Shown piece after piece: positions 1-41,475 of a stretch of DNA of 41,475 nt (the first letter of the stretch is position 1; every line of letters starts with the position of its first letter). The stretch lies in the NCBI GenBank assembly GCA_001783145.1, contig MFQT01000011.1:1-41475 (forward strand). Reading direction: 5' to 3'. The DNA is from Candidatus Magasanikbacteria bacterium RIFOXYB2_FULL_38_10. GTDB lineage: Bacteria; Patescibacteriota; Patescibacteriia; Magasanikbacterales; UBA10003. The notes under the pieces were generated by a model. The model did not search any database, was not told where the DNA came from, and saw only the letters and a program-made list of their open reading frames with translations. Position numbers and translations under genes: made by a program.

Positions 1-425
1 GTGACCTCGGGCTGGACTTCCGGCTGTGCTTCCGTGCAGTCGATGGCCGTGTGGTCGCACACGCCCAGGACGCACTTGTCCAGGGTACAGGGGTTGTGGT
101 CGTCGCAGTCCCGGTCCGTCACGCATTCCGTCGTCTCCGGCACGGCCTCCTCCTCGGCCGTGGTTTCCGGCTCCACCTCCGCCGCGACTTCCGTCGTGGT
201 CTCGGTGACCTCGGGGTTGGACTCGGGCAGGAACTGGCAGTTGCCCTTCTGGCAGAACTGGTCGTTCTGGCACACGCCGCACTCGCCGCCGCAGCCGTCG
301 TCGCCGCAGGTCTTGCCCGCGCACTGGGCCACGCAGCCCGTGGTGTCGGGGTCCGACCCGACCTTCTGCTCGTAGCCGCAGGCCATGACCACCGTCAGCA
401 CCAGCACCAGCGTCAGCTTGCCCAT
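1..425 (-). CDS. Cys-rich lipoprotein, 3'-truncated by window edge
   Basis: The minus-strand frame opens at ATG 425 behind a strong SD (AAGGAGGG, 4-nt spacer) and stays open to the window edge, so 141 codons are visible. The N-terminus is Met-Gly-Lys, then a Leu/Val-rich core ending in V-V-M-A-C, a lipobox that predicts lipidation at Cys16. The mature part has Cys-rich blocks (C-G-D-D-G-C-G-G-E-C-G-V-C, and later D-R-D-C-D-D-H-N-P-C-T) joined by Glu/Thr/Val-rich linkers. Such Cys blocks with acidic linkers are familiar from surface lipoproteins of Myxococcota-like bacteria. That resemblance is from memory, not a search. Codon use is very GC-rich (GTG, CTG, GAC, GGC), unlike the genes right of 3 kb. 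It is last in a leftward four-gene array. Function is unknown; surface attachment or binding is a guess. Confidence 0.75.
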   Translation of the reverse strand, partial: MGKLTLVLVLTVVMACGYEQKVGSDPDTTGCVAQCAGKTCGDDGCGGECGVCQNDQFCQKGNCQFLPESNPEVTETTTEVAAEVEPETTAEEEAVPETTECVTDRDCDDHNPCTLDKCVLGVCDHTAIDCTEAQPEVQPEV

Positions 426-437
426 AACACCCTCCTT

Positions 438-449
438 CGCGCTTTCGCG
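438..449 (-). promoter_or_regulatory. Stem-loop abutting the SD of the lipoprotein gene
   Basis: A CGCG-CTTT-CGCG stem-loop lies immediately 5' of the AAGGAGGG site on the minus strand. The same hairpin-then-SD arrangement precedes the other three genes of the GC-rich block. A second hairpin (CCCCACA/TGTGGGG) sits further upstream at 482-498. Confidence 0.5.
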
Positions 450-550
450 CATCAATGAATTGACAAAGACCCTTTGCCGATCCCCACACCTTGTGGGGCT
501 AGAATTTCTTCCTTCGCTCACCACCTTTTAGAAGATGATGACTGAAAGAA

Positions 551-590
551 GGTGTTCAGTAATTCGGGGTTAGCCAAACTACTGAACACC
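551..590. other. Intergenic inverted repeat, 11-bp perfect arms
   Basis: GGTGTTCAGTA (551-561) is the exact reverse complement of TACTGAACACC (580-590), with an 18-nt loop. A neighbouring imperfect hairpin at 612-640 (CATCATCC-TAG / CTA-GGGATGATG, one bulge) lies just after the stop of the barrel-like gene. Neither is followed by a T-run on the minus strand, so these look like processing or stability structures or factor-binding palindromes rather than classic terminators. The 225-bp gap 426-650 holds nothing else I recognise. Confidence 0.45.
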
Positions 591-650
591 GGTTATGCAC
601 TGTTGGTTGTTACATCATCCTAGCTACTCTAGGGATGATGCTCACCGGCC

Positions 651-1613
651 CTAGAACAAGGGCAGACCGACTCCGAGCGCCAAGTTCCAGCCGAAGCCGG
701 TCTTATCCTGCCCGAAGTTAACGCCCAAGCCCAGGGAACCGATGAGCTCCACCCGCCACACCTTGTACTTGGCCAGGCCGCCCACCGTGGGCATTAGGCT
801 GATCACCCCCGGCAGGCTGGTGTCCGTAAAGGTAGTATCCATACCGAAGCCCCACTGCCACCGCTCGCCTCTGTGCTTGAGAGCACCCACGCCGACCGAA
901 CCGAGAAGCGGTTGGCTCCCCGTCATGACCCCGCCCACGTTGCCATGGAGCGCGATCATCCAGTCAGTCTTGGTTGGCAGGAACAACTCGGTTCCCACCA
1001 GCCAGGCGAGGCCTGCGGGCACCCAACTGAAGTAGAACTGCGGGATCAGGTTGACCCCCGCCTTGTCCTCCACGGTGCCGAGGCGCTTGTCCAGGATGGT
1101 GTTGGCGCTCTTGAGCGTGTCAACTTCATTCTCCACCGTCTTCAGGCGCGTGACCAGGCCTTCCACCCGCAACTTCAACGCCTTGATTTCCTGGTTGGTC
1201 GTGTCGATGCTCCGCCCCAGGGTGTCGGCGATCTGGCCAAGTTGCGTCCCGAACCTATCCTCCGAAACCAGGAGTGCGCGCTTCAAATCTTCCTTGAGCT
1301 CTGGCAACTCCTTCTCCAGCCTGGCCACCGTGGCCATACGCTGGATCAGGGTCTGGTTGCCGGAGTTGGCCGTCTCCAGGGCCTCCTTGGCCTTCTGCAG
1401 TTCGGCCTTGACCTTCTCCAGGTCGGAGATCCGACCTTTGAGATCCTCTACCTTCTTGTTGGCGCCATCGCTCATGTCAAAGGCGTGGCGGGACATGCCC
1501 ACCGCCGCTGATGTGTCCCCCACCACGTCCGTGGCGGAGAAGGGCAACTGCTGGGCCTGGACCTGCGTAGTCCACAGCCCGAGCACCAGGAGCAGGATCA
1601 ACATCCTCTTCAT
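651..1613 (-). CDS. Secreted coiled-coil protein with outer-membrane-barrel-like C-terminus
   Basis: This is a 320-aa protein. I chose ATG 1613 over an upstream in-frame start because it has GGAGG 8 nt upstream and begins a clean signal peptide (M-K-R-M, hydrophobic core, V-Q-A-Q cleavage site near residue 20). Residues about 50-190 are a long heptad-type coiled coil rich in Leu, Glu and Lys. Residues about 200-320 alternate aromatic/hydrophobic and Gly-rich strands and end in L-P-L-F. A C-terminal Phe is the usual signature of outer-membrane beta-barrels inserted by the BAM machinery. That would be unexpected in a CPR bacterium, which is thought to lack a BAM-type outer membrane, so either the block is foreign or the barrel reading is wrong. 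GC-rich codons match its neighbours. No specific family is recognised. Confidence 0.75.
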   Translation of the reverse strand: MKRMLILLLVLGLWTTQVQAQQLPFSATDVVGDTSAAVGMSRHAFDMSDGANKKVEDLKGRISDLEKVKAELQKAKEALETANSGNQTLIQRMATVARLEKELPELKEDLKRALLVSEDRFGTQLGQIADTLGRSIDTTNQEIKALKLRVEGLVTRLKTVENEVDTLKSANTILDKRLGTVEDKAGVNLIPQFYFSWVPAGLAWLVGTELFLPTKTDWMIALHGNVGGVMTGSQPLLGSVGVGALKHRGERWQWGFGMDTTFTDTSLPGVISLMPTVGGLAKYKVWRVELIGSLGLGVNFGQDKTGFGWNLALGVGLPLF

Positions 1614-1626
1614 GCTTGGTTCCTCC

Positions 1627-1671
1627 AGGGTGAGGGGGGAGAGCGAGCGTTTGGAACTCTCACCCTCCCCC
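1627..1671 (-). promoter_or_regulatory. Imperfect GC-rich stem-loop before SD of the barrel-like gene
   Basis: On the minus strand a G-rich arm (GGGGGAGGGTGAGAG) faces a C-rich arm (CTCTCCCCCCTCACCC). The GGAGG SD of the 1613 start follows one base later. Pairing is imperfect, with at least a 7-bp GGGTGAG/CTCACCC core. Confidence 0.4.
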
Positions 1672-1716
1672 GGTTGTAGCACTCTTGTGGCCGGTTGCCG
1701 GTGGCCGGTGGCCGCC

Positions 1717-2673
1717 CTAGTTGCGTGCCTTCACCAGCTCGCCCACCTCCTTCTCGCAGTCCGCCTGCGTCAGCCGGCCCTCGCTGGTCTTGACGCAACG
1801 CTCCACCGCGGCGACCCTGTCCACCATGAAGGTGGGGGTCGTCGGCTGGGGCTGGACTTCGTCCTTCTTGCTTGACAGGAAGGACCAGATCAGGATGATT
1901 AAGACCAGACCGGTCAGGGTCACCAGCATGCTCCTGATAAAGCCCTTGATGATCCTATCCTTCTCATCGGCGCTCAGCTGCCACTTGGGCCGACGCACGG
2001 GTCGCTGGGGCTCCGGACGCGGCGGCGGCACCAACCCTTCGGTCCGCTCCTCGGGCCCCTCGATCAGCTCCCAGGGATCCTCCTCCTCGGGAAGCTGGGG
2101 GGGGTCCTGTCGACCGATCTGGCCGAGCGGGATCTGGACGGTTTCCAGCTCCCGCATGGGGGACGAGACTGCCAAAAGGTCACCCTCCTGAACCGTCACG
2201 TCCTCCTCGGACCCGTCCGACTTCTTCAGGCGGATGGTGAGCCCGTCGTCGCCGACGACCTCACCCTTCACCTGCGTCCCATCCGGATGTTTCACCAGGA
2301 TTTTATCCCGGGCCTTAAGGGGCACCACGATCTTCTTGATCTCGGCGGCCGGGGTGATGGCCCGTGTGATCAGGGGATCATCAGGACCACGAGGATCCGA
2401 CGGGTGAGCGAACACGATGTCACCACCAGGGGTGATGTCGTGTACCTTCCCGCCCATGGTGGTGCCGTCCCACCCGAAAACGCACACCACTTCGCCCTTG
2501 TACTCGGGCGACTGATCCAAAATGTCGCCAGCGGGGAGTGGAATCTCTCCCTCGCCCGCCACTTCCACCCAGAAGACGCTCTTGTCGGGGGTCAGGTAGA
2601 GCAACCGCCCCACCTTCTCCGCTCCTTTGCGCAAGCGCCACCTGAACTTCGTCCCCACTCCGTCTCTCATCAT
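1717..2673 (-). CDS. Single-pass membrane protein with SH3/KOW-like repeats
   Basis: This is a 318-aa protein with AAGGAGG 6 nt before ATG 2673. There is no signal peptide. Residues about 1-170 look like three short beta-rich modules (K-V-G-R-L-L-Y; Y-K-G-E-V-V; T-Q-V-K-G-E-V-V-G-D-D-G), a spacing that suggests SH3/Tudor/KOW-like barrels. A Pro/Glu-rich linker follows (about 185-235), then one transmembrane helix (about 250-268, L-V-T-L-T-G-L-V-L-I-I-L-I-W). A short tail of about 50 residues carries two Cys 14 residues apart. This predicts a large cytoplasmic part with a small outer tail. The fold assignment is inference from hydrophobic pattern only. It lies between the small acidic gene and the barrel-like gene in the same leftward array. 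Confidence 0.7.
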   Translation of the reverse strand: MMRDGVGTKFRWRLRKGAEKVGRLLYLTPDKSVFWVEVAGEGEIPLPAGDILDQSPEYKGEVVCVFGWDGTTMGGKVHDITPGGDIVFAHPSDPRGPDDPLITRAITPAAEIKKIVVPLKARDKILVKHPDGTQVKGEVVGDDGLTIRLKKSDGSEEDVTVQEGDLLAVSSPMRELETVQIPLGQIGRQDPPQLPEEEDPWELIEGPEERTEGLVPPPRPEPQRPVRRPKWQLSADEKDRIIKGFIRSMLVTLTGLVLIILIWSFLSSKKDEVQPQPTTPTFMVDRVAAVERCVKTSEGRLTQADCEKEVGELVKARN

Positions 2674-2684
2674 GATTTGCCTCC

Positions 2685-2702
2685 TTGCCCCCTACGGGGC
2701 AA
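2685..2702 (-). promoter_or_regulatory. Stem-loop overlapping the SD of the SH3-like membrane gene
   Basis: TTGCCCC (2685-2691) and GGGGCAA (2696-2702) form a perfect 7-bp stem with a CTAC loop. On the minus strand the stem runs straight into AAGGAGG and then the ATG at 2673. No T-run follows it, so it is not a standard terminator of the preceding gene. Confidence 0.55.
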
Positions 2703-2757
2703 AAATGTTTGTCTTACCCGTGCCTAAACACCAATCATCTTGCTGGTTGACCTTGGA

Positions 2758-2988
2758 CTAGCCCTGCGGCTTGTCCTCCACCTTCTCCAGCAAGACGATG
2801 TCGTCCTTGTCGATGATGTAGGAGCAATCCTCCTCCATCACCTCCAAGCCGAACATGTCCGGGCACAGGCGCACCACGCGCCCTTCGCAGGTCCGCACGG
2901 GGTGAGCTTCGTCCAGGGTGCTGACGGTGACCTTCACCGTCATGTCCAGCACCAGATCCGTGAACTGGATGTTGGTGTAGCTCTTCAT
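2758..2988 (-). CDS. Small acidic hypothetical protein (76 aa)
   Basis: I chose ATG 2988 (M-K-S-Y-T-N-I-Q) because AGGAGGG lies 5 nt upstream. The longer in-frame start at 3027 would translate through the GC hairpin and is rejected. The 76-residue product is mostly beta-strand-like (V-K-V-T-V-S-T-L; C-E-G-R-V-V-R-L-C-P) and ends in an acidic/Lys tail. It has no signal peptide or membrane helix. It is the first gene of the leftward GC-rich array, about 400 nt downstream of a good sigma70-type promoter. I recognise no family; its size and fold suggest a small regulatory or RNA-binding-type barrel, which is a guess. Confidence 0.65.
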   Translation of the reverse strand: MKSYTNIQFTDLVLDMTVKVTVSTLDEAHPVRTCEGRVVRLCPDMFGLEVMEEDCSYIIDKDDIVLLEKVEDKPQG

Positions 2989-2999
2989 CGTTCCCTCCT

Positions 3000-3012
3000 G
3001 TCCCCGCGGGAC
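3000..3012 (-). promoter_or_regulatory. Stem-loop abutting the SD of the small acidic gene
   Basis: GTCCC-CGC-GGGAC is a perfect 5-bp stem with a 3-nt loop. On the minus strand it is preceded by T6 and followed at once by AGGAGGG and ATG 2988. It is the cleanest example of the hairpin-SD arrangement. Confidence 0.55.
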
Positions 3013-3029
3013 AAAAAAGTTGGACACTG

Positions 3030-3398
3030 GCCTTTTAAGAAACTTTTTTAAACACTTTCCGCACTTTCTAAGTGAACTCGCTTTAACAATTCTTCAATCC
3101 TCGTTACTGCGTATATTTGTGACTTCAATCAGTAAAATCTGTAGCATCAAATCATTATCAAAAAACAAATCCACTTAGAAAGCGCGGAAAAAACAGTGCA
3201 AAATGTAAAGAGCAAAGCTTTTAGAGAAAGACTCTTTAAAAGCCAAAGTGGTTCGATAAAATGTATCCGATTGAAGGAGGAGGACAAAAGGAACATCTCA
3301 TCGAACCGCTTTGGCTCTCAATTATCAGCTAAAACGCCCTCCCTCGTTAAAGCTAATTTAAGTTAAATTGTGTTTTTACTCTTTCATTCTAACAAGAA
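3030..3398 (-). promoter_or_regulatory. Long structured leader/spacer between GC-rich array and AT-rich region
   Basis: This gap of about 370 bp has no gene. It holds two large inverted repeats. TTCCGC-A-CTTTCTAAGTG (3057-3074) faces CACTTAGAAAG-C-GCGGAA (3173-3190): 17 of 18 match, and the exception becomes G-U in a minus-strand RNA. AGCCAAAGTGGTTCGAT (3241-3257) faces ATCGAACCGCTTTGGCT (3300-3316), 16 of 17, with a 42-nt loop. A minus-strand promoter (3399-3427) would transcribe all of this as a leader of about 400 nt for the GC-rich genes. It could instead be an independent non-coding RNA or an element boundary. Confidence 0.45.
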
Positions 3399-3427
3399 AG
3401 TATAGCACATTTTACAAAATTTGTCAA
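3399..3427 (-). promoter_or_regulatory. Sigma70-type promoter reading into the GC-rich array
   Basis: Read on the minus strand: TTGACA (3427-3422), a 17-nt spacer, then TATACT (3404-3399). It matches consensus in 11 of 12 positions at ideal spacing. Predicted start is near 3392. Its -35 box overlaps that of the divergent promoter on the plus strand. Confidence 0.7.
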
Positions 3428-3449
3428 GACATAATATCTATGTTATAAT
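3421..3449 (+). promoter_or_regulatory. Sigma70-type promoter of the coiled-coil gene
   Basis: TTGTCA (3421-3426), 17-nt spacer, TATAAT (3444-3449). Predicted start is near 3456, giving a leader of about 32 nt to ATG 3488. The -35 box shares five bases with the divergent minus-strand promoter, so the two are unlikely to be occupied at once. Confidence 0.7.
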
Positions 3450-3487
3450 AATTTTTAGCTAATTTAAGGTATTTTTTAGTTAAAAAT

Positions 3488-3886
3488 ATGGAGGAAAATT
3501 CTAACAATACACCATTAACCCAAGAATTTTTTCTGCAAGCTATCGCAGAATTAACTGAAACCGTAAAGGTCGGTTTTGATGACGTTGAAAAAAGATTTGA
3601 AGCAATTGATAAAAGGTTTGAAACGGTTGATAGAAAATTTGAAGCAATTGATAAAAGGTTTGATGTTATAGAAAATAAAATAAATGACATATCTCAAAAT
3701 ATAAGTAGCATAAATACAGAAATCAACTCCATTAAAATTGATTTGGAAGAAGTAAAAAGAAAATTAGAGCGGCTGGAAAAATCTTCCAAAGAAGACTTAG
3801 ATGTATATGCTGAAGATATTTTATTCTTGCGTAGCAGGTTAAAAGATTTAGATAAAAGAATAGCAAAATTAGAAGCGGTGGGGTGA
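3488..3886 (+). CDS. Coiled-coil protein with tandem heptad repeats
   Basis: This is a 132-aa protein. Residues about 25-110 are almost entirely heptad repeats (K-R-F-E-A-I-D-K-R-F-E-T-V-D), so it should form a long helical bundle. There is no signal peptide or membrane helix, so it is probably cytoplasmic. A 26-nt segment recurs exactly at 3596-3621 and 3638-3663 (42-bp period, 14 codons), showing growth of the coiled coil by tandem duplication. Its promoter is at 3421-3449 and its stop codon lies inside a perfect terminator palindrome, so it is a single-gene transcript. There is no SD. Small coiled-coil proteins of this style are common in CPR genomes but have no established function. Confidence 0.85.
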   Translation: MEENSNNTPLTQEFFLQAIAELTETVKVGFDDVEKRFEAIDKRFETVDRKFEAIDKRFDVIENKINDISQNISSINTEINSIKIDLEEVKRKLERLEKSSKEDLDVYAEDILFLRSRLKDLDKRIAKLEAVG

Positions 3887-3928
3887 TAAAAAAATCCTTT
3901 CTTAAAGAAAGGATTTTTTTATCACCCC
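3880..3928. terminator. Perfect 24-bp palindromic bidirectional terminator
   Basis: The 49-nt palindrome has two perfectly complementary 24-nt arms around one central A, with A7/T7 stretches. It includes the TGA stop of the coiled-coil gene (3884-3886). It can end that transcript and, on the other strand, the 1569-aa gene that stops at 3960. Confidence 0.9.
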
Positions 3929-3959
3929 AGCATTCCGCACTTTTAGCACGTAGCCATAT

Positions 3960-6900
3960 TTACTTTTTCCAAAATTTATCAATCCAATTATAATTAAAAA
4001 TTTTGTTAACATCATGGACACTGGAATGATTAACAATACTTTCCATTTTTTGTCTAATGCCTTCTTTTAAAGCCTTGGCATAGGCCGATCCTTCTGGTAC
4101 TTGTTCCAAAGCTTTTTGCCATATATCCATTTGGGTCAAAGCTAAACGCACACTCGGAGTAGTAATACCTCTAAAAAATAATTCGGGGTCATCAAATTTA
4201 TAATCAGTAACAAAAAAACCTTTGGAAACAAGTTGTGAGGCTTGGGCATAAGCTTGCTCTAAATAGGCTGGAATTTCAGAAGCCAAATGCACCCCAGTTA
4301 AATCAGATGTTAATTTTATTAAAGCCTCTCCTATATAAAATTCTTGAGGAGCAAGAAAAACAACCGCTCCTTCGAGATGTCCTTCAGCCTCAACAGCTCC
4401 CGCTTCTGGCAAAGACGCCCCCGCTCTCCCTTCTATCAAATCACGAATATGTTCTGTGGCGTTTATTTTAGGAGCAGTAAGATAATCTTGAAAATCACCT
4501 CTGTCAATAGCCTCTTGAAATTCAATCGCTTCATCTGCCAATCTATTTAAAACGCTACTGGTAGCATCACCAAAAATCGAATCCTGGGCATATTTAGCAG
4601 CTAATTTTTGAGCCGCTTTTATTTCATCAGTTAAGTATTGAGCATAGGGTTGCACGGGTTTGGGATAAAAAGCTACGTCGGAAAAATCTTGAGGTACTGG
4701 TACTTCTGGTGCCGTCACAATTGGTTCAGGCGAAAGAGGTGCCTCAACAACTGGAACTTCTGGCTGGGCTAAAGCTGGTTCACTTTCTAGTATTGGGTGT
4801 ACTAGAGTTGGGGCTGGAGTTGGAGCCGGGTGTACTTCGGGCAAAGGGGCTGGATGTGGAGTTCCCGCATCTCCATAATGAATAAAAGAACGCCCCTCAG
4901 TCCCAATCTCTTGCACTTTAAAACCATGTTTGGCATCTCCTTCTAAAACAAAACGCATTGGATGATTAGCGTCCCATCTAAACCAAGTCTGATCCCCTGT
5001 TTGAGGATCCCAATAATTATTTTGAATAGCAGCTTGCGAGGATTGATGTTCTGCCCAACTATGCACTGTTGCGCCGTCATTAACATCTCCGTCAAAACCA
5101 AACTTGGCGGGGTTGTCTTCCAATTGTTGACGTAAAAGGGAAATCATTCCTTGTTTTTCACCCAAAGTGGAAATTTTTTCTAGATGTTTTGCCGCTTCAC
5201 CACTTAAAGTTTCTACTGCTCCTTTAGGTGTCCCTCCCGCACCCGGAGGTTCATTAATTCCAGCTCGTGCTCCAGAAGACACAGTTGGTTCAGCTTCTGC
5301 ACCCTGACCAGTTGAAGGCGTACCTGTTTCTGCCGCTGTAGTTGCCGCACTTTTTGCAGCACCAGCTCCTTGTTCTGCCACAGCACCCTTGCCTTGCAGA
5401 GTCGCTTCTTTGGCACCCGTTGTCTGGACTTTTGCTAATCCCGCCTTGTCTCCGGTAGCTTCGGTTGGATGTCCAACGCCTTTTCCAACACTAGCCGCTT
5501 GTTCTGCCGCCGCGCCTGCCTTGGGAAACAACATACCTCCCAAAAATAAAGCAACGCCTACAGAGGTAGCAACTGAAGTAAAAATCTTCACGCTCTTATT
5601 TAATTTTTCATTATATTTCTTTTGCTCATACACTCTGTTTTGTCTCATCCACATTCTTTCAAAAACATTATAAACATATCCCGCCTCGCCGTGTTCCAAA
5701 GCTCGCTGTACTGTTTTTTTTAATTCATTTTCAACAAATTTTTGCGTACTTCTTCCAAGAAACATATCCACCCCCTTGCCCACGCTTAAACCGGTAAAAG
5801 CGGCCGTACCGCTAACTAAAACTTTTTTGCCAAAATATCCGGCGGCGGCGCCAACTGAAATGGAAGAAAAAGCAAACAAAGCGCCGGTTAAAATACCGGC
5901 ATTAATTAAAGTCCTCACTGTCCAATGTTGATGCAAATACCAATCTAACCCTTTGCGCAGGATACCTTTTTCCTTAGGCGGCCATTCGGCCGATTGCGCC
6001 GCCTGCAAGGCCAATTCCTCACCGACAATTAATTTTTCAAATAATTCTTTTTGGCTGAATCTGTTCAATTCGGCTGTCACTTCTTCCGGTGATAAACCCG
6101 ACTCTGCCAATTCTTTGGCCTTTTCTTGAAACAAAGCCCTGGCATGATCCTGCTTGGCCGAAAGATAGCTGTTTCGAACATCTATTAATTTTTGTTTCAA
6201 TTCCCCTTTTTCTTCCTCGCTTAAAGACGGTTTTGCCTCTTTCTTGTTCAATTTAAATAAAATTTTTAATTTTTCCAGTCTGCCAACATTTATTTTAGCT
6301 TTTAAATAATCTTGATAAATCCTAACATATTCCGCTCGTTTTTCATCCAGCCTGGCACTGGTGTCTTCCGTGTTTTCGCTGGATTCACTCCAACTTCTTA
6401 ATTTTTCCAAATCGGGACGATATTCTTCTTCCCCATCTTCTTCCCCATCTTCTTCCTCTTCCTGAGTTGGCGGTTCTTCTGGTCTAAAGGTTTCTCCATC
6501 CGCTTCCGCTTCGGTTGGTGAAGATTCAGGCACAGATGATACTCCAGCTTCTGCTTCAGAAAGAGGGCGTTTGATATGAAGACCAAACCAACGAGATAAA
6601 TCCGGATCAGCTAAAGTTTTATCTGGATGAGTTTCTAAAACTAAAAATAATTTTCCCTCTATTTCATCATAGGTTCCATTAAAATTTCTATGCGTTATCA
6701 TCTCTGATTGAACATCCTGAGTGTAATATTCATAAATGGCATCGCCCAAAACATACCAGTTAGCAACTAATTTTTTAACAAAGTTCCAGTTATAAACACT
6801 ATCTGGTAGGCGGCCGTTATTAGCTTTAAGTTGAATCCTAATAGCTTGCTTAAATTCTTCTCTTTCTTGTTTCTCTTTTGACTCGGGTGAGGCTTGAGGA

Positions 6901-8669
6901 GTGGCAACTTCTGGCGCCCCAGCTACATTGCCAGTAGCTGTTTCAGTCTGTTCAACTATTTTTTTAACATCGGCCGTAAATTCCATAACCCCTAAAGATT
7001 GTAAAAGCGATCCGAGGGTATTTTTTCTATCCTTGCCGCCCTTCTTAACCAAACTTTTTCTTACCAAAACCCCCTCGCCAATTTTATTCATTAATTCCGG
7101 CGTCACTTCTTTTTGAGGACCCGTGGCTAAAAAGAAAGTTCCGGAACCGGGTTCCCAAACCAAAATTCCGTCCAATCCGTTGGCTAAAGCGGAAAATTGC
7201 AAAGCGGATTTTTTTTCTTTAAAATCTTTTTGAATTTGCACTAAAATTTTTCCCAGGGCTTTTGTTTCTACAACAAAACCTAACGGATTGGGCCTTTCCG
7301 TTATCTCTTTAACAAATCTGTCTGTTTTGTCTTTTTCTCTTTTCCAACCCTCGCGGGAATCTTTAAACTTTTCTAAATAGGGTTCGGTAAATTTTTCCAA
7401 ACCCCTCCAAGCATCCTCTAAAGGATGGGTTTTAAAAAATTCAAACAAAGCGGCAATGGGAATGTTGTTTTGATAGGCCAAAGACAAACCAAAAATACTG
7501 TTGGGACTATTTTCCCAAGCCTCTTTCCATCTAAAACCCGTAGGCAAAGTGTAAGAATCAATAAAGGTGACAAACTGGGATAATTTTTCCAGAGCTTGTT
7601 TTTCTTGAGCGGATAATTTATCTAAAGCGCCCGCTTCTCTAAACTGATCATATAAAATTTGAAAAGCGCTGGTTTGTCTTTCAGACTCCGGACCATGATG
7701 ATCAATGAATCCCGTACCGGCCTCGGCCAAACCTCCGTGTACTCCGGGAGAAGTATCCAAATTTAAAGCCCCTTCTTGAAATTTTCCCGGAGCCACATAA
7801 ACCACGTCCTTATTAACATAATTTTTTTCTTCCTCGGTTCCCTCTTCAAAACCTAAAATATGCCTAAAGAAAAACAAACAGGCATTGCCATCCATGTTGC
7901 TATATTTTTTTCCAGTGTCTTTTTCTTCAAAACCCTTGCGGACAGCCAAACTGGGAAACCATTCTCTTAAGGCTTGGCGATAAAAAGCCAAATCAAAAAC
8001 TTGACCTGTTTCTTGTTGTCTTTCTGCCACTTCTTCTATTACATGATGAATTGCTTCCACAGTTGGTTCTGTTGCCGAAGGAACAACCTCCGGCTCCGTG
8101 GCCAAATCTTGCTTTAAAGCCTCTTCTGTAAAAACCGGCAAAGACACTACGGATTCAACTTTTTTTTCTGTTTTCTCCGCCGCAGGAACACCGTCAATTG
8201 TTTTTTCCGGAATTGTTACTTCTAAAACTTCCGCCACACCTAACATTCCTTTTGTTTTTTTTGCTTTTTCTCTTCCCGGCTTATTCCTAGCCTCGTCATT
8301 GGAAAATTCCGTCTCGCCTTCTTGGCGCGCTATGGCTTTTAAATCCTCAACTCCTTTTTTACTTCCTTTTGTTTTTTTTGTTTCGCCGGCACCAGATCCC
8401 GATTTTTGATCAATAATAAATAATTGCGCGACAGTTTTTTTATCACCCTCCGGCCATTTTTTAATTGCTTCAGCTAAAAGTCTTAGCCAATCAGAGGGAT
8501 CTGCTTCTTTAATTCCTTTTTTTTTGGCTTTTTTTAATTCTTCAAAACTTCTAACAAAATCTTTATAGTCAGAGGTTTCTCTGATTATTTGTTTTAAAGC
8601 CTCTTCTTCATTTGTCTCTGTGGCTGTATGTAATTGTCCCGGCTTTTCGCCATCTCCCCTTAAAGCCAT
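3960..8669 (-). CDS. Very large membrane-associated protein (1569 aa), function unknown
   Basis: There is no signal peptide. Residues 1-250 are Lys/Glu-rich and low complexity. Around residues 255-370 there is a globular part containing N-M-D-G-N-A, L-N-L-D-T and I-D-H-H-G-P-E, which loosely recalls the Asp/DHH metal ligands of DHH-type phosphoesterases. That is weak evidence only. Residues about 570-760 hold further globular segments and an Asp/Glu-rich stretch built from a 12-bp tandem DNA repeat near 6425-6462. A Lys/Glu-rich helical region precedes hydrophobic segments near 915-955 and 1025-1050. The following Ala/Thr/Gly- and Pro-rich linkers and the C-terminal 300 residues may therefore lie outside the membrane. 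It is transcribed alone from its own promoter, with a leader of about 17 nt and no SD. I do not recognise the family. Confidence 0.85.
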   Translation of the reverse strand: MALRGDGEKPGQLHTATETNEEEALKQIIRETSDYKDFVRSFEELKKAKKKGIKEADPSDWLRLLAEAIKKWPEGDKKTVAQLFIIDQKSGSGAGETKKTKGSKKGVEDLKAIARQEGETEFSNDEARNKPGREKAKKTKGMLGVAEVLEVTIPEKTIDGVPAAEKTEKKVESVVSLPVFTEEALKQDLATEPEVVPSATEPTVEAIHHVIEEVAERQQETGQVFDLAFYRQALREWFPSLAVRKGFEEKDTGKKYSNMDGNACLFFFRHILGFEEGTEEEKNYVNKDVVYVAPGKFQEGALNLDTSPGVHGGLAEAGTGFIDHHGPESERQTSAFQILYDQFREAGALDKLSAQEKQALEKLSQFVTFIDSYTLPTGFRWKEAWENSPNSIFGLSLAYQNNIPIAALFEFFKTHPLEDAWRGLEKFTEPYLEKFKDSREGWKREKDKTDRFVKEITERPNPLGFVVETKALGKILVQIQKDFKEKKSALQFSALANGLDGILVWEPGSGTFFLATGPQKEVTPELMNKIGEGVLVRKSLVKKGGKDRKNTLGSLLQSLGVMEFTADVKKIVEQTETATGNVAGAPEVATPQASPESKEKQEREEFKQAIRIQLKANNGRLPDSVYNWNFVKKLVANWYVLGDAIYEYYTQDVQSEMITHRNFNGTYDEIEGKLFLVLETHPDKTLADPDLSRWFGLHIKRPLSEAEAGVSSVPESSPTEAEADGETFRPEEPPTQEEEEDGEEDGEEEYRPDLEKLRSWSESSENTEDTSARLDEKRAEYVRIYQDYLKAKINVGRLEKLKILFKLNKKEAKPSLSEEEKGELKQKLIDVRNSYLSAKQDHARALFQEKAKELAESGLSPEEVTAELNRFSQKELFEKLIVGEELALQAAQSAEWPPKEKGILRKGLDWYLHQHWTVRTLINAGILTGALFAFSSISVGAAAGYFGKKVLVSGTAAFTGLSVGKGVDMFLGRSTQKFVENELKKTVQRALEHGEAGYVYNVFERMWMRQNRVYEQKKYNEKLNKSVKIFTSVATSVGVALFLGGMLFPKAGAAAEQAASVGKGVGHPTEATGDKAGLAKVQTTGAKEATLQGKGAVAEQGAGAAKSAATTAAETGTPSTGQGAEAEPTVSSGARAGINEPPGAGGTPKGAVETLSGEAAKHLEKISTLGEKQGMISLLRQQLEDNPAKFGFDGDVNDGATVHSWAEHQSSQAAIQNNYWDPQTGDQTWFRWDANHPMRFVLEGDAKHGFKVQEIGTEGRSFIHYGDAGTPHPAPLPEVHPAPTPAPTLVHPILESEPALAQPEVPVVEAPLSPEPIVTAPEVPVPQDFSDVAFYPKPVQPYAQYLTDEIKAAQKLAAKYAQDSIFGDATSSVLNRLADEAIEFQEAIDRGDFQDYLTAPKINATEHIRDLIEGRAGASLPEAGAVEAEGHLEGAVVFLAPQEFYIGEALIKLTSDLTGVHLASEIPAYLEQAYAQASQLVSKGFFVTDYKFDDPELFFRGITTPSVRLALTQMDIWQKALEQVPEGSAYAKALKEGIRQKMESIVNHSSVHDVNKIFNYNWIDKFWKK

Positions 8670-8692
8670 ATTTTTATAATTTTAAACTCCTT

Positions 8693-8721
8693 ATTTTAGC
8701 ACAAAATTGAGTTTTTGTCAA
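8693..8721 (-). promoter_or_regulatory. Sigma70-type promoter of the 1569-aa gene
   Basis: Minus strand: TTGACA (8721-8716), 17-nt spacer, TAAAAT (8698-8693). Predicted start is near 8686, about 17 nt before ATG 8669. Confidence 0.65.
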
Positions 8722-8766
8722 TACCCACTCTAGGAACCCGTGAAACACCTTAAAACAATCAAAAAC

Positions 8767-9084
8767 CTATAGCCCCTTTTTAGCCGCTCTAAGCAAATCT
8801 ATGGATTCTTTTTTAAAGCCGGCAATCTCCTCACCCGCCAATTCATCAAAATTTTTAATATTGGCGCGCAAAAAATCTAAAATGGATTCAGGATTTCCTT
8901 TGGATTCCCCCAACGCTTGATCAAATTTTTCCTTAACCTCTTCATTCATTTCATCCAGCGCCCTCATCATTATCCTCTGAAAAATAATCTGGCCGATTTT
9001 TAATAAAATACTATCGCGCTCTTTCACAGGCATATCCTCCAACCCTAATTCCGCAGCAATGTTTTGAGTTAAAATAGGATCCAT
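8767..9084 (-). CDS. Small helical protein, resembles DUF5663-type CPR proteins
   Basis: This is a 105-aa acidic, all-helical soluble protein that begins M-D-P-I-L-T-Q-N-I-A-A-E-L-G-L. Its N-terminal pattern (amphipathic helix, E-L-G-L-x-x-M-P-x-x-E-R-D, then a helix I-L-L-K-I-G-Q-I) is like the small CPR proteins grouped as DUF5663, as I recall that family. There is no catalytic motif. It is the last gene of the leftward envelope operon, 15 nt after the Wzz-like gene. Confidence 0.7.
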   Translation of the reverse strand: MDPILTQNIAAELGLEDMPVKERDSILLKIGQIIFQRIMMRALDEMNEEVKEKFDQALGESKGNPESILDFLRANIKNFDELAGEEIAGFKKESIDLLRAAKKGL

Positions 9085-9099
9085 ATGACTTTATATTAT

Positions 9100-9702
9100 T
9101 TATTCATACTTAAATAAAACATAAATTGCCCCCACCAATCCGCCAATAATTATCCCCAAAAAACCTAAAAGCAAAAAATTGGGACGAGTGACAAAACGCG
9201 AAAAAACGGGTGCATCCACAATTTTTATTTGTACATTACCAGAGATGTATTCAAAACCCTGGGTGGATAAAGCGTAAGAAATAGCATTGGCCCAACTCAC
9301 TGCTTGATTCTTATCTTCATTATAAACCGTGATGTTTAAAAAACCCGTACCGGAAACAACTTCGGTAATTACAGCTTTATCCCAAGCCGTGCGACGCTTG
9401 ATTTCATTTAAATTGTTAAATTCCGTGGGATTAAAATTAAATTGCGGGGCTGTTTTAACTACGCGATCGTAAAAAGAAGAGGTATGCACCACTTGAGACA
9501 AATTTTCATTGATTCTTTCCGCGGATTTAATGGCAGTGTATGGATCAACCCCCGGGGAAGAACCAGGAATAATTAAAAGCCGAGCCGTAGCGCTGTATTG
9601 CCAAGTAAAGAAAAAACTGGCGGCCAAAAAAATTACCAGGCCCAAAACGGCACCCCAAAAAATTTTTAAACGATAGTGCAAAAATAAAGCAGAATAGGTC
9701 AT
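9100..9702 (-). CDS. Wzz/chain-length-determinant-like membrane protein
   Basis: This is a 200-aa protein with two transmembrane helices, at about 11-33 and 174-197, flanking an outer domain. This is the architecture of polysaccharide co-polymerases (Wzz/KpsE/CapA type), which set polysaccharide chain length. The segment Y-S-A-T-A-R-L-L-I-I-P-G after the first helix and the Pro-containing P-N-F-L-L-L-G-F-L-G entry to the second helix fit the family. It is shorter than enterobacterial Wzz and lacks a cytoplasmic tyrosine-kinase domain. It lies 16 nt after the protease-like gene in an envelope operon. No glycosyltransferases are nearby, so a role in a surface polymer is inferred from family only. 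Confidence 0.75.
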   Translation of the reverse strand: MTYSALFLHYRLKIFWGAVLGLVIFLAASFFFTWQYSATARLLIIPGSSPGVDPYTAIKSAERINENLSQVVHTSSFYDRVVKTAPQFNFNPTEFNNLNEIKRRTAWDKAVITEVVSGTGFLNITVYNEDKNQAVSWANAISYALSTQGFEYISGNVQIKIVDAPVFSRFVTRPNFLLLGFLGIIIGGLVGAIYVLFKYE

Positions 9703-9718
9703 ATTAAAATTTTAATTT

Positions 9719-10915
9719 TTATTTGGAAGAAATTTGACCCAGGATCACTTCTTCTATTTTTTCTATCCCATCACGAGAATATTTTATCTTTACTTTGCTA
9801 CCCGGGGAATAATCTAAAAGTATTTCCGGTAAAGAACGCACCGAGGAAATAACTTCGTCATTTATATTTAAGACATTGTCACCGGCTTTTAACCCAACGG
9901 TAAAAAGAGGGCTTTTTTTATCAACAAAACCGGCCCCGGTAAAAGGATTATTAACTAAAATAACACCATTGCGATTAGTTTTTTTATTTCCGGTGACCTC
10001 CCCAGCCTCCTGATATTGCAAGCCTAAATAATTTCTTCTGATGATTCCATTTTCCAAAACCTGTTTTAAAGCCGAAGAAATAACCGCTGATTTAACAAAA
10101 GAATTAAAATTAGAGCTGGCATCAATTCCTAAAAGCATACCCACCGTCTGTCCGCGCAAGTTAACTACCGGAATACCGCTACTTTTTTTATCTAACGAAT
10201 TTTTAAGAAGACCCAGACGATAAATTTTTTCCGAATTTAAATAATAATCGGCATGAATACGGGGTATCCAATAATCGGCGTCTAAAACTTTTGTTTGATA
10301 AAGACCGCTATTTAAAAAAGGCAGCCAAACATCCAAATCAGAATAAACATCGTCCTCGCCGGCGAAAGAAAGAGTGGAGGCCCCTTCTCTATTAACTTTA
10401 ACTATGGCCAAATCAGAAACAGGATCAGCTGCTACCTTTTCCAAAGTATAAATTTTTTTATCCTGATCAACAACAACTAAATCTTTGCGATTGAATTTTT
10501 CTAAAATTATTTTAGAAGCGGCGGCGTAACCATTTGAGGTAAGGAAAAAGCCGCTGCCCACCTTAAGTGAAGGATCTAAAAAGCCGTCTTTATTTAAAGC
10601 CGCAGCGGGATAAAAATCAAAAACGGCGGAAAAGGACTCCCTCTTTAAATTCTCATAACTTAAATTGCCGGATTCGATTCTGGAGGAAGTGGTGGCGGGA
10701 TTTCCCAACCCATCTTGTCCCCACAGCCAATTATCAAAAAAACGAGAATTAACTACCATACCGCCGACAAGGCCGGAGACAAAACCAAAAACAACCGCTA
10801 AAATAAAAAGCTGTAAAAACCAATTTTCTTTAACTATTGCATCCTGACCTTTTAGTCTTACTTCTTTGGGTAAATGAGGAGCGACCTTTTTTTCTTCTGT
10901 TTTTTTATTGAGCAT
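9719..10915 (-). CDS. S1C (HtrA-like) protease homologue, probably inactive
   Basis: This is a 398-aa protein: a cytoplasmic tail, a transmembrane helix at about 31-55, a trypsin-like domain at about 95-285, and a PDZ domain at about 300-395. Comparison with the intact paralogue at 19091-20350 shows the active site is eroded. The His loop (T-N-K-H-V in the paralogue) reads Y-A-A-A-S here, with no His. The Asp strand (S-D-L-A-I-V-K-V) is kept. The Ser loop (G-N-S-G-G-P) reads K-S-S-G-I-P. It likely works as an anchored PDZ scaffold or peptide-binding pseudoprotease rather than an enzyme. It lies between a polytopic membrane gene and the Wzz-like gene. Confidence 0.85.
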   Translation of the reverse strand: MLNKKTEEKKVAPHLPKEVRLKGQDAIVKENWFLQLFILAVVFGFVSGLVGGMVVNSRFFDNWLWGQDGLGNPATTSSRIESGNLSYENLKRESFSAVFDFYPAAALNKDGFLDPSLKVGSGFFLTSNGYAAASKIILEKFNRKDLVVVDQDKKIYTLEKVAADPVSDLAIVKVNREGASTLSFAGEDDVYSDLDVWLPFLNSGLYQTKVLDADYWIPRIHADYYLNSEKIYRLGLLKNSLDKKSSGIPVVNLRGQTVGMLLGIDASSNFNSFVKSAVISSALKQVLENGIIRRNYLGLQYQEAGEVTGNKKTNRNGVILVNNPFTGAGFVDKKSPLFTVGLKAGDNVLNINDEVISSVRSLPEILLDYSPGSKVKIKYSRDGIEKIEEVILGQISSK

Positions 10916-10954
10916 ATTTTAAAATTAAATAAAAGGATACTAGTCGGCAACTTA

Positions 10955-11713
10955 TTAAATCCAACGTGAAATCAAAAGCGCTAAAATTATTAAAAATAAA
11001 GAAAAAAAAGAAATAAAGCCGATGCGTTTAACCGATTTTTTTTCTTGCAAAAACTCAATGGATAATTTAATTAAAGCTAACCAAACGACAGTTAAGATGA
11101 AGGAGCGGGACAAAAAACCAATAGGTAAAAAATAAAGGCTCCAAAAAAATTCACCTGCTAATAAAGAGATTAGTAAATTGGGGGCGATTTTTTTAATTTT
11201 ACCGGCGTTGAAAATTTCTCGAGCGGTTAAAAAAGAAATTAAAATGACTAGAAGAAAAAATACCCAAAAAATTTTGTTTAAAAAAACCAGCCAGCCAAAA
11301 AATCCACTAGTCAAAAAGAAAAAAGACAGGGCGGGAAAAATCTCCCGCAAAACTAGCAAATTTTCCCGCGCGTAGCTTTCTTTGCTGATTAAAAATTTTA
11401 TGGCGTAAAAAAAATAAATAAAAAAAAGCCAGGCGGAAGAAAAAATTAAGATCTGTCTAAAAAAAGATCTGTCTAAAAAAACAAAAATAAAAATTACACC
11501 CAAAAAAAATAAAAAAGGTGAAAGAAAAAAAATACTTTCATTCTCGTCTTTCTCTTTTAAAAAAAAGCGGCGTAAAAAAAATAAACAGAATACCCCAAAA
11601 AATAAACTGAGAGGACCCAACCAAAGAACGCCCGCTCCATAGTAATTGGCTAATTCTAAAATAATAAAATAAATTAAAGCCAACAAAACGGCAATTAGCG
11701 ATTTAAAATTCAT
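10955..11713 (-). CDS. Polytopic membrane protein, unknown function
   Basis: This 252-aa protein is almost entirely hydrophobic, rich in Phe, Leu and Ile, with about seven or eight predicted transmembrane helices and short basic loops (R-R-F-F-L-K-E-K; S-V-K-R). There is no recognisable transporter or enzyme motif. It starts 9 nt after the AI-2E-type permease ends, so the two are surely co-transcribed. The coding strand is extremely A/T-biased with long T-runs, as expected for Phe-rich helices in this genome. Confidence 0.75.
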   Translation of the reverse strand: MNFKSLIAVLLALIYFIILELANYYGAGVLWLGPLSLFFGVFCLFFLRRFFLKEKDENESIFFLSPFLFFLGVIFIFVFLDRSFFRQILIFSSAWLFFIYFFYAIKFLISKESYARENLLVLREIFPALSFFFLTSGFFGWLVFLNKIFWVFFLLVILISFLTAREIFNAGKIKKIAPNLLISLLAGEFFWSLYFLPIGFLSRSFILTVVWLALIKLSIEFLQEKKSVKRIGFISFFSLFLIILALLISRWI

Positions 11714-11722
11714 AATCTTTTA

Positions 11723-12763
11723 CTATTTTTTTACTTGCTTGCCACGCCAAGCCAATATCTCACTCCAAACTACGCTTAGAACAGCCATTAAAGGAATGGC
11801 CAAAATTGCTCCAGTTACTCCCAGTAAACGATAACCAATTAATAGAGAAAGGATGCTGATAATAGGATCTAATCCAATAGCTCGTTTCATTATTTGAGGC
11901 ACTAAAAAATTATTCTCTAACTGTTGAATTGCCACAAATAAAACCAGGACAAAAAGTGTCAGCGCCCAACTACCGGTCTGCAGAGCGGTTAAAGCAATGG
12001 CCAAAACAGCGGAAAAAATTGGACCGGCATAAGGAACGGTTTCAAAAATTCCAGCGAGTAACCCCAAAAGAAGCGCGTAAGGTACGCCAATAATCAAAAG
12101 ACCAATATAACTGGTCGCGCCCACAATAATATCTAGCAACAACTGACCTCTTAACCAATAACCTAACTTTTCTTTAATTCTATGCCACAGACTGCCAAAA
12201 TACGGCTGATATTCCGGTGGAGTAAAATAGCATACTAATTTTTTAAAACTATTTTCTTCGGCTACAATATAAAAAGCCATTACCAAAACTAAAACCAAAG
12301 AACCAATACCGCCAAGAAACCCAAAAACCGTACCCACTACTTTTTGCGCCGTGCCCACACCGTCGGCTAAAGTGCTGGGAATGATTTTGGAAACTGGATC
12401 CCAAACTTTGTAATGAACGGCCAAATCCTTGGCCCAAGATAAAAAGCCAATGGTTTTGTCTTTATAAAGATCAAAGTTACCAAATACTTGAGTAATTTGA
12501 TTAATAATTGGAGGAACCAGCAAGGCCACCACCCCTACCACCAAACTTAAAGCGAACAAATAAACCAAAAAAACAGTTAACCCGCGGGGTATTTTTTTAG
12601 CCGAGGCCCAATCGGCCAAGGGCATAATCAAGGCGGCCAAAAGCAAAGCCACAAAAAATAAAAGTAAAATATCCCAAATTAAATAAACTAAACCTATAAT
12701 TACTAAAATTAAAACCGCTTTTAAAAAAGAAGAGGTGCTGATGGTAATAAATTGTTTTTGCAT
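11723..12763 (-). CDS. AI-2E family (PerM/DUF20) membrane permease
   Basis: This is a 346-aa protein, the usual length for the family. It has two N-terminal helices (about 15-48), a third at about 65-88, an extramembrane helical stretch, and a C-terminal group of helices with the typical G-L-L-A-G-I-F-E-T-V-P-Y-x-G-P segment. The conserved R-x-I-G-L-D-P-I-I-S-I-L-S-L-L-I-G and late G-A-I-L-A-I-P motifs are present. Family members export small molecules or act in Na+/H+ antiport; the substrate here is unknown. It is first in an operon with its own strong promoter (12788-12816) divergent from smpB. Confidence 0.9.
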   Translation of the reverse strand: MQKQFITISTSSFLKAVLILVIIGLVYLIWDILLLFFVALLLAALIMPLADWASAKKIPRGLTVFLVYLFALSLVVGVVALLVPPIINQITQVFGNFDLYKDKTIGFLSWAKDLAVHYKVWDPVSKIIPSTLADGVGTAQKVVGTVFGFLGGIGSLVLVLVMAFYIVAEENSFKKLVCYFTPPEYQPYFGSLWHRIKEKLGYWLRGQLLLDIIVGATSYIGLLIIGVPYALLLGLLAGIFETVPYAGPIFSAVLAIALTALQTGSWALTLFVLVLFVAIQQLENNFLVPQIMKRAIGLDPIISILSLLIGYRLLGVTGAILAIPLMAVLSVVWSEILAWRGKQVKK

Positions 12764-12787
12764 AAAATAAAAGTTATTTTCTCTTAC

Positions 12788-12816
12788 ATTATACCTTTCT
12801 TGAAAAATAAGGTCAA
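12788..12816 (-). promoter_or_regulatory. Sigma70-type promoter of the AI-2E permease operon
   Basis: Minus strand: TTGACC (12816-12811), 17-nt spacer, TATAAT (12793-12788). The predicted leader is only about 18 nt. It interlocks with the divergent smpB promoter: this -35 lies inside the other's spacer. Confidence 0.7.
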
Positions 12817-12828
12817 CAAGAGTAAAAT
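12800..12828 (+). promoter_or_regulatory. Promoter of smpB, predicting a leaderless mRNA
   Basis: TTGAAA (12800-12805), 17-nt spacer, TAAAAT (12823-12828). The start codon begins at 12835, about where transcription should start, so smpB is predicted to be leaderless. There is no SD. Confidence 0.6.
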
Positions 12829-12834
12829 TAATCT

Positions 12835-13275
12835 ATGAATATGCACGCGGAAAACAAACGAGCTTTTTTTGACTATAATATCCTAGAAAAATGGGAGGCG
12901 GGAATAGAGCTTGCCGGTGACGAAGTTAAATCTATTAGAGATGGTCAAATTAGCCTAAAAGAGTCTTATGTCACTATTAAAAACAGCGAACTTTTTTTAA
13001 TTAACGCCAATATCTCTGCTTATAAAAAAAGTCGAGATATTAAGGGATATAACCCTACCCAAAGCCGCCGCCTTTTGCTTAAAAAAAAGGAGATTGACCG
13101 AATAATTGGCCTTAAAACCACTCAAGGCTTGACAATAGTCCCCTTAAAGGTATATACTAAACATCACTGGATTAAGCTAGAAATCGGCTTAGGCAAAGGA
13201 AAAAAGAAATTTGAAAAAAAAGAACAGATTAAAAAGAAGGATATAGAAAGAGAGCTGAAACGAGGAGAATTTTAA
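12835..13275 (+). CDS. smpB: SmpB, tmRNA-binding protein
   Basis: SmpB binds the tRNA-like end of tmRNA and helps it enter stalled ribosomes (trans-translation). The 146-aa length fits. The family signatures are clear: N-K-R-A-F-F-D-Y at the start, E-A-G-I-E-L-A-G-D-E-V-K-S-I-R, N-A-N-I-S-x-Y, R-R-L-L-L-K-K-x-E-I, and a basic C-terminal tail. The gene lies 21 nt upstream of ssrA, so protein and RNA partner share a locus. Two close Met codons (12835, 12841) leave the exact start open; the first fits the promoter. Confidence 0.97.
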   Translation: MNMHAENKRAFFDYNILEKWEAGIELAGDEVKSIRDGQISLKESYVTIKNSELFLINANISAYKKSRDIKGYNPTQSRRLLLKKKEIDRIIGLKTTQGLTIVPLKVYTKHHWIKLEIGLGKGKKKFEKKEQIKKKDIERELKRGEF

Positions 13276-13296
13276 AAAGAACCTAAGCGTCAATTT

Positions 13297-13699
13297 GGGG
13301 GTGCCGGATTTCGACAAGTTGCGTACCTTTTAAACCTACATTTCGAGGCTGCTTACAACCTCGTTAATCCTGTAAGCAATCAAATTATAGATGCCAACAT
13401 CTACAATAGAATGAAGACCGCGGTAGCTAATGCTTTCCGCATGCCTTCATTCGCTATGGTTGTCGCTTAATAGCAAGCAATCACATCCCGTGTTTGATGC
13501 TCAATAAAACTTAAGGGGTGTCATATAATTGAGCTTAGCCAAGACTGCCCGCTTCGGCTTTGTTTGGCAAAACATTAGAAGCATATTTGGACTATTTTGT
13601 TTGTTTAGAACGTTCAAATTAAACTAAAACAAACTAATAAATGTAAAAGGTTTATAGGAAACTTCTTGGACATGGGTTTAACTCCCATCACCTCCACCA
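13297..13699 (+). ncRNA. ssrA: Transfer-messenger RNA (tmRNA)
   Basis: The 5' end GGGGGTG (13297-13303) pairs with CACCTCC (13689-13695) to form a 7-bp acceptor stem, followed by an encoded A-CCA. The T-arm (TGGGTTTAACTCCCA) is next to it. The tag frame starts at GCC 13393 and ends in tandem stops TAA-TAG (13468-13473). It encodes a 25-residue tag beginning A-N-I-Y-N and ending S-F-A-M-V-V-A, a hydrophobic degron-like end. The rest should form pseudoknots. It has a 21-nt gap after smpB and 15 nt before infC, and no convincing promoter of its own, so it is probably processed from a longer transcript. Confidence 0.96.
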
Positions 13700-13714
13700 A
13701 CTAATTTTAAAACA

Positions 13715-14278
13715 ATGCGCATTTCACGTTATCATCACAAAAGACAACAGCAACAGCCTACCATAAATTTTCAGGCTAACGAATTTATTAGGGTGCCGGA
13801 ATTGCGCGTCATTGATGAAACAGGAGTTTATTTAGATGTCATGCCAACTAAAGAAGCTTTAAAAATTTCCGAGGAAAGAGGTTATGATTTAGTGGTAGTT
13901 AACCCTGTGGCTGAACCTCCGGTAGCCAAACTTTTAAACTTGGGCCAATATAAATACGAAAAAGAAAAAGAACTAAAAAAACAAAAACAGGCCCTAAAGC
14001 AAGTGGAAATAAAAGGTATAAGGTTAACGCCCAGAATCGGTCAACACGATTTGGAAATGCGTCAAAATCAAGCTGTAAAATTTTTAGAAGACGGCAATAA
14101 AATAAAAGTGGAAATCATACTGCGCGGACGCGAGAGACAACATATGGATATAGCTTTTACTTTACTCAATAATTTTATTAATTTTTTAAAACAAGGATTC
14201 AATATTAAGCTGGAACAACTGCCACAAAACCAAGGTGGCAGAATCAGCGCCATCCTTGCGGGGGAAAAGAAAGAATAA
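13715..14278 (+). CDS. infC: Translation initiation factor IF-3
   Basis: IF-3 binds the 30S subunit, prevents premature joining and checks initiator tRNA pairing. The 187-aa product has the N-domain (N-E-F-I-R-V-P-E-L-R-V-I-D), the Lys-rich linker (Y-K-Y-E-K-E-K-E-L-K-K-Q-K), and the C-domain with V-K-V-E-I-I-L-R-G-R-E-R-like and Q-N-Q-G-G-R-I segments. It starts with ordinary ATG rather than the rare AUU used for autoregulation in enterobacteria. It lies directly after tmRNA and 5 nt before rpmI, in the classic infC-rpmI-rplT order. Confidence 0.97.
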   Translation: MRISRYHHKRQQQQPTINFQANEFIRVPELRVIDETGVYLDVMPTKEALKISEERGYDLVVVNPVAEPPVAKLLNLGQYKYEKEKELKKQKQALKQVEIKGIRLTPRIGQHDLEMRQNQAVKFLEDGNKIKVEIILRGRERQHMDIAFTLLNNFINFLKQGFNIKLEQLPQNQGGRISAILAGEKKE

Positions 14279-14283
14279 TCATT

Positions 14284-14484
14284 ATGGCCTCTACACTTAA
14301 AACACACAAAGCAACAGCCAAAAGGTTTATTAAAACCAAAACAGGCAAATTTTTAAAACGCAAAGCGGGACAGGATCATTTTAATTCCCGCGAATCCGGA
14401 AAAACTACGCGCAACAAAAGACGCGATATTTCTTTTTCCAAAGCCTTTGAAAAAACTTTTAATGTTGCCTTACCTAATTCTTAA
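14284..14484 (+). CDS. rpmI: Ribosomal protein bL35
   Basis: This is a 66-aa basic protein of usual bL35 length, a component of the 50S subunit. Family features are T-H-K-A-T-A-K-R-F at the N-terminus and a Lys/Arg-rich R-N-K-R-R centre. There are 5 nt after infC and 41 nt before rplT. No SD is visible before its ATG, so translation may be coupled to infC. Confidence 0.96.
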   Translation: MASTLKTHKATAKRFIKTKTGKFLKRKAGQDHFNSRESGKTTRNKRRDISFSKAFEKTFNVALPNS

Positions 14485-14525
14485 TTTATTGTCATCCTAA
14501 AACGACACGAAGGATCTAAAATACT

Positions 14526-14861
14526 ATGAGCAGAGTTAAAAGAGGAAAGTCACATTTGAAACACAGAAAAAATATTCTTAAACAGACCAAAGGATATCGC
14601 TGGGGCAGAAAAAGCAAAATTACATTGGCTAAAACAGCTATTTTAAAAGCCGGTGTTAATGCTTATCGCGACAGACGCAACAAAAAAAGAGCCGCTCGCG
14701 CTCTTTGGCAGATTAAAATCAACGCCGCTTGCCGTCTGTGTGGCACTACCTACAGCAAATTAATGGGTAAACTTAAAAAATCCCAAGTGATTTTAGACAG
14801 AAAAGTTTTGGCAGAAATAGCCAAAAAATATCCCGAAGTCTTCAAAGCGATTGTTGGATAA
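14526..14861 (+). CDS. rplT: Ribosomal protein bL20
   Basis: This is a 111-aa basic protein, an early-assembly protein of the 50S subunit. Typical motifs are M-S-R-V-K-R-G, H-R-K-N-I-L-K-Q-T-K-G-Y-R, the Y-R-D-R-R-N-K-K-R long-helix segment, and A-A-C-R-L-C-G-T-T-Y-S near the RNA-binding C-domain. It ends the infC operon. In other bacteria bL20 represses this operon by binding its mRNA; the site is not evident here, but a structured 3' region follows. Confidence 0.97.
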   Translation: MSRVKRGKSHLKHRKNILKQTKGYRWGRKSKITLAKTAILKAGVNAYRDRRNKKRAARALWQIKINAACRLCGTTYSKLMGKLKKSQVILDRKVLAEIAKKYPEVFKAIVG

Positions 14862-14869
14862 AAAATCTT

Positions 14870-14958
14870 AAACCCCCTAAAATGCGTTTGGATAAGAGCT
14901 CCCGTATAGACCCTCCTTTATATGGATAGCCTTTGTCCAAACTAATTTCCGGGGGTTT
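14870..14958 (+). ncRNA. Candidate structured RNA in the 3' region of rplT
   Basis: Two nested inverted repeats frame the region. AAACCCCC (14870-14877) pairs with GGGGGTTT (14951-14958), and inside it GTTTGGA (14886-14892) pairs with TCCAAAC (14936-14942). Symmetric 8-nt internal strands separate the stems, and the inner loop is 43 nt. The outer stem is followed by TTTTAAAA, so it may be part of the transcript end or a separate regulatory RNA. Confidence 0.4.
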
Positions 14959-14969
14959 TAAAATACAAA

Positions 14970-14998
14970 AACACGGATTTTGGTCCGTGTTTTTATTT
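14970..14998. terminator. Terminator between the infC operon and tRNA-Asp
   Basis: The stem AACACGGA / TCCGTGTT with a 6-nt loop is followed by TTTATTTTAT on the plus strand. On the minus strand it is followed by TTTGTATTTT, so it can serve both convergent transcripts. Confidence 0.8.
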
Positions 14999-15003
14999 TA
15001 TAC

Positions 15004-15081
15004 TGGCGGGCCGGACGGGATTCGGACCCGCGATCTCCTCCGTGACAGGGAGGCATTCTAACCGGACTGAACTACCGGCCC
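15004..15081 (-). tRNA. tRNA-Asp (GTC), CCA encoded
   Basis: A full cloverleaf is readable on the minus strand: acceptor stem GGGCCGG/CCGGCCC, D-arm GTTC..GAAT with GG in the loop, anticodon stem CCTCC/GGAGG with loop CTGTCAC (anticodon GTC), 5-nt variable loop, T-stem GCGGG/CCCGT, discriminator G and encoded CCA. The T-loop reads TCCGAAT instead of TTCGAAT, so position 55, almost always U/pseudouridine, is C here. A promoter lies at 15140-15168. Confidence 0.95.
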
Positions 15082-15139
15082 ACTTTAAATGAAGCCTTTA
15101 ATTTTAATACCCTTTAAAATACCTAAATGGCATGCTCTG

Positions 15140-15168
15140 ATTTTACTACTAAATAAACCTCCTGTCAA
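15140..15168 (-). promoter_or_regulatory. Promoter of tRNA-Asp
   Basis: Minus strand: TTGACA (15168-15163), 17-nt spacer, TAAAAT (15145-15140). The predicted start is about 50 nt before the tRNA 5' end. It sits just after the ppsA stop. Confidence 0.7.
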
Positions 15169-15194
15169 GCGCCCGGAACTATCCCGATGCCGGT

Positions 15195-17552
15195 TTATTT
15201 TCCAATTTTCTTCTCCATTTCCACAATTATTTTGGTTGTGGCTACCACCGTATCGGGATTTAAAGAGATACTGTCTATTCCCGCTTTCACTAAAAACTCG
15301 GCAAACTCCGGATAATCACTGGGGGCTTGTCCGCAGATACCGATTTTCACATTGTTTTCTTTAGCAACTTTAATAACTTGTTTTATTAAAGTTGTCACAG
15401 CTTCATTTCTTTCATTATAGATATGACTGACCAAAGCAGAATCTCTATCCACACCCAAAGTCAACTGCGTTAAATCATTGGAGCCAATGGAAAATCCATC
15501 AAATATTTTGGCAAATTGATCGGCCAAAATTATATTAGCGGGAATTTCTACCATCATGTAAACTTTTAAACCGTTCTCTCCTCTTTTTAAACCAAACTTC
15601 TCCATCGTAGCTAAAACTTTTTTACCTTCCTCCACTGTCCTACAAAAGGGAATCATTACTATAATATTTTTTAAACCCCACACCTCACGCGCTTTTTTCA
15701 TAGCCGCGCATTCTAATCCAAAAGCGTTTTCAAAATTCTTATCATAATATCTGGAAGCACCGCGCCAACCAATCATCGGATTTTCTTCTTTGGGTTCAAA
15801 ATCTTTACCGCCAATTAAAGAGGCGTATTCATTAGTCTTAAAATCAGAAAATCTAACAATAACGTCTTTGGGATAAAAAGCGGCGGCAAGTAAAGCAACA
15901 CCTTCGGCCAGTTTATCAATTAAATAATGTTTCTTCTCTTTGTAGCCAACCGTTAAATGATTTATTTTTTCTTTAACATCGCGCGGCTGTTTGTCATAAT
16001 TTATTAACGCTTCAGGATGAATCTTGATAAAATTAGTGAAGATAAATTCCTCTCGCGCCAGCCCTACTCCGTCATTGGGCAAAAAAGAAAATTTAAAAGC
16101 CTCGTCCGGCGTACCTACATTCATCATGATTTTTGTTTGCGGCCTGGTCATTTCTTTTATTTCTTCTTTTTTTATTTTGAAAGACAAAAGTCCTTCATAA
16201 ATAAAACCTCTTTCACCTTCGGCACAAGAGACTGTGACATTAAGGCCATTCTTAATAGTCTTACGCGCATTACCGGTCCCCACTACGCATGGCACACCAA
16301 GCTCTCTGGATACTATGGCCGCGTGTGATGTTTTGCCACCTTGTTCTGTGACGATGGCGCTGGCCATGCGCATAATTGGTTCCCAGTCCGGATCGGTAAT
16401 ACGAGTGACCAAAACCTCGCCTTTTTTAAAATATTTTAATTCCTTGGGCAGTTGTATAATATGTGCTTTGCCCTGACCAATCTTTTCTCCAACAGCTAAT
16501 CCTTCCGTCAAAATTTTTCCGCGTTTCTCCAAACGATAATCCTCTATTACATTGGTATTTTTAAGAGCGTGAATTGTTTCTGGACGCGCCTGTACAATGA
16601 ACAATTTTTTTGTTCGTCCGTCTTTAGCCCATTCAATGTCTTGCGGTCGGCCATAGTACCTTTCTATTTCCATCCCCCACTTAGCCAGTTGTAAAATTTC
16701 TTCATCATTTAAAACAAAAGAATGCTGTTCCCTGGCTGTCACTTTTTTTTGTAAAGTGCGATTGGTTCCGGCGTAAAGCAATTTCATTTCCTTAGAACCT
16801 AAATTACGGCTGATAATTGATTTATACCCCTCTTCCAAAGTCTTTTTAAAAACAATAAACTGATCGGGGTTAACCCTGCCCTTAACAATATTTTCTCCCA
16901 AGCCCCAAGAACCATTGATTAAAACTACATCTCTAAATCCGGATTCCGTATCTAAAGTAAACATTACACCGGAACAAGCCAAGTCTGATCTTACCATTTT
17001 CTGTACGCCGGCTGATAAGGCCACGACCTCGTGATCAAAGCCCTGTTCATTGCGGTAAGAAATTGCCCGATCAGTAAACAGAGACGCATAACATTTTTGA
17101 ATTGCCTCCAGAAGAGCTTTTTCGCCGGAAACATTTAAATAAGATTCCTGTTGGCCGGCAAAGGATGCTTGAGGCAAGTCCTCGGCTGTGGCTGAAGAAC
17201 GTACAGCCACATCTACATTTTTACCAAGCTCCTTATAGGCCTTTAAAATATCAGCTACCAAATCCCGCGGCATCTTGGCCAATAGCATCAATTCTCGTAT
17301 TTTTTTGCCAGCGGCTGATAATTTTTTAACATCTTCCGCTATTTTTTTATCTTTTAAAATTTCTTTAATCTTGTCATCTAATTTATTATATTTTAAAAAA
17401 TATCTAAAAGATTCAGCCGTAACCGCAAAGCCATTGGGTATGTTAATTCCTTTTTGAGTTAAATTGGAGTACATCTCGCCCAATGAAGCATTTTTTCCAC
17501 CCACTAAAGGTATATCTTTAATAGAAATTTCTTTAAACCATTTTATGTACAT
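15195..17552 (-). CDS. ppsA: Phosphoenolpyruvate synthase
   Basis: The enzyme makes PEP from pyruvate and ATP, giving AMP and phosphate, for gluconeogenesis. The 785-aa product has all three domains. An ATP-grasp pyruvate-binding part (V-G-G-K-N-A-S-L-G-E-M; A-V-R-S-S-A-T-A-E-D-L-P) comes first. A swivelling phosphohistidine domain (G-G-K-T-S-H-A-A-I-V-S-R-E) has the catalytic His. A TIM-barrel PEP domain ends in G-S-N-D-L-T-Q-L-T-L-G-V-D-R-D and I-C-G-Q-A-P with the catalytic Cys. It starts 7 nt after pyk ends, so the forward and reverse pyruvate/PEP enzymes share a transcript. Regulation must act at the protein level or by transcript processing; no regulator gene is present. Confidence 0.97.
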   Translation of the reverse strand: MYIKWFKEISIKDIPLVGGKNASLGEMYSNLTQKGINIPNGFAVTAESFRYFLKYNKLDDKIKEILKDKKIAEDVKKLSAAGKKIRELMLLAKMPRDLVADILKAYKELGKNVDVAVRSSATAEDLPQASFAGQQESYLNVSGEKALLEAIQKCYASLFTDRAISYRNEQGFDHEVVALSAGVQKMVRSDLACSGVMFTLDTESGFRDVVLINGSWGLGENIVKGRVNPDQFIVFKKTLEEGYKSIISRNLGSKEMKLLYAGTNRTLQKKVTAREQHSFVLNDEEILQLAKWGMEIERYYGRPQDIEWAKDGRTKKLFIVQARPETIHALKNTNVIEDYRLEKRGKILTEGLAVGEKIGQGKAHIIQLPKELKYFKKGEVLVTRITDPDWEPIMRMASAIVTEQGGKTSHAAIVSRELGVPCVVGTGNARKTIKNGLNVTVSCAEGERGFIYEGLLSFKIKKEEIKEMTRPQTKIMMNVGTPDEAFKFSFLPNDGVGLAREEFIFTNFIKIHPEALINYDKQPRDVKEKINHLTVGYKEKKHYLIDKLAEGVALLAAAFYPKDVIVRFSDFKTNEYASLIGGKDFEPKEENPMIGWRGASRYYDKNFENAFGLECAAMKKAREVWGLKNIIVMIPFCRTVEEGKKVLATMEKFGLKRGENGLKVYMMVEIPANIILADQFAKIFDGFSIGSNDLTQLTLGVDRDSALVSHIYNERNEAVTTLIKQVIKVAKENNVKIGICGQAPSDYPEFAEFLVKAGIDSISLNPDTVVATTKIIVEMEKKIGK

Positions 17553-17559
17553 ATTTATT

Positions 17560-19002
17560 TTAATTTACCTGTTTTACTTCCACCCAATTTACACCGCCGA
17601 CCGCGCCTACAGGTTCACCAGCGATAATGATTAGCTTGTCACTTTTTTTAATAAATTTTTCTTTACGCAAATAAACCAAAGATCTTTCAATCAGTTCCTC
17701 TACTGTTTTGCAGGTAGGTAAAATAAAAGGCACAATACCCCACGATAAATTAAGCTGGCGGCGCACTTTTTCATTATCCGTAGCCACAAAAATTAATAAT
17801 TCCGGTCTAAATCTGGAAATTTGTCTACCGGTCTCACCGGTTAAAGAAGCGGCTAAAATAGCTTTGGCTTTTATTTTTTCCGCCAAGAGTCTGGATAAAC
17901 CGCTCATTACCACATCTGTTTTTTGATCCGCCATTAAAGATTGACTGTAAGGCAAATCGTCAAAAATAGAAGCTTCGGTTTTAATAATCACTCTGGACAT
18001 TGTTTGCACCGCTTCCACGGGATATTCACCGTTAGCCGTTTCGGCCGATAGCATCACCGCGTCAGTGTGGTCAATTACCGCATTGGCGACATCACTAACT
18101 TCCGCCCTGGTAGGCCTGGGGTTATGTGTCATAGATTCTAGCATTTGTGTGGCTACAATTACCGGCTTAGCCGCTTCCAAACATTTACTAATCATTTTTT
18201 TCTGAAGTAGTGGTACTTCTTCCGCCGGCATTTCCAAACCCAAGTCTCCTCTCGCTACCATTATGGCATCAGCAGCGTAAATTATTTCATCAATTTCTTT
18301 AATCGCTTCGTGTTTTTCAATTTTAGCAATAATTTTTATTTCAATCTTATTTTTTTTACCGGCTTCTCCACCCACCAAATCTTTAATTAAAAAACGTAAG
18401 CCTAAAATATCTTGCGCATTTTTAACAAAAGACAAGGCCACAAAATCAACATCTTTTCTAACAATAAATTTTAAATCTTCTTTATCTTTTTCTGTCAAAG
18501 CATTAATAGAGATAACGGAATCGGGCAAATTAATTCCTTTATTAGAAGTAAGTACTCCCCCCACCCTTACTTCTGCCTCCACCACCTCACTTTGGATTTT
18601 TTTAGTCACTAATTCAATTTTTCCGTCATCCAATAAAATTCTTTCTCCGGAAGAAACATCTTTGACTAAATTTTTATAAGTGACCGGAATCATATTGGCG
18701 CCCAATTTCTTTTCCGAGACACTTAATTTAACCAACTGACCTTTTTTAAGAGTCAATCCCTCTTTGGGTAGAATTCCAACGCGAATTCTAGGGCCTTGCA
18801 GATCAGCGATAATAACCACGGGCACTTTTAATTTATCGGCCGCTTTTCTGATTAGATCAATCATTTTTCCATTGCTTTCGTGAGTACCATGAGAAAAGTT
18901 AATACGCGCCGCGTTCATCCCTGCTTTAATTAAATTCTCTATAACAGCTGTCTTAAAAGAGGCCGGCCCTATGGTGCAAACTATTTTGGTTCTTTTGGTC
19001 AT
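17560..19002 (-). CDS. pyk: Pyruvate kinase
   Basis: It transfers phosphate from PEP to ADP in the last step of glycolysis. The 480-aa product shows R-T-K-I-V-C-T-I-G-P-A at the start, A-R-I-N-F-S-H-G-T-H-E with substrate Arg/Asn, the B-domain, the active-site segment A-I-M-V-A-R-G-D-L-G-L-E-M, and A-T-Q-M-L-E-S-M-T. A normal C-domain completes it. No extra PEP-utiliser domain is fused at the C-terminus. It is the first gene of the pyk-ppsA transcript, with a promoter at 19025-19053 and a leader of about 16 nt without SD. Confidence 0.97.
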   Translation of the reverse strand: MTKRTKIVCTIGPASFKTAVIENLIKAGMNAARINFSHGTHESNGKMIDLIRKAADKLKVPVVIIADLQGPRIRVGILPKEGLTLKKGQLVKLSVSEKKLGANMIPVTYKNLVKDVSSGERILLDDGKIELVTKKIQSEVVEAEVRVGGVLTSNKGINLPDSVISINALTEKDKEDLKFIVRKDVDFVALSFVKNAQDILGLRFLIKDLVGGEAGKKNKIEIKIIAKIEKHEAIKEIDEIIYAADAIMVARGDLGLEMPAEEVPLLQKKMISKCLEAAKPVIVATQMLESMTHNPRPTRAEVSDVANAVIDHTDAVMLSAETANGEYPVEAVQTMSRVIIKTEASIFDDLPYSQSLMADQKTDVVMSGLSRLLAEKIKAKAILAASLTGETGRQISRFRPELLIFVATDNEKVRRQLNLSWGIVPFILPTCKTVEELIERSLVYLRKEKFIKKSDKLIIIAGEPVGAVGGVNWVEVKQVN

Positions 19003-19024
19003 AAATAAAAATTAATATGCTTTA

Positions 19025-19053
19025 ATTATACTTAAAAAGCGGGAAAGATTCAA
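19025..19053 (-). promoter_or_regulatory. Promoter of pyk-ppsA embedded in a terminator hairpin
   Basis: Minus strand: TTGAAT (19053-19048), 17-nt spacer, TATAAT (19030-19025). The -35 box lies in the loop of the upstream terminator hairpin and the spacer includes its 3' arm. Confidence 0.65.
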
Positions 19054-19070
19054 GATTTTTACCGCTTTTT
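19034..19070 (-). terminator. Terminator after the htrA-like gene
   Basis: AAAAAGCGG (19034-19042) pairs with CCGCTTTTT (19062-19070). On the minus strand the hairpin ends in a T-run and follows the stop of the htrA-like gene by about 20 nt. Confidence 0.65.
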
Positions 19071-19090
19071 TAACTTACTACTATTAACTT

Positions 19091-20350
19091 TTAATTGCTT
19101 ATAGCCTCTTCTAATTTTATTTTGATTGTTTTTGTTTCCCCCTTGTGTACTATTTTTAAACTCACTTCATCCCCAACTTTATATTTATTAATTAAAATAC
19201 CCAAACCATTTTCTTCCGTCACTTTTTGCCCGTTAATTTCTAAAATAAGATCATTTTCTACAATACCGGCTTTATCCGAAGGTGAACCGGGAATAACGGC
19301 TAACTCGCCCGTTTGTTCCCCTTTTACAACTAAGGCGCCATAATCAAAAGTTAAATTGTTTTTGGCGGCTACACCTTTGTTAATAACAATATAACGCACC
19401 CCAAGCCATGGTTTAATAATCCGACCGTATTTTTCCACGCTTTCAATGATATTTTTGGCGCTATTGATGGGCAAAGCAAAACCCACTGATTGGCCACCAA
19501 GATTAACAGCGGTATTGATTCCGATAACTTCACCACGCAAGTTTAACAAAGGACCGCCGGAATTGCCCGGATTGATAGCGGCGTCCGTTTGAATGGCCGC
19601 CTCTATCACCTCACTGGAACCGCGGCCGGCATCGGCCACCACCCTTCTTTTAATGCCAGAGACAATGCCACGCGTAACCGTATTTTGATATTGTCCCAAA
19701 ACATTGCCTATAGCTACAACAGTCTGGCCAATTTCTAATTTGTCCGAATTGCCCAAAGAAATAAAAGGTAAATTTTCAGCTTCTATCTTAAGTAAGGCAA
19801 TATCCAAAAATTGATCACGGGCAATCACGGTGGCAGGATAAGTTTTACCATCGGTTGTCTTAATTGAATATTCGGCGGTGATGTCTTCAACCACGTGCTT
19901 ATTAGTTAAAATCAAGCCGTTGGAACGCACAATAAAACCGCTCCCCGCTTCCACCTCTTGCTTATTGTTTTTATTGCCATTTGACGGATCCTCACCTTCC
20001 AATACCTCTATTTTTAAATCAAAAGGCAAATTGTTTAGAAAATCATCCAAAGGAGACTTTTGCTTAACGCTTAAATTAAAATTTTTAGTGACGATAACCG
20101 AAACCACAGCCGGTGAAATTTTTTTAACTAAAGCAATTGTTTGTTCACTTTCTGTCAAAGGCAAAACTAATTTTTCATTCACCGGCAAATTAATCAAATT
20201 TTTTACCAAACTGCTTGATTTAAAAAATTGATAATTACTGTCCAAAGACAGCCAATCATTTATTAAAATTCCGGTTACCAAGCCTGATAAACCTCCTACA
20301 ATTAAACTTATGGTTATTACTACCAATAAAAAAGGCCTTAAATTTTTCAT
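19091..20350 (-). CDS. HtrA/DegP-family serine protease, membrane-anchored
   Basis: This is a 419-aa envelope quality-control protease. An N-terminal transmembrane helix (about 7-29) anchors it with the protease domain outside. The complete triad is visible: His in L-T-N-K-H-V-V (about residue 153), Asp in F-L-D-I-A-L-L-K (about 184), and Ser in N-P-G-N-S-G-G-P-L (about 264). One PDZ domain follows (about 315-410, with V-I-P-G-S-P-S-D-K-A-G-I). The single PDZ domain and membrane anchor make it DegS/HtrA-like rather than DegP. It is the active counterpart of the eroded homologue at 9719-10915. It lies between nrdR and pyk and ends at a terminator hairpin. Confidence 0.95.
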   Translation of the reverse strand: MKNLRPFLLVVITISLIVGGLSGLVTGILINDWLSLDSNYQFFKSSSLVKNLINLPVNEKLVLPLTESEQTIALVKKISPAVVSVIVTKNFNLSVKQKSPLDDFLNNLPFDLKIEVLEGEDPSNGNKNNKQEVEAGSGFIVRSNGLILTNKHVVEDITAEYSIKTTDGKTYPATVIARDQFLDIALLKIEAENLPFISLGNSDKLEIGQTVVAIGNVLGQYQNTVTRGIVSGIKRRVVADAGRGSSEVIEAAIQTDAAINPGNSGGPLLNLRGEVIGINTAVNLGGQSVGFALPINSAKNIIESVEKYGRIIKPWLGVRYIVINKGVAAKNNLTFDYGALVVKGEQTGELAVIPGSPSDKAGIVENDLILEINGQKVTEENGLGILINKYKVGDEVSLKIVHKGETKTIKIKLEEAISN

Positions 20351-20399
20351 AGGTTTAATTTACATTAAAATGCTTTTAAAAAGCTGACTATTATAATAA

Positions 20400-20903
20400 T
20401 TATAACATTTTGCCGCGTTTTTTTCTTACAATTTTCTTCTGCAATTGATTTTTATGGCGAGAAAGTATTTCCAATTCCTTTTTAAAAGTATCCACATCTT
20501 CAAAAGCGCGGTAAACGGAAGCAAAACGAATATAAGCGACTTTATCAAAATTTTTAAGACGATTGGCTACTATTTCCCCTATTTCTGCGCTTTTGATTTC
20601 CCTTTTACGTTTTTTTTGAATATCTCTTTCTATGGAATGGATTAGGGAAGCCAAAGAATCGTTAGTGTAAGATCTTTTCTCCAGAGCCCTAAACAAACCT
20701 TTGGTAATTTTTTCACGGCTATAAGGCTCACGGCGACCATCGCGCTTAACTACGGTTAAATCCAAAATTTCCGTCTCCTCCAAGGTGGAAAAGCGATATT
20801 GACATTTAAAACATTCGCGTCGACGCCTAATAGTAGACCCGTCTTGGCTTAAACGCGAATCTATTACTTTAGTGTCTTTATAATTACAAACAGGACAGTG
20901 CAT
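20400..20903 (-). CDS. nrdR: Transcriptional repressor NrdR
   Basis: NrdR is a nucleotide-sensing repressor of ribonucleotide reductase genes. The 167-aa protein has the N-terminal zinc ribbon (M-H-C-P-V-C ... R-R-E-C-F-K-C, four Cys), the R-R-R-R-E-C DNA-binding patch, and an ATP-cone domain (V-V-K-R-D-G-R-R-E-P-Y-S-R-E-K-I-T). It ends in a Lys/Arg-rich tail. It starts 30 nt after ftsZ stops, so cell division and dNTP control are in the same transcript. No NrdR box was found near a reductase gene because none is in the window. Confidence 0.96.
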   Translation of the reverse strand: MHCPVCNYKDTKVIDSRLSQDGSTIRRRRECFKCQYRFSTLEETEILDLTVVKRDGRREPYSREKITKGLFRALEKRSYTNDSLASLIHSIERDIQKKRKREIKSAEIGEIVANRLKNFDKVAYIRFASVYRAFEDVDTFKKELEILSRHKNQLQKKIVRKKRGKML

Positions 20904-20933
20904 ATTAAAAATTTAAACAGCCAACAATACCAA

Positions 20934-22184
20934 CTAAGTCATTTTACGACGGATAAAAGCGGGGATCTCCAATTCATCCTCTTCATTTTTTTTATTGATT
21001 ACCGGCACGTTTTCTTCTTTTTCCAAATCCAATCTTTTAACCGATTTTTTTTGCAAAGGAGTGGAGGAGAAATCAGTTCTGTTAAATTCTACATTGTTTT
21101 TTTCCGGTTCGGGACGAAGAGAGCTAATGGGTTTTTTTTCTGGCGTCTTGGGATTTTCCGGAACAGTTAAAGTATTAAAAGATGAAGAAAAAGCCGACTT
21201 ACCCATACGATTCATAAAGGTGCTGTCAGACTTCTTTTCAAAGCCCGTAGCAATAACAGTAATTTTAACCTCATCCTTTAAACTTTCATCAATTACCGTG
21301 CCCCAAATTACTTTGGCATTTTCATCTGCGTTGCCGGTGACAATTTTAGCCGCTTCGGCAATTTCATGCATACCCACATCACTGCCGGCCGTTACAATAA
21401 ACAAAATCCCTTTAGCTCCATCAATGGAAAGATCCAAAAGAGGGCTGGCAATAGCTGATTTGGCCGCATCCACAACGCGGGATTCTCCACTGCCATAACC
21501 AATTCCCATCAAGGCCGAACCTGTATCTTGCATAATTGCTCGGACGTCGGCAAAATCAACATTAATCAGACCGGGAACGGTAATAATTTCCGAAATTCCC
21601 TGCACACCTTGACGCAAAACATCATCAATAATACGAAAAGCCTCTATTAAGGGAGTTTTTTTATCTATTATTTGCATGACCCTGTCATTGGGAATAGTAA
21701 TAATAGTGTCTACTTTTTCTAAAAATTGTTGATGAGCATTTTCCCCTATTTCCCTTCTTTGACGACCTTCAAAAGAAAATGGTTTAGTCACCACAGCAAT
21801 GGTAAGCGCGCCACTGCTTTTGGCAATATCCGCCACTAGCGGCCCGGCACCGGAACCGGTACCCCCGCCAAGCCCGCAAGTTATAAAAACCATATCCGCC
21901 CCTTTAAGGGCTTCACGAATTTCTTCTTGAGACTCTTCAGCGGCTTTGAAGCCGATATCGGGATTCATACCGGCGCCCAATCCTCGGGTAATGGTTTTGC
22001 CTATATGAATTTTTACCGGCGCCTGCAAACAATGCAAAGCCTGCAAATCGGTATTGATGGCAATGAATTCCACTCCTTTAATTTTACTTTGCATCATCCT
22101 GTTAATAGCGGCGCCGCCGCTTCCTCCCACGCCCACCACTTTAATTTTTGCAAGTGTTTCTATCGCTGGTTTTACTTCTGGCAT
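20934..22184 (-). CDS. ftsZ: Cell division protein FtsZ
   Basis: FtsZ is the tubulin-like GTPase that forms the division ring. The 416-aa product has the G-G-x-G-G-A-A-I-N-R-M N-terminal nucleotide-site segment, the tubulin signature G-G-G-T-G-S-G-A (about residues 106-113), the T7 synergy loop N-V-D-F-A-D-V-R, a variable linker (about 330-405) and a conserved C-terminal tail I-P-A-F-I-R-R that binds FtsA. A strong promoter lies directly upstream (22253-22281), with a leader of about 60 nt that contains a short hairpin. Confidence 0.98.
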
Positions 22185-22202
22185 AATTTTACAAATTAGT
22201 TA

Positions 22203-22223
22203 TTGAACACATTTTTTGTTCAA
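22203..22223 (-). promoter_or_regulatory. Hairpin in the ftsZ leader
   Basis: TTGAACA (22203-22209) and TGTTCAA (22217-22223) are perfect 7-bp arms with a 7-nt loop, between the promoter and ATG of ftsZ. There is no T-run on the minus strand, so it is not a terminator. It may be a stability or operator element. Confidence 0.4.
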
Positions 22224-22252
22224 AAAAGAAGATGAATTGTCTTTCACCTTCC

Positions 22253-22281
22253 ATTATATAGATTCGGATTTTTAATGTCAA
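22253..22281 (-). promoter_or_regulatory. Strong promoter of ftsZ
   Basis: Minus strand: TTGACA (22281-22276), 17-nt spacer, TATAAT (22258-22253), a perfect consensus match. It lets ftsZ and nrdR be expressed independently of ftsA. Confidence 0.8.
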
Positions 22282-22320
22282 TCTAAATGTGGATAAGCTA
22301 AATTAACCCTTAAAAATAGA

Positions 22321-23586
22321 TTAAAATCTAAAAAAACCAATCAATCTTTTTAAAGGATTGACCTTACCAAAACGGGAAACTAAATTTCCAAAATTATTTT
22401 TCTCCTGACTTAATTCTGACATCATCCCCCACTTAACCAATCCGATAGCGGTGGTAAAAGATAAATCATTAACTTTATCAGTAACACTGGTAATATTTAA
22501 AGGGTAGCCTAACGTGGCCGGCAATCTTAATTTACGTTTAGCTACTTCAATTAAACCATTTAATTTTGCTCCCCCTCCGGTAAAAATTACACCGGCCGGC
22601 AGAACGCCGCTACGCCCAATTTTTTTAAAGATGCTCTCAACTTTATCCATTATTTCTTCCACCCGCGCCTCAATAATTTCACTGGCAAATTTTAATGAAA
22701 CCAATTCGTGTTCAGCAGACCCCAAATCAAACAAATCTATTTCTTCCTTTTTACCAATGTCTTTGGAAACGGCCGATCCGTATTCTAACTTTAGTCTGTC
22801 AGCCGCATCAATAGAAGTTCGCAGGCCAATGGCCAAATCCGCACTGATATGTTCCGAACCAATGGGTAAAACCGCCGTATCCAAGATGTCGCCTTCTTCA
22901 AAAATCACCACACTGGTAGTAGCTCCACCTAAATTAACCACAGCGACACCCAAATCCTTTTGCTTATCTGTAGCCACAGCTTCGGCCGTGGCTAAAATTG
23001 ATAAAACCAAATCATTTATTTCCAAACTGGTACGATAAACAGCTTTAGTGAGATTTTTTATCTGTGAAGAAAGGCCTTGAATAATTTGAGTATCCACTTC
23101 TAACCGAACGCCGGTCATACCAATGGGATCTTTAATGCCTACTTGCCCGTCAACAGTATAGCTTTTAGGTATAACGTGCAAAATTTCATAATTAAGGGGC
23201 GTAGCTACGGTTCTGGCGGCCTCTATAGCCCTTTCTACCTCTTCTTCTGAAATTTCTCCGTCAGCCTTAGCTACGGCTATCACTCCTTTGCTTTCTTCGG
23301 AAATAATATGACTACCGGAAATACCTACCCAAGCCCGGCTTATGGGCACACCCGTCATTTGTTCGGCTTTTTCTAAACAGGCGGAAATAGAAGAAACAGC
23401 ATCTTCAATACTGGTCACCACTCCCCGATGCACACCTTCTGCCGGAGCTTCGGCGGCACCAATAATATGCAACTCTTTTTTATCATTGACCGGAACAATC
23501 TGTCCCACAGCCAAACGCACAGCGGTAGATCCTACATCCAAGCCGGCAATTATTTCGTCTTGTTTGGAATTACGTCTAAACACCAT
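22321..23586 (-). CDS. ftsA: Cell division protein FtsA
   Basis: FtsA is the actin-like ATPase that tethers FtsZ to the membrane. The 421-aa product shows the phosphate-1 loop G-L-D-V-G-S-T-A-V-R, the SHS2 insert (1C domain; V-P-I-S-R-A-W-V-G-I-S-G), V-V-N-L-G-G-A-T-T-S (phosphate-2) and V-I-F-T-G-G-G-A-K-L (adenosine motif). The C-terminus R-L-I-G-F-F-R-F is a good amphipathic membrane-targeting helix. It starts 2 nt after dgkA stops, linking it to the ybeY-dgkA transcript, while ftsZ downstream has its own promoter. Confidence 0.97.
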   Translation of the reverse strand: MVFRRNSKQDEIIAGLDVGSTAVRLAVGQIVPVNDKKELHIIGAAEAPAEGVHRGVVTSIEDAVSSISACLEKAEQMTGVPISRAWVGISGSHIISEESKGVIAVAKADGEISEEEVERAIEAARTVATPLNYEILHVIPKSYTVDGQVGIKDPIGMTGVRLEVDTQIIQGLSSQIKNLTKAVYRTSLEINDLVLSILATAEAVATDKQKDLGVAVVNLGGATTSVVIFEEGDILDTAVLPIGSEHISADLAIGLRTSIDAADRLKLEYGSAVSKDIGKKEEIDLFDLGSAEHELVSLKFASEIIEARVEEIMDKVESIFKKIGRSGVLPAGVIFTGGGAKLNGLIEVAKRKLRLPATLGYPLNITSVTDKVNDLSFTTAIGLVKWGMMSELSQEKNNFGNLVSRFGKVNPLKRLIGFFRF

Positions 23587-23588
23587 AG

Positions 23589-23966
23589 TTAACTTTTAAA
23601 ATAAGGAATAAAAATTATTAAGCCGATTAAAAGCGCTGCCAATGAAGCTAAGAGTACAGCCGCCGCCATAACATCTTTAATGGATTCAACATAAAAATGC
23701 AAACGCGGCTTCATCAAATCCACAAATCTTTCAAAGATGCTATTTATCAATTCTAACACTAAAACAAAAGCTACCACAAGTATTAGTACCATTTTTTCGT
23801 AATTACGCAAGGGAAAATAAAACATTAAAAAAAATACCACAGCCGCCACCACTAATTGAATTCTAAAACTTTGCTCCTCTTTTATAATTAAAGACAAACC
23901 TTTTAAGGCGTAATAAAAACTTTTAACGGTTTTACGAAGATAAAACATATTTTTTAAAAATTCCAA
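23589..23966 (-). CDS. dgkA: Diacylglycerol/undecaprenol kinase (DgkA family)
   Basis: This is a 125-aa integral membrane kinase. In Gram-positive-type bacteria the family phosphorylates undecaprenol for cell-wall lipid carrier recycling. It has three membrane helices, the conserved E-x-x-N-S-x-x-E motif (L-E-L-I-N-S-I-F-E-R) and K-D-V-M-A-A-A-V-L-L near the third helix. The longest start at 23966 overlaps ybeY by 35 bp; the Met at 23948 (M-F-Y-L-R-K) also overlaps ybeY and is equally plausible. It lies between ybeY and ftsA, the order seen in many Gram-positive bacteria. Confidence 0.93.
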   Translation of the reverse strand: MEFLKNMFYLRKTVKSFYYALKGLSLIIKEEQSFRIQLVVAAVVFFLMFYFPLRNYEKMVLILVVAFVLVLELINSIFERFVDLMKPRLHFYVESIKDVMAAAVLLASLAALLIGLIIFIPYFKS

Positions 23967-24357
23967 TCAAGAGTTTATCTTGCAAAGCATACATCTTTTC
24001 AGCTTCTTTTGCGTTTTTTTCATGATCAAACCCCAAAAGATGCAAAATTCCATGGATTAGAAGCCGGCTCATTTCTATTTTTAAGTTTAACTTATATTTT
24101 TTAGCTTGACGCTTGGCCTCGGGCAAACTAATCACCACTTCCCCCAAAAAATCCGCCTCACCCTCAAAAGACAGGACATCGGTAATTTTATTTTTTTTTC
24201 GATATTGCCAATTTAATTGTCTAATTTTTTTATCCCCTACTAGTATAACAGAAAAATCTTTTTTGATTTTCAAATTTTGGGAAACTTTTTTGGCTATTTC
24301 TTTAAGCCAAACAAGGACATTTTGATCTTGCGTCAAATTAAAAATTTCCAAAGACAT
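23932..24357 (-). CDS. ybeY: Endoribonuclease/rRNA maturation factor YbeY
   Basis: YbeY is a zinc metalloprotein needed for 16S rRNA 3' processing and 70S quality control. The 141-aa product contains the metal site H-G-I-L-H-L-L-G-F-D-H (three His) and the upstream T-D-V-L-S-F segment. Its length is normal. It overlaps dgkA at the 3' end and starts 1 nt after the preceding gene, so it is part of a tightly packed leftward transcript. Confidence 0.96.
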   Translation of the reverse strand: MSLEIFNLTQDQNVLVWLKEIAKKVSQNLKIKKDFSVILVGDKKIRQLNWQYRKKNKITDVLSFEGEADFLGEVVISLPEAKRQAKKYKLNLKIEMSRLLIHGILHLLGFDHEKNAKEAEKMYALQDKLLIGIFKKYVLSS

Positions 24358-24358
24358 A

Positions 24359-25453
24359 TCAAGGATTAGAAGAAGTGGTATTAAAATTCTCTACAGTACT
24401 AGTAGTTATTTCCGGTGACAAATTTTCTATTTCTCCTTGAGCCTTAAAACTGCCGACCATCATTTTTAAAGTGGTCAAAAAATTAATTTCCGTTTTTATG
24501 CCAATGTCGTAATTAATAACAAAAATTCTGTCTTCAAATGGCAAATAAGCGGTTAAACCGTCAGGGCTCAAAATTCCTTCTACCCCTTCTTTGGTTTTAA
24601 TTATTTTTAAATCAGCGGCGCTAACACCGGGAGATTGCGCCAAATACCAATCCTCAACTTTAAGTTTTAAAACATTATCCACAGCTAAAACTTCAACAAA
24701 TTCTCCAGTATCTGAAGAAAAAATAACTTCCTCGGCATTGGAATCCAAAGCTTGGGCTATCCATTGAACGGGATAAAAAATTGAATAACCAAAATTTGGA
24801 TTGAAATAAGTTGCCACTTTACCGGAATCAAGCAACCGAACCGGTTTAAATCCAATTGGATTATAAAGGCTTAAAATTTCTAAAGAATCAGAAAATCCAT
24901 CATCGTCGCTATCGGGCTTACTGGGATTAGTTCCATAAAGAGATTCTTCTTGATTAGTTAAGCTATCATTATCTGTATCTTCGGCAGGGGCGTAATTTTT
25001 AAATGGAAAAACAGCTAAGCCGGAAAATTGAACGGAAATTGTGGGAGTAGATGTTGCTTGTTCAATAACCGGCTCAGTTTGAACAATATTTTCCACAGTG
25101 GAAGTAGCCGGAGCGGAGACGCCGGGCGTAATTACTGCAGAATTCTTAATTTGTTCGGCTTCTAATAATTTTTGACGGGCAACCTGTGCTTGATGAATAT
25201 AATAATAAGAAAAAATACCCGTAACCATAATCAAAACGGCCGCAATTACACCAATGAAAACTTTAGGGGAGGAAAAAATCACCTTTCCGAAAGGAAAAGC
25301 GGGTGCAAATTGTTTAGAAGAAACCGCCACTGGCGAACTTTTTTCCGCAACAGAAGATTTTTTTTTAACCGGTTTAGAAACAGCGCCGTAAAATTCTTCG
25401 GGTATGATGTAAATTTCCGAATCGTTAGTGCTTGTTAAATTTTCTTCCGGCAT
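24359..25453 (-). CDS. Single-pass protein with TSP3-like calcium repeats
   Basis: I chose the Met at 25453 (M-P-E-E-N-L-T) over 25507 because the extra N-terminus is not protein-like; this is moderately sure. The product is about 364 aa: a Lys-rich cytoplasmic N-terminus, one transmembrane helix (about residues 66-86, F-I-G-V-I-A-A-V-L-I-M-V-T-G), a Thr/Ser/Pro linker, then thrombospondin type-3-like Asp repeats (D-T-D-N-D-S-L; D-S-D-D-D-G-F-S-D). A C-terminal globular domain of about 170 residues follows. It probably sits outside the cell, bound to calcium. It is adjacent to and similar in plan to the next TSP3 protein, suggesting duplication. Role unknown. Confidence 0.8.
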   Translation of the reverse strand: MPEENLTSTNDSEIYIIPEEFYGAVSKPVKKKSSVAEKSSPVAVSSKQFAPAFPFGKVIFSSPKVFIGVIAAVLIMVTGIFSYYYIHQAQVARQKLLEAEQIKNSAVITPGVSAPATSTVENIVQTEPVIEQATSTPTISVQFSGLAVFPFKNYAPAEDTDNDSLTNQEESLYGTNPSKPDSDDDGFSDSLEILSLYNPIGFKPVRLLDSGKVATYFNPNFGYSIFYPVQWIAQALDSNAEEVIFSSDTGEFVEVLAVDNVLKLKVEDWYLAQSPGVSAADLKIIKTKEGVEGILSPDGLTAYLPFEDRIFVINYDIGIKTEINFLTTLKMMVGSFKAQGEIENLSPEITTSTVENFNTTSSNP

Positions 25454-25527
25454 ATTAGTATAATTAAATTCTTCTTGGCTTTTCCTTAAAGAAATAAAGA
25501 GGGTCATTTTACCGCAACATTTTAAAT

Positions 25528-26244
25528 TTACTGTGTTGGTAATTCCAATAATTTACCGGCACCCAAAGGGTTGTAACCATTTTTTACTTCTTCGCCGTCA
25601 TTAAACCCGTCGCCGTCAGTGTCTGTTTTTAAAGGATCGGTTTTCCAAATCATAATTTCCTCATAATCTGTTAAACTGTCGCCGTCAGTGTCTGTCTTTT
25701 GAGAGTCTGTTCCATATTTATTTTCTTCTTCATCTATAAGACCATCGCCGTCAGTGTCTGTTATTGCAACAGATGAGGTGGCGGGTATAATGACTGCGGC
25801 AGGGACATTGACAGAATCATTAACCTGCTCCGGGGTATTTACATTAACCTGTATATTAGTATTTTCATTAACCAAAGGAACTACTGTATTCGTGAGGTTG
25901 CTGACAGTTGGGGAAGTTTTTTTAGTAGCTTTCATAATTCCCCAAGTTGTTAAACCGCCCAAGGCGACAATTAAAATAAAGCCTAAAAAAATAAAAAAAT
26001 TTTTTTTATTTAAAATAGGGGGAGTAATTTCTATTTGTTTTTCTTGATTTTGACCCGAAGTGGCAAAGGTACTCATTTCCTCTCTAACCGGGATGGGGTT
26101 GGGCCCTGTTAAAGCAGGTTTTACCGGTTTTAATTTTTGATTAGCCAAAGCTGATTTTAATTCTAAGGGTCCGCCAGTCGGTTCGGCATTGGCTAAAATG
26201 TCTTCCGGTTCATTAGGATTTTGAGGAGCGATGTCATCAAACAT
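25528..26244 (-). CDS. Single-pass protein with three TSP3 calcium repeats
   Basis: This is a 238-aa protein. A cytoplasmic Pro-rich part comes first, then a transmembrane helix (about 84-106, F-F-I-F-L-G-F-I-L-I-V-A-L-G) and a Val/Asn/Thr linker. Three tandem thrombospondin type-3 repeats (T-D-T-D-G-D-G/S) end in G-Y-N-P. At DNA level cgccgtcagtgtctg recurs at 25611, 25680 and 25746 (69- and 66-bp spacing), so the repeats arose by recent duplication or are kept identical. The Asp-rich loops are expected to bind calcium. It lies directly downstream of the giant surface protein, so a surface role in the same complex is plausible but unproven. Confidence 0.85.
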   Translation of the reverse strand: MFDDIAPQNPNEPEDILANAEPTGGPLELKSALANQKLKPVKPALTGPNPIPVREEMSTFATSGQNQEKQIEITPPILNKKNFFIFLGFILIVALGGLTTWGIMKATKKTSPTVSNLTNTVVPLVNENTNIQVNVNTPEQVNDSVNVPAAVIIPATSSVAITDTDGDGLIDEEENKYGTDSQKTDTDGDSLTDYEEIMIWKTDPLKTDTDGDGFNDGEEVKNGYNPLGAGKLLELPTQ

Positions 26245-26285
26245 ATTCTTATAATTTAATTGTTTATTTTATTTTAATCAAAAAA

Positions 26286-29200
26286 TTATTGTGAGATAGT
26301 CATTATTTTACAGCCAAAAGCACAATAAGTACAACTCGGAGCGCCTTGTTGCGGAACGCAGGCATCGCCATTGGCCGGACCAAAATCACATTCCTCGCCC
26401 TGATCTTTATAATTACCATCATTATCAGAATCAATGCCGCAATTAGCTAAATAAACCGGTAACTCCGGAGCCTTAAACGGCAGACAAGAAATGTCAGGGG
26501 AGGAAAAATAGGCCAAATCCAGAGAATTATTATCCCAAGAACAAGAATCATTGGAAAAATTCTTAGTGGCAGAAGTATTATCAACGTAGTAAGGCCAGCC
26601 GGTGGCGCTGGCTTGTTTCACAGATTTTACTTCGTTCGTCATCTGACAATATTTTTTGCCTGGTTGATAATTTTCACACTGTCCACTTTGACAATCTTGG
26701 TCTTTTTCACAATACTTATTCACCGATAGGCCACCGCTACAACTGCCTATCTGGCAAGTTTCACTAGCCTCGCACTCTTCATAAACGGGATTTATTAATC
26801 CGTCGCCGCAATAATCGCGGCCTTGGCAATCATAAGCGCAAGAACCTTCTTTTACTGTATTATACTTAGCTCCGCTCCTAATACAATTACCGCCGGTGGG
26901 ACATTCATTGCTACTACTGCAAAAATATAAATTATCATTATCACACCAGCCCTTATTTGAAGAATCTATCTCACTAAAATTATTTTCTTTTTGTGCCCAT
27001 AAGTAAAAAGAAAGAGGACCTGAAGTGAAAATTTCATATTTAAACGCCGACGAATCGCAAACCTCATTTCCTTTTGTAAAATATTGATCCCCGCATTTAT
27101 TGGCGGTATTTAAAGTACAATCGGCTTTACAATATCCATATTTGCCATTATTAAACCCATCATCACAAATTTCTGGTCCATTTTCAATACCGTCACCGCA
27201 AAAGCCTGCAGATACGCAAGATCCTGTTTGAGAAGAAGTGTGCGTATAAATAAAACTAATTTCCTCTCCAGTTAAAGCCCTATTATAAATACGGGCGTCG
27301 TCTAAAAGACCCTCAAAATAGTGTTCAGGATTACTTGTTAATGAATTATTTAAAGCCAGCGAGTCGCCACTTGCTTTAACTCTATAACCATTAACCACTT
27401 GGCTTATTTTCTGACCATCTAAAAACAAAGTGGTTGAAGAATGTATTCCATCCCAATCGCCAGCAACAGCCAAATGATACCACTGATCTTTATTAAGATC
27501 CGGTTGACTGGAAGGAAACCCAATTTCAGTGTTGGGCGCGCAACCGCTGGCATTACCGGAACCGGTGCATTTTGACGAATCAGTTGGCTGATTTCTAATA
27601 CTGGCCATAATTTTTTTGCCCCTAATGGCTATATACACCCCGGAACCCGGATAACCACCGCGGAAATTAGAGATTAAAAACTTTGCGGTACTATCAGCGG
27701 GATAATTACTAATATTAAACCAAAGGGCAAAAGTAAAACTGCCATTATTTTGAAAATCTTTAATGCTCTGATTATTAGCCGGGATGGTAATATAGGGTGG
27801 ATTGCTTACTGGAGCAGGAAACTTTATTGCGTTACTAATTTTGCCTTGTAAAAACTCAGCTGTGTTAATTAGCTTACCATTATTACCATAACCGCTTTTA
27901 TCTAAAATTGTGTTGCCGCTCACATCAGCAGTATCAAAAGTCCACCGGCCTATTAGACTGGAAACATCCGAATCCCACCCCAGGCAATCAGTCTTGCATT
28001 TTTCAAGTTTCTGCCCAGGGTATTTGCTTTCATCCGCTGATGTTAAAGGATCATTGACGGGTAAGCAAGAAACCAATCTAGTTTCCCCGGGAGTACAAAC
28101 ACCGCACTGAGTTTGGGCTGTCTGTATCACATTATTGCAAGAATTGTACAATTGAAAATCAACGCCGCTTATTGAACAATTTCCCCCGCCAGGCAGGCAA
28201 TCCGTATCGGTTTTGCAAACATTTTTGTTTAAGCTGCAAAGCTTGATATTTAAAAAATCATTTAAATTACGAGCCCAAGTTAATCCGGAGACAATTTCCA
28301 AATCGGCTTTGATAACCGAAGAGGCTCCGGCAATGGTTTGATACTGATAAACATGCGAACCGCCGGGACAAATAAAGGTGGAGTTAGCTTCATTCCAACA
28401 AGTGTCGGCATTATAAGGACCTAAATTTTCTCCGTCAGCAAACACCTCACTGTTGCCACATTCATAAAAATTATTAAGAGGGTCGATTGGCATGCCAAAA
28501 CCCAAGGAATTGCTTAAAAGTTGCCAGGATTTCCATTTACTATTGGTATAAGATGGCAAAAATGTACCATACTCCGTACTTTCGGTAAGTTTGGGAAAAA
28601 AACCTTTAGTAGCGTAATACCCTGCCAATTTTTCACTGACAGCCTTTAAATCTTTAAAACGGACAAAATCGCGGTTTATCTGTGCAAGCCTTGCTTTACC
28701 GGTAAAATTAACATTTAAAGTAAAGTTATTTAAAAGCTGAGTGACAACATTTAAAGTTTCACTGCTGGGATTATCACTGAAAGAAAAAACATAAACATTG
28801 GAATAAATCTTGTTATCCAGACTGATATTTAAACCGTTAACATAATAAGTTCGGCCTTCTTGCAAGGCTTGATAAACGTGATCATCAGATCCGATTCTAA
28901 CGGCATTAGTTGATCCCTTAGGAATCCAGGGTTGGGAATTATACCAATCTTTAGTAGATAAATAATTAGGATTAGGATAAACACGCAGACCAATACTGTC
29001 CCTATTAACAGAATTGGCAAAAGTAAAGAAAAATTCTTTAAAGATACCGGAAGAATCTTGATGTCCGCCGGTTTGATGATAAAGAGGGGTATTTAAATTT
29101 AAAGCGCCCAAATCATCAGCTATATCATTACTTTTACCTGTGTCGCGGCAATATAAAAGTTTAAAATTAGTCCAGCCGTTGCCTTCACTTATGGCATTTT

Positions 29201-32200
29201 TGTTATCTAACGCATCAAAATACCCCAAGCCCAAACCAGGACTATAAGGATTAAAAGACGGCCAGGGATTTTCACATAGAAAAACGGAAATGGTGCCGGT
29301 GGCGCTAAAAACCCGTCCTACCGTGGTATCCCTGGAGGTGTCTTCGGTAATTCTAGTAAACGCGCCAATAGCAGTATCACCGTTTTTGCCCAAAGCTTTA
29401 ACATCAGCGCTATCGTTAATGGAAGTAATACCTATAATATCGGGGGGCGGAAAATCTCCATCAATCCAACCATACTCCCAATTATAAGCACCGGGCATAG
29501 GCATAAGCTCTTGCACCAAAGAAGTCCCCGGAGCAACAAACTGCGGTTTGGCATTAAATTGATGTGTTTCATCTTTCCTGGTAAAAATTTGAACGGCAGG
29601 ATCAAGAGACAAATGATCAATTTTGCAAAGATTACCAGCGGTTTTAAAATCAATTATTCTAGTATTCTGCATTCGCACTCCTTCAATATTGCGCGATTCC
29701 TTAAAAACAACCAACCGGTAATTGGTATTTTCCGCCAAAGGCTGTTTTAATTCTAAAATCGCTTGGGTAGTAGTGGCATTAACGCCGCCTATTACAGTTG
29801 AAATCTCCCGAATTTTTAAATCATAAATAATATCTCCGGCGCAAAAATACTCTGCCTGTACCGGCCGGCCAAAAAAGCGGCGCGCGGCGAATTTTATCTT
29901 TTGCCAAAAATTATGAGGTTCTTCTTCTTTTTGTCCCAACAAATAGGTGCCTTGCGCACAATTAGGAGTACTGGTGGTTTTAGCTAAGGCAATATTAAAA
30001 TATCCCAAGGTAGTACTGGTAAAGCTGTTCTCTTCCATTGGTTGATCAAATTTGACTGATAAAAGAGCATTAGGGCAAATATTTGTTTGTAAGCCATTTC
30101 GCGGCAAGGTATCTACATCCTCCACCACAGCGGGACGTTCATAGCAACAAGAATTTTTTCCTGCCCCCTTATCTGCATCACCTAAAGGACAACTGGAATC
30201 AACAGGAGTGTAGCCGCACTGCAAAACAAAATCCGCCACCCCTCTCTTCCCTTCCGTATCTGCATAAATTTGAGTTTTTTGGTGTTTATTAGAATCCGGC
30301 GTGCCTTGCCCAATAGCCGTGGCGTATTGCAGAGGATCAATTAAGCCGTTTCCCAAAGCTGTTTCAAAGCCGGTAGTTAACAGACAATTGTTGGCGCAGT
30401 TGGCCCCTCCATCGCACTCTTCATTATTTTCTATTACCCCGTTGCCGCAAACAGGAACAGCGCGATATTGGTTAAGACACCTTGATTCTTTAGTAGTAGA
30501 AGAACCGCCAATGGTAGCAACGCAATGCGCCAAACTAATGGGATTAGCTGTAGTAAACAAACAACCGGCCGTACAAGTACTACCAGGCAAACCGTTTTCC
30601 GCACCTAAATCACATTCTTCATTTTTTTCCGGGGTACTATAAGGTCCGCCGTTGCCGCAACAATTAGGATCAGTTCTATTGAAACACGCACTGGTGCCTA
30701 ACTTAAGGCGAGGTAAAATTTGACAATCCGTGGAGCAGTTGGCCGTATTGTTATCGCAAGTTTCCAAAGCATTGCTTTGAATAGCCCCGTCTCCGCAATA
30801 ATTTGTTAAAGCAGAGCTGCCTCCCCTTCTAACACCTAAATCATAATTGGAAACAAAGGCCACGTTAGAATTTTGCGATTGCCAAGACCAATTATAGGCA
30901 AAGGCATTTAATTGCTGGCCTTCAGCCAAACAATTATCCGGAGTACCGAAAGCAGAGCTTACCAAAGCGCTTTGGCTACCAATCCAATAAACAGTGGAGG
31001 TGGCGGGTGAAATTTTAACTCTTTCAATCCTACAAACATTAGAATCATTTTTAGTACGAAAGGTCCAAGAAAAAGCGCAATAATTACCGCCTCCGCAATT
31101 ATAATTCAAATCTTCATCAGCCAAAGGAACCCCGCCCTCGCTCTTAACATTATTTTTAGCGCTTAATTTAATGCGGTAATAAGTGTTTGGTAATAAATTA
31201 GTTCCTAAAGGAGCCAAGGAAATATTAAAATTACGGCAAGCTTTATTTGCGCCAACCTCTTGATTACAGTCACTGGAGTTAACAACGCTACCCAAAAGAT
31301 TATTAGTTTGAACATTACAATTTTCATCCGGACATTGATAAATCTGCAGATTCTGTTCAACACCCTTCACTCTTATATCAAATTTAACTTCAATAGAGCT
31401 GTTAATACAGGCGGTATTACAAATTGGCTTGTAACTTATTATCTTTGGCTTGGAGGGAAAAACATACAAAATGGCATTATCTCTTATAGAGCTTCCACCG
31501 CTCTCTGTCTTAACCCAAACTTTTTCTCCACTAACAGGAGTAATTTTGTCTAAAGTTGTTAAATCTTGATTAGGTTTTCCTCTGCCAACATTAGGGTCAC
31601 CCGCAGGCCATTTGTCATTAGTAATTGAAGCATAAATGCTAGTATCACCAACATTAAATCCGGCATTCCATTGCCAATTGTAGGCATTGGCGTCAATTAA
31701 CCAACATTTGTTATCAGAGGCAACGGCAGAAACATTGTACAAAATTTTAGTGCCTGGATAATAAAGAGTGTTAAAATCTTTAGCGGTAAAAAGATGAGGG
31801 ATTACAACCGCGCTACCCAATTTACATAATTCAGTACTATTTTTTGTCTTGAAATTAAAACAATAAGAAGCTGAAGAGCCGCCTACGGTAGGACAAATTC
31901 CGGTTGGAGAAGGAAGCATTTCTTTTTCTAAAAGAGAATCTGTGGGCACAAAACTTTTAATTTGAGTGGTTAAAACAACTCTATACCAGGTATTTTGATT
32001 CAAAAGACCGCTATCCGGAGAAAAGATGATGGTATCATATCCACCAGATCCAGGGTCCAAGGTTCCATCAGATAGTTCAAAACTCAAATTTCCTCCGATT
32101 TCTTCAACCCATCCGGAAGCAGGGCAAGTACCACCGGTACATTTTTGAATAATAAAAGAATTGCCTTTAATAATGGTGCTTTGTTTAATTAAACTGGTAA

Positions 32201-35072
32201 ATCTGACCTTAATTTGAGTATTTAAACAAACGTTTGTAGAATCATCCCAAAGCTGGGAAGGAGTGGGGCTGGGAACTTTGCCGCTTACACATTCCTCCAC
32301 TACCCTTGGCACAACAGGCAATTGACCGGTGCTAAAAGACCAGGCAAACATTGAAGATTTAAGGCCGGTTTCTTCCGGACAAGCTGCGGTTGCATCTATA
32401 CAGGAACCACCGTCACAACATTTTTGTCCATCTCCGCAGATTTCATTTAATTTTTTACCGGCGCTTATTTCTTCTTTACAATTTTGAACTTTAAAGTTTA
32501 TTGAGTTACGGCTATAAAGATTTTTTTCATTAGACCAGACTTTGATTTTACCGGTTTTGACACCTATAGGAACAGCATCTATTATTTTTAAATTTTCCCA
32601 AATTCTGGGAGAAACCGCATTGGAAAAACTACTGGTGACATTCTGCCAATACTCCACCGCTCCATTATTTGCCGCAGGACCAAAACCCTCACCTTGCAAG
32701 GTAATAATTGTACTTATCGGCCCATTATTAGGGCTGACACTACAAAGACCGGGCTGAAGAGGATTTTTATTAATTGTAAATTTTTGCCAATTGCTGGTAA
32801 AGACAGCCGAACCGGAACCTGTTCTTACCTGAACATAATAATCGGCTGTACTTACCCCGTCCATAGCGGAAGAAAGAGCAGCTGGAACTTTTACAATCAC
32901 TTGAGTAGGCTTCCAAGAATTAGAACAGTAACTTGGCGGCAAATCGGCTAAAATTCTTGTCTCGTTTTCATCTGCAGGATTAACCTTAAAAACAACCGAA
33001 CCGGATTCTCCAAAATTGGCTCCGGAAATAGTTAGATAAGTACCAACAGGACCATTTTCCGGATCTATTGAATCAATACGCGGCACCAAATTTTGCGCTA
33101 CGGATTTTATAGTAAAGGGTACAGAATTACTAACCTTGTTTTCAAAGGTGTTGACAGAAATAGAAAGCGTCTGACCAGGCATTTGCGGAACTTTAGTTGT
33201 AATTCTCTGTCCGTTAGCTTGCCAATCTACAATGCTATTGCCGTTAATAGGTAAATAAGAAAAATTTACTTTACCAATCTTAACACCAAAATTTTCCCCG
33301 GCCAAAGTTACATTATTAAAAGGCGCTTCGGTAGCAGGGCTTACACAAATTAAACCTGGCAAAACTTCGGCTGTAGCGGAAAAAATTCCTTTAAACCCCC
33401 AATCCGTATCATCGGTTTTGTCAAAATGACCCAAATCCGCCCCGCCACTATAACCGGTTGTTCTAATTTCAATGATTCCGCTGGTATTACCGATTGGAAC
33501 TCTTGCCACAACAGAATTATTATTCCAAGTTGGGTTGTTTCCGGTTAAGGGACAGGCCACCGCCGGCGCCGGAATATTGTTTAATAAAATTTGGCCTTCG
33601 GAAGAGCCGAAATTTAAGCCTTTTAAAGTAATCAAACTGCCCGCTCCTGCCTGCAGAGGGGCCACATTTAAAATCTTAGGACGGATTAAACACTGGTGTG
33701 TAGTTAAATCGCAATACCCGCCGGCGCAACTAAAATTGGTATAGCACCTTTGTCCCGCGCAGGCGCCGCATTCACTATTTAATCCGCAATCCGGTGTTAT
33801 TCCATCGGCGCTATGCGCCTCTTCCTCTTTTTTATCAGTATCTAAATTTCCGTTAAAACAATAAGAGGGAATTATTTTGATATTTTGTATGGTAGAGGTT
33901 GTGCGATGATTGTCTAAATCATAAGCTCTGGCCGCCAAGGTGGCTGTTTCCGCTTTTTCAAAATTTGTTAAATGCGGAATCCACAAATTAAATTCCCTGG
34001 AACCATTGGCCTCAAAAGGATTAATTGTTAGTTGGGCAATAGTACTAATAACTTGATTTTGTTTGGTGATAAAATCAAGTTGTTTAACTCCGGAATCATC
34101 AGAGTAATTAGCGCTAATTGTAGTGGCGCGATTGTCCCCCACTATCGCCCAAAGACCAGGCAAAACCATTTCCACACCTGGCGCCGCGGCATCATATTTA
34201 TCACCGGTAGTAAAAGTGCTAACGCAAACATGATTAACACAATCTAAATCCGCACCGCCGGAACTTTTGATACTGGGGCTTAAAGTGACGCGATAAAGAG
34301 TATTAGTGGCAAAACAATCAGTAGCGGGATTGCCCGATCCGCAATTTCCCTGCGGATGAAAAGCTACCGAGCTGTCACTTAAAAATTCAAAAAATCCCGG
34401 ATAATTATCAGTATCATAGGTTCCGTCCGGCAACTGTTTAACAATGGAAACGGTACTGGAGTTAATGGTTGTTCTGTTTACTCCCGCACTGCCAAAACCA
34501 TTAAAAAATCCAATATTTACAACCACATTATATAAAGGAAGAGAGCCTTGCGGAATAACGGAAGCAAAAAAAGTATTTCCACCCACGGGGCAGATGATTG
34601 GATCAGCGCAAAAAGGCGGCGCACAAATTGGATCTGACGGATTAGTTAAACAATTAACACAGGCCTCTGGATTTTGAGTACAAAAATCATCAATAATGGA
34701 ATTGGTTAATCTGGTAATGACGAATTGGGCGATGGAAAAAGCCGATAAAATTATTACCAATCCTATTACGGCATTTTTGATTATTGTTTTGGCTTCTTCC
34801 AATTTTTTTTCATTGCCTTCCGAGGTCATATATATAAAACCGCCATAAAGAAGAAAGCCCAAGGCCACAATTCCTAAAAGACCAAGGGCTACTCTGATTA
34901 TTTTGGCCACAATTATTCTAATATCAGTATTAACCAAACCGGTATACTGGCCAAATTCTATGCCGGTATTAATCTGAGCCAAAGCCGGCAAAGCAACAAA
35001 AAGACCCAGGGCTAAAAAACCCAATACGAAAAGTTTTATTTTAAAATTTTTATTTTTCTTTAGCCAAAGCAT
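26286..35072 (-). CDS. Giant multidomain surface protein (2928 aa) with pilin-like N-terminus
   Basis: The first 125 residues are the CPR pilin-like module: a signal-type helix ending A-L-A-Q, I-N-T-G-I-E-F-G, and two further helices around Y-M-T-S-E-G-N-E-K-K-L, like TrbC/VirB2 pilins. A very long outer part follows. There are four IPT/TIG-type Ig domains (starting near 462, 572, 662 and 772), Ig-like Big_5-type domains (near 920, 1207 and 1657), Cys-rich C-G-D-G / E-x-C-D repeats (about 1424-1580), and a LamG/concanavalin-like domain (about 2370-2610, starting L-I-G-R-W-T-F-D and ending L-D-D-A-R-I-Y-N-R-A-L). A second Cys-rich repeat block reaches the C-terminus. It is most likely a cell-surface adhesin or fibre. 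It lies 7 nt after its shorter paralogue, in the same transcript. Confidence 0.9.
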   Translation of the reverse strand: MLWLKKNKNFKIKLFVLGFLALGLFVALPALAQINTGIEFGQYTGLVNTDIRIIVAKIIRVALGLLGIVALGFLLYGGFIYMTSEGNEKKLEEAKTIIKNAVIGLVIILSAFSIAQFVITRLTNSIIDDFCTQNPEACVNCLTNPSDPICAPPFCADPIICPVGGNTFFASVIPQGSLPLYNVVVNIGFFNGFGSAGVNRTTINSSTVSIVKQLPDGTYDTDNYPGFFEFLSDSSVAFHPQGNCGSGNPATDCFATNTLYRVTLSPSIKSSGGADLDCVNHVCVSTFTTGDKYDAAAPGVEMVLPGLWAIVGDNRATTISANYSDDSGVKQLDFITKQNQVISTIAQLTINPFEANGSREFNLWIPHLTNFEKAETATLAARAYDLDNHRTTSTIQNIKIIPSYCFNGNLDTDKKEEEAHSADGITPDCGLNSECGACAGQRCYTNFSCAGGYCDLTTHQCLIRPKILNVAPLQAGAGSLITLKGLNFGSSEGQILLNNIPAPAVACPLTGNNPTWNNNSVVARVPIGNTSGIIEIRTTGYSGGADLGHFDKTDDTDWGFKGIFSATAEVLPGLICVSPATEAPFNNVTLAGENFGVKIGKVNFSYLPINGNSIVDWQANGQRITTKVPQMPGQTLSISVNTFENKVSNSVPFTIKSVAQNLVPRIDSIDPENGPVGTYLTISGANFGESGSVVFKVNPADENETRILADLPPSYCSNSWKPTQVIVKVPAALSSAMDGVSTADYYVQVRTGSGSAVFTSNWQKFTINKNPLQPGLCSVSPNNGPISTIITLQGEGFGPAANNGAVEYWQNVTSSFSNAVSPRIWENLKIIDAVPIGVKTGKIKVWSNEKNLYSRNSINFKVQNCKEEISAGKKLNEICGDGQKCCDGGSCIDATAACPEETGLKSSMFAWSFSTGQLPVVPRVVEECVSGKVPSPTPSQLWDDSTNVCLNTQIKVRFTSLIKQSTIIKGNSFIIQKCTGGTCPASGWVEEIGGNLSFELSDGTLDPGSGGYDTIIFSPDSGLLNQNTWYRVVLTTQIKSFVPTDSLLEKEMLPSPTGICPTVGGSSASYCFNFKTKNSTELCKLGSAVVIPHLFTAKDFNTLYYPGTKILYNVSAVASDNKCWLIDANAYNWQWNAGFNVGDTSIYASITNDKWPAGDPNVGRGKPNQDLTTLDKITPVSGEKVWVKTESGGSSIRDNAILYVFPSKPKIISYKPICNTACINSSIEVKFDIRVKGVEQNLQIYQCPDENCNVQTNNLLGSVVNSSDCNQEVGANKACRNFNISLAPLGTNLLPNTYYRIKLSAKNNVKSEGGVPLADEDLNYNCGGGNYCAFSWTFRTKNDSNVCRIERVKISPATSTVYWIGSQSALVSSAFGTPDNCLAEGQQLNAFAYNWSWQSQNSNVAFVSNYDLGVRRGGSSALTNYCGDGAIQSNALETCDNNTANCSTDCQILPRLKLGTSACFNRTDPNCCGNGGPYSTPEKNEECDLGAENGLPGSTCTAGCLFTTANPISLAHCVATIGGSSTTKESRCLNQYRAVPVCGNGVIENNEECDGGANCANNCLLTTGFETALGNGLIDPLQYATAIGQGTPDSNKHQKTQIYADTEGKRGVADFVLQCGYTPVDSSCPLGDADKGAGKNSCCYERPAVVEDVDTLPRNGLQTNICPNALLSVKFDQPMEENSFTSTTLGYFNIALAKTTSTPNCAQGTYLLGQKEEEPHNFWQKIKFAARRFFGRPVQAEYFCAGDIIYDLKIREISTVIGGVNATTTQAILELKQPLAENTNYRLVVFKESRNIEGVRMQNTRIIDFKTAGNLCKIDHLSLDPAVQIFTRKDETHQFNAKPQFVAPGTSLVQELMPMPGAYNWEYGWIDGDFPPPDIIGITSINDSADVKALGKNGDTAIGAFTRITEDTSRDTTVGRVFSATGTISVFLCENPWPSFNPYSPGLGLGYFDALDNKNAISEGNGWTNFKLLYCRDTGKSNDIADDLGALNLNTPLYHQTGGHQDSSGIFKEFFFTFANSVNRDSIGLRVYPNPNYLSTKDWYNSQPWIPKGSTNAVRIGSDDHVYQALQEGRTYYVNGLNISLDNKIYSNVYVFSFSDNPSSETLNVVTQLLNNFTLNVNFTGKARLAQINRDFVRFKDLKAVSEKLAGYYATKGFFPKLTESTEYGTFLPSYTNSKWKSWQLLSNSLGFGMPIDPLNNFYECGNSEVFADGENLGPYNADTCWNEANSTFICPGGSHVYQYQTIAGASSVIKADLEIVSGLTWARNLNDFLNIKLCSLNKNVCKTDTDCLPGGGNCSISGVDFQLYNSCNNVIQTAQTQCGVCTPGETRLVSCLPVNDPLTSADESKYPGQKLEKCKTDCLGWDSDVSSLIGRWTFDTADVSGNTILDKSGYGNNGKLINTAEFLQGKISNAIKFPAPVSNPPYITIPANNQSIKDFQNNGSFTFALWFNISNYPADSTAKFLISNFRGGYPGSGVYIAIRGKKIMASIRNQPTDSSKCTGSGNASGCAPNTEIGFPSSQPDLNKDQWYHLAVAGDWDGIHSSTTLFLDGQKISQVVNGYRVKASGDSLALNNSLTSNPEHYFEGLLDDARIYNRALTGEEISFIYTHTSSQTGSCVSAGFCGDGIENGPEICDDGFNNGKYGYCKADCTLNTANKCGDQYFTKGNEVCDSSAFKYEIFTSGPLSFYLWAQKENNFSEIDSSNKGWCDNDNLYFCSSSNECPTGGNCIRSGAKYNTVKEGSCAYDCQGRDYCGDGLINPVYEECEASETCQIGSCSGGLSVNKYCEKDQDCQSGQCENYQPGKKYCQMTNEVKSVKQASATGWPYYVDNTSATKNFSNDSCSWDNNSLDLAYFSSPDISCLPFKAPELPVYLANCGIDSDNDGNYKDQGEECDFGPANGDACVPQQGAPSCTYCAFGCKIMTISQ

Positions 35073-35079
35073 AGACTAT

Positions 35080-37053
35080 TTAAGGATTGTGAGGCGCGGG
35101 AACCAAAGGACAGGGTTCTCCCATTGAACAATAACCTTCATAATTGGTATTTTGTAAATCAAAACAGCTGGGGGTGTTATCATTTAATTTATTGGATTCG
35201 GAGATATCCCCAACCACGCACCTGGGACTATTTTGCAATACCGCAGGATAAAAACAATTTTGATAAATATCGTTTAATAAAGATGGCGCAAAGGGATAAT
35301 AAATTGCACTTTCCGTATCAGCCGGGGCAGTGGGAGATTTTTGCCAAAAATCACCATGCGCAATTTCCGCAGTTGTCCTAACGGCTTTTTGAGTTGGCAA
35401 AATCACTTTTTGGCCCAAAGCATCATAAGAAGTCCCAAAATAAGTATAGTTAATATTAAAATCCTTATTGGTCTTTAAGACAATTTCTTTAAAACTTCCT
35501 ATGGCCATTGGTTTATCAAAAGCCATATTTAAAGGCGCGGCAACATCAATTTTTTCCGCCAAAGAACCAGGTGTGATAACGGTTAACTTGGGAGCTGTAG
35601 TATCTAAAATTGCCGAAGTTAAAAATCTCCAAGAAAAATCATCCAGGATTTTTCCACTGGCCGCCTGCCATTGGTTTAATGTTTTAACTCCCGGCTCCAA
35701 AACAATTTTATTCTGCCCATTTATTCTTAACTCGCCGCCGCCATTTAAAGAATTGCCAGCCATATCCACCACTCCATCATAAAAATTGGCGGTAATTTGG
35801 GCTTGTGGTTTGTTAGAAGAATCAACACTAGCCGATTTTACCGTAGCCAAAATTTGTTTATCTCCAGGCAAACAATAAATTGTTTGACCGCAAGGATTAT
35901 GGCCGCACTCATCAGCTGTTTTAAATTCCACCGTACGATATTGATTAGTAATTTTAAAATTACCGGAAATTAAAGGCTTGGTTCCTTCATCAATAGCCAA
36001 ATTAATATTTTGAAAATTTTTAGTTGGATCGCCGGAAGCTAATTCAAAAAAGCCGCTGGCCGATAAAGGATCAACCGGTTCGTTAAAATTTATCTGTACC
36101 ATTATATTGCGAGCGTACTTATCTAAAGAAGGAGTGGGAATAATGCTTTCTATTTGCGGTGGAGTCAAGTCCGCAACCGTGCTGACAGTAAAGCCCCAAG
36201 AATAAGCACCGATAGCTCCAAAAGCCGAACTGCCATCAGCCAATTTAACAGCATCGGTTAATTTAACGGTATAATTGGTATCTTGCAAAGCAGAACCCAG
36301 TAAAACTTTGGGTTTAAAAATAAAAGTCCTTTTATCAACAGATAAAAAAACATCAAATTGATTGGGTGCCATAGCGGCGCTTTCTCCTCCAGTTGTGGGA
36401 TAAATCTTAAAGGCGGCGGAGGGACGATCATTATTTCCGCCTCCCAAAGTATCGCCAAATTGACCATTGTTATTACTATCTTGGATTAAACTGCCGGCCA
36501 AAATATCATATTTAAAAGTAATCACGATTTTGGTATTTCTGGGGATACCCATGGCTCCTCGTCCCGGGTAATGGCTTTCTATGACCGATCCTAAAAATCC
36601 GCAATCGGCGCAGACTGTTTCTCCGCCTATTGGCGGCGTTGTTTCTCCAGTTGGACCGGCCTGATATTCATTTAACAACGTATTAAGAACAAACTGCACA
36701 ATGGCCAAGGCCGAAAGAATAATGGCTAGGCCAATAGCCATATTTTTTAAAATCGCTTTGGCGGTTTCCAATTTTTTTTCATTGCCCTCGGAGGTCATAT
36801 ACATATAGCCGCCGTACAAAGTAAAACCCACAGCTATAATTCCCAAAACTCCAAAAAATACCCTGATTATTTTAGCAATGATAATCCGAACATCGGTTTG
36901 CGCCAATCCGGTATAGGCGCCAAATTCTATGCCTGTATTAACTTGCGCCAAAGAAAAAGAAGGGGCAAAAACAAAAAGAACCGCCAACAAAAACACAAGA
37001 ACTAAGGCGGTTCTTTTTAAAAACTTACTAATTGTAAATTTAAAATCCTCCAT
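35080..37053 (-). CDS. Pilin-like surface protein with Ig-like domains (657 aa)
   Basis: The N-terminal 130 residues match the giant neighbour almost position by position (V-N-T-G-I-E-F-G-A-Y-T-G-L; Y-M-T-S-E-G-N-E-K-K-L-E), so the two are tandem paralogues. The rest has a Cys-x-x-C near 145, then Big_5-type Ig-like domains with the usual P-x-x-x-A-R-N / V-Q-I-N-F-N-E-P-V-D pattern, and a short Cys-rich tail. It is probably exported and anchored by the N-terminal helices. A 9-bp palindrome sits 5 nt before its ATG. It probably forms a complex with the giant protein; that is inferred from shared modules and shared transcript only. Confidence 0.88.
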   Translation of the reverse strand: MEDFKFTISKFLKRTALVLVFLLAVLFVFAPSFSLAQVNTGIEFGAYTGLAQTDVRIIIAKIIRVFFGVLGIIAVGFTLYGGYMYMTSEGNEKKLETAKAILKNMAIGLAIILSALAIVQFVLNTLLNEYQAGPTGETTPPIGGETVCADCGFLGSVIESHYPGRGAMGIPRNTKIVITFKYDILAGSLIQDSNNNGQFGDTLGGGNNDRPSAAFKIYPTTGGESAAMAPNQFDVFLSVDKRTFIFKPKVLLGSALQDTNYTVKLTDAVKLADGSSAFGAIGAYSWGFTVSTVADLTPPQIESIIPTPSLDKYARNIMVQINFNEPVDPLSASGFFELASGDPTKNFQNINLAIDEGTKPLISGNFKITNQYRTVEFKTADECGHNPCGQTIYCLPGDKQILATVKSASVDSSNKPQAQITANFYDGVVDMAGNSLNGGGELRINGQNKIVLEPGVKTLNQWQAASGKILDDFSWRFLTSAILDTTAPKLTVITPGSLAEKIDVAAPLNMAFDKPMAIGSFKEIVLKTNKDFNINYTYFGTSYDALGQKVILPTQKAVRTTAEIAHGDFWQKSPTAPADTESAIYYPFAPSLLNDIYQNCFYPAVLQNSPRCVVGDISESNKLNDNTPSCFDLQNTNYEGYCSMGEPCPLVPAPHNP

Positions 37054-37057
37054 AAAA

Positions 37058-37079
37058 TCAATATTCTTGTGAATATTGA
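37058..37079 (-). promoter_or_regulatory. Palindrome just before the 657-aa gene
   Basis: TCAATATTC (37058-37066) and GAATATTGA (37071-37079) are perfect 9-bp arms with a 4-nt loop. On the minus strand it is followed by TTTT and then ATG 37053. It can be a terminator of yqeY, an operator, or both. Confidence 0.5.
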
Positions 37080-37111
37080 AAATTTATCGCCGGAAAACCT
37101 TTGGACCACCG

Positions 37112-37570
37112 TCAAACCAACTTTTTAGAAACCAATTCCTTTACTGTATTTCCCTCGGCTCGGCCGCCGGCTTTTTTCATTACCAAACCCATTACCTTGC
37201 CCAAATCTTTAGCTGTAGCAGATAATTCTTTTATTGCTTCATCAACCAATTTAGCCACTTCTTCTACTGTTAACTCAGCAGGCAAGTATTGCTCTAAAAC
37301 TATTATTTCTTCTTGCGCCTTTTCTAAAAGTTCTGTTCGATTGGCTTTGGCAAAATCAACTAAAGCATCTTTAAGTTGTTTGATTTGACGACGAATAATA
37401 GACAAAACTTCTTCTTCTGTCAATTCTACCTGAGGATTATTTTCCTTACCCCTTTTTTCTATAATGGCATTCTGCAAGGCAGTTTTAAGCATTCTTAAAA
37501 TAGAAAGACGACTTTCTTTATTTTTTAAAGCCACAACTGCATCTTGCTCAATTTTTTCTTTGGTATTCAT
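37112..37570 (-). CDS. yqeY: GatB/YqeY domain protein
   Basis: This is a 152-aa soluble helical protein whose whole length is the YqeY domain, related to the C-terminal tRNA-binding part of GatB. Motifs are R-L-S-I-L-R-M-L-K-T-A, I-I-R-R-Q-I-K-Q-x-x-D-A, E-Q-Y-L-P and the ending D-L-G-K-V-M-G-L-V-M-K-K. Freestanding YqeY has no agreed role; tRNA or amidotransferase assistance is assumed from GatB. It follows rpsU by 36 nt, a gene pairing (rpsU-yqeY) common in bacteria. Confidence 0.95.
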   Translation of the reverse strand: MNTKEKIEQDAVVALKNKESRLSILRMLKTALQNAIIEKRGKENNPQVELTEEEVLSIIRRQIKQLKDALVDFAKANRTELLEKAQEEIIVLEQYLPAELTVEEVAKLVDEAIKELSATAKDLGKVMGLVMKKAGGRAEGNTVKELVSKKLV

Positions 37571-37606
37571 GGCTATTCTTTTACTCCTCCCTTTGAGCTT
37601 TTGATT

Positions 37607-37855
37607 TTATCTTCTACCCTTAGGCTTTTCTTCTTTTAAACGGCCGATTTTCTTAAGATAGCCCAGAGTCTCTGTTCGGCGATTTTTTTCCAAAGCGGAT
37701 TTACGGCGCTGATTTTTATTCAAGTCCTTGGCAAAAAAACGGACTTTTTTGGCTTGCAAAATCTTTCCAGATTCCTTCATGCGATTCTGGAAACGACGCA
37801 TTAACGCTTCAAAACTTTCGCCTTTTTTTCTTTTGACTTCTGACACATTATTCAC
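37607..37855 (-). CDS. rpsU: Ribosomal protein bS21
   Basis: bS21 is a small 30S protein near the anti-SD end of 16S rRNA, assisting initiation. At 82 aa it is a little longer than the common 58-70 aa because of a basic C-terminal extension (E-K-P-K-G-R-R). The core V-K-R-K-K-G-E-S-F-E-A-L-M-R-R-F and K-R-R-like tail are present. It is one of the few genes outside the GC-rich block with a clear SD (GGGAGGTG 4 nt before ATG), notable since bS21 governs SD contacts. Confidence 0.95.
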   Translation of the reverse strand: MNNVSEVKRKKGESFEALMRRFQNRMKESGKILQAKKVRFFAKDLNKNQRRKSALEKNRRTETLGYLKKIGRLKEEKPKGRR

Positions 37856-37884
37856 CTCCCGGGTGTTAGCTTAATTATTAATTT

Positions 37885-37913
37885 ATTATATCTTATTTTG
37901 CCTAAACTAGCAA
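37885..37913 (-). promoter_or_regulatory. Promoter of rpsU-yqeY
   Basis: Minus strand: TTGCTA (37913-37908), 17-nt spacer, TATAAT (37890-37885). It overlaps the end of hisS. Moderate -35, perfect -10. Confidence 0.5.
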
Positions 37914-39239
37914 CATCTTTTTTTGAATCTCCGCCACGGCCTTATTAACATCAATTGTTTCCTGAACGCCCGACTCCATGTCGCGGATAATTACAGACCC
38001 GTCCTGTACTTCTTTTTGCCCCACAATTAAAGCATAACGCGCTCCTAATTTATCCGCCTGTTCCAATTGAGCTCTTAAACTGTTGCGGCAAAAAGCTTCA
38101 GCCACTTTGATTCCCGAATGCTTGAATTTTTCAAATAAAGTAAAAGCTTTGCGACGAGCCTGTTCCCCAAGCTGAGCAATAAAAATTTCGGCTTTAAAAG
38201 TTTCAGGTACTATGCGACCGGCTTCTTTTATTTTATTAACCGCGCGCTCTACTCCATGAGCAAAACCGCAAGCCGGCACAGGTTTTCCACCCAAGGCTTC
38301 GGAAAGCAAATCATAACGTCCCCCACCGCCCAGGGCTGATTGGGAACCCTCATCTTCACCCGTGGAATAAATTTCAAAAACCGTTCTAGTATAATAATCC
38401 AACCCGCGCACCAAATTATGATTTAAAAAGTAAGGCAAGCCCAATTCATCCAAATACTCCAAAACGCTCATAAAATGATTGCGGCAATCATCGCATAAAA
38501 AATCAATCATCTGGGGAGCGCCTTCTTTAATTGAAATACAACCTGGCTCTTTGCAATCTAAAAGACGCAGGGGATTTTTTTGCATTCTTTTTTTACAAGT
38601 CTCGCAAATTTTGGAACGATGGGTTTTATAATACTGCACTAATTCATTTTTGTAATTTTCACGACAAACTTGACAGCCCAAACTATTTATTTGAATAGAA
38701 GCATTAACACCCATCTCCGCATAAAAATTGTAAGCAATCATTATGATCATGGCATCGGCCACAGGACCGTCTTCTCCTAAAATCTCAAATCCAAATTGAT
38801 GAAATTGGCGGTAGCGACCAGATTGCGGACGCTCATGTCTAAACATTGGACCCCAATACCAAGCCTTGATAGGTTGGGGTAAATTCCACATACCATGATT
38901 TAGAAAGGCGCGCATGATAGAAGCGGTAGCTTCTGGACGTAAAGCCAATTTTTGACCGTCCAAATCTTCAAAAATGTACATTTCTTTTTCTACAATATCT
39001 GTTTCTTTGCCGATAGAACGGGAAAAAAGTGTAGCCTCTTCTAAAAGAGGTGTATCTATTTTTTCAAAACCATAGGTTTTGGCCAAAGCACGGACTTTAT
39101 CAAAAACCAGCCACCAGTAACCTTGATCGGATGGCAAAATATCTTTCATGCCACGCAAGGGTTGCGGAGTCTGAATGGTTTTTTTAATCGGCTCCGCTGT
39201 CGCTTCCTTATTATTTTTCTCTACTTTTTTTTCTTTCAT
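37902..39239 (-). CDS. hisS: Histidyl-tRNA synthetase
   Basis: It charges tRNA-His with histidine. The 445-aa class II synthetase has a short Lys-rich N-terminal extension, motif 1 (L-R-G-M-K-D-I-L-P), motif 2 (R-H-E-R-P-Q-S-G-R-Y-R-Q-F-H-Q), the HisA signature G-L-D-Y-Y-T-R-T-V-F-E, the A-L-G-G-G-G-R-Y-D loop, and an anticodon-binding C-domain. The insertion between motifs 2 and 3 has four Cys pairs (G-C-Q-V-C, C-E-T-C, D-C-K-E-P-G-C, C-D-D-C), suggesting bound zinc where enterobacterial HisRS has none. It starts 11 nt after lepB. Confidence 0.97.
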   Translation of the reverse strand: MKEKKVEKNNKEATAEPIKKTIQTPQPLRGMKDILPSDQGYWWLVFDKVRALAKTYGFEKIDTPLLEEATLFSRSIGKETDIVEKEMYIFEDLDGQKLALRPEATASIMRAFLNHGMWNLPQPIKAWYWGPMFRHERPQSGRYRQFHQFGFEILGEDGPVADAMIIMIAYNFYAEMGVNASIQINSLGCQVCRENYKNELVQYYKTHRSKICETCKKRMQKNPLRLLDCKEPGCISIKEGAPQMIDFLCDDCRNHFMSVLEYLDELGLPYFLNHNLVRGLDYYTRTVFEIYSTGEDEGSQSALGGGGRYDLLSEALGGKPVPACGFAHGVERAVNKIKEAGRIVPETFKAEIFIAQLGEQARRKAFTLFEKFKHSGIKVAEAFCRNSLRAQLEQADKLGARYALIVGQKEVQDGSVIIRDMESGVQETIDVNKAVAEIQKKMLLV

Positions 39240-39250
39240 ATGGATAAAGA

Positions 39251-39877
39251 TTAATTACCGTAAGAAGGGGTGTTAAAAATTTGGGCGCGACTCAAAGGAA
39301 GCCCGCGCAAAATAACTCTGCCCACAATTTCGTTTTGATCAATCGGACCAAAAAAACGCGAATCAAAACTGGAATTGCGATTATCTCCCAACACAAAAAA
39401 ATGATTGGCATCTAAATTATAAATAACATCGGGTTTATTCTGTAATCCGGCGGGCAGATAATTTTCTTTTAAAACCAAGCCGTCCGGATTTTGATCATTA
39501 TAAATAATTACCTGGCCGTCTTTAATTTTTACTCTTTCGCCAGGCAAGCCAATAATGCGTTTTAAAAAATATTCGCTCCTATTGCCTGGATAATGAAAAA
39601 CTACAATTTCCCCCCTTTGCGGTGTGCGCAAACGATAGCTTAATTCATCAATGATTAAATATTCCTTATCAAAAAAGTTTGGTTCCATGGAAGCACCTTT
39701 GACATAAAAAGGTTTGAACAAAAAATAGCGCACTAAAAAAATTGTCACGATAGCAAAAAAACCCAGTTTGATTATTTCCAGGATAAATAATTTTATGTTG
39801 CTTTGAGGAGTAAGGGTTTCTTCTTGCTGTTTTTTAAACCAATTAGCCGGATTAAATCTTTGCCAAAATTTATTCAT
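39251..39877 (-). CDS. lepB: Signal peptidase I
   Basis: It cleaves signal peptides from exported proteins at the membrane outer face. The 208-aa product has one N-terminal transmembrane helix (about 32-52), the catalytic Ser in K-G-A-S-M-E-P, the general-base Lys in F-L-K-R-I-I-G-L-P-G-E, and the conserved V-L-G-D-N-R-N-S-S-F-D-S-R box. A Gln/Lys-rich cytoplasmic tail precedes the helix. A single-helix form is usual in Gram-positive-type cells. Its promoter lies inside the 3' end of the truncated reverse transcriptase frame. Confidence 0.96.
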   Translation of the reverse strand: MNKFWQRFNPANWFKKQQEETLTPQSNIKLFILEIIKLGFFAIVTIFLVRYFLFKPFYVKGASMEPNFFDKEYLIIDELSYRLRTPQRGEIVVFHYPGNRSEYFLKRIIGLPGERVKIKDGQVIIYNDQNPDGLVLKENYLPAGLQNKPDVIYNLDANHFFVLGDNRNSSFDSRFFGPIDQNEIVGRVILRGLPLSRAQIFNTPSYGN

Positions 39878-39937
39878 GTTTTTAATTAGGTAAAAGAAAA
39901 ATTAGGTGTTTTTTGAGCAGCCTTATTTACTGAAGAC

Positions 39938-39966
39938 ATTGTAGTCTAATTTAAGAGAAAAAGCAA
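39938..39966 (-). promoter_or_regulatory. Candidate lepB promoter
   Basis: Minus strand: TTGCTT (39966-39961), 17-nt spacer, TACAAT (39943-39938). The predicted leader is about 54 nt. It overlaps the 3' tail of the truncated RT frame. Confidence 0.45.
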
Positions 39967-40468
39967 GGCCTGATAAATACAGCTTATTTAAGCTAAATTT
40001 TCCACTAGATAAAATGTCTGAAAGTATTTTATGGTTGACGCTGGCAAAGAATTTCTGTATATCACACTTTAGCACCCAGCAGGTGCGGGCATAATTCTGA
40101 CTTACCTTGTGGGACATTCTCTTAAATTTGTCTAAAGCCTTATGAGTGCCCTTATCTTTACGACAAGAAAAAGAATCGTCTATAAAGGTTTTATCAAAGA
40201 AAGGATAAAGCTGACGATAGACAGCGTGATGGAGTAGACGATCACGGACAGAGGCCTTGTGAATATGCCGACGCTTAGGATCATTAACATAAAAATCTTC
40301 ATAGTCGCCATGATGGTAAATATGATTGGCTAAATCACGTTGAAGTGATAAAATATTATCTAACAGATCACGTTCAAAAATTTGAACATCTTCTTTCATC
40401 TTTTTACCAACAATAAACTCCTGCCAAGCATATAATAAATTATCTAAGTTAATAATATCATTATACGT

Positions 40469-40891
40469 ATGATGGAAAATACTTTTCATAATCAAAATCA
40501 AAAAAATTTTCCTTTAACCCCCCCCCCCCTTTTTTTACGCATTGGAGAGGAAATACCAATTTTAAGTAAACTTAGCGAGGCCTACAAGTTATGGCAAGAA
40601 TATTTAGCGCACTTGCCCAAAATGACACGTTATACAATCGGAGCAAGAATAGATAATCTGTTTACTGATTTAATTGAAATAATATTAAACGCTGGTTATA
40701 CAAAAGGCAAAGAAAAACTACCCCTGTTAGAAAAATTCAGCAGAAAATTTGATGTTTTAAAATATTTTCTTAAACTGCTTTGGGAGATAAAAGCCCTCAA
40801 TAATACTAAGTACATTACCCTTTCGGACAAATTAGACCAGATTGGAAAAAAATTAGGTAAATGGCTACAATTTTTTACCCTTCAAAAATAA
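40469..40891 (+). CDS. avd: DGR accessory variability determinant (Avd), four-helix bundle
   Basis: Avd forms a positively charged pentamer that binds the DGR reverse transcriptase and template RNA. The 140-aa product has the CPR-type pattern M-E-N-T-F-H, I-P-I-L-S-K-L-x-E-A-Y-K-L-W-Q-E-Y-L, T-R-Y-T-I-G-A-R-I-D-N-L-F-T-D, L-R-K-F-D-V-like helix and L-W-E-I-K-A-L-N-N-T-K-Y. A C12 then T7 tract (40518-40536) near codons 17-22 is prone to slippage and would frameshift the gene. ATG 40469 or 40472 may be used; 40472 lies on the palindrome shared with RT. The gene runs opposite to both RT and template repeat, unlike usual DGR cassettes. Confidence 0.85.
   Translation: MMENTFHNQNQKNFPLTPPPLFLRIGEEIPILSKLSEAYKLWQEYLAHLPKMTRYTIGARIDNLFTDLIEIILNAGYTKGKEKLPLLEKFSRKFDVLKYFLKLLWEIKALNNTKYITLSDKLDQIGKKLGKWLQFFTLQK
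40472..40489. repeat. Imperfect 18-bp palindrome carrying both avd and RT start codons
   Basis: ATGGAAAATACTTTTCAT: the left ATG starts avd on the plus strand and the right CAT starts RT on the minus strand. Seven of nine base pairs are Watson-Crick, so the first six codons of the two genes are antisense to each other. Confidence 0.8.
40518..40536 (+). repeat. C12-T7 homopolymer tract inside avd
   Basis: Twelve C (40518-40529) followed by seven T (40530-40536). It is the longest C-run in the window and lies in the coding region; the present length keeps avd in frame. Confidence 0.9.
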
Positions 40892-40892
40892 A

Positions 40893-40914
40893 CTCCTTCA
40901 AAAAATTGAAGGAG
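40893..40914 (-). terminator. Hairpin ending the template-repeat RNA
   Basis: CTCCTTCAA / TTGAAGGAG, perfect 9-bp arms with an AAAA loop. On the minus strand it is followed by TTTATTTTT. It lies just 3' of the template repeat and at the avd stop, with no T-run on the plus strand. Confidence 0.75.
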
Positions 40915-40919
40915 AATGA

Positions 40920-41062
40920 AAGACTGGCGGACAGCCAGGAATCGGCAGTTGCCGTTCCAGTTGTTGCTGATCCAGTTCAGGTTGAGGTTGCGTTTGGAGT
41001 CGTTCCTGTTGAGGTAGGCGACATGCAGGTTGCCATTGAAGTTGCGCCAGACCGAGCCACCA
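40920..41062 (-). repeat. DGR template repeat (TR)
   Basis: On the minus strand a non-coding stretch reads W-R-N-F-N-G-N-L ... N-R-N-D-S-K-R-N-L-N ... N-N-W-N-G-N-C-R-F-L-A-V-R. It has twelve Asn codons in about 36, eleven of them AAC. AAC-rich codons are the hallmark of a TR because adenine mutagenesis there can give many amino acids but no stop. The frame has a stop upstream at 41109-41111 and no gene-length context, so it is a template rather than a protein. A CTGGC/GCCAG hairpin (40924-40938) sits at its 3' end, where the homing signal normally lies. No variable-region match exists elsewhere in the window. GC content is well above the flanks. Confidence 0.8.
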
Positions 41063-41085
41063 CATATATGCAAGACAGCTTCTAG

Positions 41086-41332
41086 AACACTACTCCTTGT
41101 CCGCCTCTACTGGTTAGCTGACTTAGGGTTGAATCGCATTTGGAGACGTTATCTCCCTACTATCTTGCACCAAGTATTTCATTTTTAGGATTTATCCATC
41201 ACACACTAGCATAAGCCAGTAGCCGATGCTACTCTGGTTTTTTGGATAATCCAGATTTCAACCGCCCAAAGCCATAGCCGTGGACTGTATCGTTTACTAT
41301 CCAAATATATTATAAGCTAAGCCTGAAATTTC
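41086..41332 (-). ncRNA. 5' part of the DGR template RNA, no gene
   Basis: These 250 bp between the inverted repeat and the template repeat hold no credible ORF on either strand. They contain several short complementary segments. This is the expected position of the leader of the TR transcript. Extent and fold are not determined. Confidence 0.4.
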
Positions 41333-41337
41333 GTCGA
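41309..41337 (-). promoter_or_regulatory. Weak candidate promoter of the template RNA
   Basis: Minus strand: TCGACG (41337-41332), 17-nt spacer, TATAAT (41314-41309). Perfect -10, poor -35. The -35 overlaps the edge of the 18-bp inverted repeat at 41333-41370. Confidence 0.3.
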
Positions 41338-41370
41338 GCCCAAAAGAAAAAATTTTCTTTTGGGCTCGAC
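41333..41370. repeat. Perfect inverted repeat, 18-bp arms
   Basis: GTCGAGCCCAAAAGAAAA, two bases AA, then the exact reverse complement (41353-41370). It may form a cruciform, act as a bidirectional stop, or mark an element boundary. No T-run follows on either side beyond the arms. Confidence 0.8.
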
Positions 41371-41387
41371 TCTGACAATTAAAAAAT

Positions 41388-41418
41388 CCCCATAGACAGA
41401 AGTTCATCTGCTATGGGG
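41388..41418 (-). terminator. Terminator of the gene entering from the right edge
   Basis: CCCCATAG (41388-41395) pairs with CTATGGGG (41411-41418). On the minus strand the hairpin is followed by ATTTTTTAATT. It lies 10 nt after the stop codon at 41428-41430. Confidence 0.7.
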
Positions 41419-41427
41419 TAAGGTTAC

Positions 41428-41475
41428 TTACGCAAGGGTTAAAGGTTCAGGAACCAGGTATCCTGGGATCCAGGG
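41428..41475 (-). CDS. 3' end of an unidentified minus-strand gene
   Basis: An open frame runs from the window edge to TAA at 41428-41430. The last 15 residues read P-W-I-P-G-Y-L-V-P-E-P-L-T-L-A. A terminator hairpin follows 10 nt later, which supports a real gene end. The tail shows no match to the template repeat, so if this is the DGR target its variable region is not at the very C-terminus. Only 16 codons are visible, so a chance frame is possible. Confidence 0.35.
   Translation of the reverse strand, partial: PWIPGYLVPEPLTLA

Follow-up and report, generated by a model that had tools for sequence, protein, structure and literature searches.

In the diversity-generating retroelement (DGR) of BPP-1, avd lies on the same strand as the other parts, 5' of the template repeat (TR), and both the recruitment of bRT-Avd and the priming of cDNA fall to a structured spacer on the 3' side of the TR (PMC12875486); a review likewise describes about 200 bp of trailing RNA in DGRs (PMC8867640). 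DGRs in CPR are already known and, as far as the searched text of Roux et al. 2021 goes, their DGR clade 2 is restricted to Patescibacteria/CPR (PMC8144416). The window analysed here, a 41,475-nt stretch that makes up the whole of contig C11 in the genome (854 kb, 20 contigs) of a tiny, uncultured member of the Patescibacteria, carries a DGR remnant at the right-hand end of this ~41-kb contig. The explanation that best accounts for the observations as a whole, and in which we place considerable confidence, is that the window holds a DGR dead by loss of its reverse transcriptase (RT), whose relatives would work with a folded leader RNA, a pairing of this leader with the 3' end of the TR, and a repeat-based switch in avd. 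A sequence-only reading had recognised an RT, an Avd and a TR at this locus, and all three are borne out, the first two by Pfam matches and the TR by homology:

39923 to 40501, minus strand: truncated DGR RT open reading frame, with no internal stop (RVT_1 match; homology to the RT of a relative, G011).
About 40005 to 40491, minus strand: the RT-homologous part of this frame, with an ATG at 40491.
40469 to 40891, plus strand: avd (accessory variability determinant), intact, divergent from the RT and overlapping its start (Pfam bAvd, E=3e-11).
About 40918 to 41063, minus strand: TR, adenine- and AAC-rich, encoding the C-type-lectin-like variable-region segment ending in WISNNWNGNCRFLAVRQ (homology to the TRs of relatives; directly after the leader).

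The same reading had stated the strands correctly, with avd pointing against RT and TR, but it was mistaken in taking this as a broken same-strand cassette. In relatives avd is divergent from the RT and overlaps its start, as it does in 25/25 held-out loci, which were found by RT protein and come mostly from other classes of the phylum; the sole case of avd and RT on the same strand (L049) comes from a Brocadiia MAG. A broken same-strand cassette is thus ruled out, and the divergent arrangement is the normal, conserved layout of this DGR clade. Relatives show a fixed order of variable region (VR), spacer, TR, avd in reverse and RT, the spacer measuring about 220-470 bp and mostly 320-460 bp, and the normal clade order reads target gene with VR, promoter, leader RNA, TR, terminator, and an avd that faces the TR and points away from the RT.

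A conserved structured RNA leader of ~190 nt is found directly 5' of the TR throughout the clade, and it is intact in the window, where its elements are:

41068 to 41237, minus strand: leader RNA core with helices P2, P4, P5 and P6 (full-length match to covariance model R1, 125.8 bits).
41264 to 41287, minus strand: leader hairpin P1, CAGTCCACGGCTATGGCTTTGGGC (RNAalifold on 21 leaders; outside R1).
41309 to 41337, minus strand: promoter-like site of the leader-TR transcript, TCGACG-17-TATAAT (10/12 consensus positions, by consensus match only).

Families that share about 65% identity in their RTs show 75-77% DNA identity in the spacer adjacent to the TR. RNAalifold on 17 leaders in a MAFFT alignment (A2) gave 33 pairs, 26 of them with double changes. 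When 63 leader sequences were considered, 32/33 pairs had compensatory changes on both sides and 96.3% of cells were paired, against 66.7% after shuffling and about 38-46% when the pairing was slid, in an alignment that was fitted to the covariance model and is hence biased towards it; free of that fit are alignment A2, the discovery of the leader in new genomes, and its presence in 24/25 held-out loci found by RT protein. Searching with R1, that is, with the RNA alone and no proteins, we identified the leader in 87/286 genomes of the class. Besides the window, 28 of these RNA-found loci were fetched; a TR/VR pair was detectable in 25 and an RT was in place in 21, and in loci with a TR/VR pair the TR starts -1 to 59 nt behind the leader. 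No Rfam match to the leader above the gathering score was obtained in the window, L006, L012, L074, L038 or L022, and an Rfam microRNA match at window positions 41333-41369, far under the gathering score, was dismissed as chance. Two side observations concern single loci: G002:C8 (L054) has an intact RT and avd of the clade, but a leader RNA was found neither nearby (up to 9 kb away) nor elsewhere in the assembly; in L038, a DUF3800-V RNA (Rfam RF02964; 3189-3394) adjoins a tRNA gene about 2 kb from the DGR.

The leader also pairs with the far end of the TR. The three elements concerned lie in the window as follows:

40893 to 40914, minus strand: Rho-independent terminator of the TR transcript, with a 9-bp stem, TTTATTTTT (nearly all relatives have this element after the TR).
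40915 to 40927, minus strand: 3' arm of the long-range helix, formed by the TR end and tail, CCAGTCTTTCATT (leader-tail complementarity; single-sequence fold).
41170 to 41185, minus strand: leader segment forming the 5' arm of the long-range helix, AAAATGAAATACTTGG (leader-tail complementarity; single-sequence fold).

Just 5' of helix P4, a leader segment with the consensus AAUGAAGAUACUxG is complementary to the last bases of the TR and the tail, and this helix is also part of the minimum-energy structure computed for the window RNA itself. On an alignment made from sequence only (A5, 51 loci), 13/14 of its pairs showed double changes, with a covariation of 0.328 compared with 0.116 for shuffled and 0.09-0.13 for slid pairings. 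With shuffled tails as the control, the per-locus p-values of leader-tail pairing were weak, and column covariation and tail swapping were used instead: a leader's own tail outpairs tails swapped in from other loci (KS p=1e-10; held-out p=0.001). Subtypes of unrelated sequence keep the pairing (L023, L013, L015); in the leader subtype of L008, L013, L015 and L023, CACCCCGTG replaces ACUUGGUGC and is still complementary to the locus's own TR end.

Nearly all loci have the Rho-independent terminator at the stop of the convergent avd, at most about 55 nt after the TR, so that there is no room for a long structured 3' spacer, and a spacer of the BPP-1 type (about 140-200 nt, 3' of the TR) is absent from the window and nearly all relatives. 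From its position and its pairing, we infer that the leader takes over the job of this spacer. It could instead be a regulatory element, an attenuator or riboswitch-like device acting on TR transcription, and its place 5' of the TR behind a promoter-like site is indeed that of riboswitches; the covarying helix with the TR 3' end, together with the replacement of a structured 3' spacer for which no room is left, makes this reading unlikely. We favour the leader as the probable functional RNA domain of the DGR.

A second conserved feature was found where avd and RT overlap:

40518 to 40529, no strand assigned: C12 tract (G12 on the RT strand) at the avd/RT junction (conserved place in relatives).

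A simple repeat, G6-14 or (GA)n, occupies this junction clade-wide, but it is missing at some loci, e.g. L025, L079, L080, L114, L126 and L128. Runs of at least 8 G or C number 42 within the 120-nt avd/RT junction and 6 elsewhere in 316 kb, and in 7/10 held-out loci free of a G-tract (L111, L118, L121, L124, L129, L131 and L132) the tract is replaced by (GA)n/(CT)n. The repeat unit is not a multiple of three, and its conserved place is between the avd start codon and the avd domain: no ATG lies between the tract and the domain, and the ATG is found beyond the tract. With the caveat that homopolymer lengths in MAGs may be miscalled, this ATG was in frame in 19 G-tract loci (the window included), out of frame in 26 and absent in none; the corresponding counts were 3, 12 and 0 in held-out G-tract loci and 2, 5 and 0 in (GA)n/(CT)n loci. 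In total, avd was in frame with its ATG in 24/67 loci and out of frame in 43/67, which fits the one third expected of a random phase (p=0.70), and the unused frames of in-frame loci offered an ATG in 6/38 cases only. In the window the avd ATG is in frame across the C12 tract.

The junction repeat thus bears, at the level of sequence, a slipped-strand phase-variation signature. Since known DGRs cannot retrohome without Avd (PMC10053308), changes in tract length would turn diversification on or off. The repeat might instead, with no phase switch involved, serve slippage during transcription, form a DNA structure or set the promoter spacing of the divergent genes, as its location in the shared 5' overlap of avd and RT would suit, and as would the fact that in most loci (31/45) the RT has an ATG of its own after the tract. 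We consider this improbable, given that two different repeat types occur at one place, that all 67/67 loci have an open avd ATG past the repeat in one frame or another, and that the in-frame fraction is that of a random phase. The phase-variation reading is the one carried forward here.

The identity of the window TR rests on its place between leader and terminator and on its homology to TRs of relatives that have adenine-mutated VRs: it matches the TR of L021 (76%, E=9e-23) as well as those of L026, L035, L016 and others. The alternative that this "TR" is the VR of a coding gene was ruled out, as there is no long ORF on the strand and the element sits between leader and terminator. In relatives, an adenine-tolerant scan placed almost all TR/VR mismatches at TR adenines (15/15 in L010, 24/24 in L007, 19/19 in another locus). 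Unlike other loci, L006 (G011) shows 20 differences between its VR and TR (441-573 vs 938-1070), 7 of which are not at adenines, and its VR may be drifting although its RT is full length. Variable regions matching 40920-41062 with changes at adenines, which the sequence-only reading had envisaged, did not materialise in the assembled genome, where a BLAST search and an A-to-N pattern search returned only the TR itself. Assembled sequence stops 412 bp upstream of the TR, at the place expected for the 3' end of the VR; the missing VR thus reflects an assembly boundary and is no evidence of loss. Between the TR and this end we read two further elements from the sequence:

41388 to 41418, minus strand: hairpin and T-run.
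41428 to 41475, minus strand: end of an ORF (ending in PWIPGYLVPEPLTLA and a stop) truncated at the contig boundary and bearing inverted repeats CCTGG/CCAGG.

The first is probably the terminator of the target gene. The second would be the expected site of the 3' end of the target gene and of a post-VR hairpin, as suggested by the VR-to-TR distances in relatives and by the post-VR hairpin of BPP-1 (PMC3240598). A search of the genome itself for the target gene, with the G011 target as query and no positive control, was empty. A long inverted repeat (TCGAGCCCAAAAGAAAA...TTTTCTTTTGGGCTCGA; window 41334-41369) also lies between the leader promoter and what is presumed to be the target's terminator.

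The RT is the part that has been lost, as the sequence-only reading proposed in placing a truncation after CDIQKFFASV and noting the lack of YADD. The window fragment, cut after CDIQKFFASVNHKILSDIL, matches only positions 8-97 of the 205 in Pfam RVT_1 (E=2e-9); half of the RT's length is gone. Against the N-terminal half of the full-length, 386-aa RT of G011 it shows 72% identity over 156 residues; the latter has both LGNLTSQ and YADD, and the window RT ends before the catalytic YxDD and the SQ-containing motif and lacks the two. RT homology stops at KFFASVNHKILSDIL, and the downstream part of the ORF is non-RT sequence that enters a native promoter:

39938 to 39966, minus strand: lepB promoter, TTGCTT-17-TACAAT, entered by the RT remnant (same stretch in G001).

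The sister genome G001, which is without an RT match, has this stretch 5' of its lepB as well. When the C-terminal RT half was sought in the assembled genome, the best match (E=0.05, with 3 stops) was noise, and no full RT was found elsewhere in it. The only other RT-like stretch of the genome, on contig C4, is likewise truncated, with an RT fragment that ends after about 124 residues. At about 600-1551 of that contig (G000:C4, L053) we observed a TR-like stretch, a reverse avd, a G10 tract, the RT fragment and then rpsL, with an N run at 415-464 just upstream of this remnant. No conserved truncated RT was seen among the relatives, most of which have open frames of about 330-420 aa. With two independent truncations in the one genome, decay is likelier than a single assembly error. 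These results support the view, already taken by the earlier reading, that the window locus is a decaying chromosomal DGR of a Patescibacteria clade, a remnant and non-working copy. The second half of the RT is absent, its place being taken by sequence that leads into the native promoter of lepB; judged from its sequence, the window DGR therefore appears dead in cis, as self-mutation would be impossible without that half. Most likely, the 3' half of the RT was lost through a deletion or rearrangement that reached the lepB promoter and left leader, TR, terminator and avd intact.

It is necessary to consider that the RT-lepB junction is known from one MAG contig, which leaves a misjoin at 40.0 kb as a residual risk. 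If the RT remnant and lepB had been falsely joined, the organism would hold an intact RT. The contig does have a chimeric look, as its GC content falls abruptly near ~3 kb, from 62% to 31%, and it ends in the repeat-rich VR region; but the C-terminal RT half is nowhere in the assembly, a second and independent truncated RT stands beside rpsL on C4, the junction contains no N run, and lepB directly follows its own promoter, just as it does in G001. An artefact at the RT junction is accordingly quite improbable. Positions 1-3000 of the window have 62% GC against about 38% in the remainder, with ORFs unlike the others of the contig, and the jump near 3.0 kb probably reflects contamination of the MAG or a chimeric join.

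Loci with a leader and TR and no RT also exist among those found by the RNA (L076, L077, L088 and L093), and a partial RT is present in two others (L090 and L099). In L076 (G347:C33) and L077 (G216:C9), leader-TR cassettes have no RT or avd nearby and an intact DGR RT is encoded elsewhere in the genome, which makes a use of these cassettes in trans possible in G216 and G347; G136 and G112 have no intact RT elsewhere. Next after the TR of L077 comes a serine-recombinase-like gene. The lack of an RT in L098 was discarded as proof of trans use, the stretch being masked N. For the window, the idea that its TR could still serve an RT encoded elsewhere found no such RT in the assembled genome: that the remnant donates functional RNA and Avd to an RT in trans, on another replicon or in a neighbour cell, would suit its intact leader, TR, terminator and avd and the precedent of G216 and G347, but is very improbable in a genome with no further full RT and, as assembled, no VR to receive the cDNA, the intact parts being consistent with recent loss.

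With the window thus read as a DGR that died by RT loss, we propose the following mechanism for its intact relatives. A short dedicated transcript of roughly 400 nt would run from the leader through the TR to the terminator, as suggested by sequence conservation, the promoter-like site and the terminator. Its leader folds into helices P1-P6, of which P1 is predicted, and pairs with the TR 3' end, as covariation shows. This fold may recruit the RT-Avd complex and place or prime cDNA synthesis at the TR 3' end, after which the adenine-mutated cDNA would replace the VR, as the adenine-specific TR/VR differences in relatives suggest. The repeat in the 5' end of avd could gain or lose units and so turn Avd, and hence diversification, on and off, as its sequence signature would imply. 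At the window locus, without the 3' half of the RT, no mutagenic cDNA would be made. We incline, by a little, to the broader view that the DGRs of Patescibacteria form a mechanistically distinct class in which the RNA domain would have shifted from 3' to 5' of the template, a long-range helix would connect it to the template 3' end, and the machine would be gated by phase variation of Avd into mutator-on and mutator-off cells, the window copy having died after RT loss.

DGRs have been studied almost solely by means of one phage system, and a large chromosomal clade with another RNA layout offers an independent test of what is needed from the RNA. A compact leader-TR-terminator RNA, separate from genes, might lend itself more readily to the targeted diversification of proteins. 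If true, the avd repeat switch would explain how a mutagenic machine is kept without constant damage to its host. The dead copy in the window illustrates the loss of parts: the RT is gone and the RNA and avd remain.

Among known systems, the msr-msd RNA of retrons has a structured 5' part followed by a reverse-transcribed part, and its 5' and 3' parts pair, as in the leader-TR RNA; in contrast to retrons, the RT and Avd of these loci are of DGR type and the template is a TR matching a VR, and homology is not claimed. The avd repeat resembles the phase-variable genes of the Campylobacter and Neisseria phasomes (PMC6321876, PMC5084427), whose 5' portion carries a tract of poly-G or of short units, with a start codon beyond it and mixed frames between genomes, whereas the switched gene here is a DGR accessory protein, which would control a mutagenic machine and not a surface structure. 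No prior description of a 5' leader or of a repeat-switched avd was encountered in Rfam or in the open papers searched, a scope outside which the central DGR papers lie. By host group and features, these loci likely belong to DGR clade 2 of Roux et al., with which they share, in the searched text of that paper, the host group, a cellular location and targets without other recognised domains; neither the orientation of avd nor a non-coding RNA is mentioned in that text (PMC8144416). The intact systems are a DGR variant with a 5' leader and an avd repeat, and the window is a dead copy of it. With the BPP-1 DGR (mtd-avd-TR-brt) they share the RT, Avd, adenine-specific TR/VR differences, a 3' VR in the target and putative post-VR inverted repeats, whereas in this clade avd is inverted, the structured part lies 5', and most loci have the end of the RNA no more than about 55 nt past the TR.
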